Source: Acidobacteriota bacterium (GTDB lineage Bacteria > Acidobacteriota > Vicinamibacteria > Vicinamibacterales > UBA2999). From it: a stretch of DNA of 64,000 nt. Positions 1 through 64,000 of the stretch are shown piece by piece; the first letter of the stretch is position 1, and the number at the start of each line of letters is the position of its first letter. The DNA is taken from positions 62,001 to 126,000 of the forward strand of contig CANIBQ010000002.1 of the NCBI GenBank assembly GCA_947465645.1. Direction: 5' to 3'. Made by a program: the position numbers and the translations under genes. Under the pieces are notes generated by a model. That model was not told the DNA's origin. It did not search any database and was given only the letters and a program-made list of their open reading frames with translations.

Positions 1-1158
1 CCACGCGCGCGTGAGGGAGGCGTCGGTCGGGCAGAAGCAATACTTGGTGTCATACCCGGTGAACCCCAGCTTGTTCCGGGGGGTCGCCTGCCAGCTGACC
101 CGGACCTGCACGTCCGGCTGCCTCTGCTCGTTCCACACCCGGCGACTCGTGTCGGGGTCGTAGGTCCACGCGTTGGGATTGTTGACGTTCTTGTTCCAGA
201 AGAGCCCCGCCACGTAGTCTTCGTTGACGTTGTACCGCGTCGCCGCAAAGAACCAGATCCGGTCGCGCAAGATCGGGCCGCCGAACGCGGGATTGATGTC
301 CCAGTTCGCCTTGATGCTGTTGGGCGTGCCCAGGCCGCGGGCCTTCAGGTCGTCAGTGAGGTTGTCGCCCTGCAACTTGCCGGGCGCGTAGGCGCCGAAC
401 ACGACCCCGTTGAACGAGTTGCCTCCTTCGCGCAGGGTGTAGTTGGTGCGGACCCCGCCCGCGTGCATCTCGGCATTGTTCGACCCGGTGTCAATCGTGA
501 TTTCCTGAAGACCCATCGGATTCAGAAAGAGGGTCGAGGTCGCGGCACCGACCCCGAACGAGGCCATCGAAAGTCCATTCAAAGTCGTCCCTGAATCTTC
601 CGACCTCGAACCGTGGGCGGTCATGTTGCCGGTCACGGCTCTCACCCCCGCGCCGCCGACATCCTGCCGCCGGAAGTCGACGCTCGGGATCAGCACGCCC
701 AACGCCGTTCGCAGTCCTGAACTCGGTAGCGTGTCGAGGACCTCACGATCCATCACCCGCTGCTGCTGGGTGCTCTGCACGTCGACCACCGGCGTCTCTC
801 CAGTGACCGTGATCGTCTCTTCTACCCCGCCGACCCGCAGATCGGCATTGATGCGGGCGGTGAAGCTGCCCGACAACTCGACCCCTTCACGCTGCACCGA
901 CGCGAAACCCGGCAACGTGAACGTCACCACGTAGATCCCGGGCCGCAGGTTCTCGATCGCGTACTGCCCGGTGCCGTCCGTCACGGCGGTCCGGACCTTT
1001 TCAATCAACGCCGGACTGGCCGCCTCGACCGTCACGCCCGGGAGCACGGCGCCCGATGCATCTCTGACGACGCCGCTGATCGCAGCCTGCGCAGACGCCA
1101 CGACCGGCAGCAACACCGCGAACCCGAACACCGCCGCAATCTTGCCAATCTTCAGCAC
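1..1158 (-). CDS. TonB-dependent receptor, Oar-like (N-terminal part, cut by window edge)
   Basis: Outer-membrane TonB-dependent receptor; 386 codons are present and the frame runs open through position 1. A GTG start at 1158 is preferred over the ATG at 1179 because GGAGG lies 7-8 nt before the GTG and the protein then opens with a clean signal peptide (VLKIGKIAAVF... cleaved near VASAQA). Next comes a carboxypeptidase-regulatory-like beta-sandwich (about residues 28-100, with the GVVRDASGAVLPGVTV pattern), then a plug domain carrying VEETITVTGETPVVD. The barrel begins with GGPILRDRIWFFAATRY, typical of the Oar/CarboxypepD_reg class abundant in Acidobacteriota. The substrate cannot be told. 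The next gene to the right is divergent. Confidence 0.9.
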   Translation of the reverse strand, partial: MLKIGKIAAVFGFAVLLPVVASAQAAISGVVRDASGAVLPGVTVEAASPALIEKVRTAVTDGTGQYAIENLRPGIYVVTFTLPGFASVQREGVELSGSFTARINADLRVGGVEETITVTGETPVVDVQSTQQQRVMDREVLDTLPSSGLRTALGVLIPSVDFRRQDVGGAGVRAVTGNMTAHGSRSEDSGTTLNGLSMASFGVGAATSTLFLNPMGLQEITIDTGSNNAEMHAGGVRTNYTLREGGNSFNGVVFGAYAPGKLQGDNLTDDLKARGLGTPNSIKANWDINPAFGGPILRDRIWFFAATRYNVNEDYVAGLFWNKNVNNPNAWTYDPDTSRRVWNEQRQPDVQVRVSWQATPRNKLGFTGYDTKYCFCPTDASLTRAW

Positions 1159-1267
1159 GGATAACCCTCCGGTCGTCATATTTCCTAAGCACATCCCCGC
1201 GTGCGCCCACACCCTGATACAGAGTGGCCGCTAGTGTCAAGTCGGATCGAGGTAAACTAGCGCCGCC

Positions 1268-1756
1268 ATGAACCGAGCGCTGATGACGCTGATCGTGACC
1301 GCAGGGCTGCTGACGCCTCCAGCGACGTTTGCCCAGGCCAGGCCGGACCTGTCCGGCACGTGGCGGCTCAACTTCGACAAGAGTGGTCCGGGTGTCGCCG
1401 GCAACGGCGCCGACGTTCCGTTTCCGAGCGAAATGGTGATCGCGCAGTCGGCGACCGAGTTGTCGGTCAAGCGCAGCAGCGTGCGGCAGGCACCGTTCGC
1501 CGCGATCTACAAGCTCGATGGCAGCCGAGTCAGCGTGCAGGCGCCGGCCGAGATCACCGAAACCGGAGAGGCGAAGTTCGACGGCTCGACGGTGGTGATT
1601 ACCTCACGCCGTTCGTTCCCGTCGCCCGCGGGAGACATCGTGACCGAGTTCAGGGAGATCCTGACCCTCACCGGCGACGTGCTCACCGTCAAGAAGACGA
1701 TGACGCAGGAGGGCGAATCCCAGACCGAAAGCGCCATCTACGACAGGACGCCGTAG
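1268..1756 (+). CDS. Secreted protein of unknown function
   Basis: 162 aa with an N-terminal signal peptide (MNRALMTLIVTAGLL... cleaved near TFAQA). The mature part starts with DLSGTWRLNFDKS and continues as alternating beta-rich segments, resembling small lipocalin-like or beta-sandwich exported proteins that open with this LSGTW pattern in Acidobacteriota. No catalytic motif is visible. There is no Shine-Dalgarno; a possible -10 box TAAACT (1253-1258) lies 9 nt before the ATG, so the message may be nearly leaderless. It is divergent from the TonB receptor. I do not recognise a function. Confidence 0.7.
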   Translation: MNRALMTLIVTAGLLTPPATFAQARPDLSGTWRLNFDKSGPGVAGNGADVPFPSEMVIAQSATELSVKRSSVRQAPFAAIYKLDGSRVSVQAPAEITETGEAKFDGSTVVITSRRSFPSPAGDIVTEFREILTLTGDVLTVKKTMTQEGESQTESAIYDRTP

Positions 1757-1780
1757 GCGGCAGCGCACGGCGTATTCGTA

Positions 1781-2683
1781 TTACTTGCCCGCCTCCGGTT
1801 TGATTCCCCGAGTCTGCTCGTAGACGTTCCTCATGTGCTTGAGGACGACGTTGCCCTCGTGGCAGTCATGTTCCCACGCCGGATCGATGAGGCGTAACGC
1901 GCGGTTCCAGTCGTTGCTGCCGGGTCTCTGCCGCGTCATCGGCGCCGCGGTGGTGAACGTCCAGGGGCGGGTAAACACCGTCGGATCGTCAATGGTCATC
2001 GTCCACGTGATCGTCTCCGAGTCGGTCATCGTGTAGCGCTCCACCACCTTCGCGTTCGCGCTGTAGAAGTCTCCCCCCAGGGCCATCCGCGTCTTGCCGT
2101 TGAAGTTCGTGCTTTCGATCACGAGCGTGTCGCCTTCCCAGCGTCCGATCGGGTCTCCCAGCCAGAGCCGGATGTTGTCGGGCAGGTGTTGCCGCCGGTT
2201 CATGTCGACGACGCGCATGATCTGCTCCTGGGCACCGATGACGATGGTGTTCCCCGAATACATGAAGCGCTGCGCAAACGAGTGGAGGCGTCCGATGTCG
2301 TAGAACTCGCAGTGTCCGACCGGATCTTCGTAGGCGTTGTTATCCTCGCGCTTCCGCTCCCGCTCGACCAGGGCCCACGGCTGGTATGGAATCTTGCCAT
2401 CGGGTGGGTCGATGATCAGGCTCTTCCCTCCCCGGATGCCGAACCCCGAGGTGTGGTCTTCCAGGATCACGGTATGGGTGAGGCCGCTTCCCATTCCGCT
2501 GAAGGTGCCCCTGAGGTCGGGTTTGCCGTCGGCGGTTCGGGGAATCGGACCCGGCGTGACGACGGGTGCCGGCGGACCCCCGCCCCGGCCGCCGCGCCCC
2601 TGAGCGAAAACCGGCTCGGACAGCATCGGCAGCGTGACGGCCAAGGCCGCGATCGAGAGCAGGAAGCACGCTCGTGTATGCAT
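1781..2683 (-). CDS. Secreted protein of unknown function (DGKPDLRG family), paralogue A
   Basis: 300 aa. ATG at 2683 is chosen because AGGAG stands 4 nt upstream and it yields a signal peptide (MHTRACFLLSIAALAVTLP... FAQG); an upstream in-frame ATG at 2710 would overlap the previous gene. The mature protein starts with a Gly/Arg/Pro-rich linker, then TADGKPDLRGTFSG, and shares with its upstream neighbour the blocks IDPPDGKIPYQPWAL, a YTMTDSETITWTMTIDDPTVFTR-type block and a C-terminal ECxxxxxxLKH-like end. The family is common in Acidobacteriota and has no assigned function known to me. It lies 16 bp after the neighbour's stop, probably in the same operon. Confidence 0.75.
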   Translation of the reverse strand: MHTRACFLLSIAALAVTLPMLSEPVFAQGRGGRGGGPPAPVVTPGPIPRTADGKPDLRGTFSGMGSGLTHTVILEDHTSGFGIRGGKSLIIDPPDGKIPYQPWALVERERKREDNNAYEDPVGHCEFYDIGRLHSFAQRFMYSGNTIVIGAQEQIMRVVDMNRRQHLPDNIRLWLGDPIGRWEGDTLVIESTNFNGKTRMALGGDFYSANAKVVERYTMTDSETITWTMTIDDPTVFTRPWTFTTAAPMTRQRPGSNDWNRALRLIDPAWEHDCHEGNVVLKHMRNVYEQTRGIKPEAGK

Positions 2684-2699
2684 GACGCTCCTCACGCGA

Positions 2700-3554
2700 T
2701 CATTGAACATCGAAATCCCTCGGCCATGTGTGATGAATGCCCAACTCGTCGAGCATCGCGGTGCATTCGTAGTCGAGAAGGCCGACGTCGGTCTGCCGCT
2801 GGAGCTGCATGCGAATCGTCCACGGCCGGGTGAACACCTTGGGATCTTCCATCGTCGCTTCGTACTGCAACGTATCGGGGCCGATCAGCGTGTACCGCTC
2901 GACCACGTGCAACGCCTCGCTGTGGAAGTTTCCCGCCATGTCGAACCACGTATAGGCATTGAAGTTGGTCAGATCGGCCACCAGCGAGTTGCCCTCGTAA
3001 CGGCCGCGCGCCATGCCGTTCCATCGGGAGTTGAAGCCATCGCCATCGTCGGGACCAGGCCGTGGTCCAAAGGCGTCGGTGATCGGGACGATGCGCTTCT
3101 TGTGACTCCACTCGTAGGCGAAATTCACGTCGTCGGCGGTTTGAATGATCCGAAACGGCCAGCCCAGGTAGGTCAGCCGGGGTACGCCCGGCAGATAGCA
3201 TTTCGCCAACGGGTCCGCATTGGTGTACGGATCGGCGGATCGGGTCTTCAGGTAGTTCTCCTGGCGCTTCTTGAGCGCCCAGGGCTGGTAGGGAATCTTG
3301 CCGTCCGGAGGGTCGACCACGAAACCCCGTCCCGCTGGGACGCCGGGCTTGGCGCCATGATCCTCGAGGTCGTACTTCGCCAGGTTCCAGGCGCGCCACA
3401 CGCCCTGTAGATCAGGATGACCCTCAGGGGTCCGCGGGGGGGTGTAGGACCGGGCGGCTGCCGGGGCCTGCGCCGCCACCGGCGACACCGAAGAAGACGC
3501 CGCGACCGCAATCGCGCCGCCGACAATCACGAATGCGATAAACGAATTCCGCAT
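2700..3554 (-). CDS. Secreted protein of unknown function (DGKPDLRG family), paralogue B
   Basis: 284 aa with a signal peptide (MRNSFIAFVIVGGAIAVAA... VAAQA). The mature N-terminus PPRTPEGHPDLQGVWRA matches TADGKPDLRGTFSG of the following gene, and both contain DPPDGKIPYQPWAL and MEDPKVFTRPWTI-like segments, so the two are tandem paralogues. About 30% of positions look shared by eye. It is the first gene of the two-gene minus-strand unit. No enzyme motif, metal site or lipobox was found, so the function is unknown. Confidence 0.75.
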   Translation of the reverse strand: MRNSFIAFVIVGGAIAVAASSSVSPVAAQAPAAARSYTPPRTPEGHPDLQGVWRAWNLAKYDLEDHGAKPGVPAGRGFVVDPPDGKIPYQPWALKKRQENYLKTRSADPYTNADPLAKCYLPGVPRLTYLGWPFRIIQTADDVNFAYEWSHKKRIVPITDAFGPRPGPDDGDGFNSRWNGMARGRYEGNSLVADLTNFNAYTWFDMAGNFHSEALHVVERYTLIGPDTLQYEATMEDPKVFTRPWTIRMQLQRQTDVGLLDYECTAMLDELGIHHTWPRDFDVQ

Positions 3555-3691
3555 CTATGGGTCTCGTTGAAAGGGTCTTGGACGCGCCGCCGGCGCCCGA
3601 GAGAGTCTACCCGAACTCGGAGACGTTGACACGCCTGAGGCGGAGGCCTAAGCTGCGCCGTCGGTGTGCTGTGTGCCGCCAAGGAGAACAC

Positions 3692-4999
3692 ATGAAGAAT
3701 CCGAATCGGCACGTGCGCAATGGCGTCATCGCGGTCGCGGCATGCGTGTGCGTGTTGTTCCTGCATGCCGGACCTGCCGCGCAGGGCCAGGCGCCTCGCT
3801 ACAAGTTCGACCCGGATTTTCCGAAGGTGCTGCCGAACAAGTGGAAGATCGGTGGCGTGATGGGGATTTCCATCATGGCGGACGACAGCATCTGGGTCTA
3901 CAACCGTCCCAACGACTTGACCAACCTCGAACTCGGCGCGGAGACCACTCCACCGCTGGCGGCCTGCTGCGTCCGGCCGCCGTCGATGATTCACTTCGAC
4001 CGGCAAGGCAATGTGATCGGATCGTTCGTCGCGCCGCAGGGGCACGGCATGGACACCGACAGCAAGGGATTCGCGTACCTCGGTCAGGACACCGTCCGTA
4101 AGTACGACACGAAGACGGGCAGGATGGTCGCGGAGGTCCCGCGCGCGCCGGAGAGCGAAGATGGCGGTCCCAATCGGCCGGCAGCGCTTCCGAAGGTGGT
4201 CCCCGGCCAGGGCGGCCGGGGCCCGATCGCTGGATTCCTCCCGCAGCCCCCCGGCGCCCCAGGACGCGGCGGTCGCGGGAACGCCGACCCCGCTGCGGAG
4301 CGGGCTGCGGCTGCCGCCTTCTACGCCAAGTATCCTCCGGCTACCCCAATGATCGTCGGCGGCATCGAAGAGGTACGGGTCGATGAACCGGCGCGCGAAC
4401 TGTACGTCGCGGACAGCTACCTGGGCGGGCGCGTCATGGTGTTCGACCTCGACACCTTTGCGTTCAAGCGAGGCTGGGGGGCGCACGGCAAGAAGCTGTC
4501 GGAGATCAGCACCAACGACGCCGACCACGTCTACACGCCCGGTGGCCCGCCGCCGAAGGATTACGTCGGGCATCTCACGCTCGCCTTCTCGAATGACGGC
4601 TTCGTCTATGCCGCGGATCGCCGGGCGAACCGCATTGACGTCACCACCAAGGATGGCAAGCTGGTCAAGGAATTCATGATCTCCCCGATGACCCCGTCAG
4701 ACCGCGGGGCCGCAGGCGGAGTGGCGTTCTCGGCGGACAAGGAACAGAAATACCTGATCATTTCCGACATGGCGAACAGCCACGTCTGGTTCCTCAACCG
4801 CGCCGACGGCAAGGTTCTGGGTAACTTCGGCACGATGGGCGACCAGGGTGGCCTGTTCTACGGGCTGCACATGGTGGAGGTCGACTCCAGGAACTACATC
4901 TACACGGGTGAAGTCTTCGCTGGCGAGCGGATTCAGCGCTTCGTGCCTTCCGACAGTCCCAGAGGAAAGCTGCTCGAACAATTGTCCGCGCTGCCATAG
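3692..4999 (+). CDS. Exported NHL/beta-propeller repeat protein
   Basis: 435 aa. ATG at 3692 is chosen because AAGGAG (3681-3686) lies 5 nt upstream; the longer frame from 3557 has no signal peptide. The signal peptide is MKNPNRHVRNGVIAVAACVCVLF... AAQG. The mature part contains repeated WVYNRP, GHGMDTDSKGFAYLGQ, LYVADSYLGGRVMVFD, GFVYAADRRANRIDV and YIYTGEVFAGERIQRF segments, the hallmark of NHL/SMP-30-like propeller blades, with a Gly/Pro-rich insert near residues 170-200. Such proteins bind ligands or act as lactonase-like enzymes; no catalytic residues can be assigned here. Confidence 0.78.
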   Translation: MKNPNRHVRNGVIAVAACVCVLFLHAGPAAQGQAPRYKFDPDFPKVLPNKWKIGGVMGISIMADDSIWVYNRPNDLTNLELGAETTPPLAACCVRPPSMIHFDRQGNVIGSFVAPQGHGMDTDSKGFAYLGQDTVRKYDTKTGRMVAEVPRAPESEDGGPNRPAALPKVVPGQGGRGPIAGFLPQPPGAPGRGGRGNADPAAERAAAAAFYAKYPPATPMIVGGIEEVRVDEPARELYVADSYLGGRVMVFDLDTFAFKRGWGAHGKKLSEISTNDADHVYTPGGPPPKDYVGHLTLAFSNDGFVYAADRRANRIDVTTKDGKLVKEFMISPMTPSDRGAAGGVAFSADKEQKYLIISDMANSHVWFLNRADGKVLGNFGTMGDQGGLFYGLHMVEVDSRNYIYTGEVFAGERIQRFVPSDSPRGKLLEQLSALP

Positions 5000-5063
5000 G
5001 CACGTTCAGGGCGGCGACCTCATCGCAGCGCATCCGACCGCGAATCCGGACTACGATCGCCCC

Positions 5064-6050
5064 GTGCCGCGCAACCAGGAGGTGATCCGCCAGTGGAGGG
5101 TCCTTCATGCTCTCGAATCGTCCCGTCATGGCGTGGCGATCGACGCGCTGGCCGACCAGCTGGACGTCACCACGCGGACGATCCGGCGCGATCTCGCCGC
5201 GCTGCAGGAAGCGGGATTCCCCCTTTACGACGAGCACGATGACGAGGGGCGCGCCCGGTGGCGGCTCGACGGCCAGGTGCTCAAGGGGCTCGAAACCGGC
5301 TTCACGCTCGCGGAGCTGTGCGCACTCTATCTGAGCCGCAACCTGCTCGAATCGGTGGCCGGCACGCCATTCCAGCGCGACCTGACGCTCGCCTTCGGCC
5401 GCCTCGGCAAGATGCTGTCGCCCCGGATGCGCCAGTTCCTCGATCGCCTGCCGACGGTGCTGGCCGCCAAGCCCGGGCCCCGCGCGCGCGGCGGCGAATC
5501 CTCGGCCGACAGCGTGTCGCGGCTGCTCGAAGCGACGCTGCATTTCCGCGTCGCGACGATGAGATATCACTCCGTGTCGAGCGCGCGCGTGAAAGACTAC
5601 GTGGTGCATCCGCACCGGCTCGCGTTCGCCCAGGGGGGGCTGTACCTGCTGGCCTACGTGCCCGACTACGACGCGGTACGCACCTTCGCGGTGGACCGGA
5701 TCAAGTCGGTCTCCCTCGAGAAACAAACGTTCACGCCCAGGGAGGGGATCGCCGATGATGTCTTCGCCAACTCGCTCGGCGTGAACACCGGCCCGGCAGC
5801 GAAGGTCGAGATCGCGTTCGAAAGCCGGGTCGCGCCCTACGTGCGGGCGCGGGTGTGGCACGCGTCTCAACAGGTCAAGGAGGCCCCCGATGGAGGCCTT
5901 CTCCTGACCATGGACGTCTGTCACGATTGGGCGCTTCGAAGCTGGATCCTGGGCTGGGGCCCCTTTGCGAGGGTGATGACGCCTGCCGCGCTCGCCAAAG
6001 ACGTGCAATCCGATCTGCAGGCTGCGACCGAACGTTACAGACAGGCCTGA
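5064..6050 (+). CDS. WYL-domain transcriptional regulator (YafY/DeoR-like)
   Basis: 328 aa, GTG start. N-terminal winged helix-turn-helix of HTH_11 type (residues about 5-60, LADQLDVTTRTIRRDLAALQ recognition region). A WYL domain follows at about 160-225, with YHSVSSARVKDYVVHPHRL and AYVPDYDAVRTFAVDRI; the C-terminus (240-325) fits the WCX extension. WYL domains bind nucleotides or nucleic acids and often control stress or defence genes. The stop lies 3 nt before the UPF0182 gene, so the two are probably cotranscribed. The longer frame from 4848 overlaps the previous gene and is rejected. Confidence 0.88.
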   Translation: MPRNQEVIRQWRVLHALESSRHGVAIDALADQLDVTTRTIRRDLAALQEAGFPLYDEHDDEGRARWRLDGQVLKGLETGFTLAELCALYLSRNLLESVAGTPFQRDLTLAFGRLGKMLSPRMRQFLDRLPTVLAAKPGPRARGGESSADSVSRLLEATLHFRVATMRYHSVSSARVKDYVVHPHRLAFAQGGLYLLAYVPDYDAVRTFAVDRIKSVSLEKQTFTPREGIADDVFANSLGVNTGPAAKVEIAFESRVAPYVRARVWHASQQVKEAPDGGLLLTMDVCHDWALRSWILGWGPFARVMTPAALAKDVQSDLQAATERYRQA

Positions 6051-6053
6051 TTT

Positions 6054-8798
6054 ATGCCGCCACGCTCTTCACGCTTTATCGTCCTCGGCCTCTTCCTGCT
6101 GGTCTTTTTTGCGGGACCCTCGCTGATCCGGTTTTCGACTGACTGGCTGTGGTTCTCCGAGCTCGGGTACCAGCAGCTGTTCCTGACCATGCTGCGCGCC
6201 CAGGGCACGCTGTTCACGATCGCCTTCGTGGTCAGCGTCGTCTGGCTGACGTTCAACCTGCGGATGGCGCTCACGTCGGTCGGGGATGCGCGGCCGGTGT
6301 TCACGACCAAGGAAGGACTCGAGGTCGCGCTGCCGGGCCGCCAGCAGTTGCGCTCGCTTGCGGCGCTCGCGGCGTCGGTCGTGGCGCTGCTGGTCGGTCT
6401 GTTCGCCTCCTCGCAGTGGGAGACGTGGCTGGCGTGGCGATTTGCCGTGCCGTTCGGCGAGCTGGATCCGATCCTCGGGCGGGACGCGGGCTTCTACGTG
6501 TTCTCGCTGCCATTCCTGCAGTTCGTCCGCGGGCTCGCGCAGGCGCTGGTGCTGCTCGCCGGCGTCGCGTCCGGCGGTATCTACCTGCTGTCGGGGAGCC
6601 TGTCGTCGCGTTTCGGCGCCACCGTCTGGATGACGCCGTCGGCCCGCCGGCACCTGGGCACGCTCGCGGCGATCTTCCTGATGCTGCTCGCCTTTGGCGC
6701 CTGGCTCGGCCAGGCGGAACAACTGGTCCAGCCCTCGGGGGTGATCTACGGGCCCGGTTACTCCGACGTCTACGGCCGCATGCCGGCAGCGCTGGCGCTG
6801 GCCGCCGTCGCCGTGATCGGCGCGGTGCTGGCGCTGGTGCATGCCTACACGCCCCGCAACTGGCCGCTCCCGGTCGCGGTCGTGTTGTACGTGCTGGTGG
6901 CAGTGGGCGGCGAGGTCTACAGCACGTTGATGCAGCGGTTCGTGGTGACGCCGAACGAGCAGACGAGCGAGGCGCCGTTCATCCAGCACAACATCGATGC
7001 GACGCGGCGGGCGTTCGCGCTCGACAAGGTCGAGACGCAGGAGCTCAGCGGTGACGCGCTCCTGACACGCCAGGAGATCGAGCGCAACGCGGCGACGATC
7101 GAGAACGTCCGCCTCTGGGACCACCAGCCGCTGCTCGACACCTTCGGGCAGCTCCAGGAGATCCGGACCTACTACGACTTCGTGTCGGTGGACAACGACC
7201 GTTACCAGATCGGAGGGAAGTCGCGGCAGGTGATGCTGTCGGCGCGGGAGATCAATACCGCAAGCCTTCCGAACCGCACCTGGGTCAACGAGCGCCTGAC
7301 CTTCACCCACGGCTACGGCCTCACCCTCGGCCCGGTCAACCAGGTGACCGAAGAGGGGCTGCCGGAGCTGTTTGTCCGGAACCTGCCGCCGGAAACCACC
7401 CCTGACCTGCCGATCACCGAGCCCAGCCTCTATTACGGGGAGCTGTCGAGCGACTACGTGATCGCCAGGACGGCGACCCGCGAGTTTCACTATCCGCGCG
7501 GCGAAGACAACGTCTTCACGCAGTACGACGGCCGCGGCGGCGTGGCGCTCTCGTCGTTCTGGCGCAAGCTGCTGTTCGCGTTCCGCTTCGGGTCGTACCA
7601 GATCCTGCTGGCCAACGACATCACCCCCGAGAGCCGGATCATGTTCCACCGGCAGATCCGCGAGCGCGTGCAGGCGCTGGCGCCGTTCCTCGCCTTCGAC
7701 CAGGACCCCTACCTGGTGATGGCGGAGGGCCGCCTGTTCTGGATGTACGACGCCTACACGACCAGCAACCGGTATCCGTACGCGACCCCCGCCGGAAACC
7801 TGAACTACATCCGCAACGCGGTGAAGATCGTCATCGACGCCTATCACGGCACGACGACGCTGTACCTGGCCGATGCCAACGACCCGATCGCGGCGACCTA
7901 CGCACGGATGTTCCCCGGGCTCTTCAAGCCGCTGGCGGAGATGCCGGCGTCGCTGCGGTCGCACGTCCGCTACCCGGAGGACATCTTCGCCATCCAGGCC
8001 TCCGTCTACGCGACCTACCACATGACCCAGCCCGATGTGTTCTACAACCGCGAGGATCAGTGGGAGGTGCCGGTGATCGAGGACGCGCGCGACGCGCGTC
8101 CGATGCAGCCGTACTACACGATCATGCGGCTGCCGGGCGAGGCCGAGCCCGAGTTCATCCAGATGCTGCCGTTCACGCCGCGCGCGAAAGACAACCTCGC
8201 GGCGTGGCTCGCGGCGCGCAGCGATGGCGAGCACTACGGCACGCTGCGCGTCTTCCAGTTCCCGAAGCAGAAAGTGATCTTCGGGCCCCGGCAGGTGGTG
8301 GCGCGCATCAACCAGGACCAGGCGATCTCGCCGCAGATCACCCTGTGGAACCAGCAGGGATCGCAGGTGATCTGGGGCACGCTGATGGTGATCCCGATCG
8401 AAGAGTCGCTGATCTACGTCCGGCCGCTGTACCTCCGCGCGTCAGGCGGGCGCATTCCCGAGCTGCAGCGGGTGATCGTCGCCTACCAGAATCAAATCGT
8501 CATGGAGCCGACGCTCGACGGAGCGCTGCAGCGCCTGTTTGGCGGCAGCACCGCGCCACGGCCGGAGGTCGAGCTCACCGGCGGTCCGACGCAGTCGCCG
8601 CCGGCGTCCAACGCCGCGCTCTCCCTGGGAGCCCCGGCGCAGGCCGGCGGCAACACGATCGCGCCGCTCGCGACCGCAGCGCAAGGCCACTACAATCGCG
8701 CCATCGAGGCGCAGCGCAACGGCGACTGGGCGAAGTATGGCGAGGAGCTGAGGCTCCTTGGACAGGCACTGAGTCGCATGCAATCTAACAATCGATGA
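6054..8798 (+). CDS. UPF0182 family integral membrane protein
   Basis: 914 aa, the usual length of UPF0182 (COG1615). The N-terminal third has about seven hydrophobic helices (VLGLFLLVFFAGPSLI, TIAFVVSVVWLTFNL, LAALAASVVALLVGLF and so on). The remaining two thirds are a large soluble domain with the conserved run PFIQHNIDATRRAF, IENVRLWD and YTTSNRYPYA. The C-terminus holds a short linker and a helical HYNRAIEAQRNGDWAKYGEEL segment typical of the family. The molecular function is unknown. It overlaps nothing and ends inside an ATCGATG heptad repeat shared with the convergent neighbour. Confidence 0.92.
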   Translation: MPPRSSRFIVLGLFLLVFFAGPSLIRFSTDWLWFSELGYQQLFLTMLRAQGTLFTIAFVVSVVWLTFNLRMALTSVGDARPVFTTKEGLEVALPGRQQLRSLAALAASVVALLVGLFASSQWETWLAWRFAVPFGELDPILGRDAGFYVFSLPFLQFVRGLAQALVLLAGVASGGIYLLSGSLSSRFGATVWMTPSARRHLGTLAAIFLMLLAFGAWLGQAEQLVQPSGVIYGPGYSDVYGRMPAALALAAVAVIGAVLALVHAYTPRNWPLPVAVVLYVLVAVGGEVYSTLMQRFVVTPNEQTSEAPFIQHNIDATRRAFALDKVETQELSGDALLTRQEIERNAATIENVRLWDHQPLLDTFGQLQEIRTYYDFVSVDNDRYQIGGKSRQVMLSAREINTASLPNRTWVNERLTFTHGYGLTLGPVNQVTEEGLPELFVRNLPPETTPDLPITEPSLYYGELSSDYVIARTATREFHYPRGEDNVFTQYDGRGGVALSSFWRKLLFAFRFGSYQILLANDITPESRIMFHRQIRERVQALAPFLAFDQDPYLVMAEGRLFWMYDAYTTSNRYPYATPAGNLNYIRNAVKIVIDAYHGTTTLYLADANDPIAATYARMFPGLFKPLAEMPASLRSHVRYPEDIFAIQASVYATYHMTQPDVFYNREDQWEVPVIEDARDARPMQPYYTIMRLPGEAEPEFIQMLPFTPRAKDNLAAWLAARSDGEHYGTLRVFQFPKQKVIFGPRQVVARINQDQAISPQITLWNQQGSQVIWGTLMVIPIEESLIYVRPLYLRASGGRIPELQRVIVAYQNQIVMEPTLDGALQRLFGGSTAPRPEVELTGGPTQSPPASNAALSLGAPAQAGGNTIAPLATAAQGHYNRAIEAQRNGDWAKYGEELRLLGQALSRMQSNNR

Positions 8799-8900
8799 TC
8801 GATGATGTGACAATCGATGGGATCAACGCGTCGATTGATCATCCGATGATCCGATCGGCGCAATGAACCCATCGATCGCAAGATCATCGATCATCGATGT
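8790..8900. repeat. ATCGATG heptads and inverted repeat spanning two convergent stop codons
   Basis: The heptad ATCGATG occurs twice in tandem at 8791-8804 on the plus strand and twice at 8885-8898 on the minus strand, with further ATCGAT copies at about 8813 and 8870. The two ends form an imperfect inverted repeat of about 30 bp. The TGA stop codons of both convergent genes (8796-8798 plus; 8891-8893 minus) are made by the same heptad. It may act as a bidirectional terminator, although no T-run is visible. Confidence 0.75.
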
Positions 8901-10963
8901 GTAGATTCGGGCGTTGGCTGCGTGAGCAGCCAAGCTCTGAGCACCTCGGCGACACTCCACGCCTGCGCCATGCAGCCGCGCGGCGTGAACGGCGCTTCGG
9001 CGTCGAAGACCTCGCTCAGCGTGCCGATACCGCTTTCGTCCAGGTGTCCCTCGAATCCTGAGAGGCAGGCGCGGGCACCGGCCGTGTCGCCGGGCCTGAC
9101 CTTGAGCCACGCGTCGACGAACGGCCCCGCGAGCCATCCCCAGACCGTGCCCTGGTGGTAGGCCGCGTCGCGGGCGCGCAGATCCCCGTAGTACTGCGCC
9201 TTGTAGTCCCGATGGCCGGGTGAGAGCGATCGCAGGCCAACCGGCGTCAACAGCTGCTGCTCGACGGTCTCGAACACCGGCTGCCACCGGGCCTGGTCGA
9301 GGACCGGATGGTCGAGCGAGATCGAGAGGATCTGGTTCGGGCGGCACGCCGGATCGTCTCCCTTTTCACCGTCGACGACGTCGTAGAGGTGTCCGCCCTC
9401 CTCGTACCAGAAACGGCGGTTGAACGAATCCCTGGCGCGCACGGCGGCTTCCTCCACCTGCGGCGCCATCGGGTCGCCTTCCTCGCGCAGCCACTCGGCG
9501 AGCAGGCAGAGCGCGTTGTACCAGAGCGCGTTGATCTCGACCGGCTTGCCGCGCCGCGGCGTCACGACCCAGTCGTCCACCTTCGCGTCCATCCAGGTGA
9601 GCTGGTAGCCCTCCTGTCCCTGGCGCACCAGGCCATCGGCGGGATCGACGCCGATGCCGAAGTGGGTGCCGCGCACGTGATGCTCGAAGATCGACTTGAG
9701 CTTCGGCAGGATCTGGCGCAGCGTCGATCGGTCCTGGGTGGCCCGCACATACCGGTGCATCGCGTGGAAAAACCAGAGCGTCGCGTCGGCGGTGTGATAC
9801 AGCCCGTCCTTGGTGCCTTCGGGAAACATGTTGGGGATCAGGCCGTCGCGCACGTAGTGCCCGAACGTGCGGAGGATGTAGCCCGCTTCGCGATGGCGGC
9901 CGGTGCAGAGCGTGAGCCCCTCGAGGCTGATCATCGTGTCGCGGCCCCAGTCGGTGAACCAGTGGTAGCCGGCGATCACGGTCCGGACCTCGTCGCCCAT
10001 GGCGCGCGCGCGGGCTGCTTCCTCGATCCGGCCCGCGGGCGTGATGATGAACTGGTCCGCCGCGAGCACCAGCTCCGCCGGCATGCCGGTCGCCGGCACA
10101 CCCTTCGCCTGCTCGACCAGCTTCTGGCGGCGTCGCAGCTCGGCGTGCGGCAGCTGCGCGGGGCTGAGCGCGCCGATCGTCTCCCACGATTCAGTCGAGG
10201 CCACGAGCGTGCCGGGCGCGTCGGGCCCAAGCATCAGGCGGAAGTACCCCGGGGTCCACAGGTCGCCGCAGCACTCGTAGCCCCGGTGCTTCTCGATCGC
10301 GTAGACGGCGTTGACGATCGTGTCAGGCGTGATGGTGAACGCCTTGTCCTGGCCGTGGAGGGACAGGCGCAGCGGCGGCAGGTCGCCGCCCGGCGTGATC
10401 TCGAACCGATCGCCCAGCGCGCCGATGGCGTAGGGCGCCGTCAATGGATGGTTGACGGGCGCTTCGTGAAGGCGGAAGCCGACCACCGGACGGAGCTCGA
10501 GGCGAACGGGTTCGTTCGACAGCAGGCGGTAACTGACGTGCGTCGTGTTCTGGAGATGCGGCATCAACACGCGCCGCTCGAAACGCACGCCCTCGACCTC
10601 GTACTCCCACACCGGCAGGCCGGCTTCGAGGCGAAACGCCACCAGGTAGTGGGAAGAGTCCAGCTCCTTCCCTCCCGGTGTGTCGATCACCCGCGGCACA
10701 GAAATCGTGCGGCCGTCCGACAACCGCAGGCGCTCCCAGAGGTAGTTCAGCATCATCGTCCGGCCGAACGGGTTCGGCAGCGCGGAGACGAGCATCCCGT
10801 GGAAGCGGCGGGTCAGCGATCCCGAGACCGTGCCGGAGGCGTACCCCCCGAGCCCGTTGGTCACGAGCCACTCCTTCCAGGCCAGCGACTGGCGGCCCTC
10901 CTCGGTGGGGGCCCACTGCAGCTCGCGGACGATCTCCGCGTCAGTTCGATCGACTACCGGCAT
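8891..10963 (-). CDS. Glycogen debranching enzyme (amylo-alpha-1,6-glucosidase, GDE_N/GDE_C)
   Basis: 690 aa from ATG 10963 (GGAGA 5 nt upstream); a longer frame would start inside treZ. The N-terminal GDE_N beta-sandwich (about 30-240, WKEWLVTNGLGGYASGTVSG) is followed by an (alpha/alpha)6-barrel GDE_C (about 290-680) with YHWFTDWGRDTMISLEGL and GTVWGWLAGPFVDA, the signature of archaeal/bacterial-type amylo-alpha-1,6-glucosidases. It hydrolyses alpha-1,6 branches of glycogen or related glucans in the cytoplasm. It overlaps the end of treZ by 23 bp, so the two are coupled in a glucan/trehalose operon. Confidence 0.92.
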   Translation of the reverse strand: MPVVDRTDAEIVRELQWAPTEEGRQSLAWKEWLVTNGLGGYASGTVSGSLTRRFHGMLVSALPNPFGRTMMLNYLWERLRLSDGRTISVPRVIDTPGGKELDSSHYLVAFRLEAGLPVWEYEVEGVRFERRVLMPHLQNTTHVSYRLLSNEPVRLELRPVVGFRLHEAPVNHPLTAPYAIGALGDRFEITPGGDLPPLRLSLHGQDKAFTITPDTIVNAVYAIEKHRGYECCGDLWTPGYFRLMLGPDAPGTLVASTESWETIGALSPAQLPHAELRRRQKLVEQAKGVPATGMPAELVLAADQFIITPAGRIEEAARARAMGDEVRTVIAGYHWFTDWGRDTMISLEGLTLCTGRHREAGYILRTFGHYVRDGLIPNMFPEGTKDGLYHTADATLWFFHAMHRYVRATQDRSTLRQILPKLKSIFEHHVRGTHFGIGVDPADGLVRQGQEGYQLTWMDAKVDDWVVTPRRGKPVEINALWYNALCLLAEWLREEGDPMAPQVEEAAVRARDSFNRRFWYEEGGHLYDVVDGEKGDDPACRPNQILSISLDHPVLDQARWQPVFETVEQQLLTPVGLRSLSPGHRDYKAQYYGDLRARDAAYHQGTVWGWLAGPFVDAWLKVRPGDTAGARACLSGFEGHLDESGIGTLSEVFDAEAPFTPRGCMAQAWSVAEVLRAWLLTQPTPESTHR

Positions 10964-12872
10964 CGAGGTCTCCGTGGGAGTGAGTTGAGCGTCGAGGCGC
11001 CGGGGCGAGCACCGTTGCGGAGTGGCCCGGGATACGCCAGCCATCCTTGGTGGCCACCTCGGGCGTGCCGCCTCCGCCGTAGTCCGGGTGCTCGCTGGTC
11101 CAGGCCATCGACCAGGTGAAACCGTCCGGCGGCGCCACCAGCGGCTCGGGGAACCCGCCGGCGGTAAGGTCGGGGCCGAAATTCACGATCAGCAGCCGCT
11201 CGTCGGGCGCGTCCGGCGCGAAGTAGCGCAGCACGAACGTTTCAGGGCCGAGCACCGCCCCGTCCACCATTGCTGGAGCCTGCGCGCTGAAGGCGGGGTC
11301 GCGGCGCCGCAGCGCAATCAGATCGCTGTGCAGGCGCACGTGCGTCGTGTGGGTCTCGCGCTCCCGCCAATCGAGCTTGCACTTCTCGAACGTCGCCGGG
11401 TCATCCGGCGGCGGCAGCTTCGCCTGGATCGCCGGCGAGGCCAGGCTCGGGAACTGGCGCACGAACTCCGCGCGTCCCCGCCGTACGGCCTCCGCCAGCT
11501 CTCCTTTGTGGTCAGCGAAGTAGAGAAACGGAGCCGACGATCCGAACTCCTGCCCCTGGAACAGCATCGGCGTGCCGGGCATCAGCAGGACCAGCGCCGT
11601 CATCGCCCGATAGCGTCCCGGCGTCGTCTTCTGCCACAGTCTCGAACCATCGCCGCCCAGGTTGGCGACCTGGTCGTGGTTCTCCGTAAAGTTCACGAAG
11701 CCGGCCGGCGGCACGCCATCGGTCCGCGTGCCGCGGGGGTTCTTCTGCCAGGCGTACCGCTGTCCCTGGAACAGGTAGCCGTATTTCGCCGCGGAGATGA
11801 ACTCCTGCGGCGCGCCCCGGTGGTCGCTCAGGTACGCCTCGTTACGGCCGGTCATCGCCACCACCGCGCTATGGTGAAAGTCGTCATTCCAGAGCGCGTC
11901 GAGGCCATAGCCGCCCTGCTCGAGAGGCCGCACCATGCGCACGTGCTGTGGCTCGTTCTCCGAGACGAGGATGATGTCGCGGCCCGGGGCGGCGGCACGC
12001 GCTTTCGCCGAGATCTCCGCGATGATGTGCCGTTCCGAAAAATCGTGAATGCTCTGGGTCGCGTCCAGCCGGAGCCCATCAAGGTGAAACTCGTCGATCC
12101 AGTACGCGGCGTTGGACGACCAGAACTCCCGGGACGGCACTGCATCCTGACCGTCGAAGTTCAGCGGGTCGCCCCACTCGTTGATGTAGTCCTTGTTGGT
12201 CGAGTAGTACGAGGGCGCGTAGTTCCTGAAGACGGAGCCATCCGGCCCGATATGGTTGTAGACGACGTCGAGGATCACGCCGAGGCCGATCTCGTGAGCG
12301 CAGTCGACGAACGCCCGGAAGTCGTCGGGCGAGCCGTAGAGCCGCGTCGGTGCGTACGGCAGCACCCCGTCGTAGCCCCACCCGAACCGACCGGGGAACT
12401 CCGACAGCGGCATGACCTCCACGGTGGTAATACCGATGTCGGCGAGTGAGCGGAGGCGCTCCATGGCGGCGCGCCACGTGCCCTCGGCGGTGAAGGTGCC
12501 GACGTGCATCTCGTAAAGCACCTGCCCTCGCAGCGAGACGCCCTTCCACGCGCCGTCGCGCCACGCATAACGCGCGGGGTCCACCACCTCGGAAGGGCCA
12601 AACGGGCCGTCCGGCTGGGACCTCGACGCCGGGTCCGGGAACGCCTGGCCATCGAGCGAGTACTTATAGCGACGCCCGGCGCCGACGCCGGCGACCAGGA
12701 CGGCGTAATACCCACCTGGTTCAGCTTCAAGCGCGACCTCACGCGTGGCGCCCTCGGCTTCCTCGATCAACAGCCGAACAGCGCGTGGCGCCGGCGCCCA
12801 CACACGGAAATGGGTCGTACCGTCCGGCTGGACCTCGGCCCCCACCGGCAGGCGTCTTCGAACCGGACTCAT
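10941..12872 (-). CDS. treZ: Malto-oligosyltrehalose trehalohydrolase
   Basis: 643 aa, GH13 family. Releases trehalose from maltooligosyl-trehalose. An N-terminal CBM48-like domain (FRVWAPAPRAVRLLIE) precedes the barrel, which shows DVVYNHIGPDGSVFRNY, the nucleophile region GLRLDATQ, the acid/base region LVSENEPQH and the third carboxylate in FTENHDQVAN. The C-terminal beta domain has ERLLIVNFGPDL. ATG 12872 is used; a GTG at 12893 would add seven residues. The partner treY (maltooligosyl-trehalose synthase) is not in this window. It is cotranscribed with the debranching enzyme and divergent from truA. Confidence 0.92.
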   Translation of the reverse strand: MSPVRRRLPVGAEVQPDGTTHFRVWAPAPRAVRLLIEEAEGATREVALEAEPGGYYAVLVAGVGAGRRYKYSLDGQAFPDPASRSQPDGPFGPSEVVDPARYAWRDGAWKGVSLRGQVLYEMHVGTFTAEGTWRAAMERLRSLADIGITTVEVMPLSEFPGRFGWGYDGVLPYAPTRLYGSPDDFRAFVDCAHEIGLGVILDVVYNHIGPDGSVFRNYAPSYYSTNKDYINEWGDPLNFDGQDAVPSREFWSSNAAYWIDEFHLDGLRLDATQSIHDFSERHIIAEISAKARAAAPGRDIILVSENEPQHVRMVRPLEQGGYGLDALWNDDFHHSAVVAMTGRNEAYLSDHRGAPQEFISAAKYGYLFQGQRYAWQKNPRGTRTDGVPPAGFVNFTENHDQVANLGGDGSRLWQKTTPGRYRAMTALVLLMPGTPMLFQGQEFGSSAPFLYFADHKGELAEAVRRGRAEFVRQFPSLASPAIQAKLPPPDDPATFEKCKLDWRERETHTTHVRLHSDLIALRRRDPAFSAQAPAMVDGAVLGPETFVLRYFAPDAPDERLLIVNFGPDLTAGGFPEPLVAPPDGFTWSMAWTSEHPDYGGGGTPEVATKDGWRIPGHSATVLAPAPRRSTHSHGDLDAGSRSN

Positions 12873-12914
12873 CTGTAACGCAGGCGCAGGCACAGTTGCG
12901 AGGCGAGGTGCAGG

Positions 12915-12920
12915 GATAAT
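12915..12920 (+). promoter_or_regulatory. -10 box for truA (leaderless start)
   Basis: GATAAT lies 5 nt before the truA ATG with no Shine-Dalgarno between, placing the likely transcription start at or next to the ATG. No good -35 is seen. Confidence 0.45.
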
Positions 12921-12925
12921 GCCGG

Positions 12926-13726
12926 ATGCGATTCAAGCTGACGCTGGAATACGCCGGCACCAAGTACAGCGGCTGGCAGATCCAGAAGAACGCCCGCACC
13001 ATCCAGGGCGAGATCGACCGCGCCATCCGCGAAATCACCGGGGAGCAGACGTTCGAGCTCTACGGATCGGGACGAACCGACGCCGGTGTCCACGCGCTCG
13101 CCCAGGTGGCGCACCTCGAGCTCAACACCACCACCCCACCGGACACGCTCACGCGCCGGTTGAACGAGGCGCTCCCGTCCGACATCAACATCCTGCGCAT
13201 CGAGAAAGTACGGCATAAATTTCACGCCCGGCATAGTGCCGTCGCCAGGAGCTACATCTACCAGGTGTCCCGCCGCCGAACGGCCTTCGCGAAACCGTGG
13301 GTCTGGTGGGTCAAGGACGACTTGAACGTTGTCGCGATGCGCGAGGCTGCCACCCGGTTCGTCGGCCGCCATGACTTCCGGTCCTTTTCGGATGACGACC
13401 CGGACGACAAGTCCACCGAGGTCGCGATCGACACGCTCGAGGTCCACGAGGACGGCGACCTTCTGCTCGTGCACGTCGAGGGATCGCATTTTCTCTGGAA
13501 GATGGTGCGGCGCCTGGTCGGCGTGCTGGTGGAAGTGGGTCGTGGTGCGCTGTCGCCTGAAGCCGCGGCCTCGATGCTCACGTCGTCATCCGCGCTGCCG
13601 GCGCGGCTCACGGCGCCGGCATCGGGGCTGTTTCTGGAGCGCGTGTTCTACGAGGACGATCCCCGCGACCTGCCGGTGCAGGCCGCGGTGCTTCTCCCCA
13701 GAATTGCCGGAGGGGTGAAGGCCTGA
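12926..13726 (+). CDS. truA: tRNA pseudouridine(38-40) synthase TruA
   Basis: 266 aa, normal length. It isomerises uridines 38-40 in the anticodon arm of tRNAs. The catalytic motif GSGRTDAGVHALAQVAHL carries the essential Asp (about residue 53). RFKLTLEYAGTKYSGWQIQ at the start and FLWKMVRRLVGVLVEVGRG near residue 190 are family signatures. The start is supported by the N-terminal family motif and a -10 box just upstream. It is a single gene between a divergent and a convergent neighbour. Confidence 0.96.
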   Translation: MRFKLTLEYAGTKYSGWQIQKNARTIQGEIDRAIREITGEQTFELYGSGRTDAGVHALAQVAHLELNTTTPPDTLTRRLNEALPSDINILRIEKVRHKFHARHSAVARSYIYQVSRRRTAFAKPWVWWVKDDLNVVAMREAATRFVGRHDFRSFSDDDPDDKSTEVAIDTLEVHEDGDLLLVHVEGSHFLWKMVRRLVGVLVEVGRGALSPEAAASMLTSSSALPARLTAPASGLFLERVFYEDDPRDLPVQAAVLLPRIAGGVKA

Positions 13727-13734
13727 TCTACTGA

Positions 13735-13762
13735 TCGGTAGCCGCAGGCCTTTAGGCCTCCG
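13735..13762. repeat. AGGCCT palindrome between convergent genes
   Basis: AGGCCTTTAGGCCT (13746-13759) is a perfect dyad lying between the stops of truA and the facing gene. A related GGAGGCCTTCAGGCCTCC dyad occurs near 19210. It may serve as a bidirectional transcription stop; no T-run is present. Confidence 0.55.
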
Positions 13763-14527
13763 TCAATCCTTCAACCGGTATGGCGCGACGATGCCGGGTC
13801 GGGTCGGCAGGTAGATCATTTCTTCCTGGAGCTCGCGCCGGGCGAATACCGCGAAGCCTGCGTGCTCACCGACCTGAACGAACGCGCTCGCCGCGAAGGG
13901 AATCGCCGGGCCCGCACTCACCCACTTCTCGCCTCCGAAGTCGACCCACACGCCGTCGTTGCTCGAGGGCCGCCGCAGGGTGACCATCGGCGCCACCGCT
14001 CGCGGGGTGGCAGGCACAGCGGCCGCGATTCCGGATGTCCCGACGGCGCCGGGAATTCCCGACCGCGAATCACGCGCCGCAGCCGGAACGCTCGCGGTCG
14101 AGGTGGCGATCGGCCCGGGGCGAACGGGTGCCGATTCGGGCGTCAGTCGCCCTGGAAATGACGGGGTGCGGCTTCCTGTCGTACCGGCGAGGGCCCCGCG
14201 GCGCGGCTTCTCGTACGGCTGGAGCAATCCCCGGCTGACGGGCACGTAGACGATGCTGAAGGGCTCAATGGTCGTATCCGTATAGAGGGGAACGCCGTTG
14301 TACTGCCCCGAGCGCACCATCGAGTTGCCGTTGAAGAACACCGCCGCCCCAGCCGGGTAGTAGAGCTCGCCGGCGAACTGAACAGGGTCGCCCCGCTGGA
14401 ACCAGGAATCGTTATCCGCGGTGACGATGGGGGGATCGGTAGGACGGCTCTGTATCTGCGCCGCTGCCGGCACCGCGGTGAACACGGCCGCGCTGAGAAC
14501 GGCGACCACAACAATCATCTGGCGCAT
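13763..14527 (-). CDS. Secreted Ala/Pro-rich protein of unknown function
   Basis: 254 aa from ATG 14527, with GGAGGG about 8-10 nt upstream. Signal peptide MRQMIVVVAVLSAAVFTAV... AAAQ. The N-terminal part reads NDSWFQRGDPVQFAGELYYPAGAAVFFNG and IEPFSIVYVPVSRGLLQPYEKPR. A low-complexity Ala/Pro/Ser region (about 125-180) leads to a C-terminal segment VWVDFGGEKWVSAGPA ... FAVFARRELQEEMIYLPTRP that looks like a second copy of the same fold. No family is recognised; it is probably periplasmic or surface exposed. Confidence 0.65.
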   Translation of the reverse strand: MRQMIVVVAVLSAAVFTAVPAAAQIQSRPTDPPIVTADNDSWFQRGDPVQFAGELYYPAGAAVFFNGNSMVRSGQYNGVPLYTDTTIEPFSIVYVPVSRGLLQPYEKPRRGALAGTTGSRTPSFPGRLTPESAPVRPGPIATSTASVPAAARDSRSGIPGAVGTSGIAAAVPATPRAVAPMVTLRRPSSNDGVWVDFGGEKWVSAGPAIPFAASAFVQVGEHAGFAVFARRELQEEMIYLPTRPGIVAPYRLKD

Positions 14528-14658
14528 GACACACACCCTCCAGCCCAAATAGGGTCCAAGGGTCGTGCCATGTGCTTGCCGCTGAGCTCTGAGCGGCACA
14601 CTTGATGCTCTCCTGAAGGCAGATCCTCGTGTGACCCGATTAAAAGGAGAGATGACAG

Positions 14659-15201
14659 ATGAGCAAGACAGCAGGCTTCATATGCGCGCTGGCGATCGCC
14701 GTGGCGACCTCAGCATGCGGGCAGTCGGATGCGGGAATTACCACAAACATCAAGAGCAAGTTCGCAGCAGACGACGTCGTCCAGGCCAACGACATCAACG
14801 TCACCACCCGTGACAAGGTCGTCACGCTGAGCGGCCGCGTTGAAACTCCCGCTGCGAAGGAGCAGGCCATCATGATCGCCCGCCAGGCGGACGGCGTCGT
14901 GGACGTCGTGGATCAGCTGAGCGTGTCGGGTGCCACCGCCACCTCGGGTATGCGTGACGACATCGAACGCGGCGCGGAGAACACTGGCGATGCCGTCGCC
15001 CGCGGCGCGGACAGGACCGAGGACGCGCTCGAGCGCGGCGCGGACAACTCCAAGAACATCCTCGAGAAGGGTGTGGACGCCACGGTCGATGGCGCCAAGA
15101 AGGTCGGCAGCGCGACGGCCACCGGTGCGAAAAAGGTCGGGACCACCGTGCGTGACGCAGTCACGGACGACGATCCCGACAGCGACAACGACGGGAAGTA
15201 G
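14659..15201 (+). CDS. BON-domain lipoprotein with LEA-like C-terminal repeats
   Basis: 180 aa. The lipobox-like signal (ALAIAVATSACGQ) puts the lipidated Cys at residue 20. A single BON domain follows (about 25-90: GITTNIKSKFAADD, INVTTRDKVVTLSGRV, VVDVVDQL), a module that binds lipid or peptidoglycan. The C-terminal half is an 11-residue-like repeat of charged amphipathic units (RGAENTGDAVA, RGADRTEDALE, RGADNSKNILE, KGVDATVDGAK) resembling desiccation-associated LEA or apolipoprotein helices, ending in an acidic tail. GGAGAG precedes the ATG. A likely envelope-stress protein. Confidence 0.82.
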   Translation: MSKTAGFICALAIAVATSACGQSDAGITTNIKSKFAADDVVQANDINVTTRDKVVTLSGRVETPAAKEQAIMIARQADGVVDVVDQLSVSGATATSGMRDDIERGAENTGDAVARGADRTEDALERGADNSKNILEKGVDATVDGAKKVGSATATGAKKVGTTVRDAVTDDDPDSDNDGK

Positions 15202-15229
15202 GAAGGCCCGGCGCTTCGTCTCGGGAGTC

Positions 15230-16198
15230 CTACTGTGGACTCACCGAGGCGAGGTATGCCGACACCGCCACGATATCTTCATCGGTCAGCGGCTTCGCCG
15301 CCGGCTGCATCAGCGCCGCGTCGGCACCGTTTCTCGTCTCGTCCTTGAACCAGTGCAGCTGCCGCACCGTGTAAATCGGGTGCATGCCGGCGAGCCTGGG
15401 AATGTTCCCCGACCCCTGCAAATCGTTGCCGTGGCAGATGGTGCATGAAATCGTCTTGCCGCCACCGGTCTCGACGATCTCCTTGCCCTTCGCGAGGCTG
15501 CCGGGCGGCACGTAGGAGGTAAAGGTGTTCTCGGGATCCCGCAACCGGACCTTCTCCTGGTTGTCGGGCACGGTGATGATGCGGTTGCCGATCGGTTCCG
15601 TCGCATTGCCGGGTTCCAGGAACCGCATGCGGCCGTTGCCGAGGAAGGTCTTGGGCACCATCGCCTGCTCCACGACCTTGTTGATCGCGCGTCGTGGAAG
15701 CGCGGCGAAAAACTCGGCGGCGAGGCGCACCTCTTCATCGGTGACCGCCTTCGCGATCCCGTTCATGCGGGTAGGGTCGATCCGCGCCCCGCTCTTGAAG
15801 TCCTTCATCTGCTGAATCATGTACTCGGCACTCAGGCCGGTCAGGTCGGACGACTCCGGATGACCGAGACCCGACATGAGATGGCAGGCGCCGCAGGCCA
15901 TCGCGTCGCCGCGTCCCTTCGTCACGATCTCGGGCGCCGCCGGATGCTTCTCCGGGAACCAGTCGGGAGGATTCAGCAAGTCGTCGATCTGCGCTTCCGT
16001 GTACGACTTGGTGCTCCCTTCGAGCTTCTTCGGGGTCTTGTCCTCGGGAAACACCCGATCGGGCTTGAGCGGGAACGCCCACGGGCCGACCTTCACAGCG
16101 GTGGCCTGAGCCGTCGGTAGCGTCGTCGGGGCGGTCTGCGCACCGAGGGTCAGGACCGAGAGCCACGCAACGCCAAGCACCCACACGATTTTTTTCAC
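15230..16198 (-). CDS. Exported di-haem c-type cytochrome, copy A
   Basis: 322 aa with signal peptide MKKIVWVLGVAWLSVLTLGAQT. Two CxxCH haem sites are visible: CGACH (GDAMACGACHLMSGLGHPESSDLTG region, about residue 97) and CTICH (about residue 250, followed by GNDLQGSGNIPRLAG). Each sits in a cytochrome c class-I-like domain, and Met ligands are plausible in LMQPAAKPLTDEDI. It is paralogous to the cytochrome at 18105-19124, sharing the HPAA..IV..GR, LxGLxHPExxxL and KGxxLVxTGxGKTxxCxxCHGxDLQG blocks. Periplasmic electron transfer is likely; the partner dehydrogenase is not in the window. Confidence 0.85.
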   Translation of the reverse strand: MKKIVWVLGVAWLSVLTLGAQTAPTTLPTAQATAVKVGPWAFPLKPDRVFPEDKTPKKLEGSTKSYTEAQIDDLLNPPDWFPEKHPAAPEIVTKGRGDAMACGACHLMSGLGHPESSDLTGLSAEYMIQQMKDFKSGARIDPTRMNGIAKAVTDEEVRLAAEFFAALPRRAINKVVEQAMVPKTFLGNGRMRFLEPGNATEPIGNRIITVPDNQEKVRLRDPENTFTSYVPPGSLAKGKEIVETGGGKTISCTICHGNDLQGSGNIPRLAGMHPIYTVRQLHWFKDETRNGADAALMQPAAKPLTDEDIVAVSAYLASVSPQ

Positions 16199-16334
16199 AG
16201 CAGCTCCTCAGGCGTCATACCGGCAAGCGAGGTGACGTGTGGCGATTCTATACAAAATTGACAGTGGTGCAAAACGGTGGCAAGTTTATGTCCCTTCACC
16301 CTTTACACCATTTTTCCGGCGCGGAGAGTCCCAG

Positions 16335-17507
16335 ATGACGTTCGGCTCGAGACGAGTGATCGTTGGTGTCGTCGCCACGGCGTGCGTGTGGATCCTGAGC
16401 GTGACGCTGGTCACCGGCCAGGCCGCCCCGCCCCAGGCACCGGTGACAGCGGCCGAAGACCGGCGGATGTCGGAAGCGGTTTTCAAGAACGTCCAGGTGC
16501 TGCGCGGCATTCCCGTGGACGAGTTCATGGGCACGATGGGGGTCTTTTCCGCGGCGCTCGGCTTTTCCTGCGAAGACTGCCACACGGCGTCATCCAATGA
16601 CTGGGCGAATTACGCCACCGACACGAGCCCGCGGAAGCAGATGGCGCGGAGGATGGTGGTGATGACGGCCGCCCTCAACCGGGCGAATTTCGGCGGCCGC
16701 CAGGTGGTGACCTGCTTCACCTGCCACCGCGGCAGCAATCAGCCGAAGGTGACCGCCAGCCTCGACATGCTCTACGCGCCCGCGTCCCTGAATGAAGAAC
16801 CGGACGGACCCATTTTCCAGATGGACGGCGCGGCGGCAGCCGAGAAGATCCTCGACAAGTACCTGCAGGCGCTTGGCGGGGCGCAGCGTGTCGCGGCGCT
16901 CACCAGCTACGTGGCGAAGGGGACGTACGGTGGTTATGGCCCCGACAGCGAGCGGCGCCCGGTCGAGATCTACGCGAAAGCGCCCGGCCAGCGCGCGGTC
17001 GTCGTTCGCGACCCAACCGCCGGAGACGCGGTCACAACGTTTGACGGAACGGCCGGCGCCTGGATCGCCGCGCCCTTCAGGCCCGTGGACGTGTTGACAC
17101 TGCACGGAGCGGAGGTGGACGCGGTGAAGGTAGAAGCGCACCTGGCATTTCCGGCGCGGATCAAGGAGACGCTGACCGGATGGCGGGTCGGGCTGCCGGC
17201 CACGATCGAGGGGCGCCAGACCAGCGTCGTCCAGGGGACCAGCGGCGGCGCGCTCGCCACCTTATATTTCGACGACGAGACCGGCCTGCTGACGCGCCTG
17301 GTTCGCTCCACGCCGTCACCGGTCGGCCCCCTGCCCTCGCGCATCGACTACTCCGACTACCGCGACGTGGCCGGTGTGAAGGTGCCCTTCAAGTGGACGA
17401 CGACCTGGCTGGATGGGCGGTCAACCTACGAACTGAGCGGGGTGCAACCCAACACCGCGATCCCGGCGGCGAGATTCGCGCGGCCGGCGCCGCCCAAGCC
17501 CTATTAG
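16335..17507 (+). CDS. Exported c-type cytochrome, photosynthetic reaction-centre cytochrome-like
   Basis: 390 aa from ATG 16335 (GGAGAG about 7 nt upstream). After a signal peptide the N-terminal 150 residues match the CytoC_RC pattern: VFKNVQVLRGIPVDEFMGTMGVFSAALG, then CEDCH, a Met-rich helix MARRMVVMTAALNRANFGG and CFTCHRGSNQP, giving two CxxCH sites with axial Met candidates. Residues about 170-390 form a beta-rich domain (YLQALGGAQRVAALTSYVAKGTY ... FDDETGLLTRLVRSTPSPVG ... VAGVKVPFKWTTTW) resembling lipoprotein-sorting-type folds. No photosynthesis genes are present; such proteins are frequent in heterotrophic Acidobacteriota. It is divergent from the previous cytochrome. Confidence 0.85.
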   Translation: MTFGSRRVIVGVVATACVWILSVTLVTGQAAPPQAPVTAAEDRRMSEAVFKNVQVLRGIPVDEFMGTMGVFSAALGFSCEDCHTASSNDWANYATDTSPRKQMARRMVVMTAALNRANFGGRQVVTCFTCHRGSNQPKVTASLDMLYAPASLNEEPDGPIFQMDGAAAAEKILDKYLQALGGAQRVAALTSYVAKGTYGGYGPDSERRPVEIYAKAPGQRAVVVRDPTAGDAVTTFDGTAGAWIAAPFRPVDVLTLHGAEVDAVKVEAHLAFPARIKETLTGWRVGLPATIEGRQTSVVQGTSGGALATLYFDDETGLLTRLVRSTPSPVGPLPSRIDYSDYRDVAGVKVPFKWTTTWLDGRSTYELSGVQPNTAIPAARFARPAPPKPY

Positions 17508-17539
17508 CGTTATCATCAACCCATATGTGGAGGCCTGCT

Positions 17540-18007
17540 GTGAAAAAGACCGTACTCTCCGTCGCTGTCGGTTGCCTTCTGCTCTCAGGCGCGGCCCTGG
17601 CGCATCACGGTGACGCAGGGCGATACATCGAGGAAGTGGTCACACTGAACGGTGTGGTGGTTGAGACGCAGCTGGTCAATCCGCACGCCATCGTCGTCTT
17701 CGACGTCGCCGATGCGACGGGTAAGAACGTCCGGTGGCAGGCTGAACTGGGCGGCGCGCAGGGGCTGGTCCGGAGCGGCTGGACCGCGGACGTGAAGACC
17801 GGCACGAAGATCACGCTGACGGGCCGGCGGCTGAAGAGCGGTGCGCCGTACATGAACCTTACGGAGCGCGCGCGGGTCGTCCTGACCGACGGCGGCAAGG
17901 AAGTGCACAAGACCGCGAATTTCGGCGAGGCGGCAAGCGGCCCGTCCGGCAGCACGGCGGGTGCGCCTCCCGTGCCCGCGGCCCCCGCCGCGCCGCGCGG
18001 GTACTAG
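17540..18007 (+). CDS. Secreted DUF6152 family protein
   Basis: 155 aa from GTG 17540; GGAGG (17529-17533) is 6 nt upstream, whereas the ATG at 17525 has none. Signal peptide VKKTVLSVAVGCLLLSGAALA, then HHGDAGRYIEEVVTLNGVVVETQLVNPHAIVVFDV, matching the AHHS...G..NPH pattern of DUF6152. It ends with a Pro/Ala tail. The OB-like fold is of unknown function but often neighbours exported cytochromes or PQQ enzymes in Acidobacteriota. A second family member is at 53800-54207. It is followed by heptad repeats and a strong terminator. Confidence 0.85.
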   Translation: MKKTVLSVAVGCLLLSGAALAHHGDAGRYIEEVVTLNGVVVETQLVNPHAIVVFDVADATGKNVRWQAELGGAQGLVRSGWTADVKTGTKITLTGRRLKSGAPYMNLTERARVVLTDGGKEVHKTANFGEAASGPSGSTAGAPPVPAAPAAPRGY

Positions 18008-18010
18008 ATC

Positions 18011-18038
18011 AGTAGGCAGTAGGCAGTAGGCAGTTAGC
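18011..18038 (+). repeat. Heptad tandem repeat after stop codon (AGTAGGC)
   Basis: Three exact AGTAGGC units and one AGTTAGC start 3 nt after the TAG of the DUF6152 gene and lead directly into a terminator hairpin. The same unit and hairpin type occur after the catalase gene (47815-47842) on the other strand. Confidence 0.85.
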
Positions 18039-18043
18039 AGCAG

Positions 18044-18070
18044 GGCGGGTCCTCTGGACCCGCCTTTTTT
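18044..18070 (+). terminator. Intrinsic terminator after DUF6152 gene
   Basis: Nine-bp stem GGCGGGTCC/GGACCCGCC with a 3-nt loop followed by six T. Confidence 0.9.
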
Positions 18071-18104
18071 ATTCCCGGCTCGGGGTTCCCCGTAAGGCGC
18101 ATGC

Positions 18105-19124
18105 ATGTGGAAGTTTGCGACGCTTCTATCGTTCGCCGTCGGCGCGACGGTCATCGCCGGTCAGATCCAGGGGCAGGGCGCGACCCTCGACTGGGCGTAC
18201 GGATACGTCACGCCCGGACCGGAGCCCCTCGCGCCGCCGTGCCCGGACGAGGCGAAAGCGTACGCCTGCTCGCGACCCGGCCGCCCGTGGCCCGACGACG
18301 GCGCGCTGCTCCGCCTGGGTGGCTCCGATCGCACATTCACGATCAGCCAGGTGCAATCGCACTACGACCCGGCCGATTGGTATCCGCAGGACCATCCCGC
18401 GGCGGTTCCCGACATCGTCCAGCACGGGCGCCAGAAGGATCTCGTGCGCGCGTGCGCGCATTGCCACTATCACAACGGGCTGGGCAAGCCGGAGAACGGC
18501 CACGTCTCCGGCCAGCCGGTGAACTATTTCCTGCAGCAGATTGCGCTCTTCAGGAGCGGCGGCCGCAAGAGCGCGGACCCGCGCAAGGCCAACCACGCGG
18601 AAATGGTCCAGATCGCCAGGACGATCACCGACGAGGAGGCGCGCGCCGCCGCTGTCTACTACGGATCGATCAAGTGGAAGCCCTGGGTCACGGTGATCGA
18701 GAGCGAGACCGCGCCCAAGACGCGGCAGTCGGCCGCCGGGCTGTTCATTCCGCTCGAGGGGAACCAGGCGGAGCCGCTGGGGCAGCGCATCATCGAGGTG
18801 CCGGAGTTCCCCGACCGCACCGAACGCTATCGCGATCCGAGAGCGGGATTCGTCGCCTACGTCCCGGTCGGCAGCATCGAGCGAGGCAGGGCGCTGGTCA
18901 CCACCGGCGCGGGCAAGACGACCCAGTGCGCGCTGTGCCACGGGCGCGATCTGCAGGGTGTGGGTGACGCGCCAGGGATCGCCGATCGCACGGCGTCGTA
19001 CACGGCGCGGCAGCTCTACAACATGCAGCAGGGCACGCGACTCAGCCCCCTCATGAAGCCGGTCGTCGCGTCATTGAGCCGGGACGACATCATCGCGATC
19101 GCCGCGTATCTCGCGTCGTTGTGA
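18105..19124 (+). CDS. Exported di-haem c-type cytochrome, copy B
   Basis: 339 aa. Signal peptide MWKFATLLSFAVGATVIAGQ. Two haem sites: CAHCH (about residue 124, LVRACAHCHYHNGLGKPENG) and CALCH (about residue 278, GKTTQCALCHGRDLQGVGDAPGIA). The domain order and the LARxGxxKSADPRKANHAEMVQIARTITDEEARAAAVYY-type segment parallel copy A at 15230-16198. The N-terminal insert with PPCPDEAKAYACSRPG adds two Cys that could form a disulfide. Probably a periplasmic electron carrier. Confidence 0.85.
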   Translation: MWKFATLLSFAVGATVIAGQIQGQGATLDWAYGYVTPGPEPLAPPCPDEAKAYACSRPGRPWPDDGALLRLGGSDRTFTISQVQSHYDPADWYPQDHPAAVPDIVQHGRQKDLVRACAHCHYHNGLGKPENGHVSGQPVNYFLQQIALFRSGGRKSADPRKANHAEMVQIARTITDEEARAAAVYYGSIKWKPWVTVIESETAPKTRQSAAGLFIPLEGNQAEPLGQRIIEVPEFPDRTERYRDPRAGFVAYVPVGSIERGRALVTTGAGKTTQCALCHGRDLQGVGDAPGIADRTASYTARQLYNMQQGTRLSPLMKPVVASLSRDDIIAIAAYLASL

Positions 19125-19132
19125 CCCCGTAC

Positions 19133-19232
19133 GTGGGGCAAGCCTTGTCAGGCTTGCCCGGCCGGCCTGGCAAGGCCGGCCCCACGCGCAGTCAAGTGCA
19201 GCGGTAGGCGGAGGCCTTCAGGCCTCCGCGCA
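19133..19232. repeat. Two-hairpin palindromic element plus AGGCCT dyad
   Basis: Outer GTGGGG/CCCCAC (19133-19185) encloses hairpin GGGCAAGCC-TTGTCA-GGCTTGCCC (19136-19159) and hairpin GGCCGGCC-TGGCAA-GGCCGGCC (19160-19181). A separate dyad GGAGGCCTTCAGGCCTCC follows near 19210-19228. The two-hairpin unit recurs at 32135, 47408, 47620 and 55160. Confidence 0.85.
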
Positions 19233-19236
19233 CGCA

Positions 19237-21390
19237 TTATTTTGCGAGCGGGTTCGGCCGCACCTGGAAGTGCACGACCAGCGGCTTGTTCGCCTTGCCG
19301 CCCTCCATGTGCCACGGCGTGCGGTCGCCGCTTGGCACCCAGAGCCCGCGCCCTTTCCAGCCGGTTCGCGGGTTGTCGATGCGTCCCTCGAAGCCCTTCA
19401 TGTAGAAGCCGAGTGGATACGGGGTACGGAAGGTCACCATCCGTCCGTTCACGAAGGCATGGACGCCGTCGTAGAGATTGCCCGTCGCGATCGGCAGGTT
19501 CGCGCCGAGTCCGAGGGTGTTCTGCTGATCGACGAACGTGTAGTAGCTCGACTCCGCGCTGAACTGGGGCAGCTCGGGAAACCCCGGGCCGGGCAGCGGG
19601 TAGAAGCTCCAGCCTTCCGGACAATGGTCTCCGGTCGCCTTCGGACCGTTGAGCGGCCCCCTGCACTTCCGCCGGTCGAACGAGGCCATGTGCCCGCTGG
19701 CCAGGGCCGCCCACACCACGCCGTTGCGGTCGATGTCGGAGCCGCGGAGGCCGAAACCCGGCGCCGGAATATTGAAGATCTCCACCAGCGCCGTCGCCGG
19801 GGGGTTCGCGCCCGGCGCGAGCCGCAGCAGCGCGCCCACCTGGCTGGCCCGCTCCGGGTAGGTGCGGTTCGAACCCCAGATCGAGCCATCCGCCGGGTTG
19901 GGCATCACCGCATAAAAATCCGCGAGGATCTTCTTGTCGCGTGCCGGGTCAACCGGCTGGTCCGGCTGGACGTAGTCGTCGCGCCTGCCGTTGCCGTTGG
20001 TGTCGAGGATCAGCGACGTCCATCCCTGCGCCTTCGCGACGTCACCGGTCTCGTCGTAGATCTTCGTGTTCAGCCAGCCCACCGCGTCGCCGATATCGGC
20101 CGCGCGATCGTTGCTGGTCCACAGCGTGTTGTTGGCATCCTCGGCGAACCTGAGGTGCTGCGTCGAAAAGCAGGTGTCAACGAACTTGAATTCTTTGGTG
20201 CGCGGGTCATACACCGACAGCTGCCGTCCGGAGCTGGTCAGCGGAGCCAGCTTCGCGGACGGGTGCTCAGACCCCGCCTTGCAGAAATCCGGATTGGCAT
20301 TGGGCGCGCGGCCTCGAGCCGTGTACCAGACCCGGCCCCGCTGGTCCATGATCGGATTGTGCGACACGGTCTGGCTGGTCCAGATCCGCTCGTCGCCCCA
20401 CGCCGGCGACGGTTGGAACACCGGTCCCGGGACGGGAGAGTTGGCGTCACGCACGACCCCCTTGAACGTCGTGGCCACGTTCCTCACCGGATCGAGGATC
20501 GGGTAGTCGTCGGTGCTCAGCTCCGGCGCGCCATACAGCGGGCCGTTGGCGTTGACGGTGGGGTTGCGCCAGTCAGTGCCCGTCAGGTCGTGCATGTAGG
20601 CCTTCGGATTGGCCCAGTCCCTGACCGTCACGACGACGTTGCGCTCGATACCCGAGGGCCGCGGCGGCTTGAACGACGGGAGCTCGCCGGCGGCAATCCG
20701 GTCCGTCCAGTCAGCGAGATACTTGAACGGCACGCCGGCGAGATGCGAGGCCGCGATGCCGACCATCTGCTGCCCCGCCTGGCCCGATTGAATCCGCCGC
20801 ATCCACGCCTCATGTGACGAGGCGAACGTCCCGAGCTCCTTCGGGATGGTGCGGGTGTACTCGTTCCCCATCTGGTGGCACCCCGCGCACGCGCCGTTTT
20901 TCATGATCGCGAGGTAGCGGTTCATGCCGCCTTCGACCTTCGCCAGATCGGCCTGGCTGGGCAGGTGCATCATCGAGTACCACGCGATCGCCGGAAACAC
21001 CTTCGCGGCAACCGCGGGGCTCGGCGCGACCACCGCCGTCAGGTTCGCGCGTGTGCCCCGCCTGGCGTCGACCTTCTGCGAATCAGCCAGCCCGTAGCCG
21101 CGCACCCACAGCCGGTAGTTCGCCTCCGGCAGGTCCGGAATCAGGTAGCGGCCGCGGTCGTCCGTGACGACGATCTTGGAGAAGCGGGTCTGGAAGTCGC
21201 TCGTCTCGGCAATCACCCAGACGCCCGCTTCAGCTCCGGCGGTGCTGGTGACCACCCCGCCGATGTCGTCGTTGTCGATCGCGACCGCCGCGGCGCCCTG
21301 CTGCGCCTGCGACGCCACCGACCACGCGGTGACCAGCGCCGCCACCGTGATCGCCGCCACACCCCAACCCAGCTTGCTCGCAATCCTCAT
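19237..21390 (-). CDS. Exported c-haem protein with carboxypeptidase-regulatory domain and propeller-like region
   Basis: 717 aa from ATG 21390 (GGAG 6 nt upstream). Signal peptide MRIASKLGWGVAAITVAALV... SQAQQ. Residues about 45-100 form a CarboxypepD_reg beta-sandwich (GGVVTSTAGAEAGVWVIAET ... GRYLIPDLPEANYRLWVRGYG). A single haem-c motif CAGCH lies near residue 170 (NGACAGCHQMGNEYTR). The remaining 450 residues have repeated WYTARGRA, LWTSNDRAADIG, SIWGSNRTYPER and VVWAALASGHMASFD segments, as in Vgb/SMP-30 type propellers. Likely a periplasmic redox or binding protein; the function is unknown. Last gene of a minus-strand run, 49 bp after mdh. Confidence 0.75.
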   Translation of the reverse strand: MRIASKLGWGVAAITVAALVTAWSVASQAQQGAAAVAIDNDDIGGVVTSTAGAEAGVWVIAETSDFQTRFSKIVVTDDRGRYLIPDLPEANYRLWVRGYGLADSQKVDARRGTRANLTAVVAPSPAVAAKVFPAIAWYSMMHLPSQADLAKVEGGMNRYLAIMKNGACAGCHQMGNEYTRTIPKELGTFASSHEAWMRRIQSGQAGQQMVGIAASHLAGVPFKYLADWTDRIAAGELPSFKPPRPSGIERNVVVTVRDWANPKAYMHDLTGTDWRNPTVNANGPLYGAPELSTDDYPILDPVRNVATTFKGVVRDANSPVPGPVFQPSPAWGDERIWTSQTVSHNPIMDQRGRVWYTARGRAPNANPDFCKAGSEHPSAKLAPLTSSGRQLSVYDPRTKEFKFVDTCFSTQHLRFAEDANNTLWTSNDRAADIGDAVGWLNTKIYDETGDVAKAQGWTSLILDTNGNGRRDDYVQPDQPVDPARDKKILADFYAVMPNPADGSIWGSNRTYPERASQVGALLRLAPGANPPATALVEIFNIPAPGFGLRGSDIDRNGVVWAALASGHMASFDRRKCRGPLNGPKATGDHCPEGWSFYPLPGPGFPELPQFSAESSYYTFVDQQNTLGLGANLPIATGNLYDGVHAFVNGRMVTFRTPYPLGFYMKGFEGRIDNPRTGWKGRGLWVPSGDRTPWHMEGGKANKPLVVHFQVRPNPLAK

Positions 21391-21439
21391 AAGCACTCCG
21401 AAAAACCTACTTCCTGAAGTTCGCCACCAGAAAAATCTA

Positions 21440-22378
21440 CTACACGCCGAGAATGCCGACCAACTCACGCACCGACGCGGCCGACGTGTGCAGCGCGGCG
21501 GATTCGTCGGCGGTGAGCTTCAGCTCGATGATCTCCTCTGCCCCCGCTGCCCCGAGCTTGACCGGCACCCCGACGAACACGCCGTCGATGCCGTACTCGC
21601 CCTCGAGATACACCGCGCACGGCAGGATCTTCTTCTGATCCTTGAGGATCGCCTCGACCATCTGCACCACGGCGGCGGACGGCGCGTAGTACCCGCCACC
21701 GGTCTTCAGCAGGTTGACGATCTCGCCACCGCCGTTGCGGGTGCGCTCGATAATCGCGTCGATCCGATCCTTCGCCATCAGGTCCGGCAGCGGGATGCTC
21801 GCCACGGTCGTGAAGCGCGGCAGCGGCACCATGGTGTCGCCGTGGCCGCCGAGCACCAGCGAGTGGACGTTGTCCACCGACACCCCGAGCTCCTCGGCCA
21901 CGAAGGTGCTCATGCGCGCCGAGTCGAGGACGCCGGCCATCCCGATCACGCGGCTCTTCGGGAACCCGCTGATCCGGTAGGCGGCCTGCGCCATGGCATC
22001 CAGCGGATTGGTCACCATGATCAGGATCGCGTTCGGCGAATGCCTGACTACCCCTTCGACATTGCTCTTGATGACCTCGTAGTTGGCCTGCAGCAGGTCG
22101 TTCCGCGTCATCCCCGGCCTGCGGGGAAACCCGGCGGTGATGACGACGATGTCACTGTCGGCTGTCTGGCTGAAATCACCCGTCGCCGTGGAGATGCCGC
22201 GGGCCCGCGCGTCCATCCCGGTGATCGGCGTGGATTCCAGCATGTCGAGCGCCCGGCCTGCCGGCACCCCGTCGAGCACGTCGGTCAGGACCACGTCGGC
22301 GAGCTCGCGATCGATGATGCGCTGGGCGGTCGTCGCCCCGACGAAACCCGCCCCGACGACGGTGACTTTCCGCCGCAT
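21440..22378 (-). CDS. mdh: Malate dehydrogenase (LDH/MDH superfamily)
   Basis: 312 aa. Rossmann [11 protein letters not shown] at the N-terminus, then the NAD-binding [17 protein letters not shown] loop whose Arg pair fits malate/oxaloacetate selectivity, NPLDAMAQ, the catalytic Asp in VLDSARM and the proton-relay His in [11 protein letters not shown]. Normal length for the homotetrameric MDH type. The start ATG overlaps the stop of the upstream lyase gene by 1 nt (TAATG), so it is translationally linked with the UxaA/SuyB-like gene. It may serve the TCA cycle or supply/remove the product of that lyase. Confidence 0.93.
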
Positions 22379-23553
22379 TACGCGCTCTGGTAGAGCTTGG
22401 TGAAGACGAACTCGCGGTGGCCGAGGGCCTCCGCGCACGTCAGCCGGCCGTTGCAGGTGCGGATGACCATGTCGATCAACTGGTCGCCCGCCTGATCCAG
22501 CGTCATCTCCCGCCGCAGGATGCCGGAGACGTCGAGGTCGATGTGCTCCGACATCGTGCGAGCCGTCATCGGATTCGCCGTCAGCTTGATCACCGGCTCG
22601 ATCGGGTTGCCGATGACGTTGCCCTGCCCGGTCGGAAACAGGTGCACCACGAACCCCGCCGCCGCCTGCAGCGTCACGCATTCGGCCGCCGCCGACGAGG
22701 TGTCCATGTAGTACAGCCCGCGGGCCGTGCCCGGCGCTTCGGCCGGCTTGAGCACGTCGATGAACTTCGTCGTCCTGCCAATTTTCTGGAGGTTGCCGAA
22801 TGCCTTCTCCTCGATCGTCGTCAGGCCGCCGGCGATATTGCCTTTCGTCGGCTGCGACTCCGACAGGTCCGATGTCTTGTGCCGTTCGATGACCGCCTGG
22901 TAGGCGTTGAAGACCTGCATGAACTTGTCGCGGACCGCAGGGGTCGCGGCGCGGGTGGCGCAGACCTGCTCGGCGCCGGTGAGCTCCGAAGTCTCGCCGA
23001 AGCAGGTGGTGGTGCCCAGCGGGTCGAGCTTATCGATCAGATTGCCGACGGTCGGGCACGACGCGAGGCCGGAGGTCGTGTCGCTCTCGCCGCACTTGGT
23101 CGAGATGAACAGATCCTCGATCGAACAGACCTCGCGCTGCTGCTCGGAGGCCCACTGCACGTACTCCCGCGCCTTGCGCGAGGCGGCGGCAATCGTGTTG
23201 ATGTCGCCATTGCCCTCGATGGCAAACCCTTCGACCGGCTTGCCGGTCTTCCTGATGCCGTCGACGACCCGGCCCGTCCACTGGGGCTCGATGCCGATCA
23301 CGATGCAGGCGGCGACGTTCGGGTTGGCGCCGGTGCCGATCAGCGTGCGGAAGAACAGCTCGAGATCCTCGCCGAACTGGAGCCGCCCGTACGCGTGCGG
23401 CAGCGCCATCGTCCCCTTGATGTTGTGTGCCACCGCTTCGCACGCCGCATTCGACAGGTCGTCGAGCGGCAGGATCACGACATGATTGCGAATACCGACC
23501 CGGCCGTTCTCACGGCGATACCCATGGAAGTCGTAGCGTTTCACCGTTACCAC
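22378..23553 (-). CDS. UxaA/GarD-family lyase large subunit ((2R)-sulfolactate sulfo-lyase beta- or altronate dehydratase-like)
   Basis: 391 aa. The N-terminal [24 protein letters not shown] and internal [20 protein letters not shown] and [17 protein letters not shown] are hallmarks of the altronate/galactarate dehydratase C-terminal domain; the Cys residues probably bind the metal. The split into a 391-aa large and a 94-aa SAF-domain small subunit matches the sizes of SuyB and SuyA, but the same family includes split sugar-acid dehydratases, so the substrate is open. A GTG start at 23553 overlaps the small-subunit gene by 7 nt; a second GTG at 23544 is possible. Confidence 0.8.
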
Positions 23554-23831
23554 CGTTTCGTCTTGAGGTTATGCACATGCACGTGGCGGCCCCTGCCGAC
23601 CGGCGCCACGATTTTGCCGACATCGTGCCCGTACTTGAGGACGGTGTCGCCCACCTTCAAGTCATTCAAAGCGATCTTGTGGCCCAGCGGCACGGCGTCG
23701 AGCGCCTTCAAGGTGATCGTTTCGTCGGTCTCCATGATCCAGCCGGTCACGTCCCGGTTCGGCTGGATGTCCTCGACCACGGCCACGCCGACGGTGTCGG
23801 CCTTGTCATGAACAATAAAATCGGTCTTCAT
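23547..23831 (-). CDS. UxaA-family lyase small subunit, SAF domain (SuyA-like)
   Basis: 94 aa from ATG 23831, with GGGGAG 5 nt upstream. The whole protein is one SAF domain ([58 protein letters not shown]) ending in the [12 protein letters not shown] segment typical of altronate dehydratase N-termini and sulfolactate sulfo-lyase alpha. It partners the adjacent large subunit. Operon order: FG-GAP protein, this gene, large subunit, mdh. Confidence 0.85.
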
Positions 23832-23853
23832 CGAACTCCCCTTTATCTGGCGG

Positions 23854-25491
23854 CTATCGCGTGAATATGTAGACCGCGCCGGAGTCGACGGCGGAATCAT
23901 CGGCCGGATCGCCCGTCACGCCCTTGCCGCCGCCGTCCTCGTTGTGGGCGCCGACTCCCAGGATTCGGCCGTCCCCGCTCAGCGCCACGGCGCTGCCGAA
24001 CTCGTCACCTGCCTGGTTGTTCGAGCTCTTGATATACGCCTGCTGCGTCCACCTCGAACCGCTGCGGGTGTAGAAGTACACGGCGCCGGATTCCTCGGCC
24101 GGATGCTCGCGCGCCCGCCAGGGATCGAGGTGATCGACGATCAGAAACGGCCTGAGATCGGGTGGGTGGATTCCAGGCTCGAAGTCGTCCTGGAGATAGG
24201 ATGCCACGCCGAGCGAGTCGCCGTCGCCGCTGAGCGCCAGCTTGACGCCGAAGGAATTGTAGGGCCGCGCATTCGATGCCTTGATGAACGCCTGCTCGGT
24301 CCACGTGTTGCCCGCCCGGACGAACACGTACGCGGCGCCCACCCAGATGTTGGCGAACCCGCGCGGGGGTGAGTCGGTGTCGCAGCCGGCGGGGTTGATC
24401 CCCGGCGTGAGGCAGTCCTCGTCCCCCGCCCCGGTCGCGAGCGTATTCCCATCGTCGCTGATCGCCACCGAGTAGCCCATCTGGTCGGTGCCCTCGTTCC
24501 TGGATCCCTTCAGGTAGGCCTGCTCCGACCAGGCACCGCCAGTGCGGGTGAACACGTAGACCGCGCCGGAGCCGTTCGCGGTGTTGTCGTGCGGGGGATT
24601 GACGCCCCTGCCGCCGCCGCGCTCGTCGAATCCGCTGGCGGCGAGCGTGCTGCCGTCGGCGCTCAGGGCCACCGCGAATCCGAACATGTCGCCCTGCTCC
24701 GAGTTCGAGCTCTTGAGATACGCCTGTTGCGCCCAGGTGCCGCCGGCGCGGGCAAAGACGTACACGGCGCCAGCCGACTGCGCCGAGTCGTCCGCCTGGT
24801 TGCCGTTCACGGTCTGGGCGGCGCTGTCCTCGACGTGCGCGCCAACGGCGATCGTGCCGCCATCGTCACTGACCGCGACGGAATAGCCGAACTGATCCCC
24901 GTCGCCAATCTGATCCCCGGACGTGGCCCTGCCCGTGTTCGACGCCTTGAGGTAGGCGCGCTGTGTCCAGGTCGTATCCGTGCGGGTGAACACGTAGACG
25001 GCGCCGGCCTGCGGGATGGAATTGTCCGCCTGGTTGCCATTGACGCCGGTCGCAGCACTGCCTTCCCAGTACGCGCCCACTACCATCGTGCTGCCGTCGC
25101 CGCTCAACGCGACCGCGGAGCCGAAGTGGTCGCTCATGCCCGCATTCGACGCTTTCACGTAGGCCTGCTGGACCCAGCTGCCGCCATCCCGGGTGAAGAC
25201 ATACACCGCACCGGCGGCGTACAGCGAGTTGTCGTTCTGGTTTCCGTTGATGCCGCTGGCGCCGCCGCCTTCATACGGCGCCCCAACCGCCATCGTGGTG
25301 CCGTCGCCGCTGATCGCCAGTGAGTCGCCCGTATGGCCCTGGTTGGCGCCACCGCAGGCGAAGTGGTCGTGCGCGTCGGCGTTCGAGGCCTTGATGTACT
25401 GGACCTGCTTCAGTCGCGCCGGCGGGGCGTCCTGCGCCGCCAGGACGCCAACGCCCATGCAGACGATGAAAAGCGCCGCGGGGCGTCTCAC
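23854..25491 (-). CDS. Secreted seven-bladed FG-GAP/integrin-like propeller protein
   Basis: 545 aa. The GTG at 25491 overlaps the amidohydrolase stop by 4 nt (GTGA), implying translational coupling; ATG 25458 is an alternative. Signal peptide RRPAALFIVCMGVGVLAAQ. Seven repeats of the form FG.AVALSGDGSTMVVGA ... GAVYVFTR.GG.W.QQAYLKASN, each about 70 residues with Asp/Asn-rich Ca-binding-like loops, make a complete propeller. It is probably a surface or periplasmic binding protein. It accompanies a TonB receptor and an amidohydrolase, which suggests a role in capturing or processing an external compound. Confidence 0.82.
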   Translation of the reverse strand: MRRPAALFIVCMGVGVLAAQDAPPARLKQVQYIKASNADAHDHFACGGANQGHTGDSLAISGDGTTMAVGAPYEGGGASGINGNQNDNSLYAAGAVYVFTRDGGSWVQQAYVKASNAGMSDHFGSAVALSGDGSTMVVGAYWEGSAATGVNGNQADNSIPQAGAVYVFTRTDTTWTQRAYLKASNTGRATSGDQIGDGDQFGYSVAVSDDGGTIAVGAHVEDSAAQTVNGNQADDSAQSAGAVYVFARAGGTWAQQAYLKSSNSEQGDMFGFAVALSADGSTLAASGFDERGGGRGVNPPHDNTANGSGAVYVFTRTGGAWSEQAYLKGSRNEGTDQMGYSVAISDDGNTLATGAGDEDCLTPGINPAGCDTDSPPRGFANIWVGAAYVFVRAGNTWTEQAFIKASNARPYNSFGVKLALSGDGDSLGVASYLQDDFEPGIHPPDLRPFLIVDHLDPWRAREHPAEESGAVYFYTRSGSRWTQQAYIKSSNNQAGDEFGSAVALSGDGRILGVGAHNEDGGGKGVTGDPADDSAVDSGAVYIFTR

Positions 25492-27380
25492 TCCCTGAAC
25501 GTGACCGCGACGTGCGCCTTGTTGGACGTGCCGTTGCCCCACTGCAGGCCAATCTCGGGATGCAGCGGCCACGGATTCTTCACGACGATGTCGTGCCAGC
25601 CCGGCTCGTGGAGCAGGGAGGCATCGATCGTGACCTGCAGTTCCGAGCCGCTCACCGCCTTGTAGGGAACGGGCACTCCCTTGAAGAGCACCTGCGAGCG
25701 GCGCACGAAGTTGAATCCCTTCAGCGTCACCGTGGTGGCCGGACTCCCTTCCGTCACCATGAACGGCGCGATCGCTTCGATCGCCGGCTGCGGCGACTCC
25801 GCCGGGTTCGGCAGCGGCCTGCCGGCCGCGACCGGGGGATTCCCGTTGAACCGGCCGCCGCTGCCCTTGTACGCGACCGGCCGGAAGGCGTTGACCCACA
25901 ACAGCGCTTCGACCGGCGCGTTCAGCTCTGACTCGCGCTTGAACACCGGGTTGTAGCCGGCGCTGTATCCCAACTCCACGCGCCTGCCGTTGAATACCAC
26001 CGCGTCGAGGTCGCGAAGGTTCTCGACCGCCTGTAGCGGATCCTTGTTGACGATGATGATGTCGGCGAGCTTTCCCGCTTCGATGGTGCCGAGGTCCTTG
26101 CCCCGGTCGATCATCTCCGCGGCCCACTTCGTGGCGCCCTGGATGATCTGCATCGGCGTGACGCCGGCCTCGCGAAAGATCAGCATCTCGTGGATGAAGC
26201 TGTTGCCGGGCACGCGTCCCGGATTGGTGTTGGCGCCGACAACCAGGCGTCCCCCCGCGTCCACGAACATCTTGTGGAAGCGCAGCGAGTTCTGGTACCC
26301 GCGCATCCGGCGCTCGCGAACCGCCCCTGTGCCGCCCGGCGTCGGCCCGCGATAGGGCGCGAGGGCGGACTCGATCCGCTCGGGCGGGTAATAGGCGAGC
26401 ATCGCGGGATCGCCCTGTTCGAAGAAGGCGCGATCTTCTCGCGCGAAGCGATCCCAGTCCTTCTGGAACCCGCCGAAGTTGGCGCGAAAGGTCGGCGTGA
26501 GCGCCACGCCGTTCCTGACCAGGAGCTGGATCAGCTCCTTCGCCCTGGCCTCGTCCATCTCGGCGAACAGGTCGAGCTCGTTGCGGGGATCGTCTTCGCT
26601 CGTCACCGGCTTGGCGGCGACGCTCCGGCCGATGCCCGCCGAGTGCGGCAGGTTCTTCGACTTGAGCATGGCGGCTTCGCGTGGGCCGAAGATCGGGCCG
26701 TACGAGCGCGTGAAGACCGGCTTCCCGAGCTTGTTCGCCTCGTCCACCCCGGCGCGGTAGTACTCGAGCGGCAGCTCCCCGTCCACGAACACGATCATGT
26801 CCGCGCCGCCGGCCGCGAACGCGCGTACCAGCTCGCGCGTGTGCTCGGCGGACCGCGCCTTGCGGCCAGGCGTCAGCACCGTCTCGAGGCCGGTGCCGCC
26901 GACGTCCTCGACGCCGATCCGCGACAGGCCGCTGAACGGCCTCGGCCCGCGAATCCGGCCGAGGTGAACGCCGTCGCGGTGCGGCGCGCCGATCTCACCG
27001 GCGATGCCCACGTCGATCGTCGAGGTGATGCCGTAGTTCAGCATCACCTCGCCGTAGTACCAGTTGTAGCTGACCTGCGAATCCCACAGCCCCGGCAGGA
27101 TGAACTTGCCGTCGGCCCGAATCACCTGCGCGCCCGCGGGGATCGTCGTCTGGCCACGGCGCCCGACGGCGGTAATCCTGTTGCCCTGGACCACCACGAC
27201 CGCATCGGCGACCGGCGCGCCGCCGTTCCCGTCGATCAGGGTGCCCCCGTCGATCACGAGAGCGGGCTGTGCCTGGGCGGCAAGCGGCACGGGAGACACC
27301 CCGGACAGCACGACGGCGGCGATGGCGGCGATGGCGGTCGACACGGCGAGCATCGAGCCTATGACGTGGGGTCGTTTCAC
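25488..27380 (-). CDS. Exported amidohydrolase-family protein with C-terminal IPT/TIG-like domain
   Basis: 630 aa from GTG 27380 (GGAGAG upstream). Signal peptide VKRPHVIGSMLAVSTAIAAIAAVV... LAAQA. Composite domain typical of amidohydrolases: LVIDGGTLIDGNGGAPV and ADGKFILPGLWDSQV near the start, and GTIEAGKLADIIIVNKDPL near residue 430. The usual HxH metal motif after LPGLWD is replaced by SQVSYNW, and the other His ligands are not obvious, so it may be catalytically altered. Residues about 540-625 (FMVTEGSPATTVTLKGFNFVRRSQVLFKG) look like an IPT/TIG beta-sandwich. Probably periplasmic. Confidence 0.82.
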   Translation of the reverse strand: MKRPHVIGSMLAVSTAIAAIAAVVLSGVSPVPLAAQAQPALVIDGGTLIDGNGGAPVADAVVVVQGNRITAVGRRGQTTIPAGAQVIRADGKFILPGLWDSQVSYNWYYGEVMLNYGITSTIDVGIAGEIGAPHRDGVHLGRIRGPRPFSGLSRIGVEDVGGTGLETVLTPGRKARSAEHTRELVRAFAAGGADMIVFVDGELPLEYYRAGVDEANKLGKPVFTRSYGPIFGPREAAMLKSKNLPHSAGIGRSVAAKPVTSEDDPRNELDLFAEMDEARAKELIQLLVRNGVALTPTFRANFGGFQKDWDRFAREDRAFFEQGDPAMLAYYPPERIESALAPYRGPTPGGTGAVRERRMRGYQNSLRFHKMFVDAGGRLVVGANTNPGRVPGNSFIHEMLIFREAGVTPMQIIQGATKWAAEMIDRGKDLGTIEAGKLADIIIVNKDPLQAVENLRDLDAVVFNGRRVELGYSAGYNPVFKRESELNAPVEALLWVNAFRPVAYKGSGGRFNGNPPVAAGRPLPNPAESPQPAIEAIAPFMVTEGSPATTVTLKGFNFVRRSQVLFKGVPVPYKAVSGSELQVTIDASLLHEPGWHDIVVKNPWPLHPEIGLQWGNGTSNKAHVAVTFRE

Positions 27381-27433
27381 GACTCTCTCCTGTAATGCGG
27401 GACGGGGCAGCCAAACTATCACGGCGCGAAAAA

Positions 27434-27467
27434 ACAAAAAAGGCCGGGTCCCCAAAAGGACCCGGCC
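27434..27467 (-). terminator. Intrinsic terminator after TonB receptor gene
   Basis: On the minus strand the stem GGCCGGGTCC/GGACCCGGCC (27467-27442) is followed by a T-rich tract (CTTTTTTGTTTT). It separates the TonB receptor from the amidohydrolase gene. Confidence 0.88.
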
Positions 27468-27488
27468 CTGAAACGTCTTCGCGCTGTT

Positions 27489-27526
27489 CTTCGTGACCTT
27501 CGTGAACTTCGTGTTCTTCGTGTCTT
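27489..27526 (-). repeat. Nine-bp tandem repeat after stop codon (TTCACGAAG)
   Basis: Directly after the TAG (27527-27529) the minus strand reads successive units AACACGAAG, TTCACGAAG, GTCACGAAG with degenerate flanking copies, and then the terminator. Confidence 0.8.
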
Positions 27527-30409
27527 CTAGAACTGGACCCGGAACCCGAGCTGCATCGTACGCGGCGCGTACGACAGATTCGAGCTGTACACCGGCGTGC
27601 CTGCGATCGGGCTGCTCCGATCCAGCACGTACGACTGGTAGTTGGCGCGGTCGAACGCGTTGAAGATCTCCAGGATGCCGTCGACCGACACGCGGCCGAG
27701 CGGAATGCGCTGCTGAAGACGCACGTCCATGCGGTGGATCGGATCCTGGACGAACTCGTTCCGCGGGACGATAGTGCCGTTGGCGCAGAGGCGCGCCGGC
27801 GGCGCGGGGCCCTGGGTGTCGCGGCGATCGCCGCCGCAGGACTCTTCCTGCCGCTGACCCGATCCGAAGAAGTAGAGGCCGCTCAACTGGAAGCCGCCGC
27901 CCACCTCCCAGATGCCGTTGAACACCGCCCGGTGGCGCTGGTCGGTGACCGCCGGGCCATATTCACCACCGAGATCGGGGGCGACAGCGAAATCGACCAC
28001 CGTGTGGCCGCTGATCGGCAGCGACGGCTCGTCGTTCTTGACCTCGGACAGGGTGTAGTTGCCCGAGAACTGCCACCGGTCGCTGAAGCGCTTGGTGATG
28101 GTCGTCTGCAGGCCGTGATAGTCGGACCGCCCGGTGTAGGCGTAGTAGCCAATCGCGCCCCACTCCGGGTAGACCCGGTTGGCCACGTTGGAGAACGGCA
28201 GGTTGATGCCGGTGGCCGGGTTGTACCGCAGGTTCACGTTGTTGTGCAGCACCTTCTCGTTGCGGCTGCGGTTGCGGACGTAGTCCACCTCGAAGCCGAG
28301 GTTGTTCCGGAGCTGATGCTGCGCACCGAACGACATCTGCCAGGTGTCGGTCAGCTTGTTGTAGGCGGCGGGCGGCGCCAGTTCCTCGGCGTCGCGCCTC
28401 AGGCAGCCCGGCACGTTGTTGACGTCGCACATCCGGGCCACCGCCTGCGAATAGGTCGGGGTCGGTCCGTTGAACGGGTTGGTGTTGAAGTCCGCGCGGC
28501 CGTCGTTCGGGATGGTCACGTAGACCAGTTTGGTGAACCGGTTCGAGTGAGAGAACTGGCTGCCGATGATGTCCGGATAGTAAAGACCCGCGCCGCCGCG
28601 CAGCACGGTCCGCTCCGACACCTGATACGCGAAGCCGAGGCGCGGCTGGATGTTATCCGCGTCCTGCGGCCGGTCAGGCGCCATCCACGGAAGCGCGACC
28701 TGCTTCTGGTTGGTGGAGTTCATGATCAGGTCGTACCGTAAGCCGATGTTGAGCGTCAGCTTGTCGGTCGCGGCCCAATCGTCCTGCAGCCATGTGGCGT
28801 ATTTGGGGTGCTCGTGACGCACCGGGAACACGTCCGCGATGCCGATGACGTAGCGCTGGGTGATCGAGTTGAGCGCGTTGAGGTTCCAGGTATCCACGTT
28901 GAACGCATCCGGGAACCACGCGGTCATCTGCGCGACCGAGGGCAGCGGGCCTCCCCTCGCGACGATGTTGCCCATGCAGCGCGCGCAGTTGGCCGAGGTC
29001 ATGCCAGCGATGAGGACCTCGCCGCCCAACTTCAGGTCGTGACGGCCCTTCGCCGCGAACGACAGCGTGACGTCGTCGCGCAGCGTCCAGATGTCCTGGA
29101 GCTGGTAGCGCGGCCAGTTGTTGTTGCCGGTGATGTTGAAGCCGGTGAACTGAATGCGCGGGTGGCCGTTGGTGATGCCGCGATCCTTCAGCCAGTGGTT
29201 CGACCAGGTCGTCAGGTTCCGTTCGCCGAACTTGAAGCTCGACGGCCCGAACTTCACCTCGTTGACCGTGCTCGCGCCGAGCACCGAGGTCAACTGGATG
29301 ACCGCGTTGTTGGTGGTTTCGTTGAGCGTGCCGGCGTTCGCCGGGTGGTTCGAAGCGATATCGCCAAAGGGCACCAGCAACCGGGCAGTATTCCCCTTCA
29401 CCATCAGGCGGTGCGCCGGCGAGAACTGGTAATCGAGGCGCAGCGTCGCCAGCTTGGTCGATTCCTTGCCCGACAGCGTGACGGCGTTGAACGCCGGGAC
29501 GAAGGTCTGCGGGGCCAGTGTTTTCGGCTCGCGGCGGTACTCGTAGTTGAAGAAGAAGTGGAGCCGATCGCGCATCACCGGGCCGCCGAGCGTCCAGCTG
29601 TACTGCTGTTCGGCGCCGTCGATCACGCGGTTGAGGACATGGTCTTCAGCGTTCCAGTCCGAATCCTGGAAGTAGCCGCCGAACGATCCGTTGAACGCGT
29701 TGGTGCCCGAGCGGGTAATCGCGTTGACCTGGACGCCGGACGAGCGGCCCTGGGTGGCGTCGAACCGGTTCGAGATGAACTGGAACTCGCCGATCGAGTC
29801 GCGGCTGAAACGCGGCTGCGCGCCAGGTCCGATGTTGTTGGTGACCTGCTGCCCGTCCATGTTCAGCTGGAATTCGCGCACGTCGCCACGATCTTCAATC
29901 GGCGTCGCGCCCGAGGCGTTGGTGCGGTTGCCCGGCGCGAGCAGCGCCAGCGAGGTCCACTCGCGGCCCTGGACCGGAAGCTCCTGCATCTGCCGCGGGT
30001 CGATGTTGCCGCTGATGGTGGACTGCGTCGTGTTGATCAGGGGCGCCTCACCGGTGACGGTAACGCTTTCCTGGACACCCGTGAGGGACATCTGCATCGG
30101 GACCTGAGCGGTCTGCCCGATCAGCAGGTTCAGCCCGCTTCGCGTCACGGTGGTGAAGCCACCGAGCTCGGCGACGATCCGGTACCCGCCAACGCGTGCC
30201 GGAATGCGGAACACGCCTTGTTCATCGGAGACCGCGACGAAGGTGTTGCCCGTGGCTTCGTGCGTCGCCGTGATCGTGACGCCCGGCAGCACGCCGCCCG
30301 TCGAGTCCGTCACCGTACCGGTGATGGTGGCCTCCTGCGCAAAGCCCGCAACGGGCAGCGCCAGGAGCGCGACTACCACAAATATCCATCTCACTGCGCC
30401 CGATTTCAT
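27527..30409 (-). CDS. TonB-dependent receptor, Oar-like
   Basis: 960 aa, AGGAGG before ATG. Signal peptide MKSGAVRWIFVVVALLALPVAGFAQ. CarboxypepD_reg domain at about 25-105 (ITGTVTDSTGGVLPGVTITATHE), plug domain at about 115-230 (VQESVTVTGEAPLINTTQSTISG ... MDGQQVTNN), then a long beta-barrel with GGPVMRDRLHFFFNYEYRREPK and ending in Phe (LGFRVQF), the outer-membrane insertion signal. It imports an unknown large substrate or acts as an adhesin-like receptor. A sigma70-type promoter and a palindrome lie upstream. Probably serves the downstream amidohydrolase/propeller/lyase block. Confidence 0.95.
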   Translation of the reverse strand: MKSGAVRWIFVVVALLALPVAGFAQEATITGTVTDSTGGVLPGVTITATHEATGNTFVAVSDEQGVFRIPARVGGYRIVAELGGFTTVTRSGLNLLIGQTAQVPMQMSLTGVQESVTVTGEAPLINTTQSTISGNIDPRQMQELPVQGREWTSLALLAPGNRTNASGATPIEDRGDVREFQLNMDGQQVTNNIGPGAQPRFSRDSIGEFQFISNRFDATQGRSSGVQVNAITRSGTNAFNGSFGGYFQDSDWNAEDHVLNRVIDGAEQQYSWTLGGPVMRDRLHFFFNYEYRREPKTLAPQTFVPAFNAVTLSGKESTKLATLRLDYQFSPAHRLMVKGNTARLLVPFGDIASNHPANAGTLNETTNNAVIQLTSVLGASTVNEVKFGPSSFKFGERNLTTWSNHWLKDRGITNGHPRIQFTGFNITGNNNWPRYQLQDIWTLRDDVTLSFAAKGRHDLKLGGEVLIAGMTSANCARCMGNIVARGGPLPSVAQMTAWFPDAFNVDTWNLNALNSITQRYVIGIADVFPVRHEHPKYATWLQDDWAATDKLTLNIGLRYDLIMNSTNQKQVALPWMAPDRPQDADNIQPRLGFAYQVSERTVLRGGAGLYYPDIIGSQFSHSNRFTKLVYVTIPNDGRADFNTNPFNGPTPTYSQAVARMCDVNNVPGCLRRDAEELAPPAAYNKLTDTWQMSFGAQHQLRNNLGFEVDYVRNRSRNEKVLHNNVNLRYNPATGINLPFSNVANRVYPEWGAIGYYAYTGRSDYHGLQTTITKRFSDRWQFSGNYTLSEVKNDEPSLPISGHTVVDFAVAPDLGGEYGPAVTDQRHRAVFNGIWEVGGGFQLSGLYFFGSGQRQEESCGGDRRDTQGPAPPARLCANGTIVPRNEFVQDPIHRMDVRLQQRIPLGRVSVDGILEIFNAFDRANYQSYVLDRSSPIAGTPVYSSNLSYAPRTMQLGFRVQF

Positions 30410-30466
30410 GAATCCTCCTGACTACGAAGAAAGCTCTGGTAGTCGGTTGTATCTTGAGTGCGACGA

Positions 30467-30495
30467 AAATTAGCGTAGGTCTGCGGTTACGTCAA
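30467..30495 (-). promoter_or_regulatory. Promoter of TonB receptor gene
   Basis: -35 TTGACG (30495-30490), 17-bp spacer, -10 TAATTT (30472-30467) on the minus strand. The 5' UTR would be about 50 nt. Confidence 0.7.
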
Positions 30496-30505
30496 CAGGA
30501 AACAG

Positions 30506-30521
30506 CCGTATCTCGATACGG
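30506..30521. promoter_or_regulatory. Candidate operator palindrome upstream of TonB receptor
   Basis: CCGTATC-TC-GATACGG is a perfect 7-bp inverted repeat with a 2-nt centre, 10 bp upstream of the -35 box. It could be a regulator or activator site. Confidence 0.5.
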
Positions 30522-30553
30522 AATAATGGATTCCGGGTTTTGCTTGGGGAATT

Positions 30554-33500
30554 CTAGGGTCGGGGGCGGAGAGCCCGCGCGCCCTGCTGCTCCGCCAGCG
30601 CCAGGTTGCGACGGGCATCCTCCGAGCCGGGGTCCAGGGCGACGGCGCGGTCGAAGTGGAACGCGGCCTCGTCCAGGCGGCCCAGCCTTGCGAGTGTCAG
30701 GCCCAGGTCGTTGTGCGCCTGGCTGTTACCGGGTTCGAGCTCCACCGACCGGCGCAAGTGCGTGACGGCCTCCTCGCCGGCGCCCTGCGCCGCCAGCGCG
30801 GCGCCCAGGTGCCACAGGGTCGGGGCGTCAGCCGGATCGAGCGCCAGCGCGAGACGGAACTCCCCCACCGCCTCTGCGAGCCGGCCGTTCGAGGCGAGCG
30901 CGATCCCGAGGATGTTGTGAACGTCCGCCGACTCGGGGACGATCTCCCCCAGGTAACGGCTGTCCCCAATCACCCGCTGCTGCGCCTGCGCGAGGCGCTT
31001 GGCTTCCGCGACCGCCGCGGGCGGCGCCGCATATGCCAGCTTGAGCAGCTCGAGGTAAGTGTCGAGTCCCGAGACGAGGGGCACCGGCATGCCGTTGCTG
31101 AAGCAGCGCGGGCACCACGCGGCGACGTCGGTGAGATCGACGACCGACCCTGGCACGCCCTTGTAGAAGTTCAACATCGACCGGACGCCGTACTCCTGGA
31201 GGGGACGGTCGTCGCTGACTGGCAGGGTGTCCCGCGTCGCCTCGGCCAGCGTGCGCGGCGATCCGACAAACGAGCCGACGATCTCGCGGGGCGTGCCGAG
31301 ATCGATCAGGTCGAGGTCGGCTTTGACCCCCGGCGCGCGCGCGAGCGACGCCGCCACTTTCTCGGGGTCGATCTCGATCCGCTCGCCGTTGAAACCCAGG
31401 AGGATCAGATCGGACTCGGCGCCCGACAACAGGACCGCCTGCGGAAATACGTCGATGAACGCCCGCACCATCGCCAGCGTCGTCTCGGGCGGAACCTGGT
31501 AAGCGGGAAGCCACTGGCTGACGTAGCCGTTCGGCTTCAGGCGTGAACGCGCCAGGGTGTAGAACTCACTGGAATACAACGCGCCGACGCCCGCGTAGGC
31601 AATGGGCGGCGGCTCGAGGGTGATCAGATCGTAGGTCGCGGGTGGCTGCATCTGCAGATGCTGGCGGCCGTCGTTGATGTGCACCACCAGGCGCGGGTGG
31701 TTCAGCACGTCCTGGTTGCCGGCGCTGAAGTAGCTCGCGTGCGCCAGGATGTCCCTCGACAGGTCCGCGAGCTCGACGCGTGTGACCGTGGGATGGAGCG
31801 TCGCCGCCTGCGTCGAGTTGCCGACGCCGAAGCCAATCACCAGGACCGTTTCCGGCGCGTCCATCGCGACCAGCGGAAGGTGGGTCAGCGCCCGCATGTA
31901 GCGTTGTGACAGCGGCTGGGTCGACGACATCGCGTGACCGTTGGTCACCAGCGTCCGGCCACGCGCGGTTTCGGTGACCGCAATCACCTCCGTCAGGCCA
32001 TCGTCGATCACCAGCACCCGCTCGTTGGCCTTGGGCAGCCCCAGCGCGCGCGCGAGCACGTAATCCGCTGGCAGCATCAGCCACAACCCGAGCGCCGCCG
32101 CCGCGATGACAAGCGACGCGGCCAAAAGCACGGCGTGGCGCGGACCCTGTTGGGTCCGCGTGGCGGGCCCGTCAGGGCCCGCCGCATGTGCAGTCGCGAA
32201 ATACAACGGCACCATGGCGAGCCCAGCGATCGTCATCAGGATCGTGGCGCTCGCCTGCAGCCCCAGCCACGGGAGCAGCAGGAATCCGGCCGCGAGGCTG
32301 CCGACGACCGCGCCGGTGGTATTGGCGAGGTAGAGGACACCGGCGCGCTGGCCGACCGACGCCTCCGCCCGCTGGATCACCGCATTCGCCAGCGGAAAGC
32401 CGAAGCCCATGAGAAGCGCGGGGAGGGCCACCTCCAGCAGCATCGGCCGGACGTTGAACCAGAGCTCCGTGAGCGTGGCGGAGAGTCCTGTCGCACCTGA
32501 AAGCGCTGCCTCGGCTGCTCCCGCGGCGGTGTCGATCGCCCTCACGTCAGCGACGGCGAAGCCGGCCAGCGTCGAGGCGACGAAGAGTCCCTGCACCAGC
32601 ATGAACCACTCTGCCGGCCTCTCGGTGCGCCGGTAGAGCGCGCCGCCGGCCAGGGATCCGATCCCGATGCCGATGAGGATGACCGCCAGGAGCACGGAGA
32701 ACACCGCCCGGAAGCCGCCGAGGAGGATCAGGAAATGGCGGAACCAGAGGATCTCCATCCCCATCGCCGCGACCCCGGTCATCGCCAGCGCAAGGCTCGT
32801 GAGCACCACGGCACGGTCCGGCTGAAGCCGGACACTACGTACGTCGTCGTGCGGCTCCAGGCCAGCACCACGCGACTTCGCTTTGCGGGATCCCTTCCTG
32901 GCAGTCGTAGTGTCCGGCTTCAGCCGGACCGTGCTCCGCGCCGACAGGATCAACGCGCCGATTCCGGCGATCACGTTGAAGAACACCGCCACCATCTGCG
33001 CGCCGAAGAGGCCCGATGCCGGAACGAGCGCGAAGTCGGTAAGCAGCGATCCCAGGGCCGCGCCGGCGGTGTTGACGCCGTAAAGCGCCGCAATCCGCCA
33101 GCCTCCTGTTTCGACGTCGCTGCGGACCAGGTGCCGGATCAGGAGCGTCAGCGTGCCGCCCATCAGCAGCGCGATCGGCGTCAGCAGGACGATCGCGATG
33201 GCCGCGCGCGCCAGGTACGACGCGGTGGACAGCGCGAACCAACCGGACGGCTCCCGGGAGTACGACGAGATCAGCGCCGACAGCGCCTCCAGGTGCGGCA
33301 GCACCAGAGCGATCGCGACTCCCATCGCCGCGACGACGAGCTCGACGTAGCCGTAGGCGCGCAGCAACGAGTCGGGACGCGTCGAGTACCGGCGATCCGC
33401 CCAGCCGCCGACGAGGTAGCTTCCGGCGCCGAGCCCGAGCATGAAGATCGCCACCACCAGCGACGCCGAGTGGAGCGTGTTGCCGAACACGTTTCCAAAC

Positions 33501-33568
33501 ATGCGGACCCAGACGACCTGGTAGATCAGGCCGCTCAGTCCCGACAGGAAGAACAGTAGGTAGGGCAA
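30554..33568 (-). CDS. Fused MFS-type membrane / spermidine-synthase-like protein with TPR tail
   Basis: 1004 aa, TTG start. The first half has about 12-14 hydrophobic helices (FFLSGLSGLIYQVVWVRMFG, the signature of the fused-MFS spermidine synthase group). A Rossmann methyltransferase-like domain follows at about 560-770 with VLVIGFGVGNSTQAATLHP, VELADLSRDILAHASYF and YDLITLEPPPIAYAGVGALYS, related to SpeE. The C-terminus (about 890-1000) has three TPR units (DVHNILGIALASNGRLAEAV and repeats). Two palindromic repeat elements lie inside the reading frame (32135-32185 and 32811-32934), encoding AAGPDGPATRTQQGP and VRLKPDTT/VRLQPD linkers between membrane segments. Polyamine synthesis is not established for this group. 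Confidence 0.85.
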   Translation of the reverse strand: MPYLLFFLSGLSGLIYQVVWVRMFGNVFGNTLHSASLVVAIFMLGLGAGSYLVGGWADRRYSTRPDSLLRAYGYVELVVAAMGVAIALVLPHLEALSALISSYSREPSGWFALSTASYLARAAIAIVLLTPIALLMGGTLTLLIRHLVRSDVETGGWRIAALYGVNTAGAALGSLLTDFALVPASGLFGAQMVAVFFNVIAGIGALILSARSTVRLKPDTTTARKGSRKAKSRGAGLEPHDDVRSVRLQPDRAVVLTSLALAMTGVAAMGMEILWFRHFLILLGGFRAVFSVLLAVILIGIGIGSLAGGALYRRTERPAEWFMLVQGLFVASTLAGFAVADVRAIDTAAGAAEAALSGATGLSATLTELWFNVRPMLLEVALPALLMGFGFPLANAVIQRAEASVGQRAGVLYLANTTGAVVGSLAAGFLLLPWLGLQASATILMTIAGLAMVPLYFATAHAAGPDGPATRTQQGPRHAVLLAASLVIAAAALGLWLMLPADYVLARALGLPKANERVLVIDDGLTEVIAVTETARGRTLVTNGHAMSSTQPLSQRYMRALTHLPLVAMDAPETVLVIGFGVGNSTQAATLHPTVTRVELADLSRDILAHASYFSAGNQDVLNHPRLVVHINDGRQHLQMQPPATYDLITLEPPPIAYAGVGALYSSEFYTLARSRLKPNGYVSQWLPAYQVPPETTLAMVRAFIDVFPQAVLLSGAESDLILLGFNGERIEIDPEKVAASLARAPGVKADLDLIDLGTPREIVGSFVGSPRTLAEATRDTLPVSDDRPLQEYGVRSMLNFYKGVPGSVVDLTDVAAWCPRCFSNGMPVPLVSGLDTYLELLKLAYAAPPAAVAEAKRLAQAQQRVIGDSRYLGEIVPESADVHNILGIALASNGRLAEAVGEFRLALALDPADAPTLWHLGAALAAQGAGEEAVTHLRRSVELEPGNSQAHNDLGLTLARLGRLDEAAFHFDRAVALDPGSEDARRNLALAEQQGARALRPRP
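32135..32190. repeat. Two-hairpin palindromic element inside a coding sequence
   Basis: Hairpins CGCGGACCC-TGTT-GGGTCCGCG (32139-32160) and GGCGGGCCC-GTCA-GGGCCCGCC (32162-32183), followed by GCATGTGCAGTC as at other copies. It stays in frame within a loop between two membrane segments. Confidence 0.8.
32811..32934. repeat. REPIN-like 29-bp perfect inverted repeat inside a coding sequence
   Basis: 32811-32839 and 32906-32934 are exact reverse complements, each containing the palindrome GTCCGGCTTCAGCCGGAC next to an ACTACG tail, separated by 66 bp. Both arms are translated in the MFS/SpeE-like gene (VRLKPDTT and VRLQPD). Confidence 0.9.
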
Positions 33569-33618
33569 TCCGTTAAGGGTACAAGAAACGCTAGAATACG
33601 GGGCACACGGAGGTTCGC

Positions 33619-34599
33619 ATGCGGTTCTTCAGGTCCCTCGCACTCATCGTCATGTCAGGCCTTGTGGCCGTTCCGGCGCATGCGCAGGCGCCGCCACCGG
33701 TCGTGACCACCCCCGCCGGCCCAGGCGTGTGGGCGGAGAAAGACCGCAGCGAACCGCGCTCCGAGCCGGCGAGCGCCTTCGCCAACGGCAAGCTGTATGT
33801 CCTGGGCGGCCTCGCGCGTGGTGAGGACGCGTCGACGCTCAATCAGGAATGGGATCCGAAGACCGATACATGGCGCGACCGGGCGCCGATGCCGGGACCG
33901 CTCAGCCACCCGAACGCCGTCGTCCTGAATGGCAAGGTCTACGTGGTCGGCGGCTTCCTCAAGCAGGTCCATGTCGGCGCCCAGGACAAGTTCTTCGAGT
34001 ACGACCCGGCGAAGGACAGCTGGCGAACGCTCGCGCCACTGCCGACCCCGCGCGGCTCGGTTGCGGTGGCGGTGGTCAACGGAAAGATTCACGCGATCGG
34101 CGGCCGCAATCCCGAGCTGGTGACGATCGCCAATCACGACGTCTACGATCCGGCCACCAACCGGTGGACCGGCGCGACGCCTCTCCCGCAGCCGCGTGAC
34201 CACCTCTCGTTCGGCGCCATCGACGGCAAGATCTACGTCGTCGGCGGGCGGACCAATACCCGCAATGACAGCGTCAACCGGCACGACATCTACGACGTCG
34301 CGACCAATTCCTGGACCTCGGGCCCGCCCATGCCGATCACGCGCAGCGGCGGCGCGTCGGTGGTCTACAAGGGGATGCTGCTCGCGTTTGGCGGCGAATG
34401 CGCCGCGGCCGAGCGCGCGTGGCCGGCGGTCGAAGGCTACGACCCGAAGACCGGCACGTGGTCCACGTTCGCGTCGATGCCGATGGGCAAGCACGCGATG
34501 AGCGCGGCCAGCGACGGCGACACCGTGTACATCGTCGGCGGCTCCCCGATCTGTGGCCTCGCCTACACAGATACCTTGATGACCTTCAAGCTGCCCTGA
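33619..34599 (+). CDS. Secreted Kelch-repeat propeller protein
   Basis: 326 aa with signal peptide MRFFRSLALIVMSGLVAVPAHAQ; GGAGG precedes the ATG and TAGAAT (33592-33597) is a possible -10. Six Kelch repeats are visible by their GG doublets: NGKLYVLGGL, NGKVYVVGGF, NGKIHAIGGR, DGKIYVVGGR, KGMLLAFGGE and GDTVYIVGGS, each followed by DPKTDTWRDRAPMP-type strands. It forms a six-bladed propeller, probably a periplasmic binding or sialidase-like protein. Catalytic residues are not identifiable. Confidence 0.85.
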   Translation: MRFFRSLALIVMSGLVAVPAHAQAPPPVVTTPAGPGVWAEKDRSEPRSEPASAFANGKLYVLGGLARGEDASTLNQEWDPKTDTWRDRAPMPGPLSHPNAVVLNGKVYVVGGFLKQVHVGAQDKFFEYDPAKDSWRTLAPLPTPRGSVAVAVVNGKIHAIGGRNPELVTIANHDVYDPATNRWTGATPLPQPRDHLSFGAIDGKIYVVGGRTNTRNDSVNRHDIYDVATNSWTSGPPMPITRSGGASVVYKGMLLAFGGECAAAERAWPAVEGYDPKTGTWSTFASMPMGKHAMSAASDGDTVYIVGGSPICGLAYTDTLMTFKLP

Positions 34600-34602
34600 G
34601 GA

Positions 34603-34644
34603 TTGCGCCTTGGGATTTGCGCCTTGGGCGTTGGGAATTGGCGC
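34603..34644 (+). repeat. Six heptad repeats after stop codon, partly coding
   Basis: Units TTGCGCC, TTGGGAT, TTGCGCC, TTGGGCG, TTGGGAA and TTGGCGC run in strict 7-bp phase, starting 3 nt after the Kelch gene stop. The second unit holds the TTG start codon of the next gene. Confidence 0.85.
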
Positions 34645-35221
34645 GTCGTTAGCCCTGATGGTCGCGTGGCCGGGCCTTCAGGCGCCGGCTCCCGAGCCGC
34701 TCACCTACTTCGTCGCGGCTGGAAAGCCCGAGACCTCGTACCGGCCGTCGGATCGGCAACTGGCGGTGTGGGCGCTCGAAGCGTGGGCCAGGCATTCAGA
34801 GGGCGCACTTCGGCTGGAACCCGCCGACGAGGCGCGCGCGGCGGTGCGCGTGTACTGGGTCGCCGCAAGCGATGGCTTGTACGGCGAGATGCGGCGGCAG
34901 ATCGTCGACGGCCGCCCGGTCGCCGACGTGTACGTGCGGCCCGACACCAGGGGGCTCGGTCCTGACATCGACGCGCTCGCGACCCGCGACCCGCTCGTGC
35001 GCGAGACGATCGTCTACCTCACCTGCCTCCACGAGCTCGGGCACGCCCTGGGCCTCGACCACACCGACGACTATCGCGACATCATGTATGCCTTCGGCTA
35101 CGGCGGCGATATCCCCGGCTACTTCATGCGGTATCGCAAGCAGCTCCGATCGAGGGGCGACATCCCGTCTGTCGCAGGGCTGTCGGCCAGCGACATAGCC
35201 CACCTCAGGGCGGTTCCGTAG
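34610..35221 (+). CDS. Exported metzincin-like zinc metalloprotease
   Basis: 203 aa from a TTG start 10 nt after the Kelch stop (GAGGA upstream). The N-terminal hydrophobic LGFAPWALGIGASLALMVAWPG is encoded largely by heptad repeats. The catalytic motif HELGHALGLDHTDD (HExxHxxGxxH, about residues 142-152) is followed by the Met-turn candidate IMYAFGYGG, as in matrixin/metzincin proteases. The fold before it (LAVWALEAWARHSEGALRLEP, VRVYWVAASDG) fits the matrixin N-terminal half. A secreted protease acting in the periplasm or outside. If the start is not TTG 34610, the next candidate is ATG 34658. Confidence 0.8.
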   Translation: MGFAPWALGIGASLALMVAWPGLQAPAPEPLTYFVAAGKPETSYRPSDRQLAVWALEAWARHSEGALRLEPADEARAAVRVYWVAASDGLYGEMRRQIVDGRPVADVYVRPDTRGLGPDIDALATRDPLVRETIVYLTCLHELGHALGLDHTDDYRDIMYAFGYGGDIPGYFMRYRKQLRSRGDIPSVAGLSASDIAHLRAVP

Positions 35222-35276
35222 CGCGGGGGCTTCAGCGCCCGCGTCACGGACGCTCGCGCGGGCTGAAGCGTGCGCG
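35222..35276. repeat. Long hairpin between convergent genes
   Basis: GCGGGGGCTTCAGCGCCCGC faces GCGCGGGCTGAAGCGTGCGC, an imperfect inverted repeat filling the whole gap between the two facing stops. Its CTTCAG/CTGAAG cores relate it to the GTCCGGCTTCAGCCGGAC element at 32811-32934. It probably acts as a transcription barrier. Confidence 0.65.
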
Positions 35277-37007
35277 CTACTTGCGGCGGCCGGCGCCAGT
35301 ATGTGGCTTTCTGTGACTCTTGGTTTCGGGGGCTCTCGGTGCTGCCAGGGGTATGCGTACGGCAAGCAGACCGCCGGGCACCGGACGAATCGTTGGCAGT
35401 CGACCGATCCTGTCAAGGTCATCGGGACCGAATGGGTAGCCGCCGATCGCCGGCGCGATCAGCACTGCTGCCCCCTCATCCCGTGAACGGGCAAACGTTT
35501 CCGGAGTGAGCAACTGGATCCGCGCGTCATAGCCAGCGTGCGGGTACAGGCCGCTCTGGACCAGCACCACCTTCTCATCGGCTAGCCGCGCCAGCGCCTC
35601 CGGCATGGCCGCGATCTCGGCCCTCCATGGGCGGAGGCTGTATCCGCGGTTGCCGCTCCCGACTACCAAAGCACCGAGCAGAACCGCGGTAGCCGCTACG
35701 AGCGCGGCCCGGCGCCCACACACGGCGACGCGCCGGGCGAGCACCAAGGCGCCCGTCGAGGCTCCGATCACCAGGAAGGGCACGAGTGGGATCGCGTAGT
35801 AGATCCCGAACGCGTGCAATTGCGGATCGAGCGCAGCGCCGTAGATCGCCACGATTGGCACGATCCCCAGCATCCAGCGCCAGGCGAGCACCGGCAGGAA
35901 CAGGTGCGGGAGCATCACCAGCCTGAAGAAGCCCGAGCTCACGCTGTCCGCCAGGACCCGGCCAGGGTGGGACATCATCCCGACCAACGCCCGCAGCGGT
36001 GTGGGGCCGTAGTTGGCCCAGAAGTTGGCATACGCCGGAACCCCGCCCGCTGCGATCGCCGGCGCGACATAGCCGTAGTAGAGGCCAAGGTTCGCAAGCG
36101 CGAGAGCCACGGGCAACAGGAGGAAGACGACGCGGTCGACGCGATTCATGAGCCGGAATCCGTGCAGTCCCAGCGCGACGCACGCGGCAAAGAGCAGCAT
36201 GGCGGCGTCCTCCTTCACCAGGATCGAGGCGACCGCGGCACACACGAACTGTCGTCGATTTCTCCGCAGCCCTGCTTCGAGCATCCACGGAATGAACCAC
36301 GCGTACAGCACCTCGGGGTGAAAGCCGTAGTTCAGCGCCCGGGCGGTATTGTCATTGAGGACGAAAGCGACGGCGGTCACCGTCGCGAGCACGCCACCGG
36401 CACCGAGATGCTGCATGATTCGCAGCACGTGTATCGCTCCGAGCGTGACGGCGATCACCGAGAGCGCGAGGAGCCAGAGCGGGGTGGCGCCGAGGGCATA
36501 GAGCGAGCAGATCGGAAACATCCCCCAGTACGCGTGATGCTCGAGACCGCTGCGCTGCGAAAACTCCGGAAAGTCGGCCGTTTCGACGAGCAGGGGGCGA
36601 CCCTGTATCGTCTGGAGGCATGGCCGATCGAAGTAGACGGTGAAATCGACGCCATTGATCTCTCCCGACTGGAATCGGGTGAGGACGAACCAGAACAGCG
36701 TCAGTCCCACGACGACCGCCCCGGTGCGCACCGCCGGGACTGAAGGCGTCCACGCCTCGACTGCCTGCCACTCGGATTCCGCCCAGCGCCACGGCCGCAG
36801 GATCACCACCGCAACGAGGAGCGCCGGCACGAGCACGGCCGGCAGGCGCACAACCCTGGGCCAGCCGACCAGGGGCGCGCCGACCAAGACCGCGGCCGCC
36901 ACGAGCGCGAGCACAACCAAGGCGCGCCTTGAACACGTGGTGGGTCTGACAACCTCCGTGGGGCCGATCCGCAAACGTACGAATAATAGCACCGTCCCGG
37001 AACGCAA
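35277..37007 (-). CDS. DUF2079 family integral membrane protein
   Basis: Up to 576 aa with about 11 hydrophobic helices. The pattern ALNYGFHPEVLYAWFIPWMLEAG followed by ILVKEDAAMLLFAACVAL, and NFWANYGPTPLRALVGMM, identify DUF2079, which is distantly related to GT-C glycosyltransferases such as dolichyl-phosphate mannose users. An Asp/Glu early in the protein (GEINGVDFTVYFDRPCLQ) could be the GT-C acidic motif. The start is uncertain: TTG 37007, GTG 36992 and TTG 36974 are all possible and none has a clear ribosome-binding site. Confidence 0.8.
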   Translation of the reverse strand: MRSGTVLLFVRLRIGPTEVVRPTTCSRRALVVLALVAAAVLVGAPLVGWPRVVRLPAVLVPALLVAVVILRPWRWAESEWQAVEAWTPSVPAVRTGAVVVGLTLFWFVLTRFQSGEINGVDFTVYFDRPCLQTIQGRPLLVETADFPEFSQRSGLEHHAYWGMFPICSLYALGATPLWLLALSVIAVTLGAIHVLRIMQHLGAGGVLATVTAVAFVLNDNTARALNYGFHPEVLYAWFIPWMLEAGLRRNRRQFVCAAVASILVKEDAAMLLFAACVALGLHGFRLMNRVDRVVFLLLPVALALANLGLYYGYVAPAIAAGGVPAYANFWANYGPTPLRALVGMMSHPGRVLADSVSSGFFRLVMLPHLFLPVLAWRWMLGIVPIVAIYGAALDPQLHAFGIYYAIPLVPFLVIGASTGALVLARRVAVCGRRAALVAATAVLLGALVVGSGNRGYSLRPWRAEIAAMPEALARLADEKVVLVQSGLYPHAGYDARIQLLTPETFARSRDEGAAVLIAPAIGGYPFGPDDLDRIGRLPTIRPVPGGLLAVRIPLAAPRAPETKSHRKPHTGAGRRK

Positions 37008-37085
37008 CCCGTCCGGCCAGTACTGTATTTTTACGAAGGCGCGAAATCACGGACGAGCGTTGGTGAGCACCGCGGTCAGCCCGCG

Positions 37086-37733
37086 TCAGCGGATGACACC
37101 CCGGCGCACGGCGTACAGCACGATCTCGGCCGCGCTGTGCACGTCGAGCTTCTCCATGATGTGCGCGCGGTGCGTCTCGACCGTGCTCGGGCTGATGAAG
37201 AGGAGGGCCGCCATCTCCTTGTTGCTCTTGGCCTCGGCGATGAGCTGGAAGATCTCGCGCTCCCGCTCGGACAGCGATTCGTAGCGGTCGAAGGCGCCTT
37301 CGCCGCGTCGACTGACGTAATCGTCCAGCATGAGGCGCGCGATCGGGGGGCTGAAGAACGACTTGCCCTGCGAGACGGCGCTGACCGCCTGCAGGAGATC
37401 GACGTCCGCGGCATCCTTCAGGAGATACCCGATCGCGCCCACCTTCAGGATCTGGGTCACGTATGCCTCATCGGAGTGCATGCTCAGGACCAGAATGCGC
37501 ACACCAGGCACGCGTCGCGTGATCTGGCGGGTGGCCTCGATACCATTCAGTAGCGGCATCGCCACGTCGATGACGGCGACGTCGGGCTTGTGCTGCTCGG
37601 CGAGGCGCACCGCCTCGCGGCCGTCGCCGGCCTCCGCCACCACGTGCCAGTCTGCGCGCTCCTCGAGCACCTTGCGCAGACCCTGGCGTACGACCTTGTG
37701 GTCGTCGGCCAGGAGGATGCGAAGTGGGCTCAT
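37086..37733 (-). CDS. NarL/FixJ-family response regulator
   Basis: 215 aa. The receiver domain (1-120) has the acidic pocket ADDHKVV, phosphoacceptor Asp in VAVIDVAMPLLNG (about residue 54) and Lys in YLLKDAADVD. The C-terminal LuxR-type HTH (150-212) has LSEREREIFQLIAEAKSNKEMAALLFISPSTVETHRAHIMEKL. The gene starts 2 nt after the stop of the histidine kinase, its probable partner. Targets are not evident. Confidence 0.93.
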   Translation of the reverse strand: MSPLRILLADDHKVVRQGLRKVLEERADWHVVAEAGDGREAVRLAEQHKPDVAVIDVAMPLLNGIEATRQITRRVPGVRILVLSMHSDEAYVTQILKVGAIGYLLKDAADVDLLQAVSAVSQGKSFFSPPIARLMLDDYVSRRGEGAFDRYESLSEREREIFQLIAEAKSNKEMAALLFISPSTVETHRAHIMEKLDVHSAAEIVLYAVRRGVIR

Positions 37734-37735
37734 CG

Positions 37736-39151
37736 CTAACCGGCCCGCCGTGGCGCCTGGTCGACCGCGTCAAGGTCGACCTCCGATGGCAGGCTCACCG
37801 AGATCCTCGTTCCGCCCTCAGGGCGATCGCCGATCGCGAACGTGCCTTTGAGCGCCTGGATGCGCTCGCGCATGCCAATCAGCCCGAGACCGCGGCGCAT
37901 CGAGGAGGTACCGACCGGAATGCCCCGCCCGTTGTCGTCGATGACGAGACGCAGCACGCCAACGCCGGCGCTGAGCGCGACGGTGCACGCCGTGGCGCCG
38001 CTGTGCCGCGCCACGTTGCTGAGTGCCTCCTGCACGATTCGGTACACGCAGACTTCAATCTCCGGCCCGAGCCGGTCGTCGATGGTTTCGGCCAGTTGCG
38101 CACGGATCCCGGTGCGCAGGGAGAAACTGCGCAGGTAGGCCCTCAGCGTGGCGGGCAAACCGAAATCGTCCAGCGTCGAGGGATGCAGGAGCTGCGACAG
38201 GTCGCGCACGCTACGCAGGGTGCGGTCGGCGATGTCTCGGGCCTCCTGCAGCGCGTCCCTGACGCGCGGCTCGGAGGTGCCGCGCAGCGCAATCCCGATG
38301 TCCATCTTCACCGCAGTGAGCGCCTGCCCGACTTCGTCGTGAAGCTCTCGCGCCAGGTGGCGGCGCTCGTCCTCCTGCGCGCTCACGAGCCGGGTTGACA
38401 GCCGCTCGAGATCCTGCCGGTTCCGTTGCTCGGCGAGCCGCTGCCGCTCGATCAGGCGCTGCAGTCGGTTCACCTGCCCAGACGCCATGATGGCGACGAC
38501 CAGCGCCACCACCAGAATAGCCCCTCCAACCCACAGCAGGCGCGTCCTCGCTTGCTGGTACAGCGCGTCGGCTTCGACGCGGTGTCGCCCGGTCGCCGTG
38601 CTTTGGAGCGCCGCGAGTTGGTCAACGATCGCCAGGACCGTCTCGCGGCGCGGCACGATACCGCTTCGGAGGATCGCGGCCGATTCCGCCGGGCTCCGCG
38701 CCTGATCGGAGAACGCCACCTCGCGCGATTCCCAGTAGTCGTCGAGCTTCGTCTGCAGACGTGCCCAGTGTTCCCGATCCACCGACGATGTCACCTCCGG
38801 CACGTACTCGCGGAGCATTTGTTTCACTTCGGCGCGGAGCCGTCTCAATTCAGCGCGGTAATGATCGCGGCGCTGGGGATCACTGTCGATGATGGCGTCG
38901 CGAAGATAAATGGACCCCAGCAGGACGTTCGTCCGCACCTTCTCGAGCGCACGAGCGCCGCGCAGAAAGGACTCGTGCGCGGCGGAGATGTTCTGCTCCA
39001 TCTGCTCGAGGCTGCGCATGAACTGGTATCCCCACAGCAGCCACAAGCCAAAGACAACCGCGAAACCCAGACCGAGGGTGATGACCGTCGATTTCGCGCG
39101 GACATCCGCGGTTCGCGACGGGAATTCGATGCGATCGAAGGGCTCCGCCAA
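37736..39151 (-). CDS. NarX-type sensor histidine kinase (HisKA_3)
   Basis: 471 aa from TTG 39151, which has GGAGG 6 nt upstream; GTG 39211 would add 20 residues but lacks a ribosome site. Two membrane helices (about 20-40 and 205-228) enclose a periplasmic four-helix-like sensor (about 42-200). The cytoplasmic part has the HisKA_3 phospho-acceptor box ERRHLARELHDEVGQAL and an HATPase_c domain (VYRIVQEALSNVARHSGA, DNGRGIP, GLGLIGMRERIQAL). First gene of the two-component operon; the stimulus is unknown. Confidence 0.92.
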   Translation of the reverse strand: MAEPFDRIEFPSRTADVRAKSTVITLGLGFAVVFGLWLLWGYQFMRSLEQMEQNISAAHESFLRGARALEKVRTNVLLGSIYLRDAIIDSDPQRRDHYRAELRRLRAEVKQMLREYVPEVTSSVDREHWARLQTKLDDYWESREVAFSDQARSPAESAAILRSGIVPRRETVLAIVDQLAALQSTATGRHRVEADALYQQARTRLLWVGGAILVVALVVAIMASGQVNRLQRLIERQRLAEQRNRQDLERLSTRLVSAQEDERRHLARELHDEVGQALTAVKMDIGIALRGTSEPRVRDALQEARDIADRTLRSVRDLSQLLHPSTLDDFGLPATLRAYLRSFSLRTGIRAQLAETIDDRLGPEIEVCVYRIVQEALSNVARHSGATACTVALSAGVGVLRLVIDDNGRGIPVGTSSMRRGLGLIGMRERIQALKGTFAIGDRPEGGTRISVSLPSEVDLDAVDQAPRRAG

Positions 39152-39336
39152 CTCATCCCTCCTCACGGACGTCCTGCCAGTATCAGCGGCTCCTCGAGAA
39201 CAATCATCCACTTAGGGGCGACGCGCCGCCATCCCATGCGCACGGTATTTAAGACCCGATCTTAGTCTTGGCTGGTCTGGACGAGGGATCTGCATGTCTC
39301 TGCAGATGTTTCTGGCGAGGTCAGAGGAGATCGCCG

Positions 39337-39530
39337 TACTTCCGCCTGCTGCTGATCGGCTACTTCGAAGACTTGGACGCGGAGCGCGCGATCGCGTTGG
39401 GAGCGGCGGACTTGCTTGCCCTGCGCGAATTTATCGGCCGGCATTTCCGAGGCGCCGCCCGATCATTCGACCATCTCCCGCACGCGTCGCTTGAACGATA
39501 TCGAGACACACGAGGCGGTCTTTACGGGGG
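39337..39530 (+). pseudogene. Remnant of a DUF772-type transposase (IS5/IS1182-like), frameshifted
   Basis: Frame one reads YFRLLLIGYFEDLDAERAIA then LALREFI (39337-39434). Frame two continues with GISEAPPDHSTISRTRR and then DIETHEAVFTGV (about 39438-39529). Together these reproduce the N-terminal region of DUF772 transposases, with one frameshift and no catalytic C-terminus. No terminal inverted repeats could be recognised. An old insertion, decayed. Confidence 0.7.
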
Positions 39531-39564
39531 TGCCGCGGCGACGGCCGGTGGCGTCATGTGCGGA

Positions 39565-39602
39565 GAAAAAGCCGTTCTTCCAGGTTACGTCATGGCTTTT
39601 TC
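39565..39602 (-). terminator. Possible terminator after TauE/SafE gene
   Basis: GAAAAAGCC and GGCTTTTTC form a 9-bp stem with a 20-nt loop, and the minus strand ends in TTTTTC. It is 46 bp past the stop. The long loop lowers confidence. Confidence 0.4.
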
Positions 39603-39648
39603 GGAGCCACATGGCGGCGCCGGCTGTCGCCGAGATGCCCTTGAAGCG

Positions 39649-40527
39649 TTACGCCGATCCAGGCCGAGCCGCGGACAGCGGGCCGGGCTCCTCCGGAGAG
39701 TGGGCCGAAAAAAAGCGGTACAGCAGCCAGAGGTCGATCAATCCCACGGTCACCAGCACCAGGTACGCGGCGGGGCCTTCGACCAGCCCCAGCTCGTTCA
39801 GCAGACGCGACAACCCGAACCCCACCACCCAGGCGTCGAAGCTCATGCAGATCCGGCGGAACGTTTCCGCCTGCACGCGCCGGATGATGAACGCGCCAAT
39901 CGGCACGCCGATCAGGATGCTCGGCACAATCCACGGAACCAGCGCGATGCTGGTGACGGTGAAGAGCCCCGCATACGTGTAGGCCACGGCGGTCATCGAC
40001 GATTCCGCCAGGCGCACAAGCGCGAGGGCGGCGCGGAACTCGACCTTCGCGAGCCCCTGGTTGTTCAGCATGATCACCAGCGGTGGGCCGGAAATCGTCG
40101 TCACGGAGTAGAGCACGCCGAGGGCGCCGCCGAACACGAACGTCGCGGATCGTTCCGACCGGATCGGCCGGCGGTAACCCGCCGCCTGCAGCAGGATCAG
40201 CGGCAGCAGCACGATAAACGTGAAGAACCGCACCCATCCGGGGCTCACCTGCGCGACGATCGCCGTACCGACGGCGATACCAGGCGTCAGGCCGATGATC
40301 ATCGGCATCATCCGCCGCCAGACGCCGCCAATCGCCTCGCGGTTCACCCACAGCACGTAGGCGTTGAGCACCACCTCGATCAGCACCAGCGCCGGGTTCA
40401 GGACCCGGTTCGAGAGAAACAGCAGCGCCAGGGGAACGGTGATCGAAGAGAAGCCGTAGCCCAGCGCGCCATTGACGATGGCCGCGAGAAGCGTGATGCC
40501 GGCGAGGGCGAGCGTGTATTCGCTCAT
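39649..40527 (-). CDS. TauE/SafE family sulfite/organosulfur exporter
   Basis: 292 aa with about eight hydrophobic helices. The opening LAGITLLAAIVNGALGYGFSSITVPLALLF is the TauE/SafE signature, repeated in inverted form near residue 130 (FVFGGALGVLYSVTTISGPPLVIMLNNQG). Family members move sulfite, sulfoacetate or related sulfur anions across the inner membrane. No Shine-Dalgarno precedes the ATG; instead the ATG overlaps the stop of a 19-codon frame (ATGA). Upstream lies a Cys-rich leader frame and its promoter, so control by cysteine supply is likely. It is divergent from the rhodanese and next to cysDNH. Confidence 0.9.
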   Translation of the reverse strand: MSEYTLALAGITLLAAIVNGALGYGFSSITVPLALLFLSNRVLNPALVLIEVVLNAYVLWVNREAIGGVWRRMMPMIIGLTPGIAVGTAIVAQVSPGWVRFFTFIVLLPLILLQAAGYRRPIRSERSATFVFGGALGVLYSVTTISGPPLVIMLNNQGLAKVEFRAALALVRLAESSMTAVAYTYAGLFTVTSIALVPWIVPSILIGVPIGAFIIRRVQAETFRRICMSFDAWVVGFGLSRLLNELGLVEGPAAYLVLVTVGLIDLWLLYRFFSAHSPEEPGPLSAARPGSA

Positions 40528-40583
40528 CGCCGCAGCGACACCCGGGACACGGCCACCATCACTCCTGAATATCTCCGGATCAT
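40524..40583 (-). CDS. 19-codon upstream frame coupled to the TauE/SafE gene
   Basis: ATG 40583 to TGA 40526-40524; the peptide begins MIRRYSGVMV and ends in SLRR. A strong GGAGAGGGG ribosome site (40595-40587) stands 3 nt before its ATG. Its stop overlaps the TauE/SafE ATG (ATGA), the usual arrangement for translational coupling. Its product is probably irrelevant; reading it would deliver ribosomes to TauE/SafE. Not known from a family; inferred from layout. Confidence 0.55.
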   Translation of the reverse strand: MIRRYSGVMVAVSRVSLRR

Positions 40584-40585
40584 CT

Positions 40586-40677
40586 GCCCCTCTCCTCGCG
40601 CTCCATCAGCGGGAACGCCTGCGCGAACATCAGCGGAATCGGTAGCGGGCTGCCGATCGACTGGTGAGGAGAGGCGC
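40586..40677 (-). promoter_or_regulatory. Hairpin that can hide the ribosome-binding site (translation attenuator)
   Basis: On the minus-strand transcript CCTCTCCTC (40674-40666) is perfectly complementary to GAGGAGAGG (40597-40589), extended by two pairs beyond one G-G mismatch (40675-40677 with 40588-40586). The 3' arm contains the ribosome site of the 19-codon frame. CTCACC (40668-40663), overlapping the 5' arm, can instead pair with GGTGAG (40717-40712) at the stop codon of the Cys-rich leader, offering a release structure. Confidence 0.6.
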
Positions 40678-40712
40678 GGGATTACGAGGGAATTACCGGA
40701 ATCGGAGGGCGC

Positions 40713-40802
40713 TCACCCCACTGTCGTCGGCCTGATACACGCGCACCGACACGCGGCGCACGCGCAACAACAGGACGGACAGCAGGTGAAGTGAACGGAC
40801 AT
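40713..40802 (-). CDS. Cysteine-rich leader peptide of the TauE/SafE gene
   Basis: 29 codons, ATG 40802 to TGA 40713. After MSVHFT it reads CCPSCCCACAACRCAC, then IRPTTVG: 10 Cys in residues 7-22. It has no homology to a folded protein; the Cys density is what one expects of an amino-acid-sensing leader. It starts about 6 nt after the predicted transcription start and has no ribosome site, so it is probably translated as a near-leaderless frame. Slow decoding of its Cys codons would alter downstream pairing and so release the TauE/SafE ribosome site. Shares the CCPxC motif with the leader before cysD. Confidence 0.75.
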   Translation of the reverse strand: MSVHFTCCPSCCCACAACRCACIRPTTVG

Positions 40803-40814
40803 CCCGGAGCGGCT

Positions 40815-40844
40815 ATGGTGTCTGGTCGGCGCCTCATCTGTCAA
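40815..40844 (-). promoter_or_regulatory. Promoter of Cys-rich leader / TauE-SafE transcript
   Basis: -35 TTGACA (40844-40839, consensus), 18-bp spacer, -10 CACCAT (40820-40815) on the minus strand. Start predicted near 40808, 6 nt before the leader ATG. Confidence 0.6.
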
Positions 40845-40917
40845 GACGGGTCGCGCCGCAAAGTAGACTGGGCCATCGACACAATCTCCGCGACTTCGCT
40901 CCTCCAGGAAGAGCACC

Positions 40918-42159
40918 GTGACTCCATCTGAACTCCGGCGGCGCTGGCGCGACGGCGAGGAGGTGGCGCTCTTCGACGCGCGCGAAGAGGATCTGTTCGC
41001 CGGCGCGCACCCGTTCTTCGCCGTCTGCCTTCCGCTCTCCCAGGCCGAGGCGCGTATCGACGATCTTGTCCCCCGCAAGACCGCTCCGATCGTCGTCTAT
41101 GACGCTGGGGAGGGTCTGGCGGCCAGGCTCGCGCAACGCCTCGAACAACGTGGCTACACCACCGTCTCGCTGCTCGCCGGCGGCCTCGAGGCCTACGCGC
41201 TCGAAGGGCAACTGTTTCGAGACGTCAACGTCCCGAGCAAAGCGTTCGGCGAGCTGGTGGAATCCACCTGTCACACGCCTTCGCTCCCGGCGCGGGAGGT
41301 CAAGGCGCTGATCGATGCCGGGGCGGATCTTGCCGTGCTCGACGTGCGCCGCTTCGAGGAGTACCGCACGATGAGCATCCCGACCGGGATCAGCGTGCCC
41401 AACGCGGAGCTCACCCTGCGCGTCTTCGACCTCGTCCCGTCGCCGCAGACCCTGGTGGTCGTCAATTGCGCTGGCCGGACGCGCAGCATCATCGGCACGC
41501 AGACGCTCATCAACCTAGGCCTGCCACATCGCGTCGCCGCGCTGAGGAACGGCACGATCGGATGGACGCTCGAGGGCTACGGGCTCGAGTCGGGACAGAC
41601 CCGGACGTTCCCTCGCGAGGCGCCGGCCTCACAGGCGCGGGCGATGGAGGCGGCCAGCCGATGGGCTGCGCGGGTCGGCGTGCGCACCATCGACCGCCTG
41701 ACGTTTGACACATGGATGGCTGAACGCGACCGCCGCACCCTCTACCGGCTCGATGTCCGCACGCCCGCGGAGCATGCCGCCGGTCATCCGTCCGGATTTC
41801 TCCTGGCCCCCGGCGGCCAGCTGGTTCAGGCCACCGATGAATGGATCGCGGTCCGCGGCGGACGGATCGTGCTGTTCGACGACCGAGGCGTACGCGCACA
41901 GATGACCGCCTCCTGGCTCCTGCAGATGGGGTGGGAAGCGGTCGTGATCGACCCGGGCGCCCTGGCGGCGAACGAGACCGGCATCGCGGCCCAGAGCCGG
42001 CCGCCGTCCCCTGAACACCATCGGTACAAGCGGCCATACGAAGGGACCGACAGCACGCGCGAAGCGATGCAGGGCTACATCGACTGGGAGTTGCAGCTGG
42101 TGGCGCAGATGGCGGTCGACGGGATCTCGCGCTTCAGGGTCATCCAGCCCGCGGGCTGA
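40918..42159 (+). CDS. Triple rhodanese-domain sulfurtransferase
   Basis: 413 aa, GTG start with AGGAAGAG upstream. Three rhodanese-like domains: about 5-100 (ALFDAREEDLFAGAHPF; active-site loop VVYDAGEGLAAR, no Cys), about 125-230 (AVLDVRRFEEYRTMSIP; loop VVNCAGRTRS with catalytic Cys and the CxGRxRS shape), and about 275-370 (YRLDVRTPAEHAAGHPSG; loop VLFDDRGVRA, no Cys). Only the middle domain should carry persulfide sulfur. Such proteins transfer sulfane sulfur. Sits between the TauE/SafE gene (divergent) and cysDNH (same strand, separate promoter). Confidence 0.88.
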   Translation: MTPSELRRRWRDGEEVALFDAREEDLFAGAHPFFAVCLPLSQAEARIDDLVPRKTAPIVVYDAGEGLAARLAQRLEQRGYTTVSLLAGGLEAYALEGQLFRDVNVPSKAFGELVESTCHTPSLPAREVKALIDAGADLAVLDVRRFEEYRTMSIPTGISVPNAELTLRVFDLVPSPQTLVVVNCAGRTRSIIGTQTLINLGLPHRVAALRNGTIGWTLEGYGLESGQTRTFPREAPASQARAMEAASRWAARVGVRTIDRLTFDTWMAERDRRTLYRLDVRTPAEHAAGHPSGFLLAPGGQLVQATDEWIAVRGGRIVLFDDRGVRAQMTASWLLQMGWEAVVIDPGALAANETGIAAQSRPPSPEHHRYKRPYEGTDSTREAMQGYIDWELQLVAQMAVDGISRFRVIQPAG

Positions 42160-42160
42160 T

Positions 42161-42189
42161 TTGCGCCCGCCAGCCAGACCCGATACAAT
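42161..42189 (+). promoter_or_regulatory. Promoter of cys leader / cysDNH operon
   Basis: -35 TTGCGC (42161-42166), 17-bp spacer, -10 TACAAT (42184-42189). The -35 starts 2 nt after the rhodanese stop. Predicted start at about 42196-42199 coincides with the leader GTG (42199). Confidence 0.65.
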
Positions 42190-42198
42190 CCTGACACC

Positions 42199-42297
42199 GT
42201 GTTCGCCCCGAACTGCTGTCCCTGCGCGTGTTGTTGTACGAGGACCCGAAGGGTCTCCGCGCCAAGGTCCAGCTGTTGGGGTGATCTCTCGAAATAG
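42199..42297 (+). CDS. Cysteine-rich leader peptide of the cysDNH operon
   Basis: 32 codons from GTG 42199 to TAG 42297. After FAPN it reads CCPCACCC (six Cys within residues 6-13, codons 42214-42237), then [19 protein letters not shown]. No ribosome site is present; the GTG lies at the predicted transcription start, so translation is probably leaderless. The Cys block is followed by self-complementary segments and a terminator in front of cysD, the layout of a classical amino-acid attenuator. Cys-rich leaderless frames before sulfur-assimilation genes are known in mycobacteria; I know of none described for Acidobacteriota. Confidence 0.8.
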
Positions 42298-42358
42298 ATT
42301 CCCACTCAAACACGCAAACGATCGAAGGCCCGGGACCCCACTCCCGGGCCTTTTTTTT
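42242..42358 (+). terminator. Transcription attenuator before cysD
   Basis: Terminator: stem GGCCCGGGA (42327-42335)/TCCCGGGCC (42342-42350), 6-nt loop, then eight T (42351-42358), ending 4 nt before the cysD ATG. Segment 1 GGACCC (42242-42247), right after the Cys codons, pairs with segment 2 GGGTCT (42251-42256). Segment 2 GGGTCTC (42251-42257) can instead pair with segment 3 GGGACCC (42332-42338), which includes most of the terminator's 5' arm. Segments 1 and 3 share GGACCC. A ribosome stalled at the Cys codons would cover segment 1 and favour the 2-3 antiterminator. Confidence 0.8.
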
Positions 42359-42362
42359 ATTT

Positions 42363-43307
42363 ATGTCCATACTTGCCGAACACCCCTCGACGCCGGTCGC
42401 CGCATCACCACGGCTCGACCACCTGCGCGCGCTCGAAGCCGAGAGCATCCACATCCTCCGCGAGGTGGTCGCCGAGTTCGAGCGGCCGGTGATGCTCTAT
42501 TCGGTCGGCAAGGACTCGTCGGTGATGCTGCGCCTGGCGCAGAAGGCCTTCTATCCAGGCCCCATCCCCTTTCCGCTGCTCCACGTCGACACCACCTACA
42601 AGTTCCGCGAGATGATCACGTTCCGCGACGAGTTGGTGAGGTCCGTCGGCGCGCGGCTGATCGTCCACACCAACGACGAGGCGATTGGCGACGGCACGCA
42701 GCCGTTCAAGGTCGGCACCCAGCGCTGCTGCGGCCTGCTCAAGACGAAGGCGCTGCTCGACGCGCTCCAGGCGGGGAACTTCGACGCGGCCCTCGGCGGG
42801 GCGCGTCGCGACGAGGAGAGGTCCCGCGCCAAGGAGCGCATCTTCTCGGTCCGCGACGCCAACGGCCAGTGGGATCCCAAGCGGCAGCGCCCCGAGCTCT
42901 GGAACCTGCTGAATGGCAAGCTCCGGCTTGGCGAAAGCATCCGGATCTTCCCGCTCTCGAACTGGACCGAGATCGACGTCTGGCAGTACATCCACGTCGA
43001 GAACATCCCGATCGTGCCGCTGTATTTCGCCCGCGATCGCGAGGTGATCGTGCGCGGCAACTCGCTGATCGTCCAGGAACAGCCGTTCGTGGTGACCATG
43101 CCCGGCGAAAAACCGCAGGTCGTCAGGTCCCGGATGCGGTCGCTCGGCTGCTCGCCGTGCACCGGCGCGATCCGGTCGAACGCGGACACGGTCCCGAAGA
43201 TCATCGAAGAACTGATCTCGACGCGGCAGTCCGAGCGGCAGCTCCGCATCATCGACCACGACCAGGACGGCTCGATGGAGATGAAGAAGCGCGAAGGGTA
43301 CTTCTGA
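42363..43307 (+). CDS. cysD: Sulfate adenylyltransferase subunit 2 (ATP-PPi transferase)
   Basis: 314 aa. Forms adenosine 5'-phosphosulfate from ATP and sulfate together with the GTPase CysN. PP-loop motif [21 protein letters not shown] (about 40-60), then [16 protein letters not shown], the [21 protein letters not shown] block and the C-terminal [13 protein letters not shown], all typical of Cys[19 protein letters not shown] aligns with the usual start of CysD, with a short N-terminal extension. No Shine-Dalgarno: the ATG comes 4 nt after the attenuator T-run. Stop overlaps cysN start by 1 nt. Confidence 0.97.
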
Positions 43308-44614
43308 TGTCTGGACTGCTCCGCATCTGCACGGCCGGGAGCGTGGACGACGGGAAGAGCACGCTGATCGGGCGGCTGCTGCACGACTCGCAGTCGGTCT
43401 ACGAGGACCAGGTCCTTGCCGTCCAGGCCGCGTCCAAGAACCGCGGCGTCGGCCTGATCGACTTCTCGCTCTTCACCGACGGCCTGAAAGCCGAACGCGA
43501 GCAGGGGATCACCATCGACGTCGCCTACCGCTACTTCGCGACCGCCCGCCGCAAGTTCATCCTGGCCGACACCCCCGGGCACGAGCAGTACACGCGCAAC
43601 ATGGCGACCGGCGCGTCCACGGCGGATGTGGCGATCCTGCTGGTCGATGCGCAGCAGGGCGTGCGGGTCCAGTCGCGGCGGCACGCCCGCATCGCGCGCC
43701 TCCTGGGGATCAAGGATTACGTGCTCGCCGTCAACAAGATGGACCTCGTGGACTTCGACCGCGACGTCTTCGACGGCATCGCCGACGAGTTCGAGGAGAT
43801 CCTGGCGGGCGCCCGCTGCCACGCCATTCCCATGAGCGCGCTCCAGGGCGACAACGTGATCACCGCCAGCGATCGGACACCGTGGTTCAAGGGTCCGAGC
43901 CTGCTCGACTACCTGGAGGGAGTCGAGGTCACGCGGGACCTCACCGCGCTGCCGTTCCGCTTCCCGGTGCAACTGGTGCTGCGGCCGGATCGCGAGTTTC
44001 GCGGCTATGCCGGGCAGATCGCCTCCGGAAGCGTCCGGGTCGGCGATCGGATCACCGCCTGGCCCTCCGGCCGCACCGCCACCGTCAACCGGATCGTCAC
44101 CTACGACGGCGACCTGGACATGGCGTTCGCGCCGATGTCGGTGACGCTGACGCTGGACGACGAGATCGACATCAGCCGTGGCGACACGCTGACGACCGAG
44201 CCGCCGATCGTCGGGCAGCGGTTTGAAGCCGAGGTCGTGTGGATGGACGAACGGCCGCTCGATCCGGCCCGTGTCTACCTGTTGAAGCAGGGAACGCGCA
44301 CGGTCACCGCCGAGCTCAACCACGCGCTGCTGCTCAACCAGATCGGCACGGTGACGATCTCGACCGCCCGTCCGCTGGTGTTCGACCCGTACGAGGCCAA
44401 CCGCGGGACCGGCAGTTTCATCCTGATCGACCCGGCCACCCATTTCACTGCCGGCGCCGGCATGATCACGCACGCGGTGCGGGAGGGTACCGAGGCCGCC
44501 GCGGCGGCGCCGGTCAGCGCGGCCGAACGGCTGGCGCTGCTCGCCCGCCGCGCCGGCTCCGACCGCGAAGCGGTCGAAGCGGTCCGCCAGGCGCTCGAGG
44601 AGATGCTCACATGA
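43307..44614 (+). CDS. cysN: Sulfate adenylyltransferase subunit 1 (GTPase)
   Basis: 435 aa; energises APS formation by GTP hydrolysis with CysD. Elongation-factor-like GTPase: G1 GSVDDGKST, switch region EREQGITIDVAYRYF, G3 DTPGHEQYTRNM, G4 NKMD, then EF-Tu-like beta domains (LPFRFPVQLVLRPDREFRGYAGQIASG and so on). There is no APS-kinase (CysC) domain at the C-terminus, consistent with direct APS reduction by the next gene. Overlaps cysD by 1 nt and cysH by 4 nt (ATGA). Confidence 0.97.
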   Translation: MSGLLRICTAGSVDDGKSTLIGRLLHDSQSVYEDQVLAVQAASKNRGVGLIDFSLFTDGLKAEREQGITIDVAYRYFATARRKFILADTPGHEQYTRNMATGASTADVAILLVDAQQGVRVQSRRHARIARLLGIKDYVLAVNKMDLVDFDRDVFDGIADEFEEILAGARCHAIPMSALQGDNVITASDRTPWFKGPSLLDYLEGVEVTRDLTALPFRFPVQLVLRPDREFRGYAGQIASGSVRVGDRITAWPSGRTATVNRIVTYDGDLDMAFAPMSVTLTLDDEIDISRGDTLTTEPPIVGQRFEAEVVWMDERPLDPARVYLLKQGTRTVTAELNHALLLNQIGTVTISTARPLVFDPYEANRGTGSFILIDPATHFTAGAGMITHAVREGTEAAAAAPVSAAERLALLARRAGSDREAVEAVRQALEEMLT

Positions 44615-45243
44615 TCGATGCGCGCACGGTCATCGCCGATGCGCTCGTGGCGGCGCAGGCGCCCTGCATCACCTCGAGCTTCCAGGCCGAATGCGTCGTG
44701 CTCACGCACTTGCTGCGCGAGCGGCGGCCGGATCTGCCGGTACTGTTCCTCGACACCGCCCATCACTTCGCCCAGACGCTCGCCTACCGCGATGAGATGA
44801 CCGCCAGGTGGGGCCTCAATCTCGTGAACCTGCGCACGGCCGACTCGCAGGTTGGCCTGTGGCAGGCCGAGAGCACCAACGCCTGCTGCGCGCGGCACAA
44901 GGTGCAGCCGTTGTTCTCGGCGCTCGAGCAGTACGACGTCTGGTTCACGGCGCTGCGCCGGGACCAATCGCCGTCGCGCGCGAACCTGCAGGAGGCCGAG
45001 CCGTTCACGCTGCCGAGCGGCAAGGTGATTCAGCGCGTCAGCCCGCTCGCATCCTGGACCGCCAGGGACGTCTGGGCGTACGCGAAGGAACACGACATTC
45101 CGCTGCTCCCGCTCTACGAGCTGGGCTACACCAGCATCGGCTGCGAGCCCTGCACCTCGCTCCCGGACGACCCGTCCAACCCGCGCTCGGGCCGCTGGCA
45201 GGGGCAAAAACTGGAGTGCGGGATTCATATCCAAGCCAGGTGA
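44611..45243 (+). CDS. cysH: Adenylyl-sulfate (APS) reductase, iron-sulfur type
   Basis: 210 aa. Reduces activated sulfate to sulfite. PP-loop-like fold with SSFQAECVVLTHLL, and the [4Fe-4S]-ligating pairs CCARHKVQPL (about residue 89) and CEPC (about residue 170: GCEPCTSLP), plus the catalytic KLECGIH near the C-terminus. The four extra Cys mark the assimilatory APS-reductase branch rather than the PAPS-reducing E. coli type, matching the absence of cysC. ATG overlaps the cysN stop (ATGA). The sulfite reductase is not in the window. Confidence 0.93.
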   Translation: MIDARTVIADALVAAQAPCITSSFQAECVVLTHLLRERRPDLPVLFLDTAHHFAQTLAYRDEMTARWGLNLVNLRTADSQVGLWQAESTNACCARHKVQPLFSALEQYDVWFTALRRDQSPSRANLQEAEPFTLPSGKVIQRVSPLASWTARDVWAYAKEHDIPLLPLYELGYTSIGCEPCTSLPDDPSNPRSGRWQGQKLECGIHIQAR

Positions 45244-45253
45244 ACCGGGCTTC

Positions 45254-45281
45254 GTGCACGGTGCACCATGCACTGTGCACT
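45254..45281 (+). repeat. Heptad tandem repeat after cysH (GTGCACx)
   Basis: GTGCACG, GTGCACC, ATGCACT and GTGCACT in exact 7-bp phase, starting 10 nt after the cysH stop. Each contains the GTGCAC or TGCAC core, so the array is also self-complementary. Confidence 0.8.
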
Positions 45282-45307
45282 CTGCGCGATCCGTTAGTAT
45301 GTTGCGC

Positions 45308-46231
45308 ATGTCGAGACGACGTGCCGTCCTGCTCCTGCTTCTGTTCACCACCGCCGCATTCATGACCGGCGCGCCGGCCGCCGCACAGGCGCCGTCGCCC
45401 TCCTGGAGCGCGAGCATCGCCGACATCCGCCGGGTCGCCACGATGATCCCCGGCCGCCGGCCGCTCCGGATCAACGTCGTCACGTTTGCCGAGAGCCGGC
45501 GCACCAAGAACTTCTCGGTCAAGGGCGCTGCTGCGACCCCCAGCGTCCAGGCGCGCACCGCGTTCCAGGTGGTCTACGCCGACGCCACCGTGATGATCGA
45601 CGCGGGCATGGACCAGCAGGTCCACCGGTTCTTCGGCCGTGGCGTCGAAGAGCCCTACGACGCCGCGGCGGCCAAGCAGGTTGACGCCGCCGTCAGGGCG
45701 GCCAGGCTGATCGTCCTGACGCACGAGCACGGGGATCACGCCGCCGGGGTGATCCACTCGCCGATCGCCGCGGCGCTCGCACCGAAAACGATCCTGACCA
45801 GGCCGCAGCTGCAGACCCTCCTCTCGACGCCCCAGATGCCGGAAATCAAGCTGACGGAGAACCTCGCGAGCCGCTACGTGGTGGTGGACTACGACAAGTA
45901 CATGCCTGTCGCCCCCGGCATCGCGATCGTCAAGGCGGCGGGCCATACCCCGGGGTCACAGATGGTCTACGTCACCCTGGAGACAGGGCGGGAGTACCTC
46001 TTCATCGGTGACGCGAGCTGGCACATGGACGGCGTACGCCAGATGACTGGGAAGGACGCGCCCTGGATCACCGAAGACCAGAATGCCGTGACCGACCAGT
46101 TGCGCTGGCTGAACGGGCTGTCGAGGACAGACGCGGAACTGGTGATCGTGGCAAGCCACGACCAGGAGCTGCTGCAGGATCTGACGGCGAGCACTATCCT
46201 CGGCGGGGCCTTCGAAGCGACCGGCCGATAA
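45308..46231 (+). CDS. Exported MBL-fold metallo-hydrolase
   Basis: 307 aa. TAGTAT (45296-45301) is a possible -10, 6 nt before ATG 45308; ATG 45299 would overlap it. Signal peptide MSRRRAVLLLLLFTTAAFMTG... AAAQA. Metallo-beta-lactamase motifs: THEHGDHAAG (HxHxDH), His in KAAGHTPGSQM, Asp in FIGDASWHMDG and the late His in VIVASHDQE. The substrate is unknown. It follows the cys operon after a heptad repeat but seems to have its own promoter. Confidence 0.85.
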   Translation: MSRRRAVLLLLLFTTAAFMTGAPAAAQAPSPSWSASIADIRRVATMIPGRRPLRINVVTFAESRRTKNFSVKGAAATPSVQARTAFQVVYADATVMIDAGMDQQVHRFFGRGVEEPYDAAAAKQVDAAVRAARLIVLTHEHGDHAAGVIHSPIAAALAPKTILTRPQLQTLLSTPQMPEIKLTENLASRYVVVDYDKYMPVAPGIAIVKAAGHTPGSQMVYVTLETGREYLFIGDASWHMDGVRQMTGKDAPWITEDQNAVTDQLRWLNGLSRTDAELVIVASHDQELLQDLTASTILGGAFEATGR

Positions 46232-46254
46232 TTCGGATCGCCGGGCTCGCCGCG

Positions 46255-46743
46255 CTATCCCTCGAAGGCGCGGGTCAGGAGGGGGCCGAGCACGTGGTCG
46301 GCCGCTTCGGCTGGGGACTTCGGCCGGTTGTCGCTCAGCACCGCCGTGACGCTGCCGCGGGCTTCGCTGAAATCGATGAACGGTGAATCGCGCGGCTTGG
46401 TCTCGCCGACCCGCCCTGTCATCACCACCCGGGCCTCGGCCAGGTGCAGTTCCGCCTCCACGCTGCGGTGCCAGAGCATCACGGGACCGGAGGCATTCCT
46501 GGTGCAGGTCACGCGGGCGGCCGCGTCGGCCTTCGCGTTCCAGATTTCGACCTTGCGTTCGAGCACCTGACAGAACTCTTCCCACCAGCCGCGCGCGAAC
46601 CCGGCCACACGCTCGCGGGTCTGCGTCACGCCGGCCGCCCGCGCGAGCGCCTCGCGGCGCTGGCCGTCGAGCCTCGCAAACAATGCGTCGACGAACTCGT
46701 CGCCGGGGATTTCAACCGCAGGGTCGTGCGTCGCTGTGGGCAT
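46255..46743 (-). CDS. Conserved cytoplasmic protein of unknown function
   Basis: 162 aa from ATG 46743. TACACT (46755-46750 on the minus strand) is a -10-like box 6 nt upstream with no ribosome site, suggesting a leaderless message. No signal peptide. Contains [56 protein letters not shown] and a C-terminal [15 protein letters not shown]. Two Trp-rich helices precede a beta region that might bind an effector. Not recognised as a known family. Confidence 0.6.
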
Positions 46744-46849
46744 GCAGCCAGTGTACGGCGTGGGCCGGCCCGGCCCTGTGCTTTTTTGCACATCGCAACA
46801 AGTGGGCCCCTCATTGCATCGAAGCTCCTTCAGGAGACGAATACACCAG

Positions 46850-47386
46850 ATGCACACACACTCTCTTACTCTTACGCTCGCGCTTGCCCTCGGGATGATG
46901 GCCATTGTGAATGGGCCTTTGGCTGCCCAGGCATCCCATGTGGTGATGCTCAAGGACGCCCAGGGTCAGCTCGTCGGCACGGCCACGCTGACGGCGCGCA
47001 CCGGAGGGGGAACCTCGATCGCGCTCGGGCTCAAAAACCTGCCGCCCGGTGAACACGCCATCCATATCCATCAGGTTGGGAAATGCGATCCCCCTTCCTT
47101 CGAATCGGCCGGGCCGCATTTCAATCCCGGCAGCAAACAGCACGGGACGCAGAATCCGCAGGGGCCGCACGCCGGCGACATGAACAATTTCACCGTCGGC
47201 GCGGACGGCACCGCACGAGCCACGCTCGTCAACCCGCGCGTCACGCTCGACGCCGGCGGGAGCTCGGTATTCTCGGGAACTGGAACAGCGCTGGTGATCC
47301 ACGCCATGGCCGACGACCACAAGAGTGATCCCGCCGGGAATGCGGGCAATCGAATCGCGTGCGGGCTGGTGATGAAGAAGAAGTAG
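46850..47386 (+). CDS. sodC: Periplasmic Cu/Zn superoxide dismutase
   Basis: 178 aa with signal peptide [21 protein letters not shown]... LAAQA. Converts superoxide to H2O2 outside the cytoplasm. Copper/zinc ligands: [11 protein letters not shown] (His pair and first disulfide Cys), [20 protein letters not shown] (zinc Asp) and VIHAMADDH; second disulfide Cys in [13 protein letters not shown] lies 13 nt before the ATG. The convergent catalase gene downstream would remove the H2O2 produced. Confidence 0.95.
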
Positions 47387-47407
47387 CGCGCCTTATCCGA
47401 CACGCAT

Positions 47408-47461
47408 GTGGGGCAAGCCTTGTCAGGCTTGCCCCAGCGGACCTGACAAGGTCCGCGCCAC
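47408..47461. repeat. Two-hairpin palindromic element
   Basis: Hairpins GGGCAAGCC-TTGTCA-GGCTTGCCC and GCGGACC-TGACAA-GGTCCGC, flanked by GCATGTG and by CGCGCAGTCA as at 19133-19196. Confidence 0.85.
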
Positions 47462-47478
47462 GCGCAGTCACAAGGCAG

Positions 47479-47616
47479 CTAGAACGTGCGCTGGCCGCCG
47501 AACTGGAACAGGCAGCCTTCGACGATCGTCGTCGATGCGGCCGTCACGGCGTCAGATTCGCAGAAACAGCTGAACCGATGGTCCTGCAGAGCCGCGTCGT
47601 CGTCCAGTTTGGACAT
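47479..47616 (-). CDS. Possible 45-aa frame trapped between repeats
   Basis: ATG 47616 (in a palindromic element) to TAG 47479; reads MSKLDDDAALQDH ... CFCESDAVTAAS ... CLFQFGGQRTF. No ribosome site. The aromatic C-terminus resembles the end of an outer-membrane protein, so it may be a gene fragment. Weakly supported. Confidence 0.2.
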   Translation of the reverse strand: MSKLDDDAALQDHRFSCFCESDAVTAASTTIVEGCLFQFGGQRTF

Positions 47617-47619
47617 CGC

Positions 47620-47764
47620 GTGGGGCGAGCCTTGTCAGGCTCGCCTCGCGGATGCGGAGCATCCGCGGCATGGGCGGTCCCGCGCACTTCACGCGTGCGC
47701 GCGAGACTGCACTGGTGGCGAACGCTACGCGTTCGCCGGGCAAGCCTGACAAGGCTTGCCCCAC
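47620..47764. repeat. Composite palindromic element with four hairpins
   Basis: GTGGGG...CCCCAC frame enclosing GGCGAGCC-TTGTCA-GGCTCGCC, CGCGGATGC-GGA-GCATCCGCG, GGCGAACGC-TAC-GCGTTCGCC and GGGCAAGCC-TGACAA-GGCTTGCCC. It looks like a two-hairpin element opened by insertion of other small hairpins. Confidence 0.75.
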
Positions 47765-47773
47765 AGGCCGTAC

Positions 47774-47803
47774 AAAGAAAGGGCGGGTCGCAATGACCCG
47801 CCC
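47774..47803 (-). terminator. Intrinsic terminator after catalase gene
   Basis: Minus-strand stem GGGCGGGTC/GACCCGCCC (47803-47781) followed by TTTCTTT. Sequence close to the terminator at 18044-18070. Confidence 0.85.
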
Positions 47804-47814
47804 TTGTGTCAACA

Positions 47815-47842
47815 CCGCCTACTGCCTACTGCCAACTGCCAA
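47815..47842 (-). repeat. Heptad tandem repeat after stop codon (TTGGCAG/TAGGCAG)
   Basis: Units TTGGCAG, TTGGCAG, TAGGCAG and TAGGCGG begin on the first base after the catalase TAG. TAGGCAG is a circular shift of the AGTAGGC unit at 18011-18038. Confidence 0.85.
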
Positions 47843-49963
47843 CTATTTGGGATTGCGCAGCGTGGGCTCCCGATCCCAGATCCGGCCGCCCTTGGCGGTC
47901 GTGATGAAGCCGTTGACGCCTTTGCCTTCGTCAATGGCCACGACGCCAGCGTCCGGTTCGATGCCCGCTTTCTCGAGCATCGGCGATGCGGCGCCGACGA
48001 CGCCGATCACTTTGAGATGACCGAACGCGTCGCGCAGCCAGTCGATCGCCGCGGCTTCGTGCGCGAGCCTCTCGCCCCCGTCGGCCGATGGCGCGACGAC
48101 GACCGCGTCGAAGAAGATCGACGGCCCGCCCGCGATCGTGTGGTCGGCGGCGATGCGCTTGCCGCCCTTCGAGGAGACTCCCCCGATCTTCGGCGCCACC
48201 ACCTGGAGCTGCGCGCCGGCCTTTTCGACCGCCGCGCGTAAAGAGTCGATCAGCGCCGCATCGGTGCCGTCGGTCACCATGACGCCGACCTTCCGGCCCT
48301 GCAACGTCTTCGGTGCCTTCAGGATCAGGCTGAGCGCCGGCGACGGCTTCATGTCGATCGGCGGCCGGGCCGGCGTGATCCGGTCCGCCTGTCCCTGCAT
48401 GCCCAGGCCGTCCTCCACGCGAGCGCACAACTCGCCGTCGATGTTCGCGAGGTGTCCGAGCATCCGGGTACGGATCGCCACCGTGGACACCTTGCTCAAC
48501 TCAAACGTGAACGCGTTGACGATGTGGCGCTGCTCCGGCTCGGACATGGAGCGCCAGAACATCCGCGGCTGGCTGTAGTGGTCGGCGAAGGTGTCCGAGC
48601 GTTCGCGGACCTTGTCGCCAGCTTCGCGGTCGCCGGCGTCGCCCGACGGGAACGTCGTGAACCCGCGCGCCGGATCCTCGCGCGGGCCATCAGGCGCCAG
48701 GCTGTTCGGCTCGTACGAGACCTGCCCCTTCGCGATGTCCATGCGGCGGACGCCGTCACGCTGGAAATTCCGCATCGGGCACTGTGGCCGGTTGATCGGC
48801 AGCTCGTGGAAGTTCGCGCCCCCGAGCCGAATCAGCTGGGTGTCGGTGTAGGAGAACAGGCGTCCCTGCAGCAGCGGGTCGTTCGAGAAGTCGATGCCGG
48901 GGACGACGTGGCCCGGGTGGAAGGCGGACTGCTCGGTTTCGGCGAAGAAGTTATCGGGGTTCCGGTTGAGCACCATGCGGCCGACCGGCTGCAGCGGCAC
49001 CATCTCCTCGGGAATGAGCTTGGTCGGGTCGAGGATGTCGAACGGGAACCTGGCGGCGGTCTTCTCGTCGAACGCCTGGACCGAGAATTCGAACTCGGGA
49101 AAGTTGCCGGTGGCGATCGCGTCGAACAGATCCCGGCGCTGCGAGTCGGGATCCGCGCCGTACAGCTTCACGGATTCGTCCCAGATCAGCGAGGCGGAGC
49201 CAATCTTCGGCCGCCAGTGGAACTTGACGAAGGTGGATCGTCCGTTCGCATCGACGAGCCGGAAGGTATGCACGCCGAAGCCTTCCATCATGCGGAACGA
49301 TCGCGGCAGCGCGCGATCGGACATCGCCCACATGAGCATGTGCATGCTCTCTGGCATCAGCGTCGCAAAGTCCCAGAAGGTGTCGTGCGCCGAGCCCGCC
49401 TGCGGGTAGCCGCGATCGGGCTCCATCTTGACCGAGTGGATCAGGTCCGGAAACTTGATCGCATCCTGGATGAAGAAGATCGGGATGTTGTTGCCGACCA
49501 GGTCGAAGTTACCTTCTTCCGTGTAGAACTTCACCGCGAACCCGCGCACGTCGCGCGGCGTATCACCGGAGCCGGCGCCGCCGGCGACCGTCGAGAAGCG
49601 TACGAACACCGGCGTCTTCTTCTTCGGATCCTGCAGGAAGGCGGCCCGCGTCAGCTTCGAGAGCGATTGGTACGGCTGGAAGAAGCCGTGCGCCCCGGAG
49701 CCTCGCGCGTGCACGATCCGCTCGGGAATCCGCTCGTGGTCGAAGTGGGTGATCTTTTCACGGAAGTGAAAGTCCTCGAGCAGCGTCGGGCCGCGCACAC
49801 CGGATCGCAGCGAGTTCTGGTTGTCCGAGACCGGCGTCCCCTGGTTGGTGGTCAGTGATTGGGCCGCCGATGCCGCCGTCTGGTGTGTCTCGCCTCCAGA
49901 CCCTGTCTTGCTCTTGCTCGAAGGTTTGCGTCCGGCTTTTGCCGCCGCTTTCTTGCTCGCCAA
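47843..49963 (-). CDS. katE: Large-subunit monofunctional catalase (HPII/KatE type)
   Basis: 706 aa from TTG 49963; ATG 50047 would give 734 aa. TTG is preferred since AGGA lies upstream and the protein then starts with the usual Lys-rich tail. Decomposes H2O2. Catalase core: FDHERIPERIVHARG (distal His), FVRFSTVAGGAGSGDTPRD, NIPIFFIQDAIKFPDLIHS, and the haem Tyr region RLFSYTDTQLIRLG. Residues after about 540 form the flavodoxin/class-I amidotransferase-like C-terminal domain (GRKVGVMVTDGTDAALI) found only in large catalases. Cytoplasmic. Ends in heptads and a terminator. Confidence 0.95.
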   Translation of the reverse strand: MASKKAAAKAGRKPSSKSKTGSGGETHQTAASAAQSLTTNQGTPVSDNQNSLRSGVRGPTLLEDFHFREKITHFDHERIPERIVHARGSGAHGFFQPYQSLSKLTRAAFLQDPKKKTPVFVRFSTVAGGAGSGDTPRDVRGFAVKFYTEEGNFDLVGNNIPIFFIQDAIKFPDLIHSVKMEPDRGYPQAGSAHDTFWDFATLMPESMHMLMWAMSDRALPRSFRMMEGFGVHTFRLVDANGRSTFVKFHWRPKIGSASLIWDESVKLYGADPDSQRRDLFDAIATGNFPEFEFSVQAFDEKTAARFPFDILDPTKLIPEEMVPLQPVGRMVLNRNPDNFFAETEQSAFHPGHVVPGIDFSNDPLLQGRLFSYTDTQLIRLGGANFHELPINRPQCPMRNFQRDGVRRMDIAKGQVSYEPNSLAPDGPREDPARGFTTFPSGDAGDREAGDKVRERSDTFADHYSQPRMFWRSMSEPEQRHIVNAFTFELSKVSTVAIRTRMLGHLANIDGELCARVEDGLGMQGQADRITPARPPIDMKPSPALSLILKAPKTLQGRKVGVMVTDGTDAALIDSLRAAVEKAGAQLQVVAPKIGGVSSKGGKRIAADHTIAGGPSIFFDAVVVAPSADGGERLAHEAAAIDWLRDAFGHLKVIGVVGAASPMLEKAGIEPDAGVVAIDEGKGVNGFITTAKGGRIWDREPTLRNPK

Positions 49964-50122
49964 TCGTGTCGTCCTTGTCTCTGTCGCGGGAAATGCGCAG
50001 GCCGCGATTATAGGCAGCGGCTCCGTATCTATCGCAAGCACAGCCATGGCGCGGCTGAGCCCCGCATGGCCAAGTCCACGAAGTCGGCGCGCTGACCGCG
50101 GCGCGGGGGCCGCGCCCTCCGG

Positions 50123-50156
50123 TCGTTAAAGCCGGCGCTCCGCCGGCCGATTAACG
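50123..50156. repeat. Palindrome GTTAA-GCCGGCG/CGCCGGC-TTAAC
   Basis: Stem GCCGGCG-CTC-CGCCGGC (50131-50147) flanked by GTTAA and TTAAC, just upstream of the acetyltransferase start. A member of the GC-rich dyads seen across the window. Confidence 0.55.
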
Positions 50157-50168
50157 GGTTGGCGACCC

Positions 50169-50780
50169 ATGTCGACTACCCCTCTCCCCAACGGCGGCCC
50201 CGTCGAGGGCCTGATGCCCACGATCCATTCCGAGCGCGCGACGCTGCGCGCACTCCGGCCGTCGGACTCGGGATCGCTCTTTTCACTCCTCACCACGGAA
50301 GCGGTCGGGCGGTTCATCCTGCCCCCGCCCAGCAGCGTCGAACGCTTCGGGCACTTCATCGACTGGACGCGGCGGCAGGAGGAAGCCGGGCGGCATCTCT
50401 GTTTCGGCATCGTGCCGGCCGGTCACGACGAGGCCGTGGGCCTGATCCAGGTGCGGCGCGAAACACCGGAGTCCACGACCGCCGAATGGGGATTCGTCCT
50501 CAGTGAGCGGTTCTGGGGCACCGGCCTGTTCGTGGCCAGCTCGGAAGTCGTGTTGAACTTCCTTTTCTCCACGGTTGGCATCCACCGTCTCGAAGCGCGG
50601 ACGATCGTCGGCAACGGCCGGGCGGGCGGCGCGCTGCAGAAGCTCGGCGCCGTGCAGGAGGGCGTGCTGCGGCACGGCTTCTGCCGGAACGGTGACTACT
50701 CCGACCAGATCCTCTGGTCAATCCTGGCGGATGACTGGGCCCGCCTGCACGCGGCGCCGCCCGCGGAGACCCTGCACTGA
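50169..50780 (+). CDS. GNAT-family N-acetyltransferase (RimJ/RimL-like)
   Basis: 203 aa. Acetyl-CoA-dependent acetylation of a protein N-terminus or small amine. RATLRALRPSDSGSLFSLLT at the start, the beta4 strand EWGFVLSERFWGTGLFVASSEVVL containing the acetyl-CoA-binding loop, and GIHRLEARTIVGNGRAGGALQKLGAVQEGVLRHGF as in RimJ/RimL relatives, which acetylate ribosomal proteins or antibiotics. The exact substrate is open. ATG 50214 is an alternative start. Confidence 0.88.
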   Translation: MSTTPLPNGGPVEGLMPTIHSERATLRALRPSDSGSLFSLLTTEAVGRFILPPPSSVERFGHFIDWTRRQEEAGRHLCFGIVPAGHDEAVGLIQVRRETPESTTAEWGFVLSERFWGTGLFVASSEVVLNFLFSTVGIHRLEARTIVGNGRAGGALQKLGAVQEGVLRHGFCRNGDYSDQILWSILADDWARLHAAPPAETLH

Positions 50781-50878
50781 ACGGCGCTCAGCCGGAGCCC
50801 GCCTTCATTCAAGCCCCGACCGAGGGTGCCGATTAGACGACAACACAACCCTGCACCGACGGCCGCCAGGAGGCGCGA

Positions 50879-51199
50879 ATGCAACTGAGGAAGGCGAGGC
50901 TCTGTCTCGACTGCGAGGAACTACACGACCAGCGGCGGTGTCCCGTATGCGCGTCGGGCACGTTTGCCTACCTCACCCAGTGGATGCCGGCCCCCGAGCG
51001 GAGGAAGAAGCCGCGCATGGCGTTCAGCGAGCGTGAGCCGGTCACGCCCCGCGCCCCGGGGCGGGGTGGCGTCCGGGTCGCTGGGGGCGTCGCGGGCGCG
51101 GTCGCAGGCGCTCTCGTGCTGACCCTCGTGCGCTGGCGCGACCTCGCGCGCGAGCACCTGGAAGCGGTCGGTATCCGTGCGCCGGGAGAGTTGCGATAG
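50879..51199 (+). CDS. Small zinc-ribbon membrane protein, paralogue A
   Basis: 106 aa, AGGAGG before ATG. N-terminal CLDCEELHDQRRCPVCAS gives a CxxC-x10-CxxC zinc ribbon (residues 9-25), followed by a basic linker and one hydrophobic helix (GGVAGAVAGALVLTLV, about 68-83), then RWRDLAREHLEA and the end GELR. The paralogue at 52126-52416 shares both ends and the ribbon. No function is known to me; the ribbon would face the cytoplasm. Confidence 0.75.
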   Translation: MQLRKARLCLDCEELHDQRRCPVCASGTFAYLTQWMPAPERRKKPRMAFSEREPVTPRAPGRGGVRVAGGVAGAVAGALVLTLVRWRDLAREHLEAVGIRAPGELR

Positions 51200-51247
51200 C
51201 GCGTCGGTGTGAGACGCGCTCGGGACCGCCATAGTAGGATCGCGTCG

Positions 51248-51383
51248 ATGAGCCGGCCTGGAGTGGAATACCGCGACGTTGAAGGAGTTCCTCGGCCGGC
51301 ACTACACGGCGATCGAAACCGACCACCGGATCGAGAGCGACACCGCAGTGCTGGAGACGTTCTACACCGGCACGCGCCGCTAG
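51248..51383 (+). pseudogene. Short frameshifted reading frame of unknown origin
   Basis: ATG 51248 opens MSRPG, but the protein-like frame is shifted by one base: from TGG 51264 it reads WNTATLKEFLGRHYTAI then ETDHRIESDTAVLETFY and ends TGTRR at TAG 51383. The amphipathic, charged composition looks real, while the frame with the ATG does not. Either a one-base frameshift in a 45-codon gene or a fragment. Confidence 0.35.
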
Positions 51384-51405
51384 CGGCTGCCCCGCCGGCG
51401 TCGGC

Positions 51406-52059
51406 CTACTTCAGGCCGTAGCGCTTCTTGAGCTCGGGCCAGTCCGCCTTGACGCGAATGAACGCGTCAACGTCCTCGCTGAGGAGGAACGGGTTCGTCT
51501 TCCTCTCGAGACCGATGGTGGAGCTCGGACGAATCCCGTAGTCGTGGCCAGGCCAGACCGTCGCATGGTCGGGCACCGCCGCCAGTACACGCTGCAGGCT
51601 GGCCCACTCGGTGCGCGCGTCCTGCTCGCTGCGCGTGCCGCCTACCTTGCCGACGAACAGCAGGTCCCCGGTGATCAGCAGCCCGTAGGACGGCTCGAAT
51701 ATCACCAGGTGGTCGGCCGCGTGTCCGGGCGTGTGCAGGAAGCGTATTTCCAGCGCGCCGATGGCGAGGGTGTCGCCCCCAGAGAGCGGCACGTCAACGC
51801 GGGTCGGCACATCCGGGTGCGCCGCGACCGGCGCCTGCGTCAGCGCCACCGCCTGCTCGTTGCCGTTGATATGGTCGGGGTGGCCGTGGGTGTTGATGAC
51901 GTGCGATACCCGGAGATGCTGCTCCTGCGCGCGCTGCACCAGCAGTTCCGGCGCATATGAAGGATCGATCAGGACCGCCACTCCTGCCTGCCGGTCGCCT
52001 AACAGGTACCCGAAATTCCGATCGCCGCCGGTGCGGATCTGTTCAAAAACAAGCTGCAT
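51406..52059 (-). CDS. MBL-fold hydrolase, glyoxalase II-like
   Basis: 217 aa, no signal peptide. THGHPDHINGN (HxHxDH), LHTPGHAADHLV, ITGDLLFVGKVGG and VWPGHDYG supply the dinuclear metal site. The overall shape fits hydroxyacylglutathione hydrolase or persulfide dioxygenase relatives; the residues of the glutathione-binding C-terminal helices are not clear. It may detoxify thioesters or handle sulfane sulfur. Convergent with paralogue A of the zinc-ribbon pair. Confidence 0.85.
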   Translation of the reverse strand: MQLVFEQIRTGGDRNFGYLLGDRQAGVAVLIDPSYAPELLVQRAQEQHLRVSHVINTHGHPDHINGNEQAVALTQAPVAAHPDVPTRVDVPLSGGDTLAIGALEIRFLHTPGHAADHLVIFEPSYGLLITGDLLFVGKVGGTRSEQDARTEWASLQRVLAAVPDHATVWPGHDYGIRPSSTIGLERKTNPFLLSEDVDAFIRVKADWPELKKRYGLK

Positions 52060-52125
52060 AAGGGGATTCTATGACCTCTGTCGCAGGAAGCCACTTCGGG
52101 CAACGCCCTTGCAGAGCCAAGAAGG

Positions 52126-52416
52126 ATGCAACTGAGAATGGCCCGCCTCTGCCTTGACTGCGAAGAGGTCCACGACGCGCAGCAGTGCCCGGTGTGCGCG
52201 TCAGAGGTGTTTGCCTACGTCAGCCGATGGGTGCCGGCTCCGGAGCGGCGAACCAAAACGCGGCCTGCCCGGGCCATCGTGAAACCGTCGCCGACGACCA
52301 TTGCGGTCGGCTCCGGGGTGGCCGGTGCGCTGCTGTTTGGACTCTCCCGCTGGTCACGGCGCGCGCGCGAGCGGCTGGAAGCGGCCGCCAGCCGCGAGGC
52401 CGGGGAACTGCGATAA
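52126..52416 (+). CDS. Small zinc-ribbon membrane protein, paralogue B
   Basis: 96 aa. Starts MQLRMARLCLDCEEVHD, giving the same CxxC-x10-CxxC ribbon as paralogue A (CPVCAS identical), then VSRWVPAPERRTKTRP, a hydrophobic helix (IAVGSGVAGALLFGL) and the end EAGELR. AAGAAGG ribosome site. It lies 1.2 kb from paralogue A with the MBL gene between, so a local duplication is likely. Confidence 0.75.
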   Translation: MQLRMARLCLDCEEVHDAQQCPVCASEVFAYVSRWVPAPERRTKTRPARAIVKPSPTTIAVGSGVAGALLFGLSRWSRRARERLEAAASREAGELR

Positions 52417-52423
52417 AACCAGG

Positions 52424-53584
52424 CTAGTCGGTCGCTCTGCGTTTTTTCGGGAGGCTGCGAGGTAGCTGCACCACGAACGTGGTGCCTTCCTTCCGAGTCG
52501 AGGTCACTTCGATGGTGCCGCCGTGGGCGGTCGCGATTTCACGCGCGATGTAGAGCCCCAGTCCCAACCCGGTTGGATGCTTATCGCCTTCCGGGCCGGG
52601 CTGACGAACCATCGGGTCGAAGATCGTCTTCATCGCCGGTCCGGAAATAGGCTGCCCCTGGTTGTGGACTCGCAGCACCACGTCTTCGCCATGCCCCTGG
52701 GCGACCACCTTCACGGCACCGTCGTCGCAGCCGTACTGCAGCGCGTTCGCGACCAGGTTGGACAACACCTGGGCGATCCGGTCGCTGTCCCATTCGCCGC
52801 GCAGATCACCTTTTGGTTTGAATTGCACCTGGCAATCGAGATGGACCCCTTCGAGCTCCGCAATCACCTGCTCGCACACTGGCAGCAGATCGATCGGCTT
52901 CGGCGTGATCGGGATCCCGGCTCCCAGGCGAGTGCGGGTCAAATCCAACAAGTCGCCGACCATTCGATCCATGCGTCCGGCGCTGTTGAGGATGCGCGTG
53001 GCGACCCCGACCTCCCGGACGCTGATGCTTTCCGACTTCGTCAGCAGCGTCGCGCCGACGATGATCGAGGTAAGCGGGTTCCGCAGCTCGTGGCCCAGAA
53101 TGTCCTGGAACTGCTCCCTGGTCTGGGCCATTTTCTCCGAGTACCACAGCGTTGACTCGGCGAGGGTCTCGTCGATCGCCTCGTTAAAGCGGGTCAACTC
53201 GCCCTTCTTGTCGAGTTTGGATTCCTCCCAGAGCCGGAGCACGCTGGCGCGCAGGGCGCGGTATTCCGACACCAGCTGGTCCAGTTTCAACCCGCCCTCC
53301 AGCCGATCAATCGCATGCTTTTTCCCAACCCCCATCAGGGCCCCTCCCCTGGCGCGGCCCTTCGACTTCTGCGATTGCTGCTGGCTGCTCTGAGACGATT
53401 TCATGTCGCTGACGATGGCGTCGAGAAGTTCCTCTGCGTGATCCTGCAGGTCCTTCTTGCTCAAACCCGTCGCCCACGGCTTGAGGGTCCGGGCGAACGC
53501 GACCCACTCCTCGATGATCTTCTTGCGATGCTCCTGAATGAATGCAGAGAGCGGCGCACTGGACTGGCTTGGTTCTTTCTTCAC
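52424..53584 (-). CDS. Soluble sensor histidine kinase (HisKA/HATPase_c)
   Basis: 386 aa, no membrane segment. N-terminal helical region (about 8-150) beginning FIQEHRKKIIEEWVAFARTLKPW resembles RsbRD/co-antagonist-type four-helix sensors. HisKA at about 160-225 with the phospho-acceptor QFQDILGHELRNPLTSI; HATPase_c at about 265-380 with LSNLVANALQYG, GLGLGLYIAREIATAHGG and TTFVVQLPRSLP. No response regulator is adjacent. Convergent with zinc-ribbon paralogue B, 7 bp apart. Confidence 0.9.
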   Translation of the reverse strand: MKKEPSQSSAPLSAFIQEHRKKIIEEWVAFARTLKPWATGLSKKDLQDHAEELLDAIVSDMKSSQSSQQQSQKSKGRARGGALMGVGKKHAIDRLEGGLKLDQLVSEYRALRASVLRLWEESKLDKKGELTRFNEAIDETLAESTLWYSEKMAQTREQFQDILGHELRNPLTSIIVGATLLTKSESISVREVGVATRILNSAGRMDRMVGDLLDLTRTRLGAGIPITPKPIDLLPVCEQVIAELEGVHLDCQVQFKPKGDLRGEWDSDRIAQVLSNLVANALQYGCDDGAVKVVAQGHGEDVVLRVHNQGQPISGPAMKTIFDPMVRQPGPEGDKHPTGLGLGLYIAREIATAHGGTIEVTSTRKEGTTFVVQLPRSLPKKRRATD

Positions 53585-53799
53585 AAACCCTCTCTCCGCG
53601 GCGTGAACAACAATGGCCTTCCATCGACCATGGAGGTCAATCGAAGGCCATTGTCATCGATTCACGGGCCGCGAGGGAGCAGATCTCACGGTTGAGCTGG
53701 CGAGCTCCTCAGCTAGTGGTCTCGCCTGTCACATCCTTCAGAAAGTCTTCAGTTGACAGGCCATGAGCCAGGCGTAGGATGCGCCTTGAGGGATGTGTG

Positions 53800-54207
53800 A
53801 TGAAACGAACCGTTCTAGCGGTGGCGGTCATTGGGGTGATGGTCGTCGTCGGAAGCGTCGCAGCCCGTGCCCACCATTCGTATACGAATTTCGGCGACGA
53901 CCTGGTGTCAGTGGAAGGCACGCTCGAACAGGTGATGTTCGCCAATCCCCACGTCACCCTGACGATTCGGGCCAAGGACTCGTCGGTTTACAAGGCTATC
54001 TGGGTCGCCGCGTTCACTCTCGAAAACCGTGGAATGAAGGCGACCGATCTCAAGGTCGGCGATGCCGTCGTCATCAGCGGCACGCCGGCCCGCGATCCGA
54101 AGGCCCGCGAGCTCGCGCGAATCGCGGAGGTTCGCAGACTTCGTGATGGGTGGCGCTGGCTGAAAAACGATGGTGGCCGCGGGCCAACCATCACCCCCGG
54201 CAGCTAG
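53800..54207 (+). CDS. Secreted DUF6152 family protein
   Basis: 135 aa from ATG 53800 (GAGGGA 7 nt upstream). Signal peptide MKRTVLAVAVIGVMVVVGSVAARA, then HHSYTNFGDDLVSVEGTLEQVMFANPHVTLTIRA, the DUF6152 hallmark AHHS...G...NPH. Ends with a TPARDPKARELARIAEVRRLRDGWRW-like segment. Small exported beta-barrel-like protein of unknown function; relative at 17540-18007. Followed by an imperfect terminator. Confidence 0.85.
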   Translation: MKRTVLAVAVIGVMVVVGSVAARAHHSYTNFGDDLVSVEGTLEQVMFANPHVTLTIRAKDSSVYKAIWVAAFTLENRGMKATDLKVGDAVVISGTPARDPKARELARIAEVRRLRDGWRWLKNDGGRGPTITPGS

Positions 54208-54218
54208 AAAACACAAAA

Positions 54219-54252
54219 GGCCGAATCCCCTTTAGGGAATCCGGCCTCTTCT
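54219..54252 (+). terminator. Likely terminator after DUF6152 gene
   Basis: GGCCGAATCCCC/GGGAATCCGGCC, 10 of 12 pairs, TTTA loop, followed by TCTTCTGT. May also act from the opposite strand beyond tRNA-Pro. Confidence 0.65.
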
Positions 54253-54261
54253 GTCGAATTA

Positions 54262-54340
<79 letters not shown>

Positions 54341-54353
54341 ACGGAAATCGAGT

Positions 54354-55112
54354 CTAGCGTACTTGCGCCGGGCTCACCAGCGACAGCCCCTGGACGTAGT
54401 CGAGCGCGTCGTGGGCGGTCATATCCGGCTGGAGCGGGGTAATCGAGATGTAGCCGTCGCGCACCGCCTGGTAATCCGAGCGATCGTGCGGCTCCCAGTC
54501 GTTCTCGCCTTCCTCAATCCAGTAATACTGCTGGCCGCGGGGGTCCGTCCGCTCGTTGACCACGGTGATGTGGTTGCGCTTGGCCTGCACGGTGACCCGG
54601 AACCCCTTGGTCGCGCCTGCGGGCACGTTCACGTTCAGCAGAGTGAACTTCGGCATTCCCCGGTCGAGCACCGCCTCCGCGACCAGCGCTGCCGCCTTCG
54701 CGGACGGCGCGAAATCGAACGCGTCCGGCACGCGCTGCGTCGAGACCGCGATGCTGGCGATGCCGAGCAGCGCGCCCTCGAGCGCGCCAGACACCGTGCC
54801 GGAGTAGGTGACGTCGTCACCGATGTTCCAGCCCTTGTTGATGCCCGACACGATCAGGTCGGGCTTGCGGCGCAGCACGTGCGTGATCGCGATGTTGACG
54901 CAATCGGTCGGCGTCCCGTCCACGGCGAAGACGTTCGGGCCGATCGTCTCGATGCGCAGGGGCCGGCGGAGCGTGAGCGCGTGTCCAATGGCGCTCGCTT
55001 CCTGCAGCGGCGCCACGACCGTGACCTCGCCGAAAGGCTTCAGCGCCTCGGCGAGCGCCTTGATCCCCTCCGAACTGAACCCATCGTCGTTGGTCACGAG
55101 AATCTCAGGCAT
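54354..55112 (-). CDS. surE: 5'/3'-nucleotidase SurE
   Basis: 252 aa. Metal-dependent phosphatase for nucleoside monophosphates, used in stationary-phase survival. N-terminal ILVTNDDGFSSEGI holds the catalytic Asp pair, then VVAPLQEASAIGHALTL, GTPTDCVNIAI and LIVSGINKGWNIGDDVTYSGTVSGA, all SurE signatures. Normal length. tRNA-Pro lies directly downstream on the same strand. Confidence 0.96.
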   Translation of the reverse strand: MPEILVTNDDGFSSEGIKALAEALKPFGEVTVVAPLQEASAIGHALTLRRPLRIETIGPNVFAVDGTPTDCVNIAITHVLRRKPDLIVSGINKGWNIGDDVTYSGTVSGALEGALLGIASIAVSTQRVPDAFDFAPSAKAAALVAEAVLDRGMPKFTLLNVNVPAGATKGFRVTVQAKRNHITVVNERTDPRGQQYYWIEEGENDWEPHDRSDYQAVRDGYISITPLQPDMTAHDALDYVQGLSLVSPAQVR

Positions 55113-55159
55113 TGGAACTCACGATCTTAGCACTCGCTGAGACTGCGCTGGTCGCGCAT

Positions 55160-55212
55160 GTGGGGCGAACCCTGTCGGGTTCGCCCGGCAAGCCTGACAA
55201 GGCTTGCCCCAC
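55160..55212. repeat. Two-hairpin palindromic element
   Basis: GTGGGG...CCCCAC frame with hairpins GGGCGAACC-CTGTCG-GGTTCGCCC and GGCAAGCC-TGACAA-GGCTTGCC; preceded by GCGCATG as at other copies. Confidence 0.85.
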
Positions 55213-55285
55213 GTCCGGACTGCACTTGCACGTGCTGACTGCACTGGCAGCACTCCGGTGGTTACGCTGATCGACGCACGTCGAT

Positions 55286-56383
55286 TCAGTAAACCGATCG
55301 CGATGAGGTCGCCGACTTCGTGGCCAGGCTGAAGCGCGGCTCGGCGGGAGCGCCGGTCAGCACCATCCGCGCGGCCAGCTCCCCTACCGCGGGACCGTGC
55401 TTGAAGCCGTGGCCGGAGCCGCCGCCCACGATCCAGGTGTTGTCGTGCCCGGGATGCCGATCGATCAGGAAGTCCCCGCTGGACGTGTTCTCGTACTGGC
55501 AGACCCGGCTCTCGACCACAGGCGCGTCGGCCATCGCGGGAAATCTGTGTCGCAGCCATGCTCGAGCCGTCGCGAGGCTCTCCTGGTCAAGCGCGCGATC
55601 GCCGCTGTCGGGGTCGAATGCTGGGCCGTGACGGTCGATGCCGACCTTCAGCCCCCGTCCTTCGAGATCGGGCACGCCGAATATCCCGGCCTGAAAATCG
55701 ACCCACGCGGGCGTGTGCTCGGGACCAAAGCGATCGTCACCGGCAGGGGTGCCGAAATAGATCACCACCTGGCGCGTCGGCCGGATGCGTTCGGCGAGCA
55801 GCGACGGAAACACTTTGGGGAGCCAGGGACCGCAGGCGAAGACGTACGCATCCGCCCCCACCTCGGACACATCCGTGATCCGCGCGCGCACCATGGCGAC
55901 GCCTTCCTCCTGGAGCCGGGCAGCCAGGGTCGCCACCGCGCGCCGCGCCATCACCACGCCACAGTCGGGCTCGAGCAACGCCATCGACACATCGTCCGCC
56001 GCAAGGTGCGGGTAGCGCGCGCGAAGCGCGGCAGCGTCGAGAGCGTCGACGACGTACGGTCCGCTCTCGAGGGTGCGTCTCGTCGCCTGGGTATAGGGAT
56101 CGTCGCCGTGCGCCATCCAGAGCACGCCGCAGCGATGCAGGAGCGGCGAGTTCGACGTGGCGTCGAACTCGTCCCATAACTCGAGTGACCGGAGGGCCAT
56201 GCGGGAATACATTTCGTCGGCGCCGTAGCCGCAGCGGATGATGCGCGACTCGTCCCCGGAGCTCGAGCGCGAGTTGCCCGGGCCGTATTGGTCCACGAGC
56301 GTGACGCGCGCGCCGGACCGTCGCAGGTGATACGCGGTCCACGTCCCGAATACTCCCGCGCCGACGACGACTACGTGCCGCAT
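55286..56383 (-). CDS. FAD-dependent oxidoreductase, monomeric sarcosine oxidase-like
   Basis: 365 aa. DAO family: N-terminal dinucleotide fold VVVVGAGVFGTWTAYHLRRSGARVTLVDQ, SSSGDESRIIRCGYG, and near the C-terminus WIVGGGSGHGFKHGPAVGELAA. The segment VCQYENTSSGDFLIDRHPG (about residue 300) matches the region where monomeric sarcosine oxidase and N-methyltryptophan oxidase attach FAD covalently to Cys. Likely oxidises an N-methyl amino acid, giving formaldehyde and H2O2. Divergent from amrS. Confidence 0.88.
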   Translation of the reverse strand: MRHVVVVGAGVFGTWTAYHLRRSGARVTLVDQYGPGNSRSSSGDESRIIRCGYGADEMYSRMALRSLELWDEFDATSNSPLLHRCGVLWMAHGDDPYTQATRRTLESGPYVVDALDAAALRARYPHLAADDVSMALLEPDCGVVMARRAVATLAARLQEEGVAMVRARITDVSEVGADAYVFACGPWLPKVFPSLLAERIRPTRQVVIYFGTPAGDDRFGPEHTPAWVDFQAGIFGVPDLEGRGLKVGIDRHGPAFDPDSGDRALDQESLATARAWLRHRFPAMADAPVVESRVCQYENTSSGDFLIDRHPGHDNTWIVGGGSGHGFKHGPAVGELAARMVLTGAPAEPRFSLATKSATSSRSVY

Positions 56384-56411
56384 TGTGCCGCCGGTACCGT
56401 AGCATTAACCG

Positions 56412-57536
56412 ATGCCGACGCTGCAGGAGGTGCTCGCGGCGCGCACACGCGAGGCGGCACCGGAGCTGGTGGAATCCATCTCGGGGAGCCGGCTCCGATG
56501 CTACGCATGCGGACACCAGTGCCCGATTCCTGAAGGCGCGATGGGGGTCTGCAAGGTGCGGTTCGTCGAAGGCGGGCGCCTGCGCGTCCCCTGGGGATAC
56601 GTCGGCGGCGTGCAATGCGACCCGGTCGAGAAGAAGCCGTTCTTTCATGCCTTTCCCGGATCGCTGGCCTACAGCTTCGGCATGCTCGGGTGCGACCTGC
56701 ACTGCAGCTACTGCCAGAACTGGGTGACGTCGCAGGCGCTGCGGGACCCGGATGCGGGGGCGCCGCCGCGCGACGCGTCTCCGCACGCGCTGGTCCAGGA
56801 CGCGCTCGGCCAGGGCGCCCGGATGCTCGTGTCCACCTACAACGAGCCGCTGATCACCGCCGAATGGGGCGTGGCGATCTTCAGGGAGGCGCGCGCGCAC
56901 GGACTGGTCACCGGCTTCGTCTCCAATGGCAACGGCACGCCTCGCGTGCTCGAATACCTGCGCCCGCACATCGACCTCTACAAGGTCGATCTCAAGAGCT
57001 TCGACGATCGCCACTATCGCGAGCTGGGTGGCCGGCTGCAGCCAATCCTCGAGACGATCGAGTGGCTCCACAAGGCCGGCGTCTGGGTCGAGATCGTGAC
57101 GCTGCTGGTGCCGGGCTTCAACGACGGCGACGCCGAGCTGCGCGGCCTCACGGCGTTCCTCGCGCGCGTATCCCCGCTCATCCCGTGGCACGTCACCGCG
57201 TTCCACCAGGACTACCGGATGCAGGACCCGGCCAACACGACGCCGGCGATGCTGGAGCGCGCGGCGGAGATCGGGCGCGACGCAGGCCTGCGCTACATCT
57301 ACGCGGGCAACCTCCCCGCCCGCGTCGGCGAGCTGGAGCACACGCACTGCCATCAGTGCGGCGAGCGCGTGATCGCGAGGTACGGCTACCTGATTCAGGA
57401 ATACCGCCTGACCCCGGACGGCCGCTGCCCGCGTTGCGCGACCGCGATCCCGGGCCGCTGGGGTGCCGCATTCGAAGGCCAGCGCACCGCGGCGCCCTTC
57501 CTGCCCCACGACCGCACCCGCATAAGGGTCTTATAA
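56412..57536 (+). CDS. amrS: AmmeMemoRadiSam system radical SAM enzyme
   Basis: 374 aa. Radical SAM protein related to pyruvate-formate-lyase activase. N-terminal zinc-type Cys motifs CYACGHQC and VCKVR, radical SAM cluster CDLHCSYCQNW (about residues 96-105), STYNEPLITAEW, VSNGNGTPRVLEYL, and a C-terminal rubredoxin-like CHQCGERV ... CPRCATAI pair. This fits AmrS, whose partners are the Memo-like and AMMECR1-like proteins; neither lies in the window. The stop codon overlaps the TATAAT box of moaA. Confidence 0.93.
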   Translation: MPTLQEVLAARTREAAPELVESISGSRLRCYACGHQCPIPEGAMGVCKVRFVEGGRLRVPWGYVGGVQCDPVEKKPFFHAFPGSLAYSFGMLGCDLHCSYCQNWVTSQALRDPDAGAPPRDASPHALVQDALGQGARMLVSTYNEPLITAEWGVAIFREARAHGLVTGFVSNGNGTPRVLEYLRPHIDLYKVDLKSFDDRHYRELGGRLQPILETIEWLHKAGVWVEIVTLLVPGFNDGDAELRGLTAFLARVSPLIPWHVTAFHQDYRMQDPANTTPAMLERAAEIGRDAGLRYIYAGNLPARVGELEHTHCHQCGERVIARYGYLIQEYRLTPDGRCPRCATAIPGRWGAAFEGQRTAAPFLPHDRTRIRVL

Positions 57537-57537
57537 T
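57532..57537 (+). promoter_or_regulatory. -10 box of moaA (leaderless start)
   Basis: Consensus TATAAT ends 7 nt before GTG 57545, with no ribosome site in between; transcription should start at the GTG. No clear -35. Confidence 0.6.
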
Positions 57538-57544
57538 CGTGGCA

Positions 57545-58561
57545 GTGATCCTGGACAGATTCGAGCGGCCGCTGAAGAACCTGCGGCTGTCGGTGACGGA
57601 TCGGTGCAATCTGCGCTGCAGCTACTGCATGCCGGAGCAGGACTACGTGTGGCTGCCGCGCGAGGACATCCTGCACTTCGAGGAGATCGAACGCCTGGTC
57701 GACATCTTCATCGAACTGGGCGTCAACAAGGTCCGGCTCACCGGCGGCGAGCCGCTGCTCCGCCGCGACTTGCCGTCGCTGGTCGCCAGCCTGGCCGGAC
57801 GGGGCGGGATTGCCGACCTCGCGATGACGACCAACGGCGTGCTGCTCGCCGAGCACGCACCCGCGATCAAGGACGCCGGCCTGCACCGGCTGACGGTCAG
57901 CCTCGACACGCTGCACCGCGACCGCTTCAAGCAGCTCACCCGCTCGGACGAGCACGCGCGCGTCCTCGAAGGCATCGCGGCGGCCGCGCCACTCTTTCCC
58001 GGCCTCAAGATCGACACGGTGGCGATCCGCGGCGTCAACGACGATGAGCTGGTGAATCTGATCGAGTACGGGCGGGGGCACGGCGCCGAGGTACGGTTCA
58101 TCGAGTACATGGACGTCGGCGGGGCTACGCACTGGTCGATGTCGCGCGTGATCTCGCGCGCCGAGATCCTCGCGAGCGTCGCCGCACACTACGGTCCGGT
58201 CACCCCGATCCTCGAAGCCTCGTCGGCCCCGGCCGATCGCTATCGGCTGCCGGACGGCACGGTGTTCGGGATCATCGCCTCGACGACGGAGCCGTTCTGC
58301 CACTCGTGCGACCGCAGCCGCCTGACCGCCGACGGCGTCTGGTATCTGTGCCTGTATGCATCGAGCGGGATCGACTTGCGGCAGCCGCTGCGTGAAGGCG
58401 CCACCGCCGTGGACATTGCCGCTGTGATCAGGTCAGCGTGGCAGGCGAGGCAGGATCGCGGCGCCGAGACGCGCCTGACCGAGCGGGATCGCAGTCCGCT
58501 CATCCCGATCGACACGCTGCGGCGCGATCCCCATCTGGAGATGCACACGAGAGGTGGCTAG
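57545..58561 (+). CDS. moaA: GTP 3',8-cyclase MoaA
   Basis: 338 aa from GTG 57545 (GTG 57539 adds two residues). First step of molybdenum-cofactor synthesis. N-terminal radical SAM cluster CNLRCSYCMPEQDYVWL, LTGGEPLLRRDLPSLV, TTNGVLL, SLDTL, then the second [4Fe-4S] site FCHSCDRSRLTADG ... LCLYASSG. The C-terminus lacks the canonical GG tail of MoaA as the final residues but ends in TRGG, which supplies it; those codons also begin an 8-bp tandem repeat. No other moa gene is nearby. Confidence 0.95.
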   Translation: MILDRFERPLKNLRLSVTDRCNLRCSYCMPEQDYVWLPREDILHFEEIERLVDIFIELGVNKVRLTGGEPLLRRDLPSLVASLAGRGGIADLAMTTNGVLLAEHAPAIKDAGLHRLTVSLDTLHRDRFKQLTRSDEHARVLEGIAAAAPLFPGLKIDTVAIRGVNDDELVNLIEYGRGHGAEVRFIEYMDVGGATHWSMSRVISRAEILASVAAHYGPVTPILEASSAPADRYRLPDGTVFGIIASTTEPFCHSCDRSRLTADGVWYLCLYASSGIDLRQPLREGATAVDIAAVIRSAWQARQDRGAETRLTERDRSPLIPIDTLRRDPHLEMHTRGG

Positions 58562-58623
58562 GTAGCTGGGTGGCTGGGTAGCTCGGTCAAAGACGTCCCC
58601 AGCTACCCAGCAACCTAGCTACC
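58553..58623. repeat. Octad tandem repeat and 23-bp inverted repeat at moaA stop
   Basis: GGTGGCTA, GGTAGCTG, GGTGGCTG and GGTAGCTC are four 8-bp units beginning in the last moaA codons. The span 58561-58583 is the reverse complement of 58601-58623 with two mismatches, forming a long hairpin between convergent moaA and the HD-GYP gene. Confidence 0.85.
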
Positions 58624-58634
58624 CAGTCACTTCC

Positions 58635-59633
58635 TCAGTGCACCGAGGAAGTGGCCCCTACCCTCATTGCGTCCAGGAACGCCTCGACATAGCTTTTCTC
58701 GAACCTGCCCTGCTCGACTTCCCGCAGCAGATGCCGTCCGGCCATCGCCGCTGGGAGCGGTCCGCGATACGGACGCTGGGAGGTGAGCGCGTCGAACACG
58801 TCGACGATCCCGACAATCTGCGCCAGCAGCGGGACCTCGTCGCCTTTCAGCCCGTCGGGATAGCCACTCCCGTCCACCCGCTCGTGGTGGCAGCGGATGA
58901 TCGGCCGGACGTGGCGGAGCGACTGCAGCGGCGCCGCCAGGTTGTCGCCGATTTCCGGGTGTCGCTTCATCAGCGTGAACTCGGAGGGCGTGAGCGGGCC
59001 CGGCTTCAGCAGCACGGCGTCGGGGATGCCAACCTTGCCCAGGTCGTGAAGGTACCCGCCACGATGGAGGGCATGGAGGTCTTCGGCCGGCAGGCCGATC
59101 GTCCGCCCGAGCAGCACGGCGTGGCGCGCCAGCCGCTCGCAGTGCCCGTTGGTCATCGGGTCCCGCGCCTCGATCGTCAGCGCGAGCGCGACGAACGCCC
59201 CTTCGGCCGAGTCCAGCGCGTCGATCAGCTGCTTCATGCGCGACAGCGACACGACCCGCGCGCGCAGCTCGTGGGGGTGCACGGGCTTGGACAGGAAGTC
59301 GTCGGCGCCCGCCTCGATGCCCTTGATCCGATCTGACAAATCAGAGAGCCCGGTCACCAGCACCACCGGCGTCAGGCGGGTGGCCGGGTCCGACTTGAGC
59401 CGGCGGCAGACCTCGATGCCGTCCATGCCGGGCATGCCCACGTCGAGCAGGATCACGTCGGGCCGGTGCTTCTGGATCGCATCGAGCGCCTCGATGCCAT
59501 CCTCGACAGCGATGACCTCGTGTCCATCGGCCGTCAGCAGCCTGTAAAAAAGCGCACGCACGCTGTCGGTGTCGTCCGCGACGAGCACACGCGTCCGCCG
59601 GGAGACCGCTGAGGAAGAGGCTTCGACAATCAT
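58635..59633 (-). CDS. HD-GYP response regulator (cyclic-di-GMP phosphodiesterase, RpfG-like)
   Basis: 332 aa. Receiver domain (about 14-130) with VADDTDS, phosphoacceptor in VILLDVGMPGMDG and Lys in FLSKPVHPHEL. HD-GYP domain (about 150-320) with NGHCERLARHAV, GYLHDLGKVGIPD, MKRHPEIGDNL, CHHERVDGSGYPDGLKGDEVPLLAQI and DALTSQRPYR; His/Asp metal ligands and the GYP are intact, so hydrolysis of cyclic di-GMP is expected. It begins 3 nt after the small Fis-type regulator and is cotranscribed with it. Confidence 0.94.
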   Translation of the reverse strand: MIVEASSSAVSRRTRVLVADDTDSVRALFYRLLTADGHEVIAVEDGIEALDAIQKHRPDVILLDVGMPGMDGIEVCRRLKSDPATRLTPVVLVTGLSDLSDRIKGIEAGADDFLSKPVHPHELRARVVSLSRMKQLIDALDSAEGAFVALALTIEARDPMTNGHCERLARHAVLLGRTIGLPAEDLHALHRGGYLHDLGKVGIPDAVLLKPGPLTPSEFTLMKRHPEIGDNLAAPLQSLRHVRPIIRCHHERVDGSGYPDGLKGDEVPLLAQIVGIVDVFDALTSQRPYRGPLPAAMAGRHLLREVEQGRFEKSYVEAFLDAMRVGATSSVH

Positions 59634-59636
59634 GAC

Positions 59637-60080
59637 TTACTCCGCTGCCAGCGGGGATGGACCGGTTCGCGTCATCGGCACGCGGTGATGCAGGCCGTGG
59701 CGCTCGAGTTGCCGGTAGAAGGCCCGGCGGCTGATGCCCAGGAGCCGGGCGGCGACCGCCTTGTTCCCGCGCACCTGTTCGAGCGTCCTGACGATATGTT
59801 CCCGCTCGACTTCGACCAGGGGCGGCGGGACGTCGCCACGAGAGAACTGGATGGCGTTGGGCGCGCCCGGCGCCGCGCCGGCGCCTCCATCCTGCATGTT
59901 TCGTTTGACGGCGTCGATTGCGTCCTCCAGGCTGGCAAAGCCCGTCGTCAGCATGACTTCACACTGCGGGTTGACGTCCCGAAGGGCGCGCAGCATGTCA
60001 AAACAGGTGACGCCGGTACCTATCAGCGTCAGTACGGCTCGGTCATCATCGACCACGAGGAGACGGGGGCGTTGCGTCAT
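59637..60080 (-). CDS. Fis-type response regulator with internally deleted receiver domain
   Basis: 147 aa from ATG 60080 (GGAG 9 nt upstream). The receiver starts normally (RLLVVDDDRAVLTLIGT) and then jumps to GVTCFDMLRALRDVNPQCEVMLTTGFASLEDAIDAVKRN, missing the roughly 40-50 residues that carry the phosphoacceptor Asp. A linker rich in Gly/Pro leads to a Fis-type HTH (about 95-135: EREHIVRTLEQVRGNKAVAARLLGISRRAFYRQLERHGL) like ActR/RegA regulators. Probably a DNA-binding protein that cannot be phosphorylated, or a decaying gene. Operon with the HD-GYP gene. Confidence 0.8.
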   Translation of the reverse strand: MTQRPRLLVVDDDRAVLTLIGTGVTCFDMLRALRDVNPQCEVMLTTGFASLEDAIDAVKRNMQDGGAGAAPGAPNAIQFSRGDVPPPLVEVEREHIVRTLEQVRGNKAVAARLLGISRRAFYRQLERHGLHHRVPMTRTGPSPLAAE

Positions 60081-60323
60081 GTCGGCAGCTCCGATACGCG
60101 AGGCACGCATGGGGAACGTTGCGGCCCAGCGCATTGAGCAAGCGAAACTCCAAGGCCATGCGCCGTACCCGCCCGATCGAGCGCACGCCCGTAAGTCGCA
60201 CGAACGGAACGATTTTGGAACACCCGGAGGGAGGGAAGCGGGGAAACGGGGGCTTTCTGGAGTGAACCAACCCGCACGCGCCGTGTGCGAGGATGGCACA
60301 CGGCCGATCAAAAGCGTGCGCGC

Positions 60324-60995
60324 TCAGCTTCCCCAGATCTCCTTCAAGCGGGCGTCCCGGCCACATCCCCACCGGTAGAACCGGTATTGGGCGTCGCTTT
60401 TGACGTGGTAGTCCTGGTGATAGTCCTCGGCCCGGTAGAACACCCCGGCGTCCTGGACGGCCACCACGACCGGCATCCCGAGCTTCTTCTGGACCTGCGC
60501 CCTGGATGCCTCGGCGGCCGCGCGCTGCCTGGCGCCGTGGACGAAGATCACCGGCCGGTACTGCGTGCCGGTGTCACAGAACTGGCGGTTAGGGGTGAAC
60601 GGGTCCACGTTCCTCCAGTAGTGGTTGAGGAGCTGCTCGTAGGTCACGACGGACGGGTTGAAGACGATTTGCACCGCTTCCGCGTGACCGGTGCTGCCGC
60701 TCGTCACCTGCTTGTAGGTCGGGTTGGCGACCGTCCCGCCGGTGTACCCGGAGGTGGTGGACACCACCCCTTTCACCTTGTCGAAGTCCGCCTCGGTGCA
60801 CCAGAAACAGCCTGAGGCGAAGGTGGCCACGGCGTTCCCGTCCGCGCGGGCCGCCGGCTCGGCCCCCTGCGAGGAAGCGGCCGTCTGCTCCGCCGGCGCG
60901 GCCGCGCCCAGACCGATGAAGCCGCCGCGCAGCCAGACGTATCCCAGGGCCAGGACGATGGCGGACGCGAGAATCAGGCGGTGAGATCGCATCAC
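60324..60995 (-). CDS. msrA: Peptide-methionine (S)-S-oxide reductase, exported
   Basis: 223 aa. Membrane anchor/signal ([16 protein letters not shown]) then MsrA catalytic motif [60 protein letters not shown] [11 protein letters not shown] and YHQDY near the end. Repairs oxidised Met in periplasmic proteins. ATGA overlap with the msrB stop; together they form an extracytoplasmic MsrAB pair. Confidence 0.95.
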
Positions 60996-61492
60996 GCTTT
61001 CTCCGGAATAAACGTCATGGCCGCGCCGTTCATGCAGTAGCGCTCACCGGTCGGGCGCGGGCCGTCCGGAAACAGGTGACCCAGGTGCCCGCCGCAGCGC
61101 GAGCAGTGCACTTCCGTCCGCACCATGAACATGCTCTTGTCCACCGTCGTCGCGACCGCTTCGTCCTTCGGCTTGAAAAAGCTGGGCCAGCCGGTGCCGC
61201 TGTCGTACTTGGTGTCGGAGTTGAACAACTCCTGCCCGCAGCCCGCGCAGGCGAATGTGCCGCGCCGCTTTTCCTCGTTGAGCGGGCTGGTGAACGCGCG
61301 CTCGGTGCCGTGCTCCCGGAGCACCTTGTATTGCTCGGGGGAGAGGGACTGCTGCCACTCTTCGTTGGTTTTCTTCACGGGGAAAATCTCGTTGCTCAAG
61401 AGGTTAGGGGAAGGACGGCCCAGCCACGCGGCCACGGGCGCCAGGCCGAGCGCGACGCCCCCGACGACGAGGAACTGCCGACGGCTGGTCAT
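60992..61492 (-). CDS. msrB: Peptide-methionine (R)-S-oxide reductase, exported
   Basis: 166 aa. Twin-Arg-like N-terminus [21 protein letters not shown] suggests Tat export. MsrB motifs: zinc ligands CAGC and [27 protein letters not shown] and the catalytic Cys in [11 protein letters not shown]. Complements MsrA for the other Met-sulfoxide epimer. First gene of the pair, 16 bp after the YgjP-like gene. Confidence 0.95.
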
Positions 61493-61508
61493 GTTTCTAG
61501 GACGTACT

Positions 61509-62099
61509 TTAGCGCAGCGCGGGTCCGTTGGAGCGCAGCCATTGGCGTGCGGAGTCGTAGTCCGGGCAGGCGGCGGCGACCAGCGCCCAGTAGTGCGGCG
61601 AGTGGTCCATACGGCGCAGGTGCATCAGCTCATGGATGAGCACGTAGTCGCGGACCGAGGGCGGCATCAGCACCAGCCGCCAGTTGAGCGTGATGTGCCC
61701 GTCCCGGCCGCACGAGCCCCAGCGCGTTCGCTGGTTGCGGATGCTGACGCGGCTGACCGCCAGGCCGTGGTCGGCGGCGAGCTCCGCCAGTCGAGCGGGC
61801 AGCTCGACGCCGGCGCGCTCGCGCAACGCCCGCCGCTCCTCCGTGGTGATGGCGCTGGACTGCGCGCTGGCCACGCGTGCGCGCTGCCGGTGAATCCACT
61901 CGAGGTGCCGGGAAGCAAAGGCGCCGGCGTCGCGCTTCGAGCCGCCGCGAGGGATGGTGACGCGCACGCGGCCGTCGACGTCGACACGCAGCAGGTAGCG
62001 GCGCGCGCGGCGATGGCGGACGAAATAAAACTGTACCGAACCGCGAGGTTCAGACGGTGCAGGAGGTGCAGCTGGTTCAAAAAGAAGCTGCAGTTGCAT
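61509..62099 (-). CDS. YgjP/M48-like metalloprotease (DUF45)
   Basis: 196 aa. [28 protein letters not shown] is the YgjP/DUF45 signature, followed by [23 protein letters not shown] with the HExxH zinc motif and the downstream His. Probably cytoplasmic. Divergent from Sua5. Confidence 0.9.
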
Positions 62100-62121
62100 T
62101 GCCCAAAGGATACCTGAATAG

Positions 62122-63219
62122 TTGAACGCCGTGCCCGAGCGTCTGACCGAGATTGTGCCCGTCGATCGTGAGAACCCGGATGCCGGGGCGATCGCCCGCG
62201 CGGCGTCGTGCCTGCGGCGCGGCGGGCTGGTCGCCTTTCCAACCGAGACGGTCTACGGCCTCGGTGTCCATGCGCTCGATCGCGCTGCCGTGCGCCGCCT
62301 GTTCGACGCCAAGGGACGCCCGGCCAACGATCCGTTGATCGTCCACGTGGCGTCATTCGATCAGATCGCCGTCCTGGTGGACGCGATTCCACCGGTCGCG
62401 CATGCGCTTGCCGCCCGGTTCTGGCCCGGGCCCCTGACGCTCGTGATGCGCCGCAGCGGTGTCGTGCCGGACGAAGTCACGGCCGGCCTCGACACGGTCG
62501 CCATTCGCATTCCCTCCCACCCTGTCGCGCGGGCGTTGCTCTCGGCCGCCGCGGTGCCCGTCGCCGCGCCGAGCGCCAACCTGTTCTCACGCCCCAGCCC
62601 CACGCGCGCGTCGCATGTGCATGGCGACCTGGACGGACGGATCGACATGATCCTGGACGGAGGGTTGACCGACCTGGGCGTGGAATCAACCGTGCTGGAT
62701 CTGGCGCACGAGACGCCGATGATCCTGCGGCCCGGCGCCGTCACCCTCGAGATGCTGCGACCCCTGCTTCCCACAGTGGGCCCGCCTCCGCTCCCACTGG
62801 CAGCGTCGGCGAGGCAGGCGAACGATGAGCCGCAGCGTTCGCCTGGAATGCTGTCGAAGCATTACTCGCCGCGTGCGCCGCTGACGTTGTACGAGGGCGC
62901 ATCTGACGCGGCGCTCCAGGCGCTGGTTGCGGAAGCCGACCGCGCGCTCGCAACGCACCGGCGCATCGGCATCCTCGGCACCCGTGGGCAGCTCACCGGC
63001 ATCCGCGCGGCGATCGGTGAGGCTTCCGCCGCCATACATTTCGAAGACATGGGAGACACCTCGGAAGAGGCCGGAGCACGACTGTATGCGGCGCTTCGCG
63101 GGTTCGACGCCGCCGGAGTCGAGCTCATCCTCGCCGTTACCGGACCGGCTGAAGGGCTGGGCGTCGCGATTCAGGACCGGCTCCGTCGAGCTGCCGCCGG
63201 ACGCATCATCAGTTGCTGA
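62122..63219 (+). CDS. Threonylcarbamoyl-AMP synthase (Sua5/YwlC type)
   Basis: 365 aa, TTG start with AAGGA upstream (GTG 62131 is an alternative). Makes threonylcarbamoyl-adenylate for t6A37 modification of ANN-decoding tRNAs. N-terminal YrdC domain: GLVAFPTETVYGLGVHALD, KGRPANDPLIVHV, FWPGPLTLVM, IRIPSHPVARALL and PVAAPSANLFSRPSPT. A linker with SPGMLSKHYSPRAPL leads to the C-terminal Sua5 domain, which is absent from short TsaC. Confidence 0.94.
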   Translation: MNAVPERLTEIVPVDRENPDAGAIARAASCLRRGGLVAFPTETVYGLGVHALDRAAVRRLFDAKGRPANDPLIVHVASFDQIAVLVDAIPPVAHALAARFWPGPLTLVMRRSGVVPDEVTAGLDTVAIRIPSHPVARALLSAAAVPVAAPSANLFSRPSPTRASHVHGDLDGRIDMILDGGLTDLGVESTVLDLAHETPMILRPGAVTLEMLRPLLPTVGPPPLPLAASARQANDEPQRSPGMLSKHYSPRAPLTLYEGASDAALQALVAEADRALATHRRIGILGTRGQLTGIRAAIGEASAAIHFEDMGDTSEEAGARLYAALRGFDAAGVELILAVTGPAEGLGVAIQDRLRRAAAGRIISC

Positions 63220-63250
63220 TTCGGCATACCGCTTGCGACGGTCGCAGGAT

Positions 63251-64000
63251 ATGCAGAAAACCACGACCGCGCTCGAAACCCCCTTAAAGGAACAGCTCGA
63301 TCGGCTGGCCGCCTTCGAGCCCGACGAATCGCCCGTCCTGAGCCTCTATCTGGACTTGCGTCCGGACCAGCACGGCCGGCGGCGAACCTTCGACGCCTTT
63401 CTGCGGAAGGCGATCCCCGACCGCATCCGTACGCTCAGCGGTGACGCGAAGAAGAGCGCAGAAGCCGACGCAGCGCGCATCCATTCATACATCGACGGCG
63501 GCGAGATCCGGACCTCAGCCAGCGGCCTGGCGATTTTCGCCTGCTCCGCGCGCGAACATTTCTTCGAGGCGGTTCAGCTCGAGGCTCCAATCGAAGAGCA
63601 TGCGCTCTTCATCGGCCCGGCACCGCACCTGTTTCCGCTGGCACGGTTGAACGATCAGTTCCCGCGCTACGCGGCGCTGCTGCTCGATACCAACAAGGCG
63701 CGTATCTTCGTCTTCGGGCTCGGCACCGCGGAAACGCAGAAGCAGATCACCAACGAGAAGACGCGCAAGACATCCATGGGCGGCTGGTCGCAGGCGCGGT
63801 TCCAGCGGCGCGTCGAAAAGTTCCATCTCGATCACGTCAAGGAAGTGGTCACGGCCCTCGACAAGCTGGTCACCGAAGAACACATCAACCACATCATCAT
63901 CGGCTGCGAGGAAGTGGCGAGGCCGATCCTGAACGGGCAGATGCCGAAACACCTGGCCGAGAAGGTCGTCGATCTCGTGACGCTCGACGTCCGCACGCCG
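63251..64000 (+). CDS. baeRF-family (bacterial eRF1-like) protein, cut by window edge
   Basis: 250 codons are present and the frame is open to the end. AGGA precedes the ATG. N-terminal VLSLYLDLRPDQHGRRRTFDAFLRKAIPDR, a mid beta region (GLAIFACSAREHFFEAVQL), then a second domain LLLDTNKARIFVFGLG with GGWSQARFQRRVEKFHLDHVKEVV, which is the VLRF1/baeRF pattern related to the catalytic middle domain of eukaryotic release factor eRF1 and Vms1. The motif position used by eRF1 (GGQ) reads MGGWSQ here. Presumed role in ribosome rescue or stress. Confidence 0.85.
   Translation, partial: MQKTTTALETPLKEQLDRLAAFEPDESPVLSLYLDLRPDQHGRRRTFDAFLRKAIPDRIRTLSGDAKKSAEADAARIHSYIDGGEIRTSASGLAIFACSAREHFFEAVQLEAPIEEHALFIGPAPHLFPLARLNDQFPRYAALLLDTNKARIFVFGLGTAETQKQITNEKTRKTSMGGWSQARFQRRVEKFHLDHVKEVVTALDKLVTEEHINHIIIGCEEVARPILNGQMPKHLAEKVVDLVTLDVRTP

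Follow-up and report, generated by a model that had tools for sequence, protein, structure and literature searches.

The classical attenuators of amino-acid operons are the trp, his, thr, leu, phe and ilv leaders. The leader described here, which precedes a cysDNH operon of Acidobacteriota, shares with them a leader frame with runs of codons for the regulated amino acid, mutually exclusive helices and an intrinsic terminator before the pathway genes. It differs from them in its putative signal, cysteine, in its hosts (Acidobacteriota and a few loci of another phylum), in a start codon located mostly 9–10 nt after the −10 box, and in the presence of the same switch before many operons. The S-box (SAM) and T-box systems, too, attenuate the transcription of sulfur or amino-acid genes. 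The S-box senses SAM and the T-box uncharged tRNA, both via RNA structure and without a leader frame, whereas the leader of our locus has a Cys frame and no Rfam match.

Canestrari et al. are said to have described polycysteine leaderless short ORFs of mycobacteria, in Mol Microbiol in 2020. These frames are reported to act by freeing the ribosome-binding site of the next gene, without a terminator. Both mycobacteria and Acidobacteriota have short Cys-rich frames in front of several sulfur operons; the mycobacterial frames respond to cysteine and are leaderless, and those of Acidobacteriota are probably leaderless. Unlike the mycobacterial frames, which are described as translational, the Acidobacteriota leaders have a terminator and a covarying antiterminator, the two systems being likened by description only. 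An extract of PMC9031893 states that the polycysteine frames regulate translation of the next gene, and work on Cys-rich leaderless frames before mycobacterial sulfur operons is cited in extracts of PMC9031893, PMC9094748 and PMC13236596.

Acidobacteriota are abundant in soils according to an excerpt of PMC5900883. A passage of a 2010 survey reports that almost no predicted attenuator of Acidobacteriota has an associated function, and the reference list of the same paper includes the S-box as a known attenuator of sulfur genes (PMC2965389). A search of the openly licensed PMC literature for Cys attenuators of Acidobacteriota found none described (subscription journals were outside its scope). 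Judged by openly licensed papers, cysteine-reading attenuators in Acidobacteriota would be new; the mechanism itself is known from the classical attenuators.

In the window (the whole stretch of 64,000 nucleotides that was analysed), cysD, cysN and cysH form one operon with overlapping ends; the assignment of the window to Acidobacteriota is based on relatives of its cysD. Judging from its sequence and that of its relatives, we interpret the leader before cysDNH as a ribosome-mediated transcription attenuator reading cysteine supply, with a probability of about 85%. RNA polymerase would start at the GTG or a few bases from it, and a ribosome would load at the 5' end and follow the polymerase, translating the Cys-rich leader frame. 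With charged Cys-tRNA scarce, the ribosome would stall in the Cys run and cover strand 1; strand 2, thus left free, would pair with strand 3, no terminator would form and cysDNH would be transcribed. With ample cysteine the ribosome would pass, either it or strand 1 would occupy strand 2, the terminator 3:4 would form and transcription would end before cysD. The leaderless start, translation, stalling and the direction and size of the response to cysteine are what we infer; our confidence in leaderless initiation is lower than that in the mechanism class.

Table 1. Features of the cysDNH leader and its surroundings in the window (R1 is the first covariance model of the leader).
Feature	Position	Strand	Evidence
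Promoter-like TTGCGC (42161-42166), 17 nt, TACAAT (42184-42189)	42161..42189	+	sequence; weak -35
Leader frame, GTG start, 32 codons, stop TAG (at 42295)	42199..42297	+	sequence
Control codons TGC TGT CCC TGC GCG TGT TGT TGT (six Cys)	42214..42237	+	sequence
Hairpin 1:2, CGAGGACCC / GGGTCTCCG	42239..42259	+	fold, site comparison, covariation
Strand 2, partner strand 1 or strand 3 (antiterminator)	42251..42283, limits approximate	+	pairing tests, covariation
Strand 3, bases 5' of terminator and its 5' arm	42312..42337, limits approximate	+	pairing tests, covariation
Intrinsic terminator 3:4, 12-bp stem (42324-42353), loop 6, T-run (to 42358, 4 nt 5' of the cysD ATG)	42324..42358	+	independent scan, covariation
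cysD (sulfate adenylyltransferase subunit 2)	42363..43307	+	PF01507; <=92% identity to MAG homologues
cysN-like GTPase	43307..44614	+	PF00009
cysH-like (P)APS reductase	44611..45243	+	PF01507
TauE family permease, sulfur-related	39652-40527	-	Pfam (PF01925); no R1 match of its own
Rhodanese-domain protein, sulfur-related	40918-42159	+	Pfam; no R1 match of its own

The preliminary description, made from the sequence of the window, had proposed a promoter TTGCGC-17-TACAAT. The sequence and the spacing hold; the −35 element is poor, a consensus promoter scan of the leader region reported no promoter, and many relatives have TTGAC(x) at −35 as against TTGCGC in the window. The GTG of the leader frame lies 9 nt downstream of the −10 box. 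The proposed frame of 32 codons with six Cys among residues 6–13 was borne out base by base: the Cys residues are 6, 7, 9, 11, 12 and 13, plus 26. In a six-frame translation of the whole window, CCPCACCC is the only stretch of eight residues with at least six Cys, and such a stretch did not occur in any of 40 Markov resamples of the window. The hairpin starts 1 nt 3' of the last Cys codon, and GGACCC (42242-42247) does pair with GGGTCT (42251-42256), as had been predicted, including one G-U pair. For the terminator, the T-run ending 4 nt before the ATG was confirmed, and the stem has 12 bp, not the 9 bp given originally. The suggested folding check came out positive, the region folding better than 200 shuffles (z = −3.59). 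An Rfam search of the window gave no family at threshold, with near-misses up to E 10 far below it, and the SAM riboswitch and T-box models had no match there. Just 5' of the cysD start (42342-42365) no Shine-Dalgarno-like purine run is seen.

Strand 2 of the window is one base shorter than in close cysD leaders (column 46 of alignment A4, see below). Because of this missing base, the leader stop lies 12 nt past its usual place in close cysD leaders; the 32-codon length of the frame is local to the window. The one-base gap may be either a real variant or an assembly error.

Conservation of the Cys run and of the pairing in relatives, by which the preliminary description was to be judged, was first of all found at cysD loci by a comparison that is free of any model. 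With the cysD of the window as query, 80 loci were fetched and 26, mainly the closest, were read by eye. A Cys leader stands at the head of the cysD operon at 19 of the 26: at 13 a Cys-rich frame and a terminator lie within 320 bases upstream of cysD, and at six (L006, L011, L015, L016, L022 and L074) the leader precedes an extra TauE-like or cysK-JAB gene which itself precedes cysD. The leader is therefore tied to the operon head, not to cysD itself. No Cys leader was seen at the other seven of these 26 loci (L018-L021, L023 and L024, with cysD 77–78% identical, and L044, 86%). A looser criterion, four Cys in eight codons, was applied to all 80 loci and yielded many unrelated frames and one further Cys-rich frame directly before cysD (L062). 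Cys density alone was thus not taken as proof.

The covariance model R1, which contains the Cys codons and the terminator, has a match in the genomes of 12 of the 13 relatives, and second copies precede siroheme genes. Within the class to which G001 belongs, R1 matches 90 of 193 genomes (E<=1e-3; best 1e-23), and 13 of these 90 have two or three matches. The PF01507 domain is found in 121 of the 193 genomes, among them 74 of those matching R1 (Fisher p = 1e-7); the other 47 genomes with PF01507 gave no match to R1. We compiled a set of 100 sites (99 fetched and the window), which are related by descent. Five weak class matches (22–25.5 bits) were dropped, a truncated hit (L140) was left out, and so were one hit each in G121, G099, G117 and G086 and the second one in G052. 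All 100 sites have a Cys-bearing frame with 2–9 Cys codons (median 5, counted from up to 60 nt upstream of the run's final Cys), and all have a terminator-like hairpin with a T-rich tail. This is partly by construction, since the models contain both elements; moreover, the terminator finder always returns the best hairpin (scores 20.6–41.8).

In 92 of the 100 sites the first gene matches a sulfur reference: cysD in 26, cysH in 22, a cysG-like gene in 20, cobA in 11, TauE in eight and cysK in five. As first gene we took, from the three longest frames that start no more than 350 nt away, the one with the best BLAST hit; a few may therefore be the second gene. The eight sites without such a match are L159, L091, L092, L096, L156, L180, L153 and L177. 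The first genes of L159, L091 and L092 resemble the window's own TauE protein (PF01925), L096 ends with its contig inside a cobA-like start, and the first gene of L180 is a PF03601 member. The scale thus exceeds that of the preliminary description: the same leader also stands before cysH, siroheme, TauE, cysK and other genes.

The terminators bear on whether the switch could act on translation, the 3:4 hairpin hiding the cysD start codon until a stalled ribosome frees it. In the window the hairpin and T-run adjoin the cysD ATG, so that in read-through RNA helix 3:4 could additionally prevent the translation of cysD, and the mycobacterial polycysteine frames are described in an extract of PMC9031893 as regulating downstream translation. 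A start-codon block needs no T-rich tail, however, and such a tail lies behind the best hairpin at 100 of 100 sites (four of eight T were required). At L104, L108 and L115, the first possible gene start is more than 100 nt past the hairpin. We thus consider translational attenuation in place of termination unlikely; transcriptional and translational control may act together at sites like that of the window.

Under transcription attenuation by a translating ribosome, the leader frame would be read as protein-coding sequence. In the Cys run, TGT or TGC stands at codon −2 in 95, at codon −1 in 91 and at codon 0 in 100 of the 100 sites, and TGA or TGG in none, counts on which the selection of the frame as Cys-rich and of position 0 as Cys has a bearing. 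A TAnnnT box was found 4–13 bases before an in-frame start at 47 of the 100 sites. Among these 47, the spacing between the −10 box and the start is most commonly 9–10 nt (29 sites), and the start is GTG or ATG in 43. Such a spacing leaves no room for a Shine-Dalgarno site, and the leader frames are probably leaderless. The stop codon lies at a median of 11 bases after strand 2. The N-terminal parts and the Cys spacing of the frames vary across sites.

An RNA-only switch, riboswitch-like or a protein-bound attenuator, would make the Cys-like codons mere conserved RNA. It would agree with a leader RNA that is conserved and structured and with a frame that, after the Cys run, partly tracks strand 2 and not a conserved peptide. 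Yet the Cys codons alternate between TGT and TGC without TGA or TGG, their number varies from two to nine per frame, leaders outside the class have 6–8 Cys amid different RNA, and the window gave no Rfam family at threshold. This explanation appears very improbable to us.

The three helices that a ribosome-mediated attenuator would use were analysed on alignment A4, which comprises 61 sites (L113, L156, L175, L092 and L100, present among the 66 non-redundant sites, were left out). Each helix was compared with 500 shuffles and with slid versions; the shuffles do not remove relatedness. Observed and shuffled covariation scores are 0.261 versus 0.187 for 1:2, 0.201 versus 0.155 for 2:3 and 0.281 versus 0.175 for 3:4. 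None of the 500 shuffles reached the observed score for any of the helices, and every slide scored lower. Likewise, the number of paired cells and of cells changed on both sides exceeded all 500 shuffles for all three helices. Of the five measures, two did not stand out for helix 1:2, double-change pairs and further pair types being equalled or exceeded by 219 and 145 of 500 shuffles, respectively. For 2:3 the same two were reached by 116 and 15 of 500, and only the former does not stand out. Columns 43, 143 and 175 of A4 change jointly, with C-G-C in 22 of 61 rows and U-A-U in 18, so that pairing with both alternative partners is preserved at one position. In a longer chain (22-34-151-167) all three pairs are kept in only 25 of 61 rows.

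Strand-swap tests were made on the 66 non-redundant sites. Own strands paired better than foreign ones for 2:3 (p = 1.2e-9) and 3:4 (p = 8e-13), and no such preference was seen for the control pairs 1:3 (p = 0.47), 2:4 (p = 0.81) and Cys:3 (p = 0.83) or, in the plain swap, for 1:2 (p = 0.12). Shuffled regions treated in the same way nevertheless give a weaker hairpin 1:2 than the native ones (p = 4e-4), and at 91 of the 100 sites a gap of 0–4 nt separates native arm 1 from the last Cys codon. Because the folding energy of 1:2 was significant against shuffles at only four of 100 sites, this hairpin was judged by the comparative tests; in these sequence data it appears as the weakest supported of the three helices. 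Strand 2, directly 3' of hairpin arm 1, resembles the 3' arm of the terminator. The duplex 2:3 has a mean z of −2.47 against dinucleotide shuffles, with p<=0.05 at 68 of 100 sites; the window's own duplex taken alone did not exceed shuffles (p = 0.228). The 1-2 / 2-3 / 3-4 logic put forward in the preliminary description is thus supported by covariation of all three helices on 61 sites. The alternative pairing with the 5' arm of the terminator was also proposed there, the antiterminator being longer than the 6–7 nt segments named.

A Cys-rich small protein with a function of its own (thiol, metal or iron–sulfur binding) behind which stands an ordinary constitutive terminator would fit a frame that comes first in a sulfur operon, and Cys-dense peptides can bind metals, but it is scarcely credible given N-terminal parts and Cys spacing that vary across sites and a strand 2 that covaries with terminator strand 3, which a plain terminator leaves unexplained.

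A pairing of the ACACGC motif, located 5' of strand 3, with the Cys codons or the start region is visible in the window as inverted repeats I2 and I4. This candidate was rejected, as the strand-swap test was null (p = 0.14 and 0.44).

The effect of a ribosome was modelled for all 100 sites. Before strand 4 is included, the mean probability of 2:3 was 0.76 with a stalled ribosome, 0.44 with none and 0.37 with a ribosome at the stop codon, and it rose with the stalled-ribosome mask at 95 of 100 sites. As masking alone could raise this value, the 5' part was shuffled as a further control. With the native 5' sequence, 2:3 is suppressed more strongly than with a shuffled one (0.42 versus 0.59; 66 sites, p = 1.8e-4); for the window the values are 0.036 and 0.58, with 20 of 20 shuffles higher. 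Once the RNA is full length, the equilibrium on average favours the terminator in every ribosome state, with a mean P(3:4) of 0.84 under stalling; exceptions are L087, which switches fully, and L081, which switches about half. At most sites, the switch must therefore act during RNA synthesis. In the model of the window, strand 2 stays accessible when the ribosome sits at the shifted stop (P(2:3) 0.51), so that shut-off there would rest on hairpin 1:2.

To follow the leader across the phylum, a second model, R2, was run over 396 genomes and matched 60 (best in the class 3.9e-20). All R2 matches with E below 1.5e-7 sit in genomes of the class set. From outside the class, 14 weaker matches were fetched and 12 weaker still were left aside. 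Convincing leaders are L188, L189 and L190, with 3–5 Cys before cysH or a cysH-like gene, and L191, L195, L196 and L197, with 6–8 Cys before cysH-like genes; Pfam was run for L188 and L195. L198 is of the same leader type as the latter four, is cut by the contig end and is likely a true leader. In L191 and L195-L198, the frames share an RPTRPTGGSG-like stretch after the 6–8 Cys; their terminator is built around CCCACTGCC/GGCAGTGGG, and GGCAGCGGG upstream is a possible strand 2. The remaining six (L192, L193, L194, L199, L200 and L201) were rejected as probable chance terminators: their best frame has only 0–3 Cys codons, which are scattered, and none of the frames examined is a sulfur gene.

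When R2 was applied to 20 genomes, namely 19 with PF01507 and without an R1 match plus G169, 14 had a match (E<=0.01), several of which are clear leaders and some chance. At L216 (G187:C1:2596500-2603800), the leader stands before genes for a substrate-binding protein, an ATPase and a permease and cysH-cysD genes.

As an intended negative set we used 200 genomes from the phylum that includes G544, a genome titled Gemmatimonadetes in which L022 lies. R2 matched seven of them (best 1.7e-5). Four (L208, L210, L211 and L212) have frames with 3–5 Cys and a terminator, followed, as read by eye, by TauE(-cysD), sulfite-reductase-like, TauE and sulfhydrylase-like genes, respectively. The set is therefore not a clean negative, as four of seven matches are Cys frames with terminators before sulfur genes. 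The other three (L213, L214 and L215) look like chance matches, as does L209 from the L064 genome. In the same phylum, a Cys frame and a terminator are also seen at L022:1918-2044.

Cys frames, three covarying exclusive helices, terminators, sulfur-gene contexts and breadth are directly supported by these data. The best reading of the sequences as a whole would be a multi-operon regulon of cysteine attenuators. We regard it as somewhat favoured that ribosomes govern cysteine homeostasis in much of Acidobacteriota and in a part of at least one further phylum, through a regulon of independent leaderless Cys-codon terminator attenuators before genes for sulfate activation, APS/PAPS reduction, siroheme and sulfite reduction, sulfite/sulfonate transport, cysteine synthase and peroxiredoxin, and that this regulon arose independently of the mycobacterial translational version. 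With the same switch before the other sulfur operons, Cys-tRNA charging alone would set the whole assimilation pathway, and the cell could sense its sulfur supply without a dedicated transcription factor. The logic of the classical attenuators would here be applied to cysteine, apparently on leaderless frames, and repeated over a regulon. An attenuator of Acidobacteriota now has an anatomy, a likely signal, a list of sulfur-gene targets and about 100 natural variants. The leader is a marker for locating sulfur operons, and terminated versus read-through leader RNA could report cysteine limitation in metatranscriptomes.

The frame before cysD in L062 (2738-2823; MKPVLNQMCIFCCCRACPAGCGHRFACC) is Cys-rich and of a different kind. 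It is perhaps another type of cysteine attenuator; the L062 genome gave no R2 match.

Some leaders stand before genes of other functions. Pfam assigns the gene behind L156 to a 1-Cys peroxiredoxin and that behind L206 to a redoxin-domain protein; L233, L204, L205 and L237 have a similar thiol-redox context by resemblance, read by eye. Cys leaders before peroxiredoxin or redoxin genes would place thiol-redox genes under the same switch. In L153, L177 and L219, Cys leaders precede the gene for a protein of about 320–350 residues (IGIYHEHQDWFRPLFAELDRRG in L153). The L153 protein had no Pfam match at E<=1e-5; by eye the three are possibly ATP-grasp-like, and they represent a candidate new sulfur or thiol enzyme.
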